A stretch of 40,298 nucleotides of DNA from a virus, in IMG/VR virus record IMGVR_UViG_3300008453_000582, positions 1 to 40,298 of that record; one strand, written 5' to 3'. The translations under genes were made by a program, and so were the position numbers. How positions within the stretch are numbered: the stretch's first letter is position 1; every line of letters starts with the position of its first letter. Shown here in pieces: positions 1 to 40,298 of the stretch. The notes below the pieces were generated by a model that had not been told where the DNA came from, ran no database searches, and was given only the letters and a program-made list of their open reading frames with translations.

Positions 1-95
1 AAGAAGAAATCATCCAAAGCTACCTCGCTGGTGAAATTGAGTGCGCAAAAGTAGGTATCGATTTTGTCTGCGCCAATACAGGGAAGGGTAAGTGA
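1..95 (+). CDS. C-terminal part of a small membrane protein (rest at the right edge)
   Basis: Open frame from base 3 to a TGA at 93-95, giving 30 codons with no start in the window. The codon split at the left edge (two bases, aa) is exactly what the truncated gene at 40175-40298 needs (it ends with one spare base, a), so the two edges join in frame into one protein of about 72 residues. It would have one hydrophobic segment near residues 15-38 and a soluble charged tail encoded here. Its stop overlaps the next start (ATGA). Function unknown. Confidence 0.6.
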   Translation, partial: EEIIQSYLAGEIECAKVGIDFVCANTGKGK

Positions 96-394
96 TGATT
101 ATTAATCCAGAGGCAGTGTTTAACGTGACTGGCATCGAAAAGTCATGGGATGAATTTGAGAAATTCACATCTAAAAACGAAGATAAGCTCAAATCAATTG
201 AAAAGCAGGTTGCTTGGGATATTTGGGTTGCATCCCGCCAAGCGCTGGTTGTTGAGTTGCCAACGATAAACGATGTTGATTTTGGTGATAGCAATGGCAG
301 CTCGGCATTTGATGAAGGCTTCGATGTTGGGTTTGCTGATGCAGTTGGAGAATTTAAGGCTAGATTGTGCAAAGCAGGAGTGTCATACAAGTGA
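95..394 (+). CDS. Small phage accessory protein, unknown function
   Basis: About 99 residues from the ATG at 95. A GTG sits directly before it at 92, but the ATG overlaps the upstream TGA in the ATGA style used throughout this genome and has a purine-rich site (gggaaggg) upstream. The protein is acidic and soluble. Its middle part, WDIWVASRQALVVELP, resembles a short conserved stretch seen in many small early proteins of tailed phages of Proteobacteria. Role unknown. Its TGA overlaps the GTG of the next gene. Confidence 0.75.
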   Translation: MIINPEAVFNVTGIEKSWDEFEKFTSKNEDKLKSIEKQVAWDIWVASRQALVVELPTINDVDFGDSNGSSAFDEGFDVGFADAVGEFKARLCKAGVSYK

Positions 395-903
395 GCAAAG
401 CAGATTGGAGCAAGGCGCCTGAATGGGCGGAGGTTTATGCGGATGGGTGTTTTTGGAAAGATGGAAAACTTCTACCAAAGCCTGCGCAGCTTTATCATGA
501 CTACGAGCCACGCCCAAAGGAATGGCCATTAGAGCAGCGCATCGAGCAGATTGGCCAGAATGGCGCTACAGGTGAGCATTATAGCGCAGCAGAATCAACG
601 CAGAGCCACGATAACCAAAAGCCTGCATCAGCGGCTGACTTTTTATCAGAAGGGCTTAAAATCCTTTCTGAGCGCGGCAATCAATATGGCAGCAATCAGC
701 GCGAGTGCAGTTTCCCGCAAGCGGCTGATGCTTTTAATGCAATCACCGGTCATAGCTTGAAAGGATCTGACGTCTGCCTGATTATCGCGTTGGTTAAGCA
801 GGTGCGCCAATATGCGCAGCCGCGGTTTCACGAAGATAGCGCCGTTGATGCGGTTAATTACCTGGCGCTGCAGGCTGAGTTGCTGAAGAAGGAGCGTCAA
901 TAA
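391..903 (+). CDS. DUF6378-like phage protein (possible MazG-type fold)
   Basis: The chosen start is GTG 391, which overlaps the previous TGA (GTGA) and has caggag 10 bases upstream; an in-frame ATG at 367 lies inside the previous gene without a site. About 170 residues. The N-terminal half (tryptophan-rich, KAPEWAEVYADGCFW) resembles variable phage early proteins. The C-terminal half (about residues 90-170) has the pattern ILSERGNQYG, then SDVCLIIALVKQVRQ, then HEDSAVDAVNYLALQ, which matches my recollection of DUF6378, distantly like all-alpha nucleotide pyrophosphohydrolases. A role in nucleotide metabolism is inference only. Confidence 0.65.
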   Translation: MSKADWSKAPEWAEVYADGCFWKDGKLLPKPAQLYHDYEPRPKEWPLEQRIEQIGQNGATGEHYSAAESTQSHDNQKPASAADFLSEGLKILSERGNQYGSNQRECSFPQAADAFNAITGHSLKGSDVCLIIALVKQVRQYAQPRFHEDSAVDAVNYLALQAELLKKERQ

Positions 904-1064
904 TGTCATTACACCGCGAAATACGCAAAAAAGCCGCCAACAAACAACTGCGCCTGTCAGAGCTTGGGCCGAATAGTCTTGAGATAGCGAAGCGCATGAT
1001 TGCCAGTGGGGAGTTGTTGGCTTTGGGTGATGGGATATACCAACTGAATGAGGTTAAGAGATGA
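903..1064 (+). CDS. Small basic protein, unknown
   Basis: 53 codons from an ATG that overlaps the previous TAA (TAATG), with ggag at about 892-895. The sequence is basic at the N-terminus (HREIRKKAANKQLRL) followed by LGPNSLEIAKRMIASGELLALGDGIYQLNEVKR, which reads like a small winged-helix or helical domain, but I cannot assign a family. Part of a chain of overlapping small genes. Confidence 0.6.
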   Translation: MSLHREIRKKAANKQLRLSELGPNSLEIAKRMIASGELLALGDGIYQLNEVKR

Positions 1065-1207
1065 AAATTAGAATCAAGCGGGCGAATACTGTTGATGTTT
1101 GCATAGATGGTTTCGCAATGAGCTATAAGAAATATACAGCTTTGCTGGACTATCGCGACGAACTCCGCCAGCACGCGCTATGGAATGAAAAGAAATGCAA
1201 ATCCTAA
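1061..1207 (+). CDS. Small protein, unknown
   Basis: 48 residues. ATG 1061 overlaps the previous TGA (ATGA), and gagg lies about 9 bases upstream. The protein is basic with several aromatic residues (SYKKYTALLDYRDELRQHALW). It continues the coupled small-gene chain. No family recognised. Confidence 0.55.
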   Translation: MKIRIKRANTVDVCIDGFAMSYKKYTALLDYRDELRQHALWNEKKCKS

Positions 1208-1326
1208 TCCGACTCCGCAAAACCGGCCAAGTCATTCACGCCATTAGTTATGGTTTTGGCGCGTATGATGTGAAAGGTAATATGTATGGCAAAAAGAGTT
1301 ATTTGCTTTTGAAGGTGTTGCGCTAG
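1195..1326 (+). CDS. Very small basic protein, unknown
   Basis: 43 residues from ATG 1195 to TAG 1326, overlapping the previous gene by 13 bases. The ribosome site is weak (aatgaaaag). It begins MQILIRLRKTGQVIHAISYGF and is rich in K, R and aromatic residues. It is the last gene before the long non-coding stretch. Length and weak start make it less certain than its neighbours. Confidence 0.4.
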   Translation: MQILIRLRKTGQVIHAISYGFGAYDVKGNMYGKKSYLLLKVLR

Positions 1327-1486
1327 CTGGTCGGAGTTGTGTTTTAGGTTGGTTGGTGTAGTATTTGTTTTGTAGAACTCTATTCGTTAGTGATTGGATG
1401 TTCAGAGAAATGTCAGTGCTTCCGGCAAGTTGCTTACTGGCCTTTTACAGATTTACGAAGCCCATCGTTAACGGGCAATTTAGTTT

Positions 1487-1694
1487 ATTGTGTTGCCGTC
1501 TGTATGAAAAACTAATACAGGCACTATCAGCGGCAGGTTTCTAGCCTGAGCCATTATGCGCCACATTTTGCCAGCGCCGCTGTGGCAGTCGGCAACACAA
1601 TGAGCTGAATGCGTGAAGCGCTTCCGGTGAGAGCGGTAGTATAAAGACATCATCCGCTTCAAAACGACAGGATAAAGGCACCTGCCAGCTCATT
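1487..1694 (+). ncRNA. Candidate structured RNA (two long helices)
   Basis: Bases 1487-1498 (ATTGTGTTGCCG) are perfectly complementary to 1590-1601, a 12-bp closing helix. Inside it are three hairpins: CTGTAT/ATACAG (1500-1520), CAGG/CCTG (1534-1548) and GCCACA/TGTGGC (1560-1586), a cloverleaf-like four-way junction. A second 9-bp helix joins 1599-1607 (AATGAGCTG) to 1686-1694, enclosing GAAGCG/CGCTTC (1615-1660). A terminator follows at 1801. Strand is assumed from the flanking genes and the terminator. DNA-level use such as packaging is an alternative. Confidence 0.45.
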
Positions 1695-1800
1695 ACAAGT
1701 CACCAATCCGAATCCGACCAATGCAATGCGACCTTGGCGGAGAGGAGGCTGCAGACTTTGGTTGCAGCACAATTCCGAACGTTCCCCCGCTGTTGTTCAG

Positions 1801-1828
1801 AGCCACTTTAACGAGTGGCTTTTTTTTG
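1801..1828 (+). terminator. Rho-independent terminator
   Basis: Perfect 7-bp stem AGCCACT/AGTGGCT, loop ttaacg, followed directly by eight T. It ends transcription from the small-gene operon and the structured block before the methyltransferase. Confidence 0.9.
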
Positions 1829-1835
1829 CTAGACT
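1807..1835 (+). promoter_or_regulatory. Possible promoter for the methyltransferase-terminase operon
   Basis: TAGACT at 1830-1835 fits the -10 family TAWACT/TAGACT found before other late genes here; a poor -35 (TTTAAC, 1807-1812) lies 17 bases upstream, inside the terminator hairpin. The methyltransferase start is 45 bases downstream. Support is position plus motif only. Confidence 0.35.
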
Positions 1836-1879
1836 CTACGCAATGAGGCAGTGCCTCGTTAACTTAGAGGCTGTGCCTG

Positions 1880-3076
1880 ATGAAATTTCCAGAGTATAAA
1901 ACAAAACCAACCGCAGATTTAATTCCATACGCACGAAACTCGCGCACTCACAGCGATGAGCAAGTGACGCAAATCGCCAGCAGCATTAAAGAGTTCGGCT
2001 TTACCAATCCAGTGTTAATTGACGCTGATGGCGGCATCATTGCCGGACATGGGCGCGTTATGGCTGCGAAAAAGCTAGGCATTACTGAGGTGCCTTGCAT
2101 TGAGCTTTCGCACCTAACTGAAGCGCAGCGGAGAGCTTACGTTATCGCAGACAACAAGCTGGCGTTAAATGCTGGTTGGGATGATGAAATGCTGCGCGTC
2201 GAATTCCAGGAATTGCAAGACCTTGGCTTTGATGTTGAGTTGACTGGCTTTTCAATGGATGAGATTAATGCGCTAACTGTTGAAGAAGTTGAAGGTTTGA
2301 CCGACGAAGACGCAGTACCGGAAGCGCCAGAAACGCCAATCAGTGTGCGCGGCGATGTTTGGCTGCTTGGTAATCATCGGTTGATGTGCGGCGATTCTAC
2401 CTCGATTGATGCGGTTGAGAATTTGCTTGAGGGTAATCGAGCGCAAATGGTTCACACTGATCCGCCTTACGGCGTCAGCTATCAATCAAACATGCGAACA
2501 AAATCTGACAAGTTTGATGTGCTTAAAAACGACGATGTTTTTCTAGACATTGCGCCTGTCATTGATGCCGTTTCAGATGGTTGGGTTTTCGTTTGGACTT
2601 CATGGAAAGTCCTCCCGCAGTGGTTTGAGCAGTTTAAATCGTTTGGCTATCCATCGAATCAAGTAATCTGGTTTAAAGGTGGCGGGGGCATTGGCGACCT
2701 TAAAAAGACATTCTCAAGCGACTATGAAACCGCTCTTGTTTGGCATCGCGGCGCAGAGTTAACTGGCAAGCGAATCGGTAGCGTTTGGAAAGTTGGTAAA
2801 GATGGCGCGACAGACTACTTGCACCCAACGCAGAAGCCTGTTGCATTAGCTGAAGAGGCTATCGACAAAACAACGAAAGCTGGCTATAGGGTTTTAGACC
2901 TATTCGGCGGAAGCGGTTCAACGCTGATTGCTTGCGAGAAAACAGGTCGCACCGCCTACCTGATGGAGCTAGACGAAAAATACGTTGACGTAATAATCAA
3001 GCGCTGGCAAGCCTTCACAGGCAAGCAAGCCATTCACGAAGCAACAGGCAAGACTTACGCGGAGATGTTACAATGA
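1880..3076 (+). CDS. DNA methyltransferase with N-terminal ParB-like domain
   Basis: 398 residues. An N-terminal ParB/sulfiredoxin-type domain (residues 1 to about 110, with GGIIAGHGR around 51-59) is fused to a DNA adenine/cytosine-N4 methyltransferase. The catalytic motif DPPY is at 194-197 and the SAM-binding motif VLDLFGGSGST at 338-348, so the catalytic motif comes before the SAM motif (beta-class order). The target-recognition part lies between them. gagg stands 9 bases before the ATG. No restriction enzyme is next to it, so it is an orphan enzyme, probably protecting phage DNA or marking it for packaging, given that TerS overlaps its end (ATGA). Confidence 0.92.
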   Translation: MKFPEYKTKPTADLIPYARNSRTHSDEQVTQIASSIKEFGFTNPVLIDADGGIIAGHGRVMAAKKLGITEVPCIELSHLTEAQRRAYVIADNKLALNAGWDDEMLRVEFQELQDLGFDVELTGFSMDEINALTVEEVEGLTDEDAVPEAPETPISVRGDVWLLGNHRLMCGDSTSIDAVENLLEGNRAQMVHTDPPYGVSYQSNMRTKSDKFDVLKNDDVFLDIAPVIDAVSDGWVFVWTSWKVLPQWFEQFKSFGYPSNQVIWFKGGGGIGDLKKTFSSDYETALVWHRGAELTGKRIGSVWKVGKDGATDYLHPTQKPVALAEEAIDKTTKAGYRVLDLFGGSGSTLIACEKTGRTAYLMELDEKYVDVIIKRWQAFTGKQAIHEATGKTYAEMLQ

Positions 3077-3441
3077 GAGGCGGCAAGCGTGAAGGTGCAG
3101 GCGCTCCACCGCATGAGCCAACCAAAGCAAGCCGAGATGCGGTAAGGCTTTACGCTGCAATGGGCACTCCACAAGAGGACGTTGCAAGGCTTCTTAAAAT
3201 CGACGTCAAGACATTATACAAGTATTACCGCGAGGAATTAGACCTTGGCTTAGTTGCTGCTAATGCTCAGATTGGTGGAGCGCTATTTAAGAAGGCAATG
3301 GGCGGCGATACCACTGCCATGATTTTCTGGCTTAAGACTCGCGCAGGGTTTAAGGAAGCCAAGCACGAAGAAAAGACCGGCACCGACTCTGAAAAGCTGG
3401 TTGAGGCTCTTTCAACACTAATCGACAAACTCCCGAACTAA
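3073..3441 (+). CDS. terS: Terminase small subunit
   Basis: 122 residues, starting in the ATGA overlap with the methyltransferase. It opens with a glycine-rich basic stretch (RGGKREGAGAPPHEPT), then a helix-turn-helix (about 30-56, GTPQEDVARLLKIDVKTLYKYY), then ANAQIGGALFKKAMGGDTTAMIFWLKTRAGF, a combination typical of small terminases and terminase-linked HTH proteins. It should bind the packaging site and recruit the large subunit encoded directly downstream (TAATG overlap). Confidence 0.85.
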   Translation: MRGGKREGAGAPPHEPTKASRDAVRLYAAMGTPQEDVARLLKIDVKTLYKYYREELDLGLVAANAQIGGALFKKAMGGDTTAMIFWLKTRAGFKEAKHEEKTGTDSEKLVEALSTLIDKLPN

Positions 3442-4769
3442 TGCAAACAGGCAACCTGCAATTAGACAGACAGCTTGCGCGATGGTATGAACTAAAAGAC
3501 CATCCTGTGCAGCTTAATCTGCTGACTGCTGTGAATCGCGGCGTCAGATTTCCGCTTGTGCCTGCAGGGCGACGCAGCGGAAAGACTGAGCGATTTAAAC
3601 GCTTTCTGGTCAAGCAAGCAAACAAGGTAGTTGGTCAGTACTTCGCAGCTGCACCAACGCACCCGCAAGCAAAAAAGATATTCTGGCAAGACCTACTTGA
3701 CATGACGCTTAGCTGCACTCACAAGCGCAAGCCAAATATCAGCGACCTGATTATCTACATGAATAACGGCTCAGAAATACACGTTATCGGATTAGATAAG
3801 CCGCAACGTATAGAGGGTATTCCGTGGGTCGGTGGTGGCATTGATGAGTTCGCAGACATAAAAGCAGACGCATGGGAAGCGAACATTTATCCGGCATTAA
3901 ACACAGTCAATCCAACTCGGCCAAACTATCAAGCCTGGTGCTGGCTTCTCGGCGTGCCTGATGGCTTAAACCACTATTACGACCTGTGCGAGAAAGCCAA
4001 AACAGGCATTAGCGCTGAATATGAAGTCTTCCACTGGATGACCGAAGAAATATTCCCTGAGATGGCAGCCAGGGCAAAACAGATAATGTCTTGGCGTCAA
4101 TATAACCAGGAGTTTCGCGCAGCATTTGAAACTGCATCTGGTCGGATTTATGACGGCTACAGCGAGAAGAATTACACTACTGAAACCATTCTGCCGCATG
4201 AACAACTCTGCTGGATGCACGACCAAAACTTTACACCGTTATCAAGTGCGATTGGCGTTAGGCGCGGCGAGAAAGGTAAGGATTTATATCTGCTGGATGA
4301 AATCGTGCTGACCAGTGCAGTTTCGCGCCAATCTGCTGAAGAATTTGTCGAGAAGTACAAGAACCACCAAAACAAAAAGGTTTTGATTTATGGTGATCCA
4401 GCAGGCAAGGCAGGCGAGAAGCACGGGCACAAGTCAGACTATAACGACATCGAAGATGTATTACGCGCTAACGGCTGGAAGTTTGAGCGTAGAGTCAAAG
4501 CAGCGCATCCTGCAATCAAGGACAGGCAAAACGCAGTAAGGGCTAAGATTTGCACGGCTGATGGTGTTGTATCTCTTTATGTCAATCCGAAGACTGCTGA
4601 GTGGTGCCACAAAGGCTTATCGACTGTGCAGCTGCAGCAAGGCTCGACATTTCAAGAAGACCAGAAAAACCAGTATCAGCACATTACAACTGCGATTGGC
4701 TACATGGTGGACTACGAATGGCCGGCGCACACTACGCCACTTGCTACCGGAGTGAAATTTGGCCGCTAG
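3441..4769 (+). CDS. terL: Terminase large subunit
   Basis: 442 residues. ATPase Walker A GRRSGKT at 43-49, preceded by LVPA; Walker B region GGGIDEFAD with D135/E136; C-terminal RNase H-like nuclease beginning IYGDPAG near residue 317, with D319 a likely metal ligand and further acidic residues in KSDYNDIEDVL. It pumps DNA into the prohead through the portal and cuts concatemers. It overlaps TerS by one base (TAATG). Length is normal for the family. Confidence 0.95.
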   Translation: MQTGNLQLDRQLARWYELKDHPVQLNLLTAVNRGVRFPLVPAGRRSGKTERFKRFLVKQANKVVGQYFAAAPTHPQAKKIFWQDLLDMTLSCTHKRKPNISDLIIYMNNGSEIHVIGLDKPQRIEGIPWVGGGIDEFADIKADAWEANIYPALNTVNPTRPNYQAWCWLLGVPDGLNHYYDLCEKAKTGISAEYEVFHWMTEEIFPEMAARAKQIMSWRQYNQEFRAAFETASGRIYDGYSEKNYTTETILPHEQLCWMHDQNFTPLSSAIGVRRGEKGKDLYLLDEIVLTSAVSRQSAEEFVEKYKNHQNKKVLIYGDPAGKAGEKHGHKSDYNDIEDVLRANGWKFERRVKAAHPAIKDRQNAVRAKICTADGVVSLYVNPKTAEWCHKGLSTVQLQQGSTFQEDQKNQYQHITTAIGYMVDYEWPAHTTPLATGVKFGR

Positions 4770-4941
4770 CTTAGCGAATAGACAGCCGGCAGTCATGGTC
4801 AGCATTAACGGCAAGCTGCATGTGCTGTCGATTGTTACACTGAGAATGCTGGCTAACGGCGAGGAATATAGCGGCGATGTTGACGAAATGATAAGATTAC
4901 TTGCGACGGCAATAGTTCAACTGATGGATGACCAGTTATGA
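4759..4941 (+). CDS. Small protein after TerL, unknown
   Basis: Up to 60 residues. The frame opens at TTG 4759, with ggag about 7 bases upstream; the first ATG is 4795 (48 residues) but has no good site, so the start is undecided. It contains VSINGKLHVLSIVTLRMLANGE and an acidic C-terminus. It fills the gap between TerL and the Ntn-hydrolase gene and overlaps the latter (ATGA), so it is probably translated. Confidence 0.55.
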   Translation: MAASLANRQPAVMVSINGKLHVLSIVTLRMLANGEEYSGDVDEMIRLLATAIVQLMDDQL

Positions 4942-5384
4942 CAACGATTGTATACGACCATAAAGCAAAAATGATTGCGGTGGATAGCCGCACAACAAGG
5001 GGCGCGGTAATCCTTTCTGATGAGAGCATCAAGTGGCGATACAATGGGGCAGACTTGATTTTCTTTTCTGGCACTATTGCGGATTTTGACGCTTTCATCG
5101 CCAGCTATGGGAAAGCCGGCAACAAGCCAGAATCAGTTGTTGATGTTGACGCTTTCCTTGTTAGGAATGGCGTTGTGTATGAGTGCTCTTTTTGCAAAAA
5201 TACAGGCTATTGGGAGCTTCCACTTAAATACAACTCAGCAATCGGTAGTGGTGCCAATTTCGCATTGGCTGCGCTTGATTTTGATTGCGGCGTACTTGAT
5301 GCTGTTGAGTACGCCAAGAAAAAAGATATTTACACCGGCGGGAAAGTGCATGTTCTTAATTTAGAAACGATGGCATTTTCATGA
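4938..5384 (+). CDS. Ntn-hydrolase / proteasome-beta (HslV)-like phage protein
   Basis: 148 residues. It starts M-TTIVYDHKAKMIAVDSR; after Met removal the N-terminal Thr (T2) would be the nucleophile, with D16 and K32 at about the positions of the proteasome/HslV Asp17 and Lys33. IGSGANFALAALDF and AVEYAKKKDIYTGGKV also fit phage members of this superfamily. Its place between terminase and MuF suggests a head-maturation or host-directed peptidase, but no substrate can be inferred. No separate prohead protease is evident in the head cluster. ATGA overlaps on both sides. Confidence 0.75.
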   Translation: MTTIVYDHKAKMIAVDSRTTRGAVILSDESIKWRYNGADLIFFSGTIADFDAFIASYGKAGNKPESVVDVDAFLVRNGVVYECSFCKNTGYWELPLKYNSAIGSGANFALAALDFDCGVLDAVEYAKKKDIYTGGKVHVLNLETMAFS

Positions 5385-6532
5385 ATAACATCATAAACGG
5401 CACCGAGCGCCGCACCGTTTATTTGGGAAGGTTAGCTGCCGACCTGCTCAAGTCAAAAATATTCCCAACTTTAGACGAAGCCTATCGCGCAGCTCGGCTT
5501 ATTTTGTTGGATGCAGAGAATATCACCAGCATTACAAAGCTAAACCAAGTCACAGCGCAGATTCGCAAAGCTGTTACTGAAATCGACTCTGCAGGCTGGT
5601 CTGAAGTCACCAAGGAAATGGAAGATTTAGCCATTTACGACGCCGGATATTATGCCGGCTTAGTTGGCTCGGCTGCGTCGGTGAAGCTGAGTACGCCTGC
5701 GGATGAGAATATTGTTGGTTATATCAACAAGTCTTTGCTGTCACTGACTGAAGGCGGCAAGGTTGATTCTGGCACATGGGCGCAATTCACCAAGGCTTTC
5801 ACAAACTCATATGTTGACCGCATTGACAGTATCGTGCGTTATGGCTCACAGCAAGGCCAAACAGTTAGACAAATCAGCGACAACATCAAGATGCTTTCTC
5901 AAGGTGAGTTTGCCAATAAGGCGACAACACTTGCTCGCACCGGAGTACAGCATTACTCAAACAATGCCCGCGAGGCAATGTTCATTGATAACGATGTAGA
6001 TGAATTGGTTTACGTTGCTACACTCGACAACAGGACAACCAGCCTTTGCGCCGGCAGAGATGGCAAGCGATGGGAAATTAACGATCCAAAACGACCAGCA
6101 TTGCCAGCACATTACAATTGCCGGTCAGTTTATATTCCGGCCATCGCCATGCAAGATGTCGATACTCGGGCAGCAGTGGGCGGCAAAGAAGGTCGAGAAG
6201 CTGAAAAAGCTTACAACGCTAAAAAAGAGACGCTAGACCAGCGCAGAGACCAAAGAGCTGAAGAACGAGAAGATGGCATTGAAACACCATCAACACCAAG
6301 CAAGCCGACATATCGCGGCAAGAAAGACTCTAACGCATTCAAAGCAGGTCAAGTGCCATACACAACATACGACAAGTGGCTTGAAAAACAACCAGCATGG
6401 TTTGTCGAATCAGCGCTAGGCAAAGAGCGGGCAAAGCTGTTTCTATCCGGCAAAGTGTCAATCAGCCAGTTTAATGACTTATCAGGAAGACCACTAACAC
6501 TCGCAGAACTCCGCGCACTTGATGGCGGTTGA
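5381..6532 (+). CDS. MuF-like minor head protein
   Basis: 383 residues. The central MuF (phage head morphogenesis) region shows RTGVQHYSNNAREAMF, then VYVATLDNRTTSLCAGRDGK and PALPAHYNCRSVYIPA (about residues 185-255), with the two conserved cysteines. The C-terminal third is charged and likely coiled (KKETLDQRRDQRAEEREDG). MuF proteins sit at the portal vertex and may be injected. Here the gene precedes the portal gene, whereas portal-then-MuF is the commoner order. The end of the gene overlaps the -35 of the portal promoter. Confidence 0.9.
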   Translation: MNNIINGTERRTVYLGRLAADLLKSKIFPTLDEAYRAARLILLDAENITSITKLNQVTAQIRKAVTEIDSAGWSEVTKEMEDLAIYDAGYYAGLVGSAASVKLSTPADENIVGYINKSLLSLTEGGKVDSGTWAQFTKAFTNSYVDRIDSIVRYGSQQGQTVRQISDNIKMLSQGEFANKATTLARTGVQHYSNNAREAMFIDNDVDELVYVATLDNRTTSLCAGRDGKRWEINDPKRPALPAHYNCRSVYIPAIAMQDVDTRAAVGGKEGREAEKAYNAKKETLDQRRDQRAEEREDGIETPSTPSKPTYRGKKDSNAFKAGQVPYTTYDKWLEKQPAWFVESALGKERAKLFLSGKVSISQFNDLSGRPLTLAELRALDGG

Positions 6533-6558
6533 TTTGGTTACGTGTAACCGACTATACT
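6529..6558 (+). promoter_or_regulatory. Late promoter with GTTAC-GT-GTAAC spacer element (portal)
   Basis: TTGATT at 6529-6534, 18-base spacer, TATACT at 6553-6558. The spacer holds the inverted repeat GTTAC/GTAAC at 6537-6548, ending four bases before the -10. The same arrangement is at 8027, 16201 and 18466. The portal start is 25 bases downstream. A regulator bound in the spacer is the simplest reading. Confidence 0.7.
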
Positions 6559-6583
6559 TGACAAAACGAATTGAGGCTGAGCC

Positions 6584-8044
6584 ATGCTGGAAAATATTAC
6601 AAAGCACCCTGAAGCAGCGCTGATGGAAAATGAAATCCGGAAGATTCGAGTCTGCATCAAAGGTTCGCCATTTGTAAAAGCTGAGCGCGAAAAGCTACTG
6701 CCTCACCCGTCATCATTAGACAGCTCAAGCCAGCAAGCGAAGATTCGGTATAGCCAGTACATTGACGGCGCAGAGTTTGACGAAATCCCAGGGCAGACGC
6801 TTAAGTCGTTAGTTGGCAAATTAAACCCAAACGCTGCAGATGTTGAACTGCCTGACCGTTTATCTTACTTGGAAGAAGACGCAGACGGCGACGGCTTGTC
6901 TTTGCGCTCTGCCATGTCTGAATCAATCGCTAATGCCTTGGCTGTGAAGTGGCATGTTTTAGTCTCTGATTATCGCGGATTATCTGACCTGCCATTAACT
7001 GAGTTGTCTATGGCAGATGCAGCACAGTTAAGCCCGCGCGCAACCATCAAGCAATACCCGCGCGAGAATGTCATTTATTGGCACTTTGAGCGCATCAACG
7101 GCAAGATGCAGCTGTCGTACATCATGCTGCTTGAGATTGGATTGAAGTTTGATCCATACAAGATGCTCAGTAACCGCATCGAGTCTTACCTAATTCTCGC
7201 TCTTGACGAAAAAGGTAATTATTACCAGCAGAAGATTGTCAAAAGCGAGGGTGGCATGGTAATTGGCGAGCGGTCTTACGTCACAGTAAAAAACCAGCCG
7301 CTTAAATGGTTGCCTGTGCAAATCCTGTCAGATGAGCCATTCCAATCTGGTTCAATGCCGTTAGAGCTTGGCTATCTCGCGCCAATCTGTGACCTGTCAT
7401 TAAACCGGTATCAGGTCAGCGCAGAGTACAAAGAAGCTATGCGGATGCTACCGCCTACGACTAACTTTTACGGCATTGACGAGAATGCTTGGGGTCAGTT
7501 TAAAGCAGTGAACGGACGAGACTATGTGGCCACTGGTGCCGGCGCAGTTAACGTATTTGCTGCAGAGTCTCGCGGTGAAATCCTTGCTGCCAATATCAGT
7601 CTTGAGGGATACGAGCGATATTTTAAAGACAACGAAGCAAAGATTCGCGCACTTGGCGGATCATTCCCAACCAAGGCGCCTGCTGACAAGACCGCAACAG
7701 AGGCTAACATTGACTCTGCAGAGCAAACCAGCCGACTGATCACCCTGGCGAATTGCGTAGAAGAAGCATTCGAGCGGGCGATTCTGTATTGCGGCATGTT
7801 TGAAGGTTTATGGTCACAAGATGCAGTTGAGCAAAACGAGCAAGTTGTGATCGCACTGACTAAAGACTTCAGTGCAACCAAGCTGACGCCGCAGGAAGTT
7901 CAGCAAGTGCTGGCTGCTCAAATGCAAGGCACCATTGACCGAGAGGAAGCCATTAAGATTCTTTCTCAAGGCGGCTGGACTGTTAGCACGGCTGAAGACC
8001 TGCTAACGCGCTCTGATGGCGGAGATTTGATTAGTAACGCGTAA
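6584..8044 (+). CDS. Portal protein (DUF4055 type)
   Basis: 486 residues with gagg 8 bases before the ATG. Features: QQAKIRYSQYIDGAEFDEIPGQTLKSLVGK near the N-terminus, PRENVIYWHFERING, LGYLAPICDLSLNRYQVSAEYKEA, and GGSFPTKAPADKTATEANIDSAEQTSRL. These fit DUF4055 proteins, which occupy the portal slot in many siphoviruses. The portal forms the dodecameric DNA gate at the head vertex. It has its own promoter; its stop codon overlaps the next promoter. Confidence 0.85.
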   Translation: MLENITKHPEAALMENEIRKIRVCIKGSPFVKAEREKLLPHPSSLDSSSQQAKIRYSQYIDGAEFDEIPGQTLKSLVGKLNPNAADVELPDRLSYLEEDADGDGLSLRSAMSESIANALAVKWHVLVSDYRGLSDLPLTELSMADAAQLSPRATIKQYPRENVIYWHFERINGKMQLSYIMLLEIGLKFDPYKMLSNRIESYLILALDEKGNYYQQKIVKSEGGMVIGERSYVTVKNQPLKWLPVQILSDEPFQSGSMPLELGYLAPICDLSLNRYQVSAEYKEAMRMLPPTTNFYGIDENAWGQFKAVNGRDYVATGAGAVNVFAAESRGEILAANISLEGYERYFKDNEAKIRALGGSFPTKAPADKTATEANIDSAEQTSRLITLANCVEEAFERAILYCGMFEGLWSQDAVEQNEQVVIALTKDFSATKLTPQEVQQVLAAQMQGTIDREEAIKILSQGGWTVSTAEDLLTRSDGGDLISNA

Positions 8045-8055
8045 CCGTTTAAACT
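8027..8055 (+). promoter_or_regulatory. Late promoter with GTAAC-GC-GTAAC spacer element (scaffold)
   Basis: TTGATT at 8027-8032, 17-base spacer, TAAACT at 8050-8055. The element at 8034-8045 ends four bases before the -10, as at 6537. Here the two half-sites are the same orientation (GTAAC twice) rather than strictly inverted. It overlaps the last codons and stop of the portal gene. Confidence 0.68.
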
Positions 8056-8110
8056 ACAAAAGCGCAGGCGGTGCCTGTGCTTGGATGAAACAAACAGAGG
8101 GTTGTACCTG

Positions 8111-8806
8111 ATGGCTTTAGCAAAAGATATTTACGAGTCTTTACCTGATGTGGTGAAGGCGGATTACACAGAGCACGAAGGTGCATATGTGCCTGTTGGT
8201 GAACTGAAGGCGCAGAAGTTAAAAAGCTCGCTGAATGACTTAGACGGTAAGTTTAAAGAAACAACCGGCAAGCTCAGTGAGTACGAAAAGCGCCAGTCTG
8301 AATTAACGGCAGAAGCTGAGCGCAAGGCGCTTGAGAAGCTGAAGTCAGAAGGTAAGGTTGATGAGATTATCGCTGACGCTGAGCGCCGTATTGGTGAAAC
8401 ACAGCGTCAGTATGAAGAGCGGTTAAATAAACTGGTTGGCACGATCAAGACTGAGAAGCGGTCAAACATCGTTGCAGCACTGGCTGCAGAATTAGCCACA
8501 GAAACCGGCAGTAAAGCATTCCAGAAACTGGTTGCGTCGCGTATTGACGTTGATGCGGAAACCGGCAAGGTAACAGTTTTAAACGATGATGGCAGTGCCT
8601 CATCTTTAGATTTGGCGGGATTGAAAGCAGAGCTTGGCAATGATCCAAGTTATGCGCCGCTGTTAAAATCAGGCGTTGTAACCTTTGGTGGTGGCAACGC
8701 TAACGGCTCGCAAAGTGGCAGTGCCTCATTCGGAGCTGGCAAATTTGGCGGAAACCGAGAGGAACGCCGACAGGCCATTAAGGCAAAATTTAAACTACCA
8801 GAATGA
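8111..8806 (+). CDS. Capsid scaffolding protein
   Basis: About 231 residues from ATG 8111 (agaggg about 10 bases upstream; an in-frame TTG at 8081 is less likely). It begins MALAKDIYESLPDVVKADY, then has a long charged coiled-coil region (KAQKLKSSLNDLDGKFK through RQYEERLNKLVGTIKTEKR, residues 45-130), a middle domain and a low-complexity Gly/Ser linker before a basic tail (REERRQAIKAKFKLPE). Acidic coiled coil plus basic C-terminus directly before the capsid gene is the classic scaffold pattern: it guides prohead assembly and is later removed. Confidence 0.8.
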   Translation: MALAKDIYESLPDVVKADYTEHEGAYVPVGELKAQKLKSSLNDLDGKFKETTGKLSEYEKRQSELTAEAERKALEKLKSEGKVDEIIADAERRIGETQRQYEERLNKLVGTIKTEKRSNIVAALAAELATETGSKAFQKLVASRIDVDAETGKVTVLNDDGSASSLDLAGLKAELGNDPSYAPLLKSGVVTFGGGNANGSQSGSASFGAGKFGGNREERRQAIKAKFKLPE

Positions 8807-8817
8807 GGTAAGACATC

Positions 8818-9789
8818 ATGGCATTATCACAAATGCAGGTTTTTAACGAATACATCATGCCGGCAACTATCGAAACGCTTGGTCAGATGATTCAAAAGTT
8901 CAACGCAGCTTCAAATGGCTCAATCCGCCTGACCACTGGCGGTTTTGACGGTGATTTCCTGCAAGAGTCTTTCTTTGCTGGCATTCATGCCGCACAACGC
9001 CGCGTAAACCGTTACGCCGCCCAAGCCTCTGCAACACCAACCGACCTGACGCAATTACGTTTCAGCGCTGTTAAAGTTGCTGGCGGTTTCGGCCCAATCC
9101 GTTTTGAACCATCACAGTTGACTTGGTTAAACAAGCCAACATCTGAAGGTATCGAAGTGGCAAGCCGCAACTTTGCAGAAGCATTGTTAGCTGACCAGTT
9201 AAACACTGCAATCTTGGCTTTGCGTGCTGCATTAGGCGGTCAAGCTGCATTGGTTCAAGATAACTCTGCAACTGCCGGCATCAACCAAGTTGGCTTGAAC
9301 CAGTCACACGCTAAGTTTGGTGACCGCTCAGGCAATTTAGTTGCTACGGTTATCAATGGTGCCGCTTACCACAAGCTGATTGGCGACAACCTGACCAACG
9401 CGCCGCAACTGTTCCAAGCTCAAAACGTGCGCGTCGTTGATATTCTTGGCAAGCCAATGATTGTTACAGATGCGCCTGCATTGCGCGTAGCTGGCACACC
9501 TAACAAGCTGTATGCAATGAGCTTGGTTGAAGGTGCAGCGACTGTTATTGATGCTGGTGACGTTATCAGTAACATTGAAACAAGCAATGGTCAGACTCGC
9601 ATCGAAACCACTATGCAAGTCGATTATTCATTCGGTCTGGCGCTGAAAGGCTTCACTTGGGACGAAACCAACGGCGGCAAGTCTCCATCTGATGCTGCAT
9701 TAGGCACTGCGACCAACTGGGACAAAGTGGCTACAGACAACAAGATGATGGCTGGCGTTATGTTAATCGGTGACGAAGCCAAAGCGTAA
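8818..9789 (+). CDS. Major capsid protein
   Basis: 323 residues with gaggtaag before the ATG. Features: FDGDFLQESFFAGIHAAQRRVNRY near the N-terminus, NFAEALLADQLNTAILALRAALGG in the spine-helix area, VATVINGAAYHKLIGDNL, and a C-terminal beta-rich part. These fit HK97-fold capsid proteins of the gp13-like group, as I recall it. The expected position (after scaffold, before decoration genes), size and following strong terminator all agree. No cleaved N-terminal delta domain is evident. Confidence 0.85.
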   Translation: MALSQMQVFNEYIMPATIETLGQMIQKFNAASNGSIRLTTGGFDGDFLQESFFAGIHAAQRRVNRYAAQASATPTDLTQLRFSAVKVAGGFGPIRFEPSQLTWLNKPTSEGIEVASRNFAEALLADQLNTAILALRAALGGQAALVQDNSATAGINQVGLNQSHAKFGDRSGNLVATVINGAAYHKLIGDNLTNAPQLFQAQNVRVVDILGKPMIVTDAPALRVAGTPNKLYAMSLVEGAATVIDAGDVISNIETSNGQTRIETTMQVDYSFGLALKGFTWDETNGGKSPSDAALGTATNWDKVATDNKMMAGVMLIGDEAKA

Positions 9790-9794
9790 TATCT

Positions 9795-9820
9795 AGCGGG
9801 GTTCGCCCCGCTTTCTTTCT
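9795..9820 (+). terminator. Terminator after the capsid gene
   Basis: Stem AGCGGGG/CCCCGCT (7 bp) with the stable TTCG tetraloop, followed by tttctttct. Just after the capsid stop; it may let capsid mRNA accumulate while allowing some read-through. Confidence 0.9.
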
Positions 9821-9829
9821 GAGGTTGAT

Positions 9830-9997
9830 ATGAAGCCAGTGTATTTACCGATGCCGGTTAGTTTTGAAGAAAAGCGCGAGTGGAACAAGAAAGGTTATCA
9901 GGTGTTAGATGTAGCTTATGCTCCTGATGATTACGTCCCGCCAGAAGACGGCGAAGATTCCAACAGCAAGCAGAAGCCAAAGAAGCCGCCTTTATAG
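9830..9997 (+). CDS. Small acidic/proline-rich protein after capsid, unknown
   Basis: 55 residues from ATG 9830 (gagg 6 bases upstream) to TAG 9997. It begins MKPVYLPMPVSFEEKREW, then YAPDDYVPPEDGEDSNSK and a lysine/proline tail. It lies between two terminators and ends inside the second. Small proteins in this place are often minor head or decoration-associated proteins, but there is no family signal. Confidence 0.65.
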   Translation: MKPVYLPMPVSFEEKREWNKKGYQVLDVAYAPDDYVPPEDGEDSNSKQKPKKPPL

Positions 9998-10010
9998 CGG
10001 CTTTTTTATT
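9983..10010 (+). terminator. Terminator overlapping the end of the small post-capsid gene
   Basis: Stem AAGCCGC/GCGGCTT (9983-9989 with 9997-10003), loop ctttata, followed by a T-rich run. The stop codon of the preceding gene lies in the loop/stem. Confidence 0.85.
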
Positions 10011-10024
10011 TGCCCGTTGTGCGC

Positions 10025-10030
10025 TAAACT
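10025..10030 (+). promoter_or_regulatory. Possible -10 of a late promoter (decoration operon)
   Basis: GCTAAACT, as before the HNH gene at 39382; TAAACT fits the late -10 family. It lies right after a terminator and 27 bases before the next gene, where a promoter is expected. No clear -35 and no GTWAC element. Confidence 0.35.
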
Positions 10031-10056
10031 GTTCAAAATTTGAGGGCGAGTAACAG

Positions 10057-11289
10057 ATGGGCGCTTTAAGGTTTGCAACAGGCAGGCGCGTAACGATACC
10101 AACGGCGATGACCGGCAACGCTGGTGCTGGTTTATACAGCTTTCGCGTCAGGTCTGGACCGGCTGGGATAACGCTTCCTGCTTCTGGCGTTGCTGGTTTT
10201 ATTGGCACATCACAAGCTACTGGCTCAAACGGACTAGCGACAAACGCATCCGGGCAGCTCAGGGTTTACCGGTCAGGCACAAACCTGTACGGATCAACAA
10301 CAGCGCTCATCGTTAGCGGCGTACAGTTCGACTACACGCTGACACATCTTGCTAACGGCAACTGGGATATATTCAACAACCTGACCGGCTCAGCAACGGG
10401 GCAGTCAGGTACTTACACGCAGACACAGGCTTGGTCAGGCGGCACTAACGGGCTAAACCAATTCGGTAGGTCGAGTAACACAAACGCAGTTTACCTTGTC
10501 GGTGACATGGAAATAATCGCTGTCACTGGCTTGACGAACGCTCAAGAGTGGCAAGCTGATTTATCCGGCGGCACCGGGTTAACTCTGCCAACAGTTAGCG
10601 GCACAAATAACGGCACACTAGATGGTTTCGGCGCAACTGATGCTGATAACTGGATTGGATTTACATCTGCCGTCACATCAACCATCAGCTGCGACATTGG
10701 CGACTTCGGCTTTGCTATTTCAGCAGGTAACACAGCGCCAGCATTCTCTTCATCTGTTAATTGCGACATAGGCGCATTCGGCTTCAATGTTTCAGCATCT
10801 AACTCAGTGCCACTGGTTAGCGCTGACATTGCATATTCAATCGGAGATTTCGGATTCGATGTTGTTGCTGATAACCTGGCGCCATCGGGTGGCGCAACAG
10901 TCAACTTTTCAATCGGTGACTTTGGTTTTTCAGTAGATGCCAGCTCATCTGTTCCGGTAGTTTCTGCAGATGCAGTTTTTGATTTAGGTGATTTTGGTTT
11001 TTCAGTAGTCGCAAACATTGCCAGCAACAACGAGTCAGCATCTGTCGCATTTGACCTTGGCTCATTTGGGTTTGCTGCATCTGCCTCAGTCATCAACCCG
11101 CCAATCACTGCCGCGACAGCTTTTGATATGGGCAGCTTTGGCTTTTCAATCTTTGCAACTCAGCCATCAGAAGCGGCACCGCAAGATGGCGCATCAATTA
11201 CATTTACTGAAAAATCACGTACAATTAGTTTTGTGGAATTATCGCGCTCGATCCGATTTGTTGAAGGCTCGCGCGCAATCAAATTTTGA
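10057..11289 (+). CDS. Head decoration/fibre protein with lectin-like domain and seven 24-residue repeats
   Basis: 410 residues. The N-terminal part (1-205) is Gly/Ser/Thr-rich beta sequence ending in a LamG/concanavalin-like pattern (VYLVGDMEIIAVTGLTNAQEWQADL). Residues 212-379 are seven tandem units of exactly 24 residues, each centred on x-D/S-I/L/M-G-x-FGF. The C-terminus (about 385-410) has three short repeats of the form EKSRTISFVELSRSI, a tail seen in phage decoration proteins. The position after capsid points to virion-surface binding. It has its own ribosome site (gagggcgag) and follows a double terminator. Confidence 0.7.
   Translation: MGALRFATGRRVTIPTAMTGNAGAGLYSFRVRSGPAGITLPASGVAGFIGTSQATGSNGLATNASGQLRVYRSGTNLYGSTTALIVSGVQFDYTLTHLANGNWDIFNNLTGSATGQSGTYTQTQAWSGGTNGLNQFGRSSNTNAVYLVGDMEIIAVTGLTNAQEWQADLSGGTGLTLPTVSGTNNGTLDGFGATDADNWIGFTSAVTSTISCDIGDFGFAISAGNTAPAFSSSVNCDIGAFGFNVSASNSVPLVSADIAYSIGDFGFDVVADNLAPSGGATVNFSIGDFGFSVDASSSVPVVSADAVFDLGDFGFSVVANIASNNESASVAFDLGSFGFAASASVINPPITAATAFDMGSFGFSIFATQPSEAAPQDGASITFTEKSRTISFVELSRSIRFVEGSRAIKF
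10690..11193 (+). repeat. Seven in-frame 72-bp tandem repeats (24-residue FGF units)
   Basis: Unit starts are at 10690, 10762, 10834, 10906, 10978, 11050 and 11122, with identical spacing and no indels. Each encodes a core such as CDIGDFGF or FDLGDFGF followed by a variable 16-residue arm. DNA identity between units has drifted, so this is an old duplication kept by protein-level selection. Confidence 0.9.
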
Positions 11290-11298
11290 GGGTTTACC

Positions 11299-11679
11299 AT
11301 GTCAGCAAACGTTGCTTTACGAAACAAAATCCTGAACGACTACGGCGCAGCAATTGGCACCGGCACGCTAACCATTTACAGCGGCACAGCCCCGGCGAAT
11401 GCTGACACGGCCTTGTCTGGCAATACAGCCTTAGCTGCGCACGCGTTAGCAGGCTTTGCTGGCGCATCGTCTGGCAGCATGACAGCCAATGCAATCGCAG
11501 ATGTCACCATTGGCGGCTCAGGCACACAAACACCGACATTTGCCCGCATCGTGTCAGGCTCATATGTTGAACAACTAACAGTCGGCACAAGTGGCGCTCA
11601 AGTTATCGTCAGCTCGTTAAGCTACGTTGCCGGCGGCACGTCACAAATCACCTCTGTGACCATCACAAAAGGGGCGTAA
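11299..11679 (+). CDS. Virion structural protein, small beta-rich
   Basis: 126 residues with gaggg before ATG 11299. MSANVALRNKILNDYGAAI, then GTLTIYSGTAPANADTAL, recalls a widespread family of phage structural proteins (a KIYSG-T-P-A-ADAA motif) located after capsid genes. The rest is alternating Thr/Ser/Gly beta sequence without charged clusters. Probably a decoration or collar-associated protein. Confidence 0.65.
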   Translation: MSANVALRNKILNDYGAAIGTGTLTIYSGTAPANADTALSGNTALAAHALAGFAGASSGSMTANAIADVTIGGSGTQTPTFARIVSGSYVEQLTVGTSGAQVIVSSLSYVAGGTSQITSVTITKGA

Positions 11680-11680
11680 C

Positions 11681-11953
11681 ATGCGATTTCCCCGCAATGC
11701 GAAGGTTGGCAAGGTCGATAGATACGAGGCGCAGATTGACGCTGACTGGCTCGGTACGGAAACGATTTCCAGCTGTCCCGTTACTGCATCAAATGCCAAT
11801 GTGACCATCGGCACTGTGACCATTAGCGGCAATAGCGTATTCTTTATGGTGACTGGCGTTGCGGCTGGCAGTGTTGAGCTGACATTTAGCATTACAACAA
11901 GCGGCGGGCGCACAGACTGCAAACACGGCACAATCGTCACGGAGGAATGCTGA
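11681..11953 (+). CDS. Fibre-tail-adaptor-like small protein
   Basis: 90 residues with aggggcg before ATG 11681. MRFPRNAKVGKVDRYEAQIDADWLGTETISSCPVTAS follows the pattern of small phage proteins often annotated fiber-tail adaptor (proline-rich start, DW-L-GETI, beta strands). The C-terminus holds two cysteines (TDCKHGTIVTEEC). The family name is from memory, so moderate confidence. Confidence 0.6.
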   Translation: MRFPRNAKVGKVDRYEAQIDADWLGTETISSCPVTASNANVTIGTVTISGNSVFFMVTGVAAGSVELTFSITTSGGRTDCKHGTIVTEEC

Positions 11954-12393
11954 TGGCTTTAATTACGCAAACAAGCATCAATGTTAAGGGCGCGGTTGAT
12001 TTGCCAGTAACCACACTTACCGGCACTGACAGCTTTATCTTTCAGCCTGATGGCAATCAATTCCTGGTGATTGAAAACGGGACAGGCTCAGCAAAGACGC
12101 CTAAAGTTACCGGCTCAACTGCGTCGGCTAATTTCTTTGTGCGCGGATACGGGTATGTTGATTTATCAGGCGGCTTAACGTTCTCAGCAGTCGCTAACGG
12201 CGCATCAGCGGCAATCCCGCTGCATTCTATCAGGGAATGGCTTAAAGGCTCTGTAACGCTCACTGGCTGCGCTGGATGCAAAGCGTACATTGTCACGCAT
12301 ACGTCAGTGCCAAACGCTGAGCCATTATTCATTCAGGCTGGGCGCCTAATTGCGTCCGGCAAGTTAACGGTTAATTCAAGATTGTGGGGTTAA
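11953..12393 (+). CDS. Beta-rich structural protein, paralogue of the protein at 16720-17070
   Basis: 146 residues. ATG 11953 is preferred over 11947 because ggagg (11941-11945) is 7 bases from it but only 1 base from 11947; it overlaps the preceding TGA (TGATG). The stretch LPVTTLTGTDSF...QFLVIENGTGSAKTP...GASAAIPLHSIREWLKGSVTLTG aligns throughout with the protein after the tail-tube gene (VTTL, LVLDNVTGGALTP, GARAAIPLDSISAFLQGVVTVTG). It has an extra C-terminal extension (VPNAEPLFIQAG...). A capsid-side decoration copy is a reasonable inference. Confidence 0.7.
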   Translation: MALITQTSINVKGAVDLPVTTLTGTDSFIFQPDGNQFLVIENGTGSAKTPKVTGSTASANFFVRGYGYVDLSGGLTFSAVANGASAAIPLHSIREWLKGSVTLTGCAGCKAYIVTHTSVPNAEPLFIQAGRLIASGKLTVNSRLWG

Positions 12394-12394
12394 T

Positions 12395-13771
12395 ATGAGT
12401 ATTGCAAAATTAGTTGCTGGCGTTGATGTTAATGATGAGGGTGGGTCTACGGGTTTAGAAGTCGCAACGGCGGTTAATGCTGTAATTGACTTGGCTGAGC
12501 GCCAACCATCGAGGCACGCGCCAACACTTGCGATGGACTTTTCTGCGCAGTATCCGGCAACTTACACTGTTGTATCGGGCACGCCAAACACGCTTGAAAT
12601 TGCAGTTTGCCCATACAACGGCAAGAAAGGATTGCATATTGTCTCTGCATCAGCTAACGCATCAATTCAGATCCGGCTTGATAATTTAGTTTCTACTGAG
12701 TGGAACAACCAAGCGTATGCAATGTGCTACGACTCTGGCAAAACATATCAGCAACAAATGCAGATGCGAGTTTATTCTAGCGGCTCTGACTTTTGGGGCT
12801 ATCAAAACGTTTTATCTTTAACGGCTCAGGGAGGCGATTCCACTGGCGGCGCTGTTGTCAGAACGTTCAACGATTCTCATCGCGCATCATCCGGAAGCCC
12901 AACAACCGGAACATTTACAATCACAGATTGCCAGCTGATTTTCCCGACCGGCACTGATTGGGATATGTGGATATTCGGCATTGGCGTTGGCGCATTTCGC
13001 AAGTCTCGGATCTGTATCGTATGGGATGATGGCAGAAATTCTAGCTTGACTCTTGGCTATCCAACGCTTGCTGGATACGGCATTAAAAAGCAGACTCTGG
13101 CGCTGATTAAAGACCGTGTTGATTTAGATGCAACAACTGTCACGCTTGGAATGTGCAAACAGTTTATTAATGCTGGCGGAGCGATAGTCCCGCATAGTCC
13201 GCACAGCCCAAACATTGTAGATCAATTCCCTGGCAATCCTTACGCTGCCGCTGCCGCTGTAAAAGATTGCGCTGATTACATTGAGGGGCTCGGGCTTGCT
13301 ACGCCTAACTTTGATAGATGCTTTGTATATCCGCAGGGTAAATATCAGTCTGCACTTTTTGACACGACGTATATTGAAGCTTTGCGGGCGATCGGAATTG
13401 ATATTGCTCGCATCAGCTTTATGCAAAACATCAGGCAGCAGCGAAATCTTGACGCGCACAGTCGGCTTGGTCGCTTAGCTTGTACTACCATAGGGCATGA
13501 ATACGCCGGCTCATCTGGCGCTGAGGCTACAAACATCGCTACCGTAGTTCAGCGCATTACCGATTGCGCAACATACGGTGTTGACTGTTTTTTAATGCTA
13601 CACTCGGTTGTTAAGCTGGCAAATACAGAGGCAAATGCTTACGAAATCACAATACCAAACTTAAAGCTGATTGGAGCGGCTATCAAAACCCAAGTCGATG
13701 CTGGTAAGATGGAAGCAGTAACGATGCCTGAGCTTGTCATCACAGAAAATAATTGGTGGAATCAATTTTAA
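12395..13771 (+). CDS. Fibre/spike-like protein with polysaccharide deacetylase (NodB-like) domain
   Basis: 458 residues. The N-terminal part (1-200) has a virion-anchoring look (VAGVDVNDEGGSTGLEVATAVNAVIDLAE) and a jelly-roll-like middle. From residue 205 a NodB fold is suggested: VWDDGRN at 209-215 (metal-binding Asp pair D211/D212), PHSPHSP at 266-272 (His pair H267/H270), and VYPQGKY at 311-317 (the R/Y-P-Y/G motif). LMLHSVVKL near the end fits the last catalytic His. It would deacetylate host surface polysaccharide. The location among decoration genes, not tail fibres, is unusual. Confidence 0.72.
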   Translation: MSIAKLVAGVDVNDEGGSTGLEVATAVNAVIDLAERQPSRHAPTLAMDFSAQYPATYTVVSGTPNTLEIAVCPYNGKKGLHIVSASANASIQIRLDNLVSTEWNNQAYAMCYDSGKTYQQQMQMRVYSSGSDFWGYQNVLSLTAQGGDSTGGAVVRTFNDSHRASSGSPTTGTFTITDCQLIFPTGTDWDMWIFGIGVGAFRKSRICIVWDDGRNSSLTLGYPTLAGYGIKKQTLALIKDRVDLDATTVTLGMCKQFINAGGAIVPHSPHSPNIVDQFPGNPYAAAAAVKDCADYIEGLGLATPNFDRCFVYPQGKYQSALFDTTYIEALRAIGIDIARISFMQNIRQQRNLDAHSRLGRLACTTIGHEYAGSSGAEATNIATVVQRITDCATYGVDCFLMLHSVVKLANTEANAYEITIPNLKLIGAAIKTQVDAGKMEAVTMPELVITENNWWNQF

Positions 13772-13783
13772 CGGAGCGTAAAA

Positions 13784-13843
13784 ATGTCAAACAGCAAACA
13801 GAAACCGAAAGGCAAAACCGGTGGAAAGCCGGTTAAGAAATAA
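13784..13843 (+). CDS. 19-residue lysine-rich peptide
   Basis: ATG 13784 has a strong site (ggag, 7 bases upstream) and the reading frame ends in TAA at 13841-13843, which overlaps the next ATG (TAATG). Composition is almost entirely K, G, P, S, Q (for example KQKPKGKTGGKP). The site strength and coupling argue for real translation; role unknown, possibly only to bring ribosomes to the next gene. Confidence 0.55.
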   Translation: MSNSKQKPKGKTGGKPVKK

Positions 13844-14322
13844 TGGATATTGACCACTTAAAGATTGCCGCACTTGTTGCGGCTTTTTTCGTTAACTGGC
13901 GGTGCCTAGTGGCGGCTGTGATTTGGCTGGCTGATGTTGGAATTTACGAGTCAACGGAGACAGGTATTCAGCTGTCATTCTGGCTGATTATCCTTTATTG
14001 CCTGCCGGCGCTGTTAAATATCAAGTTTCCATACAAAGTTCATCAAGGTTTTTTACTGCTGTCTGCGGTAAACTTCCTTGCGTTAATTGACTATACTTTT
14101 TTTCGGTACGAGACAACGTTTTATCTGTGTTATCCTTGGCTTATCCATGGAATTGATTGTTGGATCATTTGGCAATTTCTGAGCAGCGGAGGCAATCAGG
14201 ATGTTGGACTTTTTGCCAAGCAGCTGTGTAGACGCGCTCAGGATTTTATTTTCTCTTGGTCTTATCGTATACTGCTTTTACCTGTTGCGCGTAACGAAAA
14301 GAAAGCAGAGAGAGTTAGATGA
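13843..14322 (+). CDS. Polytopic membrane protein, unknown
   Basis: 159 residues with about four hydrophobic segments: IAALVAAFFVNWRCLVAAVIW (8-28), IQLSFWLIILYCLPALL (about 42-58), GFLLLSAVNFLALIDYTFF (about 67-86) and a C-terminal aromatic segment FYLCYPWLIHGIDCWIIW (about 92-110). The tail is basic. It starts in a TAATG overlap. A perfect terminator lies inside its codons 9-16. Inner-membrane location is likely; a holin-related or exclusion role is possible but not shown, since the lysis cassette is 11 kb away. Confidence 0.65.
   Translation: MDIDHLKIAALVAAFFVNWRCLVAAVIWLADVGIYESTETGIQLSFWLIILYCLPALLNIKFPYKVHQGFLLLSAVNFLALIDYTFFRYETTFYLCYPWLIHGIDCWIIWQFLSSGGNQDVGLFAKQLCRRAQDFIFSWSYRILLLPVARNEKKAERVR
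13867..13889 (+). terminator. Intragenic terminator/attenuator
   Basis: Stem GCCGCA/TGCGGC (13867-13872 with 13878-13883), 5-base loop, then six T. It lies within the first 16 codons of the membrane-protein gene. It would end the decoration/fibre transcript and reduce expression of the genes beyond. Confidence 0.75.
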
Positions 14323-14621
14323 ACAACGACATATTCCACCAAATCGGTCAGGCCCTGATGGAAAATAACCAAGGTGTTTTGCATCGAGTGTTTGAGTATA
14401 TCGGCAGCACGACCACGATTATTTTGTTATGGCTTGGGACTGTCGGCGGTGCATTTAGTCGCATCTTTGACCCGAATACATGGGATATGTCAACAATCGC
14501 TAGCTTCTGCTCAATCCCCGTCGCCATCATGTATTTTCTCGCCAAGCGGGCTGAATATAAATTAGCCCAACGCAAACTTGAATTAGTGGAGCAAGAGAAA
14601 AATGCCGACTCTGGGAACTGA
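14319..14621 (+). CDS. Small membrane protein, possible holin-like, unknown
   Basis: 100 residues with an ATGA overlap upstream. Two hydrophobic segments (TTTIILLWLGTVGGAF at about 31-46 and IASFCSIPVAIMYFLA at about 60-75) are followed by a charged coiled tail (KRAEYKLAQRKLELVEQEKN). The topology (two segments, charged C-terminus) resembles class II holins but also other phage membrane proteins; a holin candidate also exists in the lysis cassette. Confidence 0.6.
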   Translation: MNNDIFHQIGQALMENNQGVLHRVFEYIGSTTTIILLWLGTVGGAFSRIFDPNTWDMSTIASFCSIPVAIMYFLAKRAEYKLAQRKLELVEQEKNADSGN

Positions 14622-15045
14622 TTCATACGTTACATCTGCCGATTACGAAGCATACGCTACTGCTCGCGGTATCAATGCTGACCTGACAAATTTAGATGCG
14701 GATTTAATCAAGTCAGCTGATTTCATCGACGCCTATTACAACTTCAAAGGTCAGCCTGTTTCCGACACTCAGGAAATGAAACTGCCAACCGACCAAGTGA
14801 CTATTGCCGCAATCAAGAAAGCCGCGCTAAAAGCCGTTGAGATGCAGCAGGCTGGATTGTTAACGCTTGACCTTGCATCCGTATCAGCTGGCGCAGTTAA
14901 GCGCATTATGAGCAAGGTAGATGTGCTGGAAGAAGAGATTGAATATGAATCCGGAAGTCAATCTACTTTCAAACGGAAAACCCCTGAATTAGACATGCTC
15001 CTACGACCATTTGTTGTTGGCGGCGCTGGCTTGGTGCGCGTATGA
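14602..15045 (+). CDS. Head-tail connector/adaptor (DnaT-like family)
   Basis: 147 residues, overlapping the previous gene by 20 bases. MPTLGTDSYVTSADYEAYATARGI, then LIKSADFIDAYYNFKGQPVSDTQEMKLP and AIKKAALKAVEMQQAG, fits the small helical adaptor proteins often labelled DnaT-like ssDNA-binding in phage genomes but located in the neck cluster. It should dock beneath the portal. Overlaps the next gene (ATGA). Confidence 0.75.
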   Translation: MPTLGTDSYVTSADYEAYATARGINADLTNLDADLIKSADFIDAYYNFKGQPVSDTQEMKLPTDQVTIAAIKKAALKAVEMQQAGLLTLDLASVSAGAVKRIMSKVDVLEEEIEYESGSQSTFKRKTPELDMLLRPFVVGGAGLVRV

Positions 15046-15404
15046 GCTTTGATTATATCTCAGCTCGAGCTGTCGCTGATTCGCTAATTGCAGAGTTTGG
15101 CGCGCCTGTCACGCTGGCTACGCAATCAGGTCCGGCGTTCGATCCAATCACCGGCGCACCAATCACGCCAGCAGCTAGTTCATCAATCACCGGAACCGGA
15201 GTTAAACTCAATTACAAAGCCGCAGAGATTGACGGCTCAGTGATTCAGATGGGCGATTGCAAATTACTGATGTCCACTCGGCAAGCTCCATTAATCGGAA
15301 TGACTGCCACACTAGGCGGCGAGTTATGGCGCGTTGTGCAGGCAAATAAACTACAGCCTGACAGCAATACTATTGTGCTTTGGTCTTTGCAGATGAGGCG
15401 ATAA
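15042..15404 (+). CDS. Head closure (stopper) protein
   Basis: 120 residues. FDYISARAVADSLIAEFGAPVTLATQSG, then TGTGVKLNYKAAEIDGSVIQMGDCKLLMS and WRVVQANKLQPDSNTIVLWSLQMRR, match the beta-barrel neck proteins that close the head after packaging. It is between the adaptor and gp10-like genes, the usual place. Its TAA overlaps the next ATG. Confidence 0.75.
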   Translation: MSFDYISARAVADSLIAEFGAPVTLATQSGPAFDPITGAPITPAASSSITGTGVKLNYKAAEIDGSVIQMGDCKLLMSTRQAPLIGMTATLGGELWRVVQANKLQPDSNTIVLWSLQMRR

Positions 15405-15799
15405 TGAGCCTAACAACCGACCTTCAGAAAATAGCCCAGCGCAACAAAGCCAAGATGGTGAAGGTTGCGCAAAACTCACTGATGCGGATTGGTGGTAAGA
15501 TGGTGTTGATGTCGCCGGTTGATACAGGGCGCTTTCGTGCAAATTGGTTGTCAGCTTACGGATTGCCGGATACAAGTAACGCAGAAACATTCGACAAGTC
15601 AGGCTCTGCTGCTATTGGCAAATTAAAATCCAGCCTTGCAGTGCTCGACACCGGCCAGTTTTTCTATTTCACAAACTCGCTACCATACGCAGAGCGCTTG
15701 GAATACGGCTGGTCACAGCAAGCACCTAGTGGAATGGTGCGCTTATCGGTGGCAAGCTGGCAGTCCATCGTCGAAGATGAAATCAGGAAGGCGAAATGA
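15404..15799 (+). CDS. Neck/tail completion protein (HK97 gp10-like)
   Basis: 131 residues from ATG 15404 (TAATG overlap; an earlier in-frame codon at 15380 lies inside the previous gene). LMSPVDTGRFRANWLSAYG, then FFYFTNSLPYAERLEYGWSQQAPSGMVRLSV, is the signature of the HK97-gp10/lambda-Z-like family, which connects head and tail. Overlaps the next gene (ATGA). Confidence 0.88.
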   Translation: MSLTTDLQKIAQRNKAKMVKVAQNSLMRIGGKMVLMSPVDTGRFRANWLSAYGLPDTSNAETFDKSGSAAIGKLKSSLAVLDTGQFFYFTNSLPYAERLEYGWSQQAPSGMVRLSVASWQSIVEDEIRKAK

Positions 15800-16203
15800 T
15801 TAACGAATTCAAGATTGCTCAGCTGTTACGTGCAAAACTGCAAACTGTAAGCGGAGTGCCGGCAATCATCACTGAAAACGTCGCTGCCACAATGCAGCCA
15901 AGCGTCAGTTATCTGCGGGAATTCTGCCTGTTTGGCGAAACGTTTGACCTAGCTCTTGAGGCGAATGGCATGCAGCGGCAAGACGGCGTTTATCAAGTGG
16001 ACGTTTGCACTCCGAAAGGTAAAGGCAAGTTTGAAGGGTTGGCTATTGTTGAAACATTGAAGGCGGCATTCCAGCGCCAGCCAGCCGCAATGACTGATGG
16101 CGCATTAAAGATAAACCTTGAAGGCTCAAGCACTTCACCGGCAAGAATCGACGGCGAGCACTTTGTTTATTCCTTGTCAATCCGCTGGACTGTGGTCGAG
16201 TAG
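15796..16203 (+). CDS. Tail terminator protein
   Basis: 135 residues. MINEFKIAQLLRAKLQ, then REFCLFGETFDLALEANGMQRQDGVYQVDVCTPKGKGKFEGLAIVETLKAAFQ..., fits the lambda gpU-like/DUF4128 tail terminators that cap the finished tail tube. It sits directly before the tail-tube gene as expected. Its last codon touches the late promoter at 16201. Confidence 0.82.
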   Translation: MINEFKIAQLLRAKLQTVSGVPAIITENVAATMQPSVSYLREFCLFGETFDLALEANGMQRQDGVYQVDVCTPKGKGKFEGLAIVETLKAAFQRQPAAMTDGALKINLEGSSTSPARIDGEHFVYSLSIRWTVVE

Positions 16204-16229
16204 CATAGTTACACGTAACCGTTTATACT
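16201..16229 (+). promoter_or_regulatory. Late promoter with GTTAC-AC-GTAAC spacer element (tail tube)
   Basis: Weak -35 TAGCAT at 16201-16206, 17-base spacer, TATACT at 16224-16229. The perfect inverted repeat GTTAC/GTAAC at 16208-16219 ends four bases before the -10, as at the portal and scaffold promoters; the 12-mer is the reverse complement of the portal one. Drives the abundantly needed tail-tube gene. Confidence 0.7.
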
Positions 16230-16271
16230 GTAAGCGGATGATTGATCAATCACTAATTTGAGGGTTTTATT

Positions 16272-16718
16272 ATGTCAGTATTGACTTCCACCGGCACCCT
16301 GCTTGCAGTAGTCGCCGCTCAGCCTGCCACAGTTGATGCTGCTGGTTTTGGCGCTTTAACTTTTGTAAACGTTGGTGCAGTGACCGACCTGCCAGAATAT
16401 GGCGCATCTGCTGAGGTTGTTACCCATCAACCACTGGCAACCGGTATCACTGAAAAATACAAAGGCTTCATCAACAACGGCTCTATGTCGGTTTCATTGG
16501 CGCGTGATGCAGATGATGCTGGTCAAGCGGTTTTGTCATTGGGCGTTACCGGCATCAACAAAAACACTGAACATAGCTTCCGTGTGACATACCAAGATGG
16601 CAGCATCGACTATTTCACCGGTAAGATTTTCTCTTACACTAAAGCGCCAGGCTCTGCAAACAGCATGGTCAGCTCTACTGTGCAGATTGAAATCAACTCC
16701 GTAATCGTGGAGGTGTAA
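16272..16718 (+). CDS. Major tail (tube) protein
   Basis: 148 residues with gaggg before the ATG. TFVNVGAVTDLPEYGASAEVVTHQPLATGITEKYKGFINNGSMSVSLARDADDAGQAVL fits lambda gpV/HK97-type tail-tube proteins, with FRVTYQDGSIDYFTGKIFSYTKAPGS following. It polymerises into the hollow tail tube around the tape measure. It has its own promoter and is preceded by the terminator-protein gene. Confidence 0.88.
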   Translation: MSVLTSTGTLLAVVAAQPATVDAAGFGALTFVNVGAVTDLPEYGASAEVVTHQPLATGITEKYKGFINNGSMSVSLARDADDAGQAVLSLGVTGINKNTEHSFRVTYQDGSIDYFTGKIFSYTKAPGSANSMVSSTVQIEINSVIVEV

Positions 16719-16719
16719 C

Positions 16720-17070
16720 ATGGCTGTTATTGCTGAAACATTAATGACCGGTCCTGGCTCTCGGGCGTTGACTGTGACCACGCTAGGTTCATCTGACACG
16801 CTGGTTTATAAGGCTGGCGCCGGCCAGGTGCTGGTGCTGGATAACGTAACAGGCGGCGCATTAACTCCGCTGATTGACGGCGCTGCCGGCACTAACGTGT
16901 CTGTGCCTGGTGTTGGTTTGATTAGTGTTGCTTCTGGCTACACCGTACCATCAATCGGCGCAGGCGCTCGCGCTGCAATCCCATTGGATTCAATCAGTGC
17001 GTTTTTGCAAGGCGTTGTTACCGTAACCGGCGGTTCAGGCATTAAGGCTGTATTGCTGTCTAATGCTTAA
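16720..17070 (+). CDS. Beta-rich structural protein, paralogue of the protein at 11953-12393
   Basis: 116 residues; ggaggtg lies 5 bases before the ATG. The whole length aligns with the head-side paralogue: LTVTTLGSSDTLVYKAG, QVLVLDNVTGGALTPLIDG, GVGLISVASG, GARAAIPLDSISAFLQGVVTVTG. It lacks the C-terminal extension. Following the tail-tube gene directly, it may decorate the tube. Function not established. Confidence 0.7.
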   Translation: MAVIAETLMTGPGSRALTVTTLGSSDTLVYKAGAGQVLVLDNVTGGALTPLIDGAAGTNVSVPGVGLISVASGYTVPSIGAGARAAIPLDSISAFLQGVVTVTGGSGIKAVLLSNA

Positions 17071-17090
17071 TGGTTGCGCGCTACTAATTA

Positions 17091-17113
17091 CGGGGCTTCA
17101 ATGCCCCGTTTTT
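17091..17113 (+). terminator. Terminator after the tail-tube operon
   Basis: Stem CGGGGC/GCCCCG, loop ttcaat, followed by five T. It also shields the opposite-strand gene that ends at 17112. Confidence 0.9.
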
Positions 17114-17294
17114 ATTCATCGTTATCGCCATTATTCCAGCGATGAATAGAATCATCATCTGAGCCATATATAACTCTGTGGCAAATTTGGCACTCTATCT
17201 TTTCCATGTCTAGCATTTGATCAAAGCATGGTGCCGCACTGGTTGGAAGCCATACTGTCGGCGTTTGTCTGCAGCATTCTTTTATATTTTTCAT
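17112..17294 (-). CDS. Opposite-strand small Cys-rich (putative zinc) protein, moron-like
   Basis: 60 residues on the reverse strand inside the rightward late operon. gaggtg lies 6 bases before its ATG, a clear ribosome site. It contains KECCRQT, APCFDQ, and IECQICHRVIYGSDDDSIHRW: a CxxC plus further Cys and His, suggesting a small zinc-binding fold. Flanked by a terminator on one side and a late promoter on the other, it looks like an independently inserted moron. Partner and role unknown. Confidence 0.6.
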   Translation of the reverse strand: MKNIKECCRQTPTVWLPTSAAPCFDQMLDMEKIECQICHRVIYGSDDDSIHRWNNGDNDE

Positions 17295-17341
17295 GTCAAC
17301 ACCTCATAAATTCCCGACATAAGTTATGGTATCACGGTTAT

Positions 17342-17371
17342 TTGCAACTAATGGTCCGATGAGGTTAAACT
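17342..17371 (+). promoter_or_regulatory. Late-type promoter before the tail chaperones
   Basis: TTGCAA at 17342-17347, 18-base spacer, TAAACT at 17366-17371. No GTWAC element in the spacer. Leaves a leader of about 85 bases before the gene at 17461. TTGCAA is self-complementary, so a divergent promoter for the reverse-strand gene could share it, but its -10 is unclear. Confidence 0.5.
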
Positions 17372-17460
17372 AAGCAAGGCTAGGGTAACGTGCCTGAAAA
17401 GCGGGACTCATCCAACCGCCTGCCACTAATTCACTGGATGCTAACTTGATGAGGTTATTT

Positions 17461-17865
17461 ATGGATTTGTCCAATCTTGATGTGGTTTCGCTTGCTGAAA
17501 AAGGCGTAACCGTTGAATTAAAGCACCCTGCCACCGGCGAAACGCTGGTTAACGATAAAGATGAGCCTATGGCGATCGTCGTTGCTGGTTCAGACTCCAA
17601 AGTGTTTAAAGCTGAAATCCGCGCCCGCGTGAAACAAAACATGCTGAAGAAAACCAAGAAAGACGATGTTGACTTGGAAGAAATGGAAAAGCGCGGCGCT
17701 GAACTTCTGGCAAAATGTACGCTGTCATGGTCAGGCATTCAGGAAGATGGCAAAGCACTGCCATTCTCTGTCGCTGCAGCTCAGTCGCTGTATCTGAAAT
17801 ACCCATGGATTAAAGAGCAAGTTGACGCCGCCTGCTCTGACCGGTCTGAACTTTTTAAGGCATAA
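17461..17865 (+). CDS. Tail assembly chaperone (gpG-like)
   Basis: 134 residues from ATG 17461 (gagg, 6 bases upstream; in-frame codons at 17446 and 17449 are upstream of that site). MDLSNLDVVSLAEKGVTVELKHPATGETL, then a charged, lysine-rich centre and LAKCTLSWSGIQEDGKALPFSVAAAQSLYLKYPWIKEQVD. The place between tail tube and tape measure and the partner gene directly downstream identify a G-type chaperone, which keeps the tape measure soluble during tail assembly. Confidence 0.78.
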   Translation: MDLSNLDVVSLAEKGVTVELKHPATGETLVNDKDEPMAIVVAGSDSKVFKAEIRARVKQNMLKKTKKDDVDLEEMEKRGAELLAKCTLSWSGIQEDGKALPFSVAAAQSLYLKYPWIKEQVDAACSDRSELFKA

Positions 17866-18320
17866 AAGCCGACCTAATCCTTTACGTTCAACATCTGGCA
17901 TGGCTTCACAGCGTGCCAGATAGCGAATCAAACAAAGATAAATTAAGTCGGCTCGACCAATTCCATGAGCATCACATTCACCGGATATTGCCGCCAGTTG
18001 ACCAAGGCGATTATCTTCTGGAAATGCTCAACCGGTGCGGAATGGTTTCACAAGGCGCTGGCGGCATAACTTCAATATCTTGGCAGGAAATAAAGGCTTT
18101 CAAAGAGCTGTCAGGCGAAGACATTGATTGGTGGGAGGCTGACGTATTGATGAGCTTGTCTCGCGCTTACGTCAGCATGTATCACCGCGCATCTGATGCG
18201 AATATGTCGCCACCGTATGAAGCTGATGATGAGGATTTGATTCAGCAGCATCGCAAAGAAGAAACAAGGTTGATTAAGCAAAGATTGCGTGGTTCAGCAA
18301 AAGAGAAAGCCCCAAATTAA
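17862..18320 (+). CDS. Second tail assembly chaperone (GT-like), apparently starting at AUA
   Basis: Reading from ATA 17862, which overlaps the previous TAA as ATAA, gives 152 residues beginning (M)KADLILYVQHLAWLHSVPDSESNKDK. The next usable codons are CTG 17895 and GTG 17913, neither with a ribosome site, and the residues before 17913 look like real protein. The frame is -1 relative to the G-like gene, but a -1 slip on the usual slippery type is unlikely: the -1 frame has a TAA at 17856-17858 and no heptamer lies between it and the stop. The C-terminus is basic and ends in a terminator. Confidence 0.65.
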   Translation: MKADLILYVQHLAWLHSVPDSESNKDKLSRLDQFHEHHIHRILPPVDQGDYLLEMLNRCGMVSQGAGGITSISWQEIKAFKELSGEDIDWWEADVLMSLSRAYVSMYHRASDANMSPPYEADDEDLIQQHRKEETRLIKQRLRGSAKEKAPN

Positions 18321-18332
18321 TGGGGCTTTTTT
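18307..18332 (+). terminator. Terminator after the tail chaperones
   Basis: Stem AAGCCCCA/TGGGGCTT, loop aattaa containing the stop codon of the chaperone gene, then TTTTT. Strong. Confidence 0.9.
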
Positions 18333-18518
18333 ATTCGAGTAACTATACAAGTCTAGGCACATTAAAGAGTAATTCCAGACACAACGGCGGATAAGGAGGA
18401 TCACAGTTAATCTGGCTCAACTGATGTGCAATCAGTAAATCGAATATAGTCTGCTTTCCACGCTATGGCAAGTAACGCGTTACGCGGTTATACTGAACAA
18501 AAGTTTTTGGAGCATTGT
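18333..18518. other. Non-coding stretch before the tape measure
   Basis: 186 bases without a gene. It contains a near-ideal ribosome-binding sequence AAGGAGG (18393-18399) with no ATG, GTG or TTG at a useful distance, a hairpin ACTGAT/ATCAGT (about 18420-18436), and the late promoter at 18466-18494. An isolated GAGTAACTATAC at about 18337-18348 resembles a broken promoter. The first part may be the remnant of a lost gene. Confidence 0.5.
18466..18494 (+). promoter_or_regulatory. Late promoter with GTAAC-GC-GTTAC spacer element (tape measure)
   Basis: Weak -35 TGGCAA at 18466-18471, 17-base spacer, TATACT at 18489-18494. The spacer element at 18472-18483 is a perfect 12-bp palindrome, here five (not four) bases before the -10. 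Supports starting the tape measure at 18519 rather than at the ATG at 18465, which lies upstream of this promoter. Confidence 0.65.
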
Positions 18519-21500
18519 ATGGCTGACCTCGCGCAAATTGGCTTTAAAGCCGACACAAGCGGATTACTCAAAGCTGAGCGCGGGCTTGATGACCTAGCCA
18601 AGCAAGGCGCGAAAACTGACCGCGCTGTATCTTCATCGATGGCAAGCGTGTCAAAAGGCTTTGCCGGCGTTGCTGCTGCGATTGGTGGTTTAGTATCGAC
18701 CACTGCCGCACTGAGCAAGCTGGTATCAGTCACGCGAGAGTTTGACGTGTTAAACGCCGGATTAATCACAGCAACCGGCAGCGCCAAAGAAGCGTCAGTT
18801 GCATTCAAAGCCATTGAAGATTTCGCCACCACGACACCTTATAGCTTGGCGCAAGCAACTAAGGCGTTCACTCAGCTTGTTAACCTTGGCTTAACTCCAT
18901 CCGAAAAAGCGCTGACGTCATACGGCAACACTGCAGCCGCGATGGGCAAAGACTTGTCTCAGATGGTCGAAGCTGTTGCAGATGCGACTGTTGGCGAGTT
19001 TGAGCGCCTGAAAGAATTCGGCATCAAGGCATCATCAGAAGGCGATCGTGTTTCTTTCACATTCCGAGGCATGACCACCACTGTCAGAAAGTCTGCTGAT
19101 GAGATTGAAGGTTATCTGATGGGCCTTGGCAATAACGAATTCGCCGGCGCAATGGCTAACCGGATGAATACGCTAGACGGCGCAATCAGCAACCTAGAAG
19201 ATTCATGGGATGGCTTATTCCGCACGGTTAGTGCTGCCGGCACAGGCGGATTGATTGAATCATCAGTCAGAGCCTCAACAGATGCAATCAGCAGCCTGTC
19301 AGCCGCTATTGGCTCAGGACAGATTGGCGCATACGTCGATGCTGCAATCAGTAAATTCTCCGGCTTTGGATTTGCCATTGAAGCTATTCTTGAAGAAGTC
19401 GGCGAGCTGTTTGCCAATGCCGGCAAGTTTTGGTATATCGACATGGCAAAGAGTGCTGATTTAATCATTGGCGCATTTGTCAGTCTGCCGGAAAACATCA
19501 AGGCGTTTTTGCAAATAGCGACCGTTGAAGTTGCTGCTTATGTTGATCGCATGGTTATCTACGGCAAGATGGCTGCTAATGCGCTTAACCCATTAACGGC
19601 TGTTTATGACCCGACCGCTGATTTTGAAAAGACCAACAACGCGAGAGCTGCGACCATCCAAAAGATTATGGATGAACGCCAAGCATCGATTGATACTTTC
19701 AAGGCCCAGCTAGACGGCGCTGACAAAGTGCGGGCAGCTTATGATAGTCAGTCTGCGGCGCTTGATTTTGGGATTGACCGGCTAGAGAGATACGGCAAGA
19801 CGGCTGAATCAGTCGGCAAGATTGGCAAAAAAGCCTTTGATGATATGACAGCTGCGATGGATGAGCATTTCGAAGGCTTGGAGATGCTCGAAGAAATCGA
19901 CAAAAATCGCATTGCCAGACTTGAAGAAGAAATTGAAGCGTCGCTCGAGTGGGAAGATAAAACCACAAAAGGCATGGAGACTGTCGCCACAGTCAGCGAA
20001 AAAGCCGGTGAGCGGATAGAGCAGGCTTTGGCCGATGCATTCGTCAACGCATTCGACGGTTTCGAGTCAATGGTTGATGGCATGAAAAACGCCCTCAAAC
20101 GCCTGCTCGCTGAAATGGCGCACATGGCTTTGACTAAGCCGATTATGGTCAGTCTTGGCATGGGCGGCTTATTACCTGGCGGAGCAAGTGCCGCAACAGG
20201 TGGTGGCATGGCTGGCGGCTTAAGCTCTCTCAGCAGCTTGGGTGGTATTGCTGGCGGTCTTGGCGCTTTAGGCTCTGGCTTCACCGGCTCAGCTGCTTTG
20301 CTTGGCTCAGGTCAGGTCGGAACGGCTTTTGGATTAACCGGAAATCTGTTTGCTGCTGGTGAAATCATGACAGGCATCGGAGCTGCATTGCCAATCATTG
20401 CTGCGGGTGCTGCGATTGCTGGCGTGGTTAACAAGATTTCTGGCGGCGGGCTGTTTGGCACATCTTACAAAACCACTGCGCAAGACCTGTCATTGGCGTT
20501 AGGTGGCGGCGATGTATCAGGCTCTATCACTACGCAGGAAAGCAAAAAACGCGCATTGTTTGGCGGCACCAAGCGCCGTACAAGCACTGAAGCATTTGAC
20601 ACATCAAGCATTGATGCGGCGTTTGATGACATCCAAGACGCATTGGCATCTGCCGCGAAAAGCATCGGCATTACCGGCGCTGATGAAGTGCTGAAAAACT
20701 TCACTGCATCTTTCAACTTGTCAGTAAAAGACAAGAGCCAAACCGAGATTGACGCGGCAATACAAGAGTGGGTTGCCGGCACGACATCAAGCATGGTTGA
20801 AGCTGTATTTGGCGATATGCTCGGCGGCTTACAAGTTGAAGGCGAAACACTGCTTGATACGCTCAATCGCGTTGCCGGCAATATGGCTGCGGTTGATTCA
20901 ATCACCAAATCGCTCGGGCTGAACTACGGTTTAACCGGAAAAGCTGCTGCAGAGGCTGCGACGAATATCGTGAATCTGGCGGGAGGAATTAACCAATTAT
21001 CCGCGCTGTCAACGCAGTATTATCAGTCTTTCTATAGCGAGACTGAGCGGCAACTAATGCTGCAGCAGCAGTTGGCAGAGCAATTCGCGGCACTGAATAT
21101 CTCAATGCCAAACACCCGAGAAGGCTTCAGAGAGCTGATTGATGCGCTCGACCTGACCACCGCTGCCGACCAAGCCAAGTTTGCGGCACTGATGCAGTTA
21201 GTTCCAGGCATGGATCAATACCTGCAGGCGCTCGAAGCTCAGCGCTCAGCATCTGAAGCTGCAGCAGAGGCGGCGCAGAAAGAAGCTGAGGCAAAAGCTG
21301 CGGCGCTCAAGCAACAAGGCTTAGATTTGCAGCTGCGCCTATATGATGCGCTTGGGCAGTCTGCTGAAGCATTGGCATTGCGCCGGCAGATGGAGCTTGC
21401 TGCTACTGACGAAACGCTGCGCGCTATGCTGTTGTCTATCTACGCGGCAGAGGATGCAGCAGCAGCTCAGCGCGAATTAGCAGCAGCACAAGATGCGGCA

Positions 21501-22526
21501 GCAAGCTCTGCTCGGGATGCGGCAGCAGCTGCACTTGACGCAGCGCAAAACGCATTTGGCAAACTGCAAGAGTCTGCACAGGCAGAAAAAGACCGGTTAG
21601 CAACTGAGCTTGATTTAAAACTGTCTGCCATCGATAAAGAGCGCGAAGCGCTAGAGTCTCAGCGTGATTCTGTCATTGCAGGATATGAGCAGCAGTCTCA
21701 AGCTGTGGAGCAATATGTTAGCAAGCTCGAGGGCCTGAATAGCGTTATCAACGGCTTCCTTGATTCGACTTCATCTGCTGTTGATCCGTTTAAACGCCTG
21801 ACGCAGATTTTTAACGAAGCAAAAGCAGGCTTGCTACCTGACCAGTCAGAGTTGCAGTCAGTGTTGAACGGCATCAGTTCTGGCGGTGGTAACTTTGGCT
21901 CTGCATTCGAACAGCAGCGGGCAATGGCCATCGCGCGCAACCAGGCTCAAGGCATCGGCGGGATTGTCGGCGGCAGACTATCAGCAGCAGAGCAGCAATT
22001 AAGCCTGATTGAGCTGCAGATTAAAAATGCTAACGACTATTACGCTTTAGACCTTCTGAAACTTGATGAGGCAGCAGAGCTTGCACAGAAGCACCATGAT
22101 GAGCAAGTTGCTGAAATCGATAAGCAGCTGTCTGAAGCGCAGAAGCAACTGAATGCTTTGCTTGGCATTGACGACAGAATGCTGACCATGAGCGATGCGC
22201 TAGAGGAATTCTACGCTTCACTTGCAAAAGCTCAGGAGCTACAGCTTGGCATTGATACACTGCAAGTCGATGCAATCAATCGTGTTGAGTCGTCTATCGT
22301 GCAAGTTGGTCAGCAGCTTGTCGAAGCGCTCAAGCCATTAGAGCGCGTTTGGGTGCCACCAACAATGCCTGACAGAGTAACAACAGATGGCGGCGGAATG
22401 CCTGCAGAAGTAGTTGCGCTGCTGAAGGAGTTAAACGCAGCAATGGAAGCCACCGCCAAACATACCAAAACATCTGCAGATGCGTTAGAATTGGCTCAGT
22501 TTGAAGCTGCAGAGGTTGCGCCATGA
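18519..22526 (+). CDS. Tape measure protein
   Basis: 1335 residues from ATG 18519 (ggag 6 bases upstream). It starts MADLAQIGFKADTSGLLKAERGLDDLAKQG, the standard tape-measure opening. Hydrophobic Gly/Ala-rich segments around 600-645 (ALPIIAAGAAIAGVVNKISGGG) may span the host membrane at ejection. Long Ala/Glu/Gln-rich coiled coils occupy about 910-1060 and again near 1150-1200. It sets tail length and, at the usual ratio of about 1.5 angstrom per residue, predicts a tail near 200 nm. Its end overlaps the next start (ATGA). Confidence 0.93.
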   Translation: MADLAQIGFKADTSGLLKAERGLDDLAKQGAKTDRAVSSSMASVSKGFAGVAAAIGGLVSTTAALSKLVSVTREFDVLNAGLITATGSAKEASVAFKAIEDFATTTPYSLAQATKAFTQLVNLGLTPSEKALTSYGNTAAAMGKDLSQMVEAVADATVGEFERLKEFGIKASSEGDRVSFTFRGMTTTVRKSADEIEGYLMGLGNNEFAGAMANRMNTLDGAISNLEDSWDGLFRTVSAAGTGGLIESSVRASTDAISSLSAAIGSGQIGAYVDAAISKFSGFGFAIEAILEEVGELFANAGKFWYIDMAKSADLIIGAFVSLPENIKAFLQIATVEVAAYVDRMVIYGKMAANALNPLTAVYDPTADFEKTNNARAATIQKIMDERQASIDTFKAQLDGADKVRAAYDSQSAALDFGIDRLERYGKTAESVGKIGKKAFDDMTAAMDEHFEGLEMLEEIDKNRIARLEEEIEASLEWEDKTTKGMETVATVSEKAGERIEQALADAFVNAFDGFESMVDGMKNALKRLLAEMAHMALTKPIMVSLGMGGLLPGGASAATGGGMAGGLSSLSSLGGIAGGLGALGSGFTGSAALLGSGQVGTAFGLTGNLFAAGEIMTGIGAALPIIAAGAAIAGVVNKISGGGLFGTSYKTTAQDLSLALGGGDVSGSITTQESKKRALFGGTKRRTSTEAFDTSSIDAAFDDIQDALASAAKSIGITGADEVLKNFTASFNLSVKDKSQTEIDAAIQEWVAGTTSSMVEAVFGDMLGGLQVEGETLLDTLNRVAGNMAAVDSITKSLGLNYGLTGKAAAEAATNIVNLAGGINQLSALSTQYYQSFYSETERQLMLQQQLAEQFAALNISMPNTREGFRELIDALDLTTAADQAKFAALMQLVPGMDQYLQALEAQRSASEAAAEAAQKEAEAKAAALKQQGLDLQLRLYDALGQSAEALALRRQMELAATDETLRAMLLSIYAAEDAAAAQRELAAAQDAAASSARDAAAAALDAAQNAFGKLQESAQAEKDRLATELDLKLSAIDKEREALESQRDSVIAGYEQQSQAVEQYVSKLEGLNSVINGFLDSTSSAVDPFKRLTQIFNEAKAGLLPDQSELQSVLNGISSGGGNFGSAFEQQRAMAIARNQAQGIGGIVGGRLSAAEQQLSLIELQIKNANDYYALDLLKLDEAAELAQKHHDEQVAEIDKQLSEAQKQLNALLGIDDRMLTMSDALEEFYASLAKAQELQLGIDTLQVDAINRVESSIVQVGQQLVEALKPLERVWVPPTMPDRVTTDGGGMPAEVVALLKELNAAMEATAKHTKTSADALELAQFEAAEVAP

Positions 22527-23440
22527 TTGTTGTAGAGCCATTTGACATCATTGGCGGATTGCTGACCAGCTCAAGCATTCCAGAGCCTGACGCATCAGTT
22601 GGAGAGATTGTTTGGACTGCCGGCACATATAACATCGGCGATCGTCGCATCATGACATCGACACACAAACTTTATGAAGTTGTCGCCACGCCATCCACAA
22701 CAGACCAGCCAGACGTTGGCGCAGCTAAAGCGGTTCCGACATGGATTGAGGTTAGTTACACCAACAAGTACCGCATGTTTGACCAAGTGAACAGTAGCCA
22801 ATCGACTGACGCATCTCCGCTTGTTGTTGAAATCACGTCAGTCAAAGGCTTTAACTCCGCTGCAATATTCAACGCAGCCGGCGTTACGTCAGTCCGGTAT
22901 CAGGTTCACACTGCCGCCGGCTCATTAGCTTATGACAAAACCATTGAGGCAATCGATAACTCAGAGGTGATCGACTACTGGGAGTATTTCAATCTGCCGG
23001 TGATTCAGCGATACAAATTCTTTGCTAACGACTTGCCGCGCTCAACCGGCGCAAAGCTCACTGTGACCATCACTGGTGCTGCTAACGTGTCTGTTGGCGC
23101 GTTGGTCATTGGCAACAGCATTACACTTGGCGTTGCTTGTTATGGTACGAATTTCCGCCTAATCAATTTGAGTCGTGTTGACGAAAACGACTTTGGCGAT
23201 TTAGTTGTCACGCCGCGAAGAAAGTACAAGCTGATCGACTACGATGTACGCACCGAAAAATCCAAGCTAGACTTTGTTGTGAATCAGATTTCCAGGCTGG
23301 TTGACAAGCCTTGCGTCTGGGCTGGCACTGACGACACAGATGATTCAACTGTAGCTTTCGGGTACTATACTGATTTCCAGCAAAATATTGACAGTCCGGT
23401 CAAGTGTACCGCGACAATCCAGATACGGGAGCTTGTCTGA
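22523..23440 (+). CDS. Tail tip/fibre structural protein
   Basis: 305 residues, ATGA overlap with the tape measure. The N-terminal part has EIVWTAGTYNIGDRRIMTSTHKLYEVVA, a small domain common in phage tail proteins and carbohydrate-binding modules. The middle is beta-rich (VTITGAANVSVGALVIGN). The C-terminal third is polar: RRKYKLIDYDVRTEKSKLDFVVNQISRLVDKPCVW. A single such gene replaces the usual lambda M-L-K-I-J block, so tail-tip architecture here differs from lambda. Confidence 0.65.
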   Translation: MIVVEPFDIIGGLLTSSSIPEPDASVGEIVWTAGTYNIGDRRIMTSTHKLYEVVATPSTTDQPDVGAAKAVPTWIEVSYTNKYRMFDQVNSSQSTDASPLVVEITSVKGFNSAAIFNAAGVTSVRYQVHTAAGSLAYDKTIEAIDNSEVIDYWEYFNLPVIQRYKFFANDLPRSTGAKLTVTITGAANVSVGALVIGNSITLGVACYGTNFRLINLSRVDENDFGDLVVTPRRKYKLIDYDVRTEKSKLDFVVNQISRLVDKPCVWAGTDDTDDSTVAFGYYTDFQQNIDSPVKCTATIQIRELV

Positions 23441-24153
23441 TGCCATACCCACCAATTACGCCATTGCCGGCGGTGCCTAACCGGTCAGCAGAGCCAGAGA
23501 TATTCTCAGATGCGGTTGATGCGTTTTTAACTGCGCTGCCAACGCTGCAGGAGCAGATTGACGCTGCCGGCACATATATTCAAGGCGTTGGCGCTCAAGT
23601 TGACGCTGACAAAACTACTACTGGCGGGCATGTTACCGCCGCTGCCGGAAGCGCATCTGCTGCTGCATCTAGCCAAGCGCTTGCGGCTGCGTCTGCTAAC
23701 TTCAAAGGCGCATGGCCAAGCCTGGCTGGAGCACTGAATAAGCCGGCGTCTGTATCGCATAACGGCAGCTTTTGGGCGCTGATTAATAACTTAGCCAACG
23801 TCACAACATCTACGCCGTCATTGACTAACGCAGACTGGCAGTTTATTAGCGGCACCCGCTGGCAGGATACGCGCACGGCTAACTTCACTATAGCAAAAAA
23901 TGCTTATGAAAATGTAACCGCCACCTCCGCTGTTGCTGTGGCTACTCTGCCGACTCTAGTGTCTAAAGACTTTGTTTGCGTTGCAAATAATCCAGACAGC
24001 ACGCAGCTAGTTAGAATCAGCAAGGCGGGTGTTACTGTGCAGTCAAATACTGGCACAGCAGCAAGCGGCGACGACATTACCTTACGCCCTGGACAAGTGT
24101 TTTACGCCTACGCAATCAACTCAACAAATTTAAGGATTCCGAATAATGGCTGA
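23440..24153 (+). CDS. Tail fibre-like protein
   Basis: 237 residues from ATG 23440 (TGATG overlap). MPYPPITPLPAVPNRSAEPEIFSDAVDAFLTALPTLQEQIDAAGTYIQ is a typical opening of phage tail-fibre proteins, followed by an Ala-rich helical segment (AAGSASAAASSQALAAASANFKGAW) and LNKPASVSHNGSFWALINNLANVTTSTPS, a small carbohydrate-binding-like module. The C-terminus is beta-rich. Likely a receptor-binding fibre or its base. Confidence 0.75.
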   Translation: MPYPPITPLPAVPNRSAEPEIFSDAVDAFLTALPTLQEQIDAAGTYIQGVGAQVDADKTTTGGHVTAAAGSASAAASSQALAAASANFKGAWPSLAGALNKPASVSHNGSFWALINNLANVTTSTPSLTNADWQFISGTRWQDTRTANFTIAKNAYENVTATSAVAVATLPTLVSKDFVCVANNPDSTQLVRISKAGVTVQSNTGTAASGDDITLRPGQVFYAYAINSTNLRIPNNG

Positions 24154-24571
24154 TATTCCTTTAGATGCTTTGGTAAGCGGTGGTGGCGATGGCGTTACGC
24201 TTTCTGGTTCGCAGGCTTTGGTGTTCGGTAGCGCGATAGGGTCATCAGTAGGTATCGGGTTTTCTAGCACTTCTCCTGTAAACGCTGGCAGCGCATTAAC
24301 TACGGTTATGTCGCTGACAGGCAAGCGGGTGACTAGTTATATTATGATTAACGGGCTTGATACGTCAGTTTTAACTCTTAGAGTGCAGATTTTAATTGAT
24401 GGCGCAATAGTGGTTGATAAAACAGAGGCGAGCGGATTAAATAACATCCTTCTTGTCGGCAGCTCACTTTTACCAGTTACTTTAAAGTCAAATAGCAGCA
24501 TAGAGGTTAAGGTGCAGAAGGTAAGCGCCGTTTCCACTTCGGTTACTTACGGCTCCTTGGTGATTCAGTAA
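24146..24571 (+). CDS. Tail fibre/tip accessory protein
   Basis: 141 residues, overlapping the fibre gene by 8 bases. Almost entirely Ser/Thr/Val/Gly beta sequence (VSGGGDGVTLSGSQALVFGSAIGSSVG ...), with no charged clusters, as expected for a fibre tip or head-like receptor-binding domain. The end overlaps the next start (TAATG). Confidence 0.6.
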   Translation: MADIPLDALVSGGGDGVTLSGSQALVFGSAIGSSVGIGFSSTSPVNAGSALTTVMSLTGKRVTSYIMINGLDTSVLTLRVQILIDGAIVVDKTEASGLNNILLVGSSLLPVTLKSNSSIEVKVQKVSAVSTSVTYGSLVIQ

Positions 24572-24960
24572 TGCGCCAATTGCATATCAGCAACAAGTGG
24601 GTTAATGGATTGCCAACTGAAGTCGGGCAGCGGTTTCGCTTTATGACTGCCGGCGGATGGCAATATGGAACTTATGCGCCGGAGCCTGCGCCTGAAGTTG
24701 TTGATATGCGCATTACAAAGCTGGCGTTTAAACAGAGGTTTACGGCTGAAGAGCGCATTTTGATTCGTGAAGCTGCAGCAGTCAATCCGCAAATTTATGA
24801 TTTTGAGGATTTAGTAAACGCTGCGACGTATATCGACCTATCGCGCACTGACACAATAGCTGCAGTAAATGCCATTGAGCAGGCGGGATTGATTGAAGGC
24901 GGCAGAGCTGTTGAGATTATCAGCCATCCGATTAACGAGATTGAAAGGCACATGGAATGA
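24571..24960 (+). CDS. Tail-associated small protein, unknown
   Basis: 129 residues. MRQLHISNKWVNGLPTEVGQRFRFMTAGGWQYGTYAP, then RITKLAFKQRFTAEERILIREAA and DLVNAATYIDLSRTDTIAAVNAIEQAGLIEGGRAVEI. The second part matches a widespread small phage protein found at the end of tail-fibre clusters, possibly a fibre-assembly factor. ATGA overlap with the next gene. Confidence 0.6.
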   Translation: MRQLHISNKWVNGLPTEVGQRFRFMTAGGWQYGTYAPEPAPEVVDMRITKLAFKQRFTAEERILIREAAAVNPQIYDFEDLVNAATYIDLSRTDTIAAVNAIEQAGLIEGGRAVEIISHPINEIERHME

Positions 24961-25418
24961 CAAACATCAAGCTAATTTTCGGAAGAAGCTCGAAATTGGT
25001 CGGGCTGCTTATCCGGTTCTTCGATATTAGCCCATGGTCGCACGTTGCGATTTACGACGAAGAAAACGGCGTGGTGTACGAGTCAGTCGGAATGCGTTAC
25101 AAAGGTCGCTTGGGGCGGCGCAAGGGCGTCATAAAGACCGACATCAGCGACTTTAAAAAGCGCTATTCGGCTTGGCGAGTAAAAGAGGTTTGGACAGATA
25201 ATGGCAGCTGGCGTGAGCAGTGTGAAATGCTTGTTGGGAGCAAGACAGAATATGACTTTCTCGGGGTTATTGGCGCTATTTGGCTCTTGCGCCTGCTGCG
25301 GATTAACCTTGGCAGTAAGCATGCTCTACACTGCGCTGAATTCGCTAACGTTGCCTGCCGGAGATTTATAACCACTTACAGCCCAACTGTGGCTGATTGG
25401 TGGAGATTGTCAAAATGA
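24957..25418 (+). CDS. Permuted papain-like (NlpC/P60-YiiX type) hydrolase
   Basis: 153 residues. The circularly permuted NlpC/P60 order is visible: the catalytic His comes first (PWSHVAIY, H29) and the Cys later (ALHCAEF, C126). GVVYESVGMRYKG and a conserved E also fit. Such proteins act as peptidoglycan or lipid-linked amidases/peptidases. At the junction between tail and lysis genes it could help the tail cross the cell wall or assist lysis. Overlaps the endolysin (ATGA). Confidence 0.72.
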   Translation: MTNIKLIFGRSSKLVGLLIRFFDISPWSHVAIYDEENGVVYESVGMRYKGRLGRRKGVIKTDISDFKKRYSAWRVKEVWTDNGSWREQCEMLVGSKTEYDFLGVIGAIWLLRLLRINLGSKHALHCAEFANVACRRFITTYSPTVADWWRLSK

Positions 25419-25858
25419 AATACACAGAATTCAAGCATCTTTGCACGGAAGCCTTATTGGATTGGGGCTTACACTCCGACCATTGCGTTGAGCTGCTAGC
25501 GATGATCGCGGCGCACGAAAGTCTTGGCGGAAAGTATCGGCGTCAGGTTGGCGGAGGTCCGGCGCTCGGGCTTTACCAAATGGAGCCAACAACGCACGAT
25601 TCTATTTGGGACCATTCCGACACCATCCATGGCAAAGCGCTAAAGCTCGGTATTAAGCGTGATTTATCCAAGCTCGAATTTGATGATAGGTATGCGACTT
25701 TTGTCGCTCGCGCTTATTTAGCCATGGATAAAAACCCACTGCCAAAAACACCTGAAGCGATGGCGGCGTACTGCAAGCATTACTGGAATCGCACCGGCAA
25801 GGCTACGCCGGAGAAATATCTAAACGACTGGCAGGCTTGGCGAGATGGACGCATTTAA
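25415..25858 (+). CDS. Endolysin, lysozyme/transglycosylase fold
   Basis: 147 residues from ATG 25415 (ATGA overlap; ggag upstream). MIAAHESLGGKYRRQVGGGPALGLYQMEP holds the presumed catalytic Glu (E35) and the G-x-A-x-GLYQ motif of SLT/lysozyme-fold enzymes. The C-terminus has MAAYCKHYWNRTGKATPEKYLNDWQAW. No signal peptide, so release should need the holin encoded next. It cleaves the glycan strands of peptidoglycan at the end of infection. Confidence 0.8.
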   Translation: MKYTEFKHLCTEALLDWGLHSDHCVELLAMIAAHESLGGKYRRQVGGGPALGLYQMEPTTHDSIWDHSDTIHGKALKLGIKRDLSKLEFDDRYATFVARAYLAMDKNPLPKTPEAMAAYCKHYWNRTGKATPEKYLNDWQAWRDGRI

Positions 25859-26096
25859 AGCTGTCTTTGGCTTCATGTGGCAACAACCTTTGCATGTTAC
25901 GCTTAGGCAAATGCGTATTGTGCCGGTAGGGCTGATTATAAGCTCACAGCTGCTTCTGTGGGAGATTGTGCGCAGCCTGAAGCAGCTAGACCCAGTTCAG
26001 GCTGCAATTGCGTATAGCGCTATAGGGATGGCTTTAATCACGGCTATCTGGCAGGGCTTAAAGTACATCAGAGAAGGCAACGTCAAAGATGATTAA
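25845..26096 (+). CDS. Putative holin
   Basis: 83 residues overlapping the endolysin by 14 bases. Two hydrophobic segments (VPVGLIISSQLLLWEIV at about 25-41 and AAIAYSAIGMALITAIWQGL at about 53-72) and a charged C-terminus (KYIREGNVKDD). Position between endolysin and spanins and the two-segment topology fit a class II-type holin that opens the inner membrane. Confidence 0.75.
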   Translation: MDAFKAVFGFMWQQPLHVTLRQMRIVPVGLIISSQLLLWEIVRSLKQLDPVQAAIAYSAIGMALITAIWQGLKYIREGNVKDD

Positions 26097-26568
26097 ATAC
26101 TACTTAATGGCAGGCGCCGTAGTTGTTGCGTCACTTAGCGGCTACAAAGTCGCTGATTGGCAGTGGCAGTCCAAGTGGTCTGCGCATATGGCGGAGGATG
26201 CTGAGGCAAATCAGAAAGCGCTTGAAGAAGTTCAGAATAAACAGAAACGACTAACCGTGGAGCTTGAGCATGCTTACAAGACTGCAAAAGATTTACAAGA
26301 TAAATACGAATCTGATCGCATTGCTGCTGCTGACTCTGCTCAGCGGTTGCGCGACCAACTCAACAGAATTAAAGCCTTGCCCGCAAATGGTGATTCCTCC
26401 GCTCTCCGCGTCAGCGCAAACGCCGCAACCGACAGAATTGTGCTGGGAAGGCTGCTTGAAGAGTCTGACAGATTGGCGGGAGTCTACGCAGCAGAAGCTG
26501 ACAGAAATCGAATAGCACTGATTAACTGCAGCGCAGAATACAATGCAGTCAGAAAAGCCGCTAATTAG
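26089..26568 (+). CDS. Inner-membrane spanin (Rz-like)
   Basis: 159 residues. One N-terminal membrane anchor (YYLMAGAVVVASLSGYKVA, 3-21), then DWQWQSKWSAHMAEDAEA and a long coiled-coil periplasmic domain (KALEEVQNKQKRLTVELEHAYKTAKDLQDKYESD). It pairs with the lipoprotein encoded within it in the +1 frame to fuse inner and outer membranes at lysis. Ends in a bidirectional terminator. Confidence 0.88.
   Translation: MIKYYLMAGAVVVASLSGYKVADWQWQSKWSAHMAEDAEANQKALEEVQNKQKRLTVELEHAYKTAKDLQDKYESDRIAAADSAQRLRDQLNRIKALPANGDSSALRVSANAATDRIVLGRLLEESDRLAGVYAAEADRNRIALINCSAEYNAVRKAAN
26270..26515 (+). CDS. Outer-membrane spanin lipoprotein (Rz1-like), nested in Rz
   Basis: 81 residues wholly inside the Rz gene in another frame. 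ATG 26270 has ggag 7 bases upstream; a TTG at 26264 is also possible. The signal peptide NLIALLLLTLLSGC ends in a clear lipobox L-S-G-C (Cys 27). The mature part is proline-containing (KPCPQMVIPPLSASAQTPQP). A fully embedded Rz1 is the lambda arrangement and implies a host with an outer membrane. Confidence 0.85.
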   Translation: MLTRLQKIYKINTNLIALLLLTLLSGCATNSTELKPCPQMVIPPLSASAQTPQPTELCWEGCLKSLTDWRESTQQKLTEIE

Positions 26569-26578
26569 CGGCTCTTTT
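26553..26578. terminator. Bidirectional terminator between convergent operons
   Basis: Palindrome AGCCGCT-aatt-AGCGGCT at 26556-26573, followed by ctttt on the plus strand and preceded by gaaaa (so TTTTC on the minus strand). It ends both the late rightward and the leftward operon, whose last genes overlap here. Confidence 0.88.
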
Positions 26579-26830
26579 AATCACATTATGCACCGTGCGA
26601 GTGGTGCATCCTACCCTGCTGGCGATGTATTTCGGCTTATACAGCAACCGGTGCAACCGCATGATTTCAGTATGGCGAGGGTTCGCCTTTAGCCGCAGCG
26701 GTACGCCTGACCGCTTAGCGAGCGCCACAATCGTCATCTGATGCATACCGAGTTCGTGCGCTGTAACCTTCAGGGGCACTCCGGCGATGTACTGCCGCAA
26801 CGCCTCTTGATGAGTTTCAATTGGCAGCAT
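26561..26830 (-). CDS. Small DNA-binding protein with two HTH-like segments
   Basis: 89 residues. ATG at 26830 has ggagg 10 bases upstream; longer forms start inside the previous gene. LKVTAHELGMHQMTIVALAKRSGVPLR and MRLHRLLYKPKYIASRVGCTTRTVHNVIKRAAN each look like a helix-turn-helix. It resembles its neighbour (both end in a recognition-helix-like stretch plus AAN), so the two are probably duplicates. Last gene of the leftward operon; a regulator of phage or host genes is inferred. Confidence 0.7.
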   Translation of the reverse strand: MLPIETHQEALRQYIAGVPLKVTAHELGMHQMTIVALAKRSGVPLRLKANPRHTEIMRLHRLLYKPKYIASRVGCTTRTVHNVIKRAAN

Positions 26831-27092
26831 TTCTAATCTGCCTCCAAACTTGGCGCACATAAATTGGACTACAGCCAAGCTCATCTGCAACGGCTTTTGC
26901 ATCGTTACAGCCAAACTTTGCAGCAATCTTTTCCGCATAGCCTTTATCACGCTTTGGCACAGGCAATCCGTAGCGATACCGCGCCAGCCTGACGCAATCT
27001 GCGGTAGTGCCAAGCAACTCTGCCACTTGCTTATTGGTCAGCGTCACAGGCTGCTGCAGAATCATCTGAGTCATTTTTGATTGTGTTTTCAT
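26817..27092 (-). CDS. Small DNA-binding protein with HTH segments (paralogue of neighbour)
   Basis: 91 residues from ATG 27092, which overlaps the previous TGA (ATGA). An in-frame ATG 15 bases earlier is possible but less well placed. LTNKQVAELLGTTADCVRLARYRYGLPVP and DAKAVADELGCSPIYVRQVWRQIRNAAN are two HTH-like units. It overlaps the next gene by 14 bases. Confidence 0.7.
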   Translation of the reverse strand: MKTQSKMTQMILQQPVTLTNKQVAELLGTTADCVRLARYRYGLPVPKRDKGYAEKIAAKFGCNDAKAVADELGCSPIYVRQVWRQIRNAAN

Positions 27093-27241
27093 CCTATTTC
27101 GTCCCATTCCCGCTTAAAATCACGTTTCGCCTTTCTAGGCTTCTTTTTTGCTTCGCCAGGATAATTCATGGCATAAAGCACTGCTAACACTATCAGCACT
27201 AAGCTGATGAACATATCAGACCAGAATGTTGTATCGCTCAT
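27089..27241 (-). CDS. Small single-pass membrane protein, unknown
   Basis: 50 residues: short polar start, hydrophobic segment MFISLVLIVLAVLYAMNY (about 10-27), then a very basic tail (EAKKKPRKAKRDFKREW). The positive tail predicts a cytoplasmic C-terminus. ATGA overlaps on both sides. Too short for family assignment. Confidence 0.65.
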   Translation of the reverse strand: MSDTTFWSDMFISLVLIVLAVLYAMNYPGEAKKKPRKAKRDFKREWDEIG

Positions 27242-27387
27242 GATAGGCAGAATCCAAAAAATACCAATATCAAAACCAATGCCATAACAAACACATAAAC
27301 ATTAGTCAGCGACCATATCACCGCCGCAAAAAACGCAGTCCAAAACAGCAGCTGCGCGATTGCGGATAGGATTGTGCGTGCTTTCAT
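27238..27387 (-). CDS. Small membrane protein, unknown
   Basis: 49 residues, mostly two hydrophobic segments (ILSAIAQLLFWTAFFAAVIW and VYVFVMALVLILVFFGFCL) with a short turn. The start ATG 27387 overlaps the previous TGA. Candidate inner-membrane peptide, perhaps of the exclusion or lysis-timing kind, but nothing specific is visible. Confidence 0.65.
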   Translation of the reverse strand: MKARTILSAIAQLLFWTAFFAAVIWSLTNVYVFVMALVLILVFFGFCLS

Positions 27388-27515
27388 TTCTTCACCGTAA
27401 CAAATGATGCGCGACCTACTAGTGCAAGGTCCGTGAGCACAGGCAGCACGTACAGCCAGCCTGTAAAATTTGCACCTATAAAGTGCTCTGCAATTGCAAA
27501 TCCGAAAGTAATCAT
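27384..27515 (-). CDS. Small hydrophobic protein, unknown
   Basis: 43 residues from ATG 27515, which overlaps the previous TGA (ATGA), with ggcggtg upstream. MITFGFAIAEHFIGANFTGWLYVLPVLTDLALVGRASF: moderately hydrophobic, a possible single membrane pass. Part of the coupled tiny-gene run. Confidence 0.55.
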   Translation of the reverse strand: MITFGFAIAEHFIGANFTGWLYVLPVLTDLALVGRASFVTVKK

Positions 27516-27700
27516 TCTGCACCGCCTTGCTGTTTGGTGAATTTAGCAGCTGCGGCAACAAAAAACGGCCAAAGCACAAATCCGAAGAACGACAACAGTA
27601 CTGAGCCTCCGATATTGTTAACAATTGAAAGTCTTGATTTGACCGTCAGCAAGCACACCAGAGATAGAGCAAATGTAGCCCAGAAGTAGTAATCGAACAT
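27512..27700 (-). CDS. Small two-pass membrane protein, unknown
   Basis: 62 residues from ATG 27700 (aggtggag just upstream; the GTG before it is the alternative). Segments FDYYFWATFALSLVCLLTV (2-20) and GGSVLLSFFGFVLWPFFVAAAA (about 32-53), then a short basic tail. Overlaps both neighbours. Confidence 0.65.
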   Translation of the reverse strand: MFDYYFWATFALSLVCLLTVKSRLSIVNNIGGSVLLSFFGFVLWPFFVAAAAKFTKQQGGAE

Positions 27701-27801
27701 CACTCCACCTCGCCTTGCCGGATGCGTTCATCGCATACACTGCATTTATAGATTTTTGCCAGTGCCGCGATGACGGCGCAGTGTATTGTTGATAGCTTCA
27801 T
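27700..27801 (-). CDS. 33-residue peptide with CxxC, unknown
   Basis: ATG 27801 has gaggagcggc upstream and overlaps the previous TGA (ATGA). MKLSTIHCAVIAALAKIYKCSVCDERIRQGEVE: slightly hydrophobic start and a CxxC pair that might bind a metal or be oxidised. The spacing and coupling support translation. Confidence 0.55.
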   Translation of the reverse strand: MKLSTIHCAVIAALAKIYKCSVCDERIRQGEVE

Positions 27802-28010
27802 AGCCGCTCCTCGATTCTTTCCGCATGTTTAATCACTTCAGCCACGCCATAACGCAGCGATTCTGCTGCACATCGTGCGTTACTACCCATGCTGCGATTG
27901 TAGTCATACTGATAACCAGCCTGCTCGCAAAGGCTGCTGAGCTTGTTAAACAGCTGGTCACGATTGCGGCAGTTGCTAAGCTCGCATTTTGCTTCTGATA
28001 GTGGGGTCAT
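27798..28010 (-). CDS. Small Cys-containing soluble protein, unknown
   Basis: 70 residues with ggagg 8 bases before the ATG. CELSNCRNRDQLFNKLSSLCEQAGYQYDYNRSMGSNARCAAESLRYGV: four cysteines without a regular zinc spacing. Coupled by ATGA to both neighbours. Confidence 0.65.
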   Translation of the reverse strand: MTPLSEAKCELSNCRNRDQLFNKLSSLCEQAGYQYDYNRSMGSNARCAAESLRYGVAEVIKHAERIEERL

Positions 28011-28237
28011 TTGATTGCCTCCAACGCTTTAAAAGTTAAATCCAAAACAACAAACCAAGCAACAAAGCAAAACAAGCCGACACCAATATATTTAGACGCA
28101 GTAGCTAAACGCTCAGCCAACCGCAAATCATCGTCGCAGCGCTTGTGGTTGTTTACGTAGTCGATTAACGGCATTTCCTTTTTCATAAGCTCACCCTTCC
28201 GTGTGTCTGGTTTGTGGTAGTCAATAAAGTTGTTCAT
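28007..28237 (-). CDS. Small membrane protein, unknown
   Basis: 76 residues from ATG 28237 (gagg 5 bases upstream, but within a small palindrome CCTCAATTTGAGG that could hide it). A second start at 28186 has the better site aagggtgag, so two forms may be made. C-terminal membrane segment YIGVGLFCFVAWFVVLDLTF (about 51-70). First gene of the tiny-gene run after the HTH gene. Confidence 0.6.
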   Translation of the reverse strand: MNNFIDYHKPDTRKGELMKKEMPLIDYVNNHKRCDDDLRLAERLATASKYIGVGLFCFVAWFVVLDLTFKALEAIK

Positions 28238-28271
28238 AAGCACCTCAATTTGAGGCGTACAGCTTAATCGC

Positions 28272-28631
28272 CTAGTAAATAAATGACTCTAAAGTCTGTT
28301 TAACTTTCTGCAGCTCTGCAACTGCGGTTGATGCGTTAAGGTCGATTGGTTTTGTGCCAAAAATATGGCGCTCTTTTGCTGCGTGCCAAATTCTAAAGTG
28401 CGCCCAGCTGTTGCTAAATTCTAATGTTGCATACTGCTCTGTAAAAGTGCCAACCACATGCATACAATCAAAGATGTAACACAGCTGACTAATCTCGCCA
28501 ATCAGCTTGATGATTTCAGGTTCTGCGCCGGATTGCATAATTACGATTGCTTTGCGGCGTTTTTCTGCAGGCCATCTTCTGACAGTCTCATGGCTTAATC
28601 CAAAGTATTCTGCGATTTCTTTATGCTTCAT
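28272..28631 (-). CDS. HTH transcriptional regulator, probably autoregulated
   Basis: 119 residues with ggagg before ATG 28631. The N-terminal HTH is HKEIAEYFGLSHETVRRWPAEKRRKAIVIM (3-32); the rest (LIGEISQLCYIFDCMHVVGTFTEQY..., SAVAEL-like helices) is a probable oligomerisation/effector part. A 24-bp near-perfect palindrome lies over its promoter 20 bases upstream, the arrangement expected for self-repression. Controls the leftward tiny-gene run. Confidence 0.75.
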   Translation of the reverse strand: MKHKEIAEYFGLSHETVRRWPAEKRRKAIVIMQSGAEPEIIKLIGEISQLCYIFDCMHVVGTFTEQYATLEFSNSWAHFRIWHAAKERHIFGTKPIDLNASTAVAELQKVKQTLESFIY

Positions 28632-28650
28632 TTCATCCTCCAGTTGTTAT

Positions 28651-28684
28651 GTGGTAATGGTATACCACTACCACAGCATGTCAA
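28651..28684 (-). promoter_or_regulatory. Leftward promoter with 24-bp palindromic operator
   Basis: Reverse strand: TTGACA at 28684-28679, 16-base spacer, TACCAT at 28662-28657. The dyad at 28651-28674 (core TGGTATACCA flanked by GTGGTA and TACCAC) matches its reverse complement at 22 of 24 positions and covers spacer and -10. Likely operator of the HTH protein encoded directly downstream. Confidence 0.75.
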
Positions 28685-28692
28685 ATTTTATT

Positions 28693-29301
28693 TCACTGGT
28701 CAGATGACTTAAACGTCATTTTCAACAAAGCCTCCGCAACTCTTGCGTCAGTCTGCTCTGCAGCAAATGCGGATGCAAATTCAATTTTCTTTACTCTCCA
28801 CGCTTCTGACGCATCATCTATGTTTGCGTATCTACCCAGGTGATTCCCGCTTCCACACCTAACTTGAAACTTTTTTGTTTGAACGCAAATTGTCACACCC
28901 TGCGGAAGATTTCCTCTTCTCTTTTTCAGGTATGCAATAAAGTTGTTTAAGCGTTTTGATATAAAGCAGCATCGATCTGGGCCGTAAATCTTGTTGCCAG
29001 CAATCAGTAGATCCTTATCCAGATGCTTTCCTTGCCAATCCTGCCGCTCCATCCAGCGCTTGAAATTACTGAAAGTTAGCCACTCATCACAAACAGAGCA
29101 ATCAACGTAAGTGGGTTGTCTTTTTTGATATTTATCAGAGTAACAGCGCATTAGCATGTTTCGCCACGCCTGATAAAACGGACATCTGAATATCAGCTTC
29201 TTTTTTGGGCCAGAGTTATCGTATTTTTCTGTCACATAATCAGAATCGTTAACGCCAACGCCTTCAACTAGCTTTCTATTTCCAGTCATATAATCCACCA
29301 T
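28693..29301 (-). CDS. HNH-like/AP2-like DNA-binding protein (putative homing endonuclease)
   Basis: 202 residues from ATG 29301; ATG 29289 and GTG 29316 are in-frame alternatives. FRCPFYQAWRNMLMRCYS, then YVDCSVCDEWLTFSNFKRWM and HLDKDLLIAGNKIYGPDRCCFI, belong to a phage/plasmid family related to HNH enzymes, though the first catalytic His is not obvious. The C-terminal part (LPQGVTICVQTKKFQVRCGSG...LGRYANIDDASEAW) looks like an AP2-type DNA-binding domain. It has its own promoter and a structured leader, so it is probably an inserted cassette. Confidence 0.75.
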   Translation of the reverse strand: MVDYMTGNRKLVEGVGVNDSDYVTEKYDNSGPKKKLIFRCPFYQAWRNMLMRCYSDKYQKRQPTYVDCSVCDEWLTFSNFKRWMERQDWQGKHLDKDLLIAGNKIYGPDRCCFISKRLNNFIAYLKKRRGNLPQGVTICVQTKKFQVRCGSGNHLGRYANIDDASEAWRVKKIEFASAFAAEQTDARVAEALLKMTFKSSDQ

Positions 29302-29308
29302 AAAATTA

Positions 29309-29420
29309 AACCCCACGCAGTTGAGACGGGCTGTAGCAAGCCACCTGCATGGGGTTCAAAGTTCTGCTACCTGTTTATCCTGCTTTTGGCAGTCAATCAG
29401 CTTGCGTCTCACGGCTTACT
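29309..29420 (-). promoter_or_regulatory. Pseudoknot-capable leader RNA that sequesters the HNH/AP2 start site
   Basis: On the reverse strand: helix A TGAGACG (29411-29405)/CGTCTCA (29328-29322); hairpin D CTGC/GCAG (29392-29380); helix C GTAGCA (29370-29365)/TGCTAC (29338-29333); and helix B joining 29356-29345 in the loop of C with 29320-29309, 12 pairs including one G-U. Helix B crosses A and C, a pseudoknot, and contains the GTGGGG ribosome-binding sequence before ATG 29301. GCAAGC next to A can also pair with GCTTGC next to C, so alternatives exist. Confidence 0.65.
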
Positions 29421-29429
29421 GATGAGTGC

Positions 29430-29438
29430 ATTATATCA
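29430..29438 (-). promoter_or_regulatory. Extended -10 promoter for the leader RNA and HNH/AP2 gene
   Basis: Reverse strand TG-A-TATAAT, a perfect extended -10; no good -35 at the right distance, which such promoters do not need. Transcription would start near 29423, just before the first helix of the leader. Confidence 0.65.
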
Positions 29439-29506
29439 TAAATTCGCCTGATTAGTAGCGCTGAGATAGCTCAACGCAATGTGGTGTGCAAGTAATTAAT
29501 TTGTGG

Positions 29507-30424
29507 TCAGACCAGCCAATCAATTTGCTCAGATGCAAAAGCTTCACATGACTCAGTGCAGCCTCCGGACTCTTTGCGCTTCATACTTCTGATGGTGTCG
29601 TATATCTCATCTCTGCTGTGCAGCTCGAACTTGGCTATGATTGACTCCATGGTGTTGCTGCCTCGATACATGACGCCTTTTTTGATGTGCTGGGTATAAG
29701 TTTCAACAAACAAACCTTCTGTTTGTTTTTCTATTGGCTGGTTGAGTCTGTCGCTGCCAGCTTCAATCGCTGCAATCCATTCAGCTGCAAGCTCCGGCTC
29801 ATCTCTGGCCGCAAGCGCAAGTTTGTTGATTGACTTCTTAATACAGAAAACGCAGTTTCCAAGATGTTCTTGAATTTCCAAATCGAATGGCATTCCTGCC
29901 CAAAAATCCAAAACATCATCTTTTTCAAAATCGGTAATTTCAGCCATGTAGCGTAGTTTTGGGTTTCTTCCAATTTTCAGGCGCGCAGGCTCATCAGCCC
30001 GGATACCAAGCCATGTTGTGAAATTTCCTTTCCCGTACTTGTTGTTGCAGTATTTGTCGTACGTCTCTTCCTTCATGCGGCTAGTGCACCACGCACTCAT
30101 GACAGTTGGTGCGCCATACTTACGCATAAGCTGCGCGAACGGACCGCTAATCATATCGTGCTTGCAATCATCAATCGGGACCACTTTGTAATCATGCCCG
30201 ACACCAACGGGTTGATTGAAGTCTCCATGAAGACAAGTCAGCTCAATACCAAAATGCTCAACGCACTTTTTGATAAACTCATAAGTTTTTGGATGCTCTG
30301 CGCCTGTATCCATGAAAATGTATTCTACATGGTCAGTCCATTCGCCGGATTTGCGCATTTGTTCGATAAGATAAACAAGATAGGCAGAAGTTCTTCCGCC
30401 TGAAAAGCTGACAACGTGATTCAT
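29507..30424 (-). CDS. PAPS reductase-like PP-loop protein
   Basis: 305 residues. N-terminal PP-loop SFSGGRTSAYL (6-16), then FMDTGAEHPKTYEFI, VMSAWCTSRMKEETYDKY, LGIRADEPARL and a GNCVFCIKKS cysteine motif; more cysteines at the C-terminus (GGCTESCEAF). This is the phosphoadenosine-phosphosulfate reductase-like family common in phages. It binds ATP/PAPS-type nucleotides; real substrate in phages unknown (sulfur metabolism, or nucleic-acid modification). The upstream peptide gene overlaps its start (ATGA). Confidence 0.85.
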   Translation of the reverse strand: MNHVVSFSGGRTSAYLVYLIEQMRKSGEWTDHVEYIFMDTGAEHPKTYEFIKKCVEHFGIELTCLHGDFNQPVGVGHDYKVVPIDDCKHDMISGPFAQLMRKYGAPTVMSAWCTSRMKEETYDKYCNNKYGKGNFTTWLGIRADEPARLKIGRNPKLRYMAEITDFEKDDVLDFWAGMPFDLEIQEHLGNCVFCIKKSINKLALAARDEPELAAEWIAAIEAGSDRLNQPIEKQTEGLFVETYTQHIKKGVMYRGSNTMESIIAKFELHSRDEIYDTIRSMKRKESGGCTESCEAFASEQIDWLV

Positions 30425-30516
30425 TTTGCCACCACTGAAAAAATAATTAATAGAATTACGGCTGGGCTAAGAATGGCGGCAGTTATAAATACAAATGATT
30501 TTTGCGACTTGGTCAT
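30421..30516 (-). CDS. 31-residue single-pass membrane peptide
   Basis: ATG 30516 with ggag 6 bases upstream; the TGA overlaps the next ATG. MTKSQKSFVF, then a hydrophobic run ITAAILSPAVILLIIFSVVA. Small basic head and one membrane span. Strong site and coupling support translation; role unknown. Confidence 0.6.
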   Translation of the reverse strand: MTKSQKSFVFITAAILSPAVILLIIFSVVAK

Positions 30517-30529
30517 ATATAGCTCCAAT

Positions 30530-30557
30530 GAATTAAAAGGAGCCATATCTCTATGGC
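30530..30557 (-). terminator. Possible weak leftward terminator
   Basis: Reverse-strand stem GCCATA/TATGGC (30557-30542, loop GAGA) followed by tccttttaatt. Lies after the gene ending at 30584; may partly separate recombination genes from the PAPS-reductase-like gene. Confidence 0.4.
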
Positions 30558-30583
30558 GGGTAAGGTTCTAGCGCGGAAGTTAA

Positions 30584-30775
30584 TCATAGTTTCAATTTAA
30601 TTGTTGTGCAAGTAGCGCCGCGTGGGCGCTGGTTGTTGTTATATTTAACTGGAGTGACAGAAACCGGATGAACCATGAAGCGCTCATATATGGCTTCTGG
30701 AACTTCCTCCTCTGGCGTTTCTGTCACTATCGTAAACTTGCTGAGGTCTGGCAAAACGACATGATAAGCCTTTAT
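30584..30775 (-). CDS. Small protein apparently starting at AUA, unknown
   Basis: 63 codons if read from ATA 30775, which overlaps the previous TAA as ATAA. A strong AGGAG lies 7 bases upstream of this ATA. No ATG or GTG follows in frame until mid-protein; a TTG at codon 8 has no well-placed site. The product (KAYHVVLPDLSKFTIVTE ... EAIYERFMVHPVSVTPVKY ...) reads as real protein with charged and aromatic balance. A single G-to-A change from ATGA would create exactly this junction. Confidence 0.55.
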   Translation of the reverse strand: MKAYHVVLPDLSKFTIVTETPEEEVPEAIYERFMVHPVSVTPVKYNNNQRPRGATCTTIKLKL

Positions 30776-31017
30776 GGTATTTCTCCTTTGACAATTAGTG
30801 TCGCAACATCACGCACATCATCGCGGCAAATCTCATGCACCTTTAACAGCGCTTCTTTTCGCTCTGACTTTGGTATTTCGGCAATCCATGCTGCGTCAGC
30901 ATAAATCATGATCATCAGTGCGTGGCTAACTTCTGCATCAACATCGTTAACCGTCAGTTCTTTATCAAGCAGCTTATTAAACTGCTCTGCATGGTTTTTT
31001 ATCTTTTGCCAATCCAT
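30772..31017 (-). CDS. Small acidic/helical protein, unknown
   Basis: 81 residues with ggagg 9 bases before ATG 31017. MDWQKIKNHAEQFNKLLDKELTVNDVDAEVSHALMIMIYADAAWIAEIPKSERKEALLKVHEICRDD: predicted mostly helical. No family recognised. It overlaps the VRR-NUC gene by 19 bases. Confidence 0.65.
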   Translation of the reverse strand: MDWQKIKNHAEQFNKLLDKELTVNDVDAEVSHALMIMIYADAAWIAEIPKSERKEALLKVHEICRDDVRDVATLIVKGEIP

Positions 31018-31403
31018 ACTTGCAATGCCTCCAACGCTGATTTATGTCCGAGCGCAACACACACAAAAGCGCCCATTGTTTGTGCTGTTGCTAGGTACTC
31101 AAGCTGGTCTGGCTCCCAGTGGCATAGCGTATGGTCTAGCCGCTTCAGCTCGCAGATAAAAGGATAGTGAACCGGTATAATGATGTCGCTCGCGCCTGGC
31201 GTCATACCTTCTGCCTTTTGTCTCTGCACCTGCTGCATTGTGCGCTTTCCCTCGTTGCGCGGGTGTATCGCTATACGGCCCAACTCTGGATAGTCACGGC
31301 GAAGCGTGTTGAAAAACGTGATTTGCTCAGCGCTCTCTACTGGGCATTTTTTGTTTCGGTAGTCTGTGTCGCCGTAGACTGGTAGCCAATCAGGGAATTT
31401 CAT
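30999..31403 (-). CDS. VRR-NUC family nuclease
   Basis: 134 residues. GRIAIHPRNEGKRT, then MTPGASDIIIP (D73), ICELKR (E85, K87) and QLEYLATAQTMGAFVCVALG form the PD-(D/E)XK core of stand-alone VRR-NUC proteins. These cut branched DNA and usually accompany the helicase encoded next to them (14-bp overlap). Probably resolves replication or recombination intermediates. Confidence 0.85.
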   Translation of the reverse strand: MKFPDWLPVYGDTDYRNKKCPVESAEQITFFNTLRRDYPELGRIAIHPRNEGKRTMQQVQRQKAEGMTPGASDIIIPVHYPFICELKRLDHTLCHWEPDQLEYLATAQTMGAFVCVALGHKSALEALQVWIGKR

Positions 31404-33261
31404 TTAACTCATCCTCGTTGTACGCAATGACACGGAAGAAACTTGTTCCGCGTTCTTTTGCTGCCGTTATTGTTCTCGGCATGGTTGGCTTTGATGCAAT
31501 GAATTGCTCCGCTGTTTTTGGTGCCAACCCATTGCAGCAGGCATCACAAAGTTTAGCCCATGCTTCAAGCGGTGCTTGATGGTGCGAATCCGAATATTGT
31601 TTATACCAAACCGTAAATGTCCGATACTCAGTAGTGAAGTCAATTCTTAGCGTTGTGTTGCCTGCCTGACTAACCCACTCCTGCGGACGCCATGACAGCA
31701 ACTTGTCGCTTGTCGGCGTGTATGGGTCTTTTTTTATCTTGGTAAATTCTATTTGAAGTTTTTCGTTTGGGTCTACCAGCTCTGTTCTGCATTTTTCACA
31801 ATACCGGGCAGTTATATCGTTTTCATGTTCACACTCATGGCAAGTTTTAACGCTCCACCTGTAGCCGCAGCGCTCGTTAACTCCTTTAACAATGGTTGTT
31901 CCGTAGCATCTTCTGCCGTGGTGTGCCGGCATATCTCCGTTATCTGTCTCTATTCTTCTTCCGGACAGGTCTATAAAATACCCATACTTATCTATGTCAA
32001 ATTTATCCGGGTTGCTTCTGCCGGTGAATTCATTGTCAAATCCGCAAGATGGGCAAAGTGCAGAAACACCTCCTGACTCACCACCTGACTTTCTTGCAGT
32101 TATCTTTGGGTTAAACAGGTCTCCATCCGGGCAGTGACGCTCAAGGTTTTTTGCATAATCCAGAACCAAGCAATCAGGCTTTTCGCTTTTCAGTATTGCT
32201 ACAGGATTTCCAGCGGTTGATGGATCTACAAGGCGCAAACCTCGGCCAATTATTTGCTGCAACAGTCTTACAGATTCTGTTGCGCGCAATATAGCCACAA
32301 CATCAACATGCGGAGCGTCAAAGCCAACTGTTAAGACTGATACGTTCACCAGGTACTTAAAATGGCGTTTTTTGAATCTTGATATGATTAGCTCGCGATC
32401 TGCTTTTGATGTTGCGCCGTGAATTATCTCACTGTTTTCTTTTGGCAGGCTTTCCATGATTTCATATGCATGGGCAACCGTAGCAGCGAATATCAGAACG
32501 CCATTCCTTGCATATGACTTCTGCACGATGTCGGCAACGATAAACGAAGTCAGCCGGCCTTTACCCTCAAAAACCTGCTCAACATCTCTTGCATCAAACT
32601 GACCTCTGCTGTTTAACTGGAGATTGTCAGTTTCATATCCTGCAACATGGTCTAAGTCTGCATGCGGTGGAGTCAAAAAGCCACGCTCAATAAGCTCGTG
32701 CGCGTCTACCCGGTAAAGCAATCTTTGGTAAAACGGATCGATGCACTCAGTTTCATGCATAGGCTTTCCGTCTTTGTCATATGCGTAAATATAGCCAGTG
32801 CCAAGCCTGTAAGGAGTCGCAGTCAATCCAAGAACGCGCAACTTTGCGTTACGCTGGCGTAACTGTTCAATTATTTTTTGTACAGTTGGAGTTATGCCGT
32901 CCCCTTCGTCAATGATAACGCAAGCAAAGTTGCTGCCGAATTTTTCAATGCTGTTTGACACCGTTTGCGGAGTGCCAAAAACAACGTTGTTTTTTAAGCA
33001 TTTGCCAATGCTTGCGCAAAACACAGACGCAGGAAGCCCGGTTGATAAATACTTTTCCCGGTCTTGCTCAACCAATTCTTTTGATGGAGCAAGAACAAGC
33101 GTTTTTTTACCTGTGTTTTCTTCAAGCCATTTAGCAATTAGCGCAATAATAAAAGACTTGCCTGCCCCGGTTGCTAAATCCAACACAGCCGGGTCAATGC
33201 ATCTCTTCATCCAAGATATAGCGGCATCAACTGCCGCTTGTTGGTAGTCGCGCGCCTGCAT
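31390..33261 (-). CDS. SF2 DNA helicase with zinc-finger C-terminus
   Basis: 623 residues from ATG 33261 (TAATG overlap with the exonuclease gene). Motif I ATGAGKS (30-36), motif II VIIDEGD (D118-D121, the usual DEAD/DEAH written DEGD), motif III GLTATP, then VLTVGFDAP and motif VI QQIIGRGLR. The C-terminal region has two Cys clusters (CPSCGF, and CHECEHENDITARYCEKC). UvrB/ResIII-type helicases of this size unwind DNA during replication or recombination in phages lacking a DnaB. Confidence 0.9.
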   Translation of the reverse strand: MQARDYQQAAVDAAISWMKRCIDPAVLDLATGAGKSFIIALIAKWLEENTGKKTLVLAPSKELVEQDREKYLSTGLPASVFCASIGKCLKNNVVFGTPQTVSNSIEKFGSNFACVIIDEGDGITPTVQKIIEQLRQRNAKLRVLGLTATPYRLGTGYIYAYDKDGKPMHETECIDPFYQRLLYRVDAHELIERGFLTPPHADLDHVAGYETDNLQLNSRGQFDARDVEQVFEGKGRLTSFIVADIVQKSYARNGVLIFAATVAHAYEIMESLPKENSEIIHGATSKADRELIISRFKKRHFKYLVNVSVLTVGFDAPHVDVVAILRATESVRLLQQIIGRGLRLVDPSTAGNPVAILKSEKPDCLVLDYAKNLERHCPDGDLFNPKITARKSGGESGGVSALCPSCGFDNEFTGRSNPDKFDIDKYGYFIDLSGRRIETDNGDMPAHHGRRCYGTTIVKGVNERCGYRWSVKTCHECEHENDITARYCEKCRTELVDPNEKLQIEFTKIKKDPYTPTSDKLLSWRPQEWVSQAGNTTLRIDFTTEYRTFTVWYKQYSDSHHQAPLEAWAKLCDACCNGLAPKTAEQFIASKPTMPRTITAAKERGTSFFRVIAYNEDELNEIP

Positions 33262-34100
33262 TACTTGATCGTCCAATATTCAGAGGAACTGCCGCGATAC
33301 GCTTCAAGGTCAGCATCAGGCAGTAAATCTTTTACAGCCTTAGCGTATGCGATACTGCCCTGGCGCTTTGCCAGCGTTACATTTAGATCGCCAACCTTCC
33401 CGCCTTTGCCATCAGTCGCAGTAATTAATGCCTGCTTGGCTTCTTCAAGCTCACTTTCGGCAACTTCTAACGCAGCCTTAGCCATTTTGTATCGCTGAAC
33501 TAACTCTCCGCCGTCAATATACCGCCATGCGTTTTCAGGCTTTCTCTGCTCTAAATACTCGTTATAGAACTCAAGCAGCTTAGGAAGAGTCTTTTCAATA
33601 AACTGCGGATCAAAGTTAACTCTGGTGCAGTTGTCGCCATATGGTGACCACTGGTAAAAGTCACACCACATACGCCCAGTGCAGAACATCTCATATTGCA
33701 TTTGCGCGTAATAATGCTCCTGCTCGCTGATGTGCTTAAACTCTTCTGCACTATGGCGCATGCCATACGGGCATTTGATTTCTAACAGGCCATCATCGCC
33801 AATCAATCCATCTGGAGACGCGCCTAGCCACTCGAAGTTTGGATGCACATAAAACCCGCACTCAACAACTTCGCCGCGCTGCATAACGTAGTCAGCCAGT
33901 GCGTTAGGCTCGTTGTTAACTCCGTACTCTGTGGCGACATTACCTTTGAATTCTGATGGCTGACCATGGTATTCACGCACCATGCGGCGCATAACATCAG
34001 CTGGTGATGCAAATGGCGATAAACCTAAAATCGCACCGATTGCACTGCCTGTGATCCGATTTGCTCTTGCTTCAAACCATTCTTGTGAACGCTGTTCCAT
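33261..34100 (-). CDS. YqaJ-type viral recombinase exonuclease
   Basis: 279 residues from ATG 34100, whose ggaggg is 5 bases upstream; two earlier in-frame ATGs lie before that site. MEQRSQEWFEARANRITGSAIGAILG is the classic start; GASPDGLIG (D97) and LLEIKCPY (E107, K109) are catalytic. It digests 5' ends of double-stranded DNA to leave 3' tails for the annealing protein, like lambda Exo. Confidence 0.92.
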   Translation of the reverse strand: MEQRSQEWFEARANRITGSAIGAILGLSPFASPADVMRRMVREYHGQPSEFKGNVATEYGVNNEPNALADYVMQRGEVVECGFYVHPNFEWLGASPDGLIGDDGLLEIKCPYGMRHSAEEFKHISEQEHYYAQMQYEMFCTGRMWCDFYQWSPYGDNCTRVNFDPQFIEKTLPKLLEFYNEYLEQRKPENAWRYIDGGELVQRYKMAKAALEVAESELEEAKQALITATDGKGGKVGDLNVTLAKRQGSIAYAKAVKDLLPDADLEAYRGSSSEYWTIK

Positions 34101-34143
34101 AAAACCCTCCATTAAACGGCGCATCCATGCGCCATTCAGTTAA

Positions 34144-34656
34144 TTAAAATCCGATGTCGTCGTCGCTGATTTCTGGCTCAGGCTGAGGAGCTGGCGCAGC
34201 TTCTTGCTTTTTCAGCGGAGACACAGCGCTAATCCAGTTGCCAGTTGCCTTTCCTGTCCCGTCAGTTTTATCAATTGACCAAATCTTCAACAGCAGAGCC
34301 ATTGGCTTATTCATCAGGTGCTTCTGTAGGTCTTGGTCGCCAGGTGATGCGACTTTCAGCAATCCGCCGCCGGCGTTAACGGCAATAGCCGCCAGCATCT
34401 TTTTGGCCTTGTCTGCTTTTTTCTGGTCAAAAACTTTAACCTTTTGGAACACCTTGCGGCCCTTAAATTCCACCGGGGCCAAAACGTTCCAGCGCAGGCT
34501 GACATAACGCTCGCCTTCGTATTCGTCCCACTTCGCTTCGTCAATCGCCGCCTTGACCTGAGTGTTATCAGGAATTGGCTCAATAGCGCCGCCTGATTCA
34601 AAACTGCCTGAAGTATCTAATTTTTCGTTGCTGTCTGATAAATTCCAAAATGACAT
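34144..34656 (-). CDS. Phage single-stranded DNA-binding protein
   Basis: 170 residues. An OB-fold-like body (AAIDEAKWDEYEGERYVSLRWNVL ... KVFQKVKVFDQKKADKAKKML) and an acidic C-terminal tail ending EISDDDIGF, the tip typical of SSB proteins that recruit partners. It sits between the exonuclease and Sak4-like ATPase, the usual place for SSB in this module. Confidence 0.82.
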   Translation of the reverse strand: MSFWNLSDSNEKLDTSGSFESGGAIEPIPDNTQVKAAIDEAKWDEYEGERYVSLRWNVLAPVEFKGRKVFQKVKVFDQKKADKAKKMLAAIAVNAGGGLLKVASPGDQDLQKHLMNKPMALLLKIWSIDKTDGTGKATGNWISAVSPLKKQEAAPAPQPEPEISDDDIGF

Positions 34657-34658
34657 AA

Positions 34659-35420
34659 TTATTCACCTTTCAAAGTTGGTACGTAGTTAACAAATGGGTT
34701 TTTGCCGTGCGGAACATCTAATGGCTCAGTGATGCCAAACCGGTTTTTACTGACGTTAGCCGCTGTCGTATGACAAACAGCAATACGGTTGCCGCTGCTG
34801 ATTGCTTTTTTGCGCTCACCATCGCCGGTTGTAAATGTTTCAAGGCGCAGGTAAGCAACCAAGTCAACGTTATCCACATAGTGCGGCACTGATTTCTTGT
34901 GCATGCGCAGCTCATAGCGGCTGTATGGATCTTCATCAGGAAGCTCAACAGTTGTAATGTCGCTATGTGCGATAAACACAACATGCATGCCACGCTGCTC
35001 ATTCAGCATCTTTGCGGCTTTACGAACGCGGCCATGCAGCGCTGACACTGCACCGTAACCGGCACCGTAACCGCCGTTAGCTTGCGCCAGGCTCTTTGGT
35101 TTCTTTGGGTCGGACTCAATGACATGCTCAGCAAAAAGCGTTTCAAGCTGAGTTACAGAGTCAATCACAACAGTTTTGTAGTCGTGATCATCTTTAATCA
35201 GCGCTGTTAATTGCTCCCAGAGCTGGTCAACCTTGGTGACAACCGGGAAAGCGTCGGGACGAATATCAGACGGAACAGCCTGCAAACCATCTTCAATACG
35301 AATAAAAATTGGTTTTGGAAATGTGGCGGATAAAGTGGTTTTACCTGTGCCTGCATCACCTGTGATTGTGGCGATAACTGGGCGGTCTTGCGGTTTAGTA
35401 ATTGTTGATAGCAGTGACAT
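34659..35420 (-). CDS. Sak4-like RecA-fold single-strand annealing ATPase
   Basis: 253 residues with aggagg before ATG 35420. Walker A GDAGTGKTT (21-29), TVVIDSVTQLE (Walker B area), VVFIAHSDITTVELP. Fits Sak4/RecA-like annealing ATPases; with SSB and YqaJ exonuclease it makes a complete recombination unit. First gene of the leftward operon, directly after a strong promoter. Confidence 0.88.
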   Translation of the reverse strand: MSLLSTITKPQDRPVIATITGDAGTGKTTLSATFPKPIFIRIEDGLQAVPSDIRPDAFPVVTKVDQLWEQLTALIKDDHDYKTVVIDSVTQLETLFAEHVIESDPKKPKSLAQANGGYGAGYGAVSALHGRVRKAAKMLNEQRGMHVVFIAHSDITTVELPDEDPYSRYELRMHKKSVPHYVDNVDLVAYLRLETFTTGDGERKKAISSGNRIAVCHTTAANVSKNRFGITEPLDVPHGKNPFVNYVPTLKGE

Positions 35421-35454
35421 AATTGCCTCCTTCTTTTCTCTCTCAACGGTTGCA

Positions 35455-35483
35455 AATATGGCATAGGTAATTTATGCTGTCAA
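35455..35483 (-). promoter_or_regulatory. Strong leftward early promoter
   Basis: Reverse strand: TTGACA at 35483-35478, 17-base spacer, CATATT at 35460-35455. The annealing-ATPase gene starts 35 bases downstream. Confidence 0.75.
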
Positions 35484-35506
35484 CACTGACTGAAGAAATT
35501 TAAACA
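35478..35506 (+). promoter_or_regulatory. Possible rightward promoter sharing the -35
   Basis: TGTCAA at 35478-35483, 17-base spacer, TAAACA at 35501-35506, 16 bases before the HTH gene. Weaker than the leftward promoter; the two -35 boxes coincide, so they would compete. Confidence 0.4.
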
Positions 35507-35521
35507 TTAAAAGGTGAAACA

Positions 35522-35707
35522 ATGCTAACACTAGATAAAATCAAAGAATTGCTGAAAGACACAAACTTAAGTGCTGTTGCCCAATCTGTGCAGGTGCATC
35601 CAAACACCTTATACAGGTTGATGGATGGTCAAGAACCAAAATACAACACAGTTAAAGCTCTTTCTGACTACTTCGAAGATAAGGGGTTTACGAATGAATC
35701 AAAATGA
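35522..35707 (+). CDS. Small HTH (Cro-like) regulator
   Basis: 61 residues. LDKIKELLKDTNLSAVAQSVQVHPNTLYRLMDGQEPKYNTVKALSDYFE is a compact lambda-repressor/Cro-type HTH. aaaaggtgaaac stands before the ATG. Placed in the divergent early control region it probably regulates one or both early promoters. It overlaps the primase gene by 14 bases. Confidence 0.8.
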   Translation: MLTLDKIKELLKDTNLSAVAQSVQVHPNTLYRLMDGQEPKYNTVKALSDYFEDKGFTNESK

Positions 35708-37940
35708 TTTTTGGCAATCCGGGCTGCGTGTTTTTGGATTGCTTGGCAGTCATGACCATGACGGAACTGAATTGGATGAGAAAGAGAAATTCAAAAAGCC
35801 ATATAGCAGAAGTTGGCAGCATACCCCGGATTGGTCTGAAGATCAGTTCGACATCATGCATGAAATGGGGCAATTCGATACCGGTTATGGCGTATTGGTG
35901 TACGGCTTATTAGTTGTTGATGTCGATGCCAGAAACGGCGGAGTCGCTTCTTTTGAGAAACTTTGTGCTGATTTGAATATTGATTTACTTGGCATGGCCG
36001 GGCTGGCAGTAAAAACCGGGTCTGGTGGCGGTTCCATGCATTTATATTTTAAATCTTCTGACGGCATGGCATTGGCACAAACGCACAAAGACTATCCTGG
36101 CATCGACTTTAAAACGTCAGGGTATGTTGTTGGACCATCATCCATGCATGCTAGCGGTTCTATTTACGAAACGATGCACGGACATCCTGACGACATTGAG
36201 ACTGCCCCGCAAAAGCTCCTGAATATTCTTAAAAAGCCAGAGCACCACAGGACTGAGTTTAACGGAGAGCCGCTAGATATTACCGAAAGCGACATTCGCG
36301 CAATGCTCGAATACTACCAAAATTCAGACGTTGATTATGAAGAGTGGATCCGCGTAGGCATGGCAATCCATGATGCCACATGCGGTAACGGTTTTGACAT
36401 TTGGGACGACTGGAGCAAGGCAAGCAAAAAATATGATCCATCCTTCATGCAAAGGAAATGGCACAGCTTTGGTAAGGGCAGCAGCTTGGTTACGATTGCC
36501 ACCATTATTCACCATGCCAAGCAGAACGGATGGCGCACCACATACGACGATGTGACTTTTGAATCCTCTTTGGTTGATGATACTGTCCAGCTGGACACGT
36601 CAGGAATTGACTTAAAGCGCCCTCCTGGCTTCGTTGGAGAATTGGCAGAGTGGATTAATAGCCAGTGCTATTACCCAAGAGAAAATTTATCGGTCGCTGC
36701 GGCACTCAACGCAATTGGTTCTATTGGCGGCATCAAACACTCAGACTCACTAAATGGCTTTAGCGCAAACTTGTACAGCCTTTGTGTTGCCGGCTCATCA
36801 ACTGGGAAAGAAGCAGTGCAACAATGCTACGCCGCATGCCTGAACGCAGCAGGGATTGGTGACGCAATGCACGGATCCATCAAGTCAGAGCAGGAAATGA
36901 TGCGCAACTTTATCCGGCATCAATCAGCCTATTATGTAATCGATGAATTCGGAATTTTCCTTAGAAAGCTGGTTAACGCCGGCAGCAAATCAGGCGCAAC
37001 CTACCTAGAAGGTGTAATCGGATTAGCAATGTCAGCATACAGCAAAGCAAATGACTATCTGCCAATCAGCGGTGACCTAAAAGAATTCATCCGCACAGAG
37101 CTGCAAAAAGAGGCAGCAGCATGCAACAAAGCAATAGACAACAACGAAGATAAAAACGGTCGATTCAGCAAAAGGCTTGAGCAGATTTATAAACAGCTTG
37201 ATAGCTTAAAGCGCGGCATCAAAAACCCATATGTAACGCTGATGGGGTTTACCACGCCAGTGACATTTAACGAGCTGGTCAGCTATGAGATGGCAACCAA
37301 CGGCTTTATCAGCCGGGCAATGATATTTGATGAGCCTGAGACAAACCCAAAGCCAAACAAGCGGTATAAGGGCGGCGGAATGCCATCTAGAATCGAAAAC
37401 ATGCTATCAGGGCTTTACAGCATGGGAGATTTTGATCAAGAAGTGTCTAGGGTTGAATGGCATGGCGACAAAATAAAAATAGAGACAGACGACCAGGCAA
37501 AAGAACTGCTTTCTTTAGTTGCTCAATCATTCTGGGATATGGCAGAGTCCGCAAAGGAAAATGGACTAGAAGCTATCCCACGCCGTGGCTATGAGTTGGT
37601 GGCGAAAATTAGTTTTATCCTGTCTATCCCAGAGGGGATCCGAACATATGAACACGTCAGATGGTCTTATGCCCTCGTTAAGTCAGACATTGAACGCAAA
37701 ATGCGCCTGGCTTTTTCTAACATGCAAAAAGAGGATGACCCAGCAAGTTCTATTGCTGCAAAAATACAAACACTGCTTTCAGACTCTCCTGAAGGCGTAA
37801 CCAAGGGCGTTATCATCAACAGATGCCGGCCATCAAAACGTGAGGCAGTTGATAAGGTGCTACTAGAGCTAACCAGCAGACAGCTAATCTTTGAGCAGAC
37901 AACAAAGAAAACATCAAAATACACACTAAACCGCCAATAG
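35694..37940 (+). CDS. Primase-polymerase / helicase fusion
   Basis: 748 residues from ATG 35694 (aaggggt upstream). Domains: Prim-Pol N-terminus with VVDVDARNGG (D76, D78) and GGSMHLYF; PriCT-like middle (DIRAMLEYYQNSDVDYEEWIRVGMAIHDA ... WHSFGKGSSLVTIATIIHHAKQNG, about 205-280); DUF3987-like ATPase with AGSSTGKEA (366-374, Walker A ending in E rather than S/T) and YYVIDEFG (D417). A C-terminal winged-helix-like end (SPEGVTKGVIINRCRPSKREAVDKVLLEL). The only replication priming/unwinding gene here; the origin candidate follows it. Confidence 0.85.
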   Translation: MNQNDFWQSGLRVFGLLGSHDHDGTELDEKEKFKKPYSRSWQHTPDWSEDQFDIMHEMGQFDTGYGVLVYGLLVVDVDARNGGVASFEKLCADLNIDLLGMAGLAVKTGSGGGSMHLYFKSSDGMALAQTHKDYPGIDFKTSGYVVGPSSMHASGSIYETMHGHPDDIETAPQKLLNILKKPEHHRTEFNGEPLDITESDIRAMLEYYQNSDVDYEEWIRVGMAIHDATCGNGFDIWDDWSKASKKYDPSFMQRKWHSFGKGSSLVTIATIIHHAKQNGWRTTYDDVTFESSLVDDTVQLDTSGIDLKRPPGFVGELAEWINSQCYYPRENLSVAAALNAIGSIGGIKHSDSLNGFSANLYSLCVAGSSTGKEAVQQCYAACLNAAGIGDAMHGSIKSEQEMMRNFIRHQSAYYVIDEFGIFLRKLVNAGSKSGATYLEGVIGLAMSAYSKANDYLPISGDLKEFIRTELQKEAAACNKAIDNNEDKNGRFSKRLEQIYKQLDSLKRGIKNPYVTLMGFTTPVTFNELVSYEMATNGFISRAMIFDEPETNPKPNKRYKGGGMPSRIENMLSGLYSMGDFDQEVSRVEWHGDKIKIETDDQAKELLSLVAQSFWDMAESAKENGLEAIPRRGYELVAKISFILSIPEGIRTYEHVRWSYALVKSDIERKMRLAFSNMQKEDDPASSIAAKIQTLLSDSPEGVTKGVIINRCRPSKREAVDKVLLELTSRQLIFEQTTKKTSKYTLNRQ

Positions 37941-37951
37941 GCGGTTTTTTT
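37928..37951 (+). terminator. Terminator after the primase gene
   Basis: Stem ACCGCC/GGCGGT, loop aata, followed by seven T. Contains the primase stop codon. Confidence 0.9.
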
Positions 37952-38340
37952 ATTGTCTATGTTTAATAGTTGTTAAATAGCGCAACTTAGTGTTAATGCA
38001 CTATGCACCTATGGTTAAATCAAGAATAATTACAATATAAATCAATAACTTGTATTTTGTTAGCGATGTTAGTTAGTTAGTAGCGCCTAGAGAAATAAAT
38101 ACATAGATATACGTATATTAGATACATAGTATAGATACACTAAAGGTACTGATTTAGAAATTGAAAAATATATTACTACTATATAACTATCTTACTAAGT
38201 AACTATAAATAGTTGATTTTAAAGGATTGCATGGCGTTAGTTCCTAGTATCGGCACGCTAAGTTGCGCTAAGTTGCACTATGCAACTCATCCGACCAGTT
38301 TGCATTATTTAACCCAGCTGGTATTCTTGATTTACTTAAA
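37952..38340. other. AT-rich repeat region, candidate replication origin
   Basis: About 390 bases without a gene. GCGCAACTTAGTG at 37980-37992 faces two direct copies of GCTAAGTTGC at 38257-38276 (opposite orientation), with GCACTATGCA near both ends (37998-38007, and 38275-38284). AGTTGCA-cta-TGCAACT (38271-38287) is a perfect palindrome. Between them lies a very AT-rich tract with repeated gatac/tagata units (about 38100-38150). Iteron-like repeats flanking an AT-rich stretch beside the primase gene suggest an origin; direct proof is lacking. Confidence 0.5.
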
Positions 38341-38355
38341 CAGCGGAGAGTGGAT

Positions 38356-38607
38356 ATGACAATTAAAAACGGAGATTTGCCGGCAGCACCAACAATTTAT
38401 GCAGACATGGCAGCAAATGGGCAGCGGGAGATTTATTGTGACCAAACAGGCCTAACCAAGCGCGAGCAGTTTGCAATGGCTGCTATGCAGGGTTTGACTG
38501 CAAACGCAGGAGCAAATCTTACTTCTGATAGTTTTCACGTATCAGCAGCAGTAAAAGCAGTCAAATGCGCTGATGCACTGCTGGCTGAACTGGAGCGCAC
38601 AAAATGA
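38356..38607 (+). CDS. Small phage accessory protein, unknown
   Basis: 83 residues from ATG 38356 (ggagag upstream; an in-frame GTG at 38350 is less likely). LTKREQFAMAAMQGLTANAG, then FHVSAAVKAVKCADALLAELE, matches a widespread small phage protein family of unknown role. Starts the second rightward gene group after the origin region. Confidence 0.75.
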   Translation: MTIKNGDLPAAPTIYADMAANGQREIYCDQTGLTKREQFAMAAMQGLTANAGANLTSDSFHVSAAVKAVKCADALLAELERTK

Positions 38608-38873
38608 CAGCATACGACAACAACTATCTACACGAACACGCCGCTGACACGGCAGCCAAACACGACGCCGCACTTGATGCAGCTCGGGAGGCTGTTGTGG
38701 TGACTGGTTATGATTTTGGCATCTGCCTGTCATTTGTCACACAAGAGCAAGCTGACCAGTTTTTTCAGATGGTCGTTGATTCAAATGACCAGGAGTTGCG
38801 GCACATTGTTAGGTTGATTTGTGCTGATGTAATTGACAGAAAGGCAAGGCAGATGGTGGAGGTAAGTGAATAA
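38604..38873 (+). CDS. Small acidic protein, unknown
   Basis: 89 residues, ATGA overlap. Helical N-terminal part (YLHEHAADTAAKHDAALDAAREAVVVTGYDFG), then FVTQEQADQFFQMVVDSNDQELRHIVRLICADVIDRKARQM. No family recognised. Confidence 0.65.
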   Translation: MTAYDNNYLHEHAADTAAKHDAALDAAREAVVVTGYDFGICLSFVTQEQADQFFQMVVDSNDQELRHIVRLICADVIDRKARQMVEVSE

Positions 38874-38992
38874 TGGAATTAATCAATATTGTGGCTGCGG
38901 TAATTGGTGGAGCGGTGGTTGCAGTTGTAGCTCTTTGGCCTATATGGTTGCCAATTTGCATTATTAAAATATTTCAGGAGCAATCAAAATGA
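38873..38992 (+). CDS. 39-residue membrane peptide
   Basis: ATG 38873 overlaps the previous TAA (TAATG) and its TGA overlaps the next ATG. ggaggtaag lies 7 bases upstream. Nearly all hydrophobic (INIVAAVIGGAVVAVVALWPIWLPICIIKIF). Single or hairpin membrane span; unknown. Confidence 0.6.
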   Translation: MELINIVAAVIGGAVVAVVALWPIWLPICIIKIFQEQSK

Positions 38993-39336
38993 CCTACACA
39001 CGCGAACAGCTTGAGAGGGTGAGTGATTTTGAGGTAAATAAGGCGCTTGCTCAAAAACTTGGGTTTACTGTTGAGCAGCACAGCATTGTAAATGTCGGCT
39101 TGCAATGGTGCATTGTTGATGAGGATGGAAGTCTTTGCCGCATTAAAAAATACTGCAGCAACTGGAACGACATCATGCCTCTGGCTGTTGAGTATGGCAT
39201 CAATGTAAATCCAAACGCTGGAAGTGCCTACGCTGTATTGCAGCCAAAGAATAAATTCAGGTTTTGCGATGACGGCATTCCAAACGCACAGCGCGCAATA
39301 GCCTGCTGCTTGCTTATGATGGAGATTGGAAAATGA
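38989..39336 (+). CDS. NinX/DUF2591-like phage protein
   Basis: 115 residues. VSDFEVNKALAQKLGF, then DEDGSLCRIKKYCSNWNDIMPLAVEYGINV, then AIACCLLMMEIGK, fits the DUF2591 (NinX-like) pattern with its conserved C-x-x-W-ND-MP-L core. Role unknown in all phages. Starts in an ATGA overlap and ends at the HNH cassette. Confidence 0.75.
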   Translation: MTYTREQLERVSDFEVNKALAQKLGFTVEQHSIVNVGLQWCIVDEDGSLCRIKKYCSNWNDIMPLAVEYGINVNPNAGSAYAVLQPKNKFRFCDDGIPNAQRAIACCLLMMEIGK

Positions 39337-39377
39337 CTGCAAAGTTTACTGATGTTCCTTGGAGTTTTCCTTTGTAG
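39333..39377 (+). CDS. 14-residue reading frame before the HNH cassette, perhaps a cut-off gene
   Basis: ATG 39333 overlaps the previous TGA, with ggag 11 bases upstream and ggaaa closer, as for a real gene, but it stops after MTAKFTDVPWSFPL. The HNH promoter begins inside it. It may be the remaining start of a gene disrupted by insertion of the HNH cassette, or just a short leader. Confidence 0.3.
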   Translation: MTAKFTDVPWSFPL

Positions 39378-39387
39378 ATGCTAAACT
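39359..39387 (+). promoter_or_regulatory. Promoter of the HNH endonuclease gene
   Basis: TTGGAG at 39359-39364, 17-base spacer, TAAACT at 39382-39387. The context GCTAAACT is the same as at 10023-10030. The HNH gene starts 29 bases later. Confidence 0.5.
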
Positions 39388-39415
39388 AATTGCGGAAAGT
39401 AATTAGAGGTGCGTC

Positions 39416-39931
39416 ATGAATCATAAAGATAATCAGGTTTTACTTGATACGATTGGAAGAAAGAACAGAAAGCTTGAAGACAAAACCTGTGAGGCTTGCG
39501 GCCGAGCGTTTAGGCCAAGAGCCTCAACAGCAAGATTCTGCTCAAGACCTTGCTTGTGGTCAAAAAATGGCGGGCACAACAAGAAAAAAGAAGCTTGGTT
39601 TAAAAACTCTAAAGGCTATATAGAGGGCCGCGTGTGGATTGATGAGCACACGCAAATCAGAGTTAAGCAGCATAGATGGATTGTTGAATGCTATTTAGGA
39701 ATAAAGCTTGATCCAAGCGTTGACGTGCATCACATCAACGGAATAAAGGATGATAACAGAATAGAAAACCTAGAAGTAATAGAGCACGGCAAGCATTCAA
39801 CAATTCACAACTTTGAAAGAGAGTACAAAAAAGGGTACAAAATGAAAATCAGCGACAAAGAAAGGCAAAGACGTTCCATCATGGCGTCAGAGGTAAAGCC
39901 TTGGTTAGCAAAAGCCAGAGGCGAGGTATGA
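39416..39931 (+). CDS. HNH homing endonuclease with N-terminal zinc ribbon
   Basis: 171 residues with agaggt before the ATG. Zinc motif CEACGRAF...RFCSRPC (C25, C28, C42, C46). HNH core VHHINGIKDDNRIENLEVIEHGKHSTIH: H105/H106, N115/N118 and H124-H127. VKQHRWIVECYLG precedes it as in many free-standing phage homing enzymes. It should nick or cut phage DNA at a recognition site to spread its own gene. Its end overlaps the next gene (ATGA). Confidence 0.9.
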   Translation: MNHKDNQVLLDTIGRKNRKLEDKTCEACGRAFRPRASTARFCSRPCLWSKNGGHNKKKEAWFKNSKGYIEGRVWIDEHTQIRVKQHRWIVECYLGIKLDPSVDVHHINGIKDDNRIENLEVIEHGKHSTIHNFEREYKKGYKMKISDKERQRRSIMASEVKPWLAKARGEV

Positions 39932-40185
39932 GAAAGAAATCCATCGAAAACGACAACTACAAAGCCATCATGGCAGCTGTTGACCGTGGATTTACTAACC
40001 GCGCTGAGATTGCGCAGATTGCTGGGTGCAGTCCGTGGGTCGTGCATTATCATCTAGGTGTTATCCATGACCCGCTACAATGGGAAGCCGACAGAAAGCG
40101 CCACGCAGAGTTTTTTGATGGGCTTAGTCCGCAGGCTGAATATGACAGGCATACAGAAAAAAGGAGAGGCTGTGATGACTTTTGA
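39928..40185 (+). CDS. Small HTH protein
   Basis: 85 residues from ATG 39928 (ATGA overlap; agaggcgagg upstream). YKAIMAAVDRGFTNRAEIAQIAGCSPWVVHYHLGVI is a winged-helix/HTH start, followed by a charged tail (WEADRKRHAEFFDGLSPQAEYDRHTEKRRG). It resembles the HTH pair at 26561-27092 in style (G-C-S/T-P/T-x-x-V). Possible regulator. Confidence 0.7.
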   Translation: MRKKSIENDNYKAIMAAVDRGFTNRAEIAQIAGCSPWVVHYHLGVIHDPLQWEADRKRHAEFFDGLSPQAEYDRHTEKRRGCDDF

Positions 40186-40298
40186 AGAGTTCGATTCGGA
40201 AAATGAAAAAATGATTAGAGGTGGAATTGCTGTATTTTGCTTCTGTGCTGGGCTTTTGGCGTCAGCTATGTTTACTGCGGTAGTAACATCTGCGGCAA
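40175..40298 (+). CDS. N-terminal part of a small membrane protein (runs off the right edge)
   Basis: ATG 40175 with aggagagg 6-7 bases upstream; it overlaps the previous gene by 11 bases. 41 codons plus one base: MTFEEFDSENEKMIRGG, then a hydrophobic span IAVFCFCAGLLASAMFTAVV. The final base and the two leading bases of the window make the codon aaa and the reading continues to TGA 95, giving about 72 residues. Function unknown. Confidence 0.65.
   Translation, partial: MTFEEFDSENEKMIRGGIAVFCFCAGLLASAMFTAVVTSAA

Follow-up and report, generated by a model that had tools for sequence, protein, structure and literature searches.

Introduction

Homing-type endonucleases of phages have to spread and yet not kill the phage that hosts them; to our knowledge, restraint of free-standing endonucleases has been described for only a few T4-like cases. 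Endonucleases of the T4 type are restrained by hairpins over the ribosome-binding site (RBS), and in front of seg43(25) of Aeromonas phage 25 a hairpin ends just before an exposed RBS, a structure to which no role was assigned in that work (PMC2988022). In AbiF-RCd22, a promoter, a structured RNA, a Rho-independent terminator and a protein gene lie on one transcript, the RNA being a binding partner of the protein as well (PMC12373285).

Here we describe a leader RNA ahead of an HNH endonuclease gene in the IMG/VR virus record IMGVR_UViG_3300008453_000582, a stretch of 40,298 bases that was analysed as a whole and is referred to below as the window. Like the leaders of I-TevI, segB, Aeh1 mobE and seg43(25), it is a structured RNA positioned right ahead of a homing-type endonuclease gene of a phage, and like that of seg43(25) it ends just upstream of an exposed RBS. 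It differs from these four hairpins, which are described as lying over or beside the RBS, in several ways: a promoter of its own sits at the base of the fold, two pseudoknots covary, a U-tract is present, and the RNA recurs across different phages. The layout of promoter, structured RNA, putative terminator and protein gene is shared with AbiF-RCd22 and the type III toxin-antitoxin systems, but the protein is a DNA-type HNH nuclease and some variants of the leader lack the terminator.

Results

The leader sits on the minus strand of the window between a PAPS-reductase-like gene (30424-29507) and the HNH gene. The protein encoded downstream matched the phrog_953 HNH endonuclease in a profile search (E 5.3e-80), which places it among the HNH endonucleases, and its C-terminal part resembles plant AP2 domains, with a profile match to the AP2 of WRI1 (7wq5, E 0.0011). 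The homologues in the alignment begin near K-L-(V/I)-x-GVGxND, which sets the start codon at ATG 29289. The features of the locus are listed here in the direction of transcription.

29430-29438 (-): extended -10 element TGATATAAT, supported by the TAnnAT spacing to P1 in close leaders
29296-29423 (-): leader RNA, match to covariance model R1 over 128 positions (148.1 bits), with homologues in other phages
29396-29423 (-): hairpin P1, ATCAG 29423-29419 with CTGAT 29400-29396, and upper GC 29415-29414 with GC 29405-29404 (alignment, RNAalifold)
29406-29411 (-): A5', TGAGAC, in the P1 loop, partner of A3'; covaries (TGATGC, TGAAGC, TAGTGC, TAGGAA in relatives)
29380-29392 (-): hairpin P2, CTGC-CAAAA-GCAG (covariation analysis)
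29366-29370 (-): F5', GTAGC, partner of the hairpin C loop; both-sided changes in 5/5 pairs
29345-29355 (-): B5', ACCCCATGCAG, pairing runs outward to 29359 (alignment, helix listing, RNAalifold)
29329-29342 (-): hairpin C, GGC 29342-29340 with GCC 29331-29329; middle pair G-C, A-U or C-G among relatives
29333-29337 (-): F3', GCTAC, inside the C loop (covariation, permutation)
29322-29327 (-): A3', GTCTCA, inside the B loop (covariation, permutation)
29310-29320 (-): B3', CTGCGTGGGGT, 3' strand of the terminator-like stem (alignment, helix listing)
29302-29310 (-): U-tract TTTAATTTT, immediately 3' to the G-C portion of stem B; all close leaders are U-rich here, and 8 distant ones have at least 6 T
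29295-29299 (-): Shine-Dalgarno sequence (SD) GGTGG, at a position common to relatives (GGTGA/GGTGG)
28693-29289 (-): HNH endonuclease of 198 aa, AP2-like domain at the C-terminus (phrog_953, profile, homologue alignment)

The order of elements is thus P1 with A5' in its loop, P2, F5', B5', hairpin C with F3' in its loop, A3', B3', the U-tract, the SD and the AUG.

Homologues were gathered by blast, by scanning for patterns and by searching IMG/VR with a protein alignment; the single HNH protein of the window as query gave no matches in IMG/VR, whereas the alignment did find homologues. Ten further phage contigs have a close leader before an AP2/HNH endonuclease gene. A weak blast match in Pseudoalteromonas phage Pq0 proved to be the same leader before an HNH gene, with compensatory changes in B; the other close leaders are L015, L016, L041, L049, L051 (identical to L052), L056, L082, L104 and L121. 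Covariance model R1 recovered all close leaders, Pq0 with 43.9 bits and the others with 99-148 bits, most of them having been used to build the model. In searches of whole records, significant matches ended between a few and about 20 bases before the start of the HNH gene and all of them adjoined such a gene, with no orphans in 25 records. Phage G001 has two cassettes, each with a different leader, and the related phage G011, which has no HNH gene, gave no significant model match (E 0.086). Several candidates were discarded as chance matches: H3 (Rhodobacteraceae phage, blast), which falls inside a CDS; L097 (Fermentibacteria, GTDB pattern scan), which reads as coding DNA; and L098, L099, L105 and L106, of which L099 is a tRNA. 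The Pq0 cassette (L002 2277-2430) lies, as judged by eye, directly downstream of two tRNA-like genes.

The extended -10 element placed at 29438-29430 by a preliminary description of this DNA is present, and a TAnnAT hexamer ends 4-7 nt ahead of the first P1 base in 10 of the 11 close leaders, the window included (exactly 6 nt in eight of them). A -10 box near P1 was also seen in several distant leaders. The DNA farther upstream of the leader is unrelated between most loci. Taking into account this lack of relationship and the fixed spacing, transcription most likely starts at 29423, where P1 begins, and the promoter most likely travels with the leader and the HNH gene.

The fold was assessed on an alignment of 8 sequences, with 35 pairs in six helices, and compared with 500 shuffles. 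In this alignment 93.9% of the cells were paired compared with 76.5 (sd 1.5) after shuffling, 51 cells were changed on both sides compared with 15.3, and the covariation score was 0.545 compared with 0.176 (sd 0.025); none of the 500 shuffles reached the observed value in any of the three measures. When the helix partners were slid by 1-3 columns, pairing was 45% or less. All six helices covary, both pseudoknots included, and compensatory changes exceed those of the shuffles, as is characteristic of a conserved structured RNA. An unbiased listing of helices kept in at least 7 of the 8 sequences ranked these six highest by number of double changes (B split into two pieces), and no other helix in that listing had more than one double-change cell. 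RNAalifold independently yielded P1, P2, B and C together with two extra pairs closing the P1 loop. The single sequence by itself gives a modest folding-energy signal (z = -2.86), 2 of 200 shuffles being equally good. On this comparative evidence the predicted fold is well supported.

Since A and F each cross B, the leader has two pseudoknots that meet in the loop of one hairpin. The preliminary description had named missing covariation in helices A, B and C as the result that would speak against it; covariation is present, and the proposal of a self-contained promoter and a truly pseudoknotted RNA before an HNH/AP2 gene is strongly supported by promoter spacing and covariation. Helix A is real and has 6 bp (TGAGAC 29411-29406 with GTCTCA 29327-29322); the seventh pair assigned to it holds in only 3 of the 8 sequences, and its G helps to close the P1 loop instead. 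Helix B was recovered at 29355-29345/29320-29310, 5 of its 11 pairs having changes on both sides. The CTGC/GCAG helix formerly called D and renamed P2 here was recovered as well. The pairing formerly called C also exists, with covariation in all five pairs, but it is the F pseudoknot (GTAGC 29370-29366 with GCTAC 29337-29333). P1 and the small GGC/GCC hairpin (29342-29340/29331-29329) were absent from the earlier model.

Beyond the close group, ten distant leaders (L025, L030, L043, L045, L046, L057, L058, L066, L093 and L132, with near copies L154 and L164) have the identical order of parts and almost no common sequence. Within any one of these leaders, the P1 loop fits the A3' region and the linker fits the C loop of that same leader. 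The own-pair sums for A and F were not reached in any of 20,000 between-leader permutations, in which the pieces were kept fixed and only the partners were swapped; the boundaries of the pieces were drawn by hand, which makes the test partly guided. One L132 piece used in the permutations mismatched the L132 DNA; the F pair of L132 is visible in its leader sequence.

The architecture was found at 16 of the 80 nearest IMG/VR homologue loci (15 if the identical L051 and L052 are counted once). The leader is not essential to the gene, since roughly four fifths of the closest HNH homologues have none. The full architecture was detected at 11 of 860 control ORFs and at 15 of 20 HNH ORFs, a comparison that gauges false positives and not frequency, the records having been chosen for having the architecture. 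The leaders of L056 and L104 are 94% identical and the proteins 50%, and for this reason the leader looks like an exchangeable control module rather than a protein-specific partner. The protein tree of the HNH homologues is poorly resolved, with leader types scattered across it, and we therefore draw no claims about origin from it. In two phage contigs of about 90 kb, six (G022) and nine (G023) HNH/AP2 homologues occur, and of those inspected few have a leader of this class. Clean empty insertion sites were sought: the flanks of G001a and G004 showed a slot with different content and no clean excision. A comparison of L206 2247-2950 with L208 8431-8096 shows one gene junction that holds a leader and HNH cassette in one phage and an unrelated small gene in its relative, which suggests a slot exchanging its content.

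A U-tract follows B in every terminator-type leader, and 17 of the 19 leaders of this type have 17-21 nt between the end of B and the AUG. Terminator strength was estimated by the d'Aubenton-Carafa score. The score was positive in all 8 distant terminator-type leaders (11.7 to 19.9), which classes them as intrinsic terminators, and borderline in the close group (-25.9 to 5.8), where 9 of 11 values were below zero and the window had -6.9. The weak scores of the close group are due to the large loop and the interrupted U-tract. A standard terminator scan, whose limit is exceeded by the B loop, did not report B. B of the window has the stem and the following U-tract of an intrinsic terminator but a score below zero, and may be a leaky one.

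The preliminary description had taken the 3' strand of B for the ribosome-binding sequence. With the start at ATG 29289 and the SD at 29299-29295, B leaves the RBS uncovered; it ends 21 nt before the AUG and the U-tract comes next, an arrangement that lends no support to control through the RBS at the window locus. An SD inside the hairpin, as in the T4-type endonucleases, was found only in L045 and L057, where the 3' strand of B contains AGAGG; L057 lacks a U-tract. A GCAAGC/GCTTGC pairing proposed earlier as an alternative fold is absent in L015 and L016 and is not among the conserved helices. The helices kept in at least 7 of the 8 aligned leaders include no antiterminator or switch pairing, and regulated relief therefore has no visible means. 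A regulatory role, as in the earlier proposal, is likely; the RBS and switch components of that proposal lack support.

Discussion

The best reading of these sequence comparisons is that the leader is an attenuator carried with a mobile HNH gene. We think it probable that a leaky terminator, clamped by pseudoknots, limits in cis the synthesis of phage AP2/HNH endonucleases, which would fit selection for a low dose of nuclease. Transcription would begin at the base of P1, and in the emerging RNA the P1 loop would pair with A3' and the upstream linker with the C loop. Because A3' and the C loop both lie in the B loop, these pairings may clamp that loop, which is large, and favour closure of the B stem of 11-15 bp. 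B and the U-tract would then act as a leaky intrinsic terminator just before the SD and the AUG, keeping the nuclease at low read-through levels. In a few relatives the identical clamped B stem would cover the SD instead: L045 and L057 have the SD inside B within the same architecture, which points to one fold with two output modes. That a single architecture ends either in a terminator or in SD occlusion argues for an RNA that acts in cis and lowers expression of the HNH gene.

The same features have to be weighed against other explanations. It is possible, though unlikely, that the functional product is the released RNA of about 110-120 nt, a small RNA that would hold the HNH nuclease in check by binding to it. 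The gene layout equals that of RCd22-abiF (PMC12373285), the RNA has its own promoter and an expected discrete 3' end, and it is strictly linked to the HNH gene. However, L045 and L057 have the SD inside B, and in L057, which lacks the U-tract, no discrete RNA is expected; near-identical leaders serve proteins just 50% identical, many homologous HNH genes have no leader, and the tandem repeats looked for as a mark of type III toxin-antitoxin or AbiF-like RNAs were not found, each element having one copy on direct inspection of the leader and each cassette one model match. A combination, in which the double-pseudoknot RNA would limit expression in cis and, once released, hold the nuclease inactive as an RNA-restrained selfish endonuclease, appears quite unlikely. 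We also regard it as distinctly unlikely that control is translational, the pseudoknot about 20 nt before the AUG hindering 30S loading or B sequestering the RBS. The stem-to-AUG distance, which stays close to 20 nt and hardly varies, and the SD inside B in L045 and L057 would suit such control, and RBS hairpins regulate T4-type homing endonucleases, the seg43(25) hairpin ending just before the RBS (PMC2988022), but the window and the other close relatives have the SD outside B and a U-tract after it.

Two further readings account for less of the structure. A passive insulator, merely blocking read-through from the upstream operon and stabilising the 5' end of the mRNA, would agree with the co-directional position of the HNH gene behind another gene and with the ordinary terminators behind which several homologues are placed; a simple hairpin would suffice for this, which leaves no explanation for a pair of covarying pseudoknots or for the fixed position of the promoter at P1, and we hold this reading to be very improbable. 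The position of a structured RNA just upstream of an HNH protein recalls IscB with its omega RNA, but a guide-like role is extremely improbable, as the 198-aa protein shows an AP2-like DNA-binding domain and no other nuclease or guide-binding domain, the RNA appears to begin at P1 without an unpaired 5' guide, and neither HEARO nor any other Rfam model matched.

The attenuator reading invites comparison with known attenuators and riboswitches, which likewise have one upstream fold joined to a terminator or an SD-occluding platform. The present leaders differ from them in that neither a conserved antiterminator nor conserved binding-pocket nucleotides were found: distant members share topology and hardly any loop sequence. 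With almost no unpaired nucleotides in common and no conserved alternative pairing, the ligand response considered in the preliminary description is unsupported. With Rfam release 15 (4227 models) nothing in the window scored at or above the gathering score, the only match near the leader was a chance miRNA match (E 5.9), and 20 loci of HNH genes with leaders gave tRNAs only. HDV-like, pistol and other ribozyme readings were dropped for want of an Rfam match. The leader represents a structured-RNA family absent from Rfam; it appears to work like an attenuator and matched none of the named RNA families tested. No description of this RNA was found in the open-licence literature, and an earlier account may exist elsewhere. 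It would make a new Rfam family of unusual geometry, a terminator hairpin with its loop clamped by two pseudoknots. The RNA is compact and recurs, it has a promoter of its own and two apparent output modes, and its fold is backed by compensatory changes; this makes it a directly testable control element.

A second, different class of leader precedes other members of the same HNH/AP2 family (L011, L029, L050, L062, L065, L085, L091, L096, L122, L130, L133, L143 and L162). It is located about 20-150 bases ahead of its HNH gene and comprises a closing helix, often a UUUAGCGG-type loop, and a hairpin. The loop of this hairpin pairs with a stretch downstream, before the SD, and for these hand-picked regions the own pairing exceeded all 20,000 permutations. 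In the window, a promoter-like site at 28684-28657 (TTGACA-16-TACCAT) overlaps the inverted repeat TGGTAGTGGTATACCATTACCA before a small ORF (28631-28272) and looks like the operator of an autoregulated gene.
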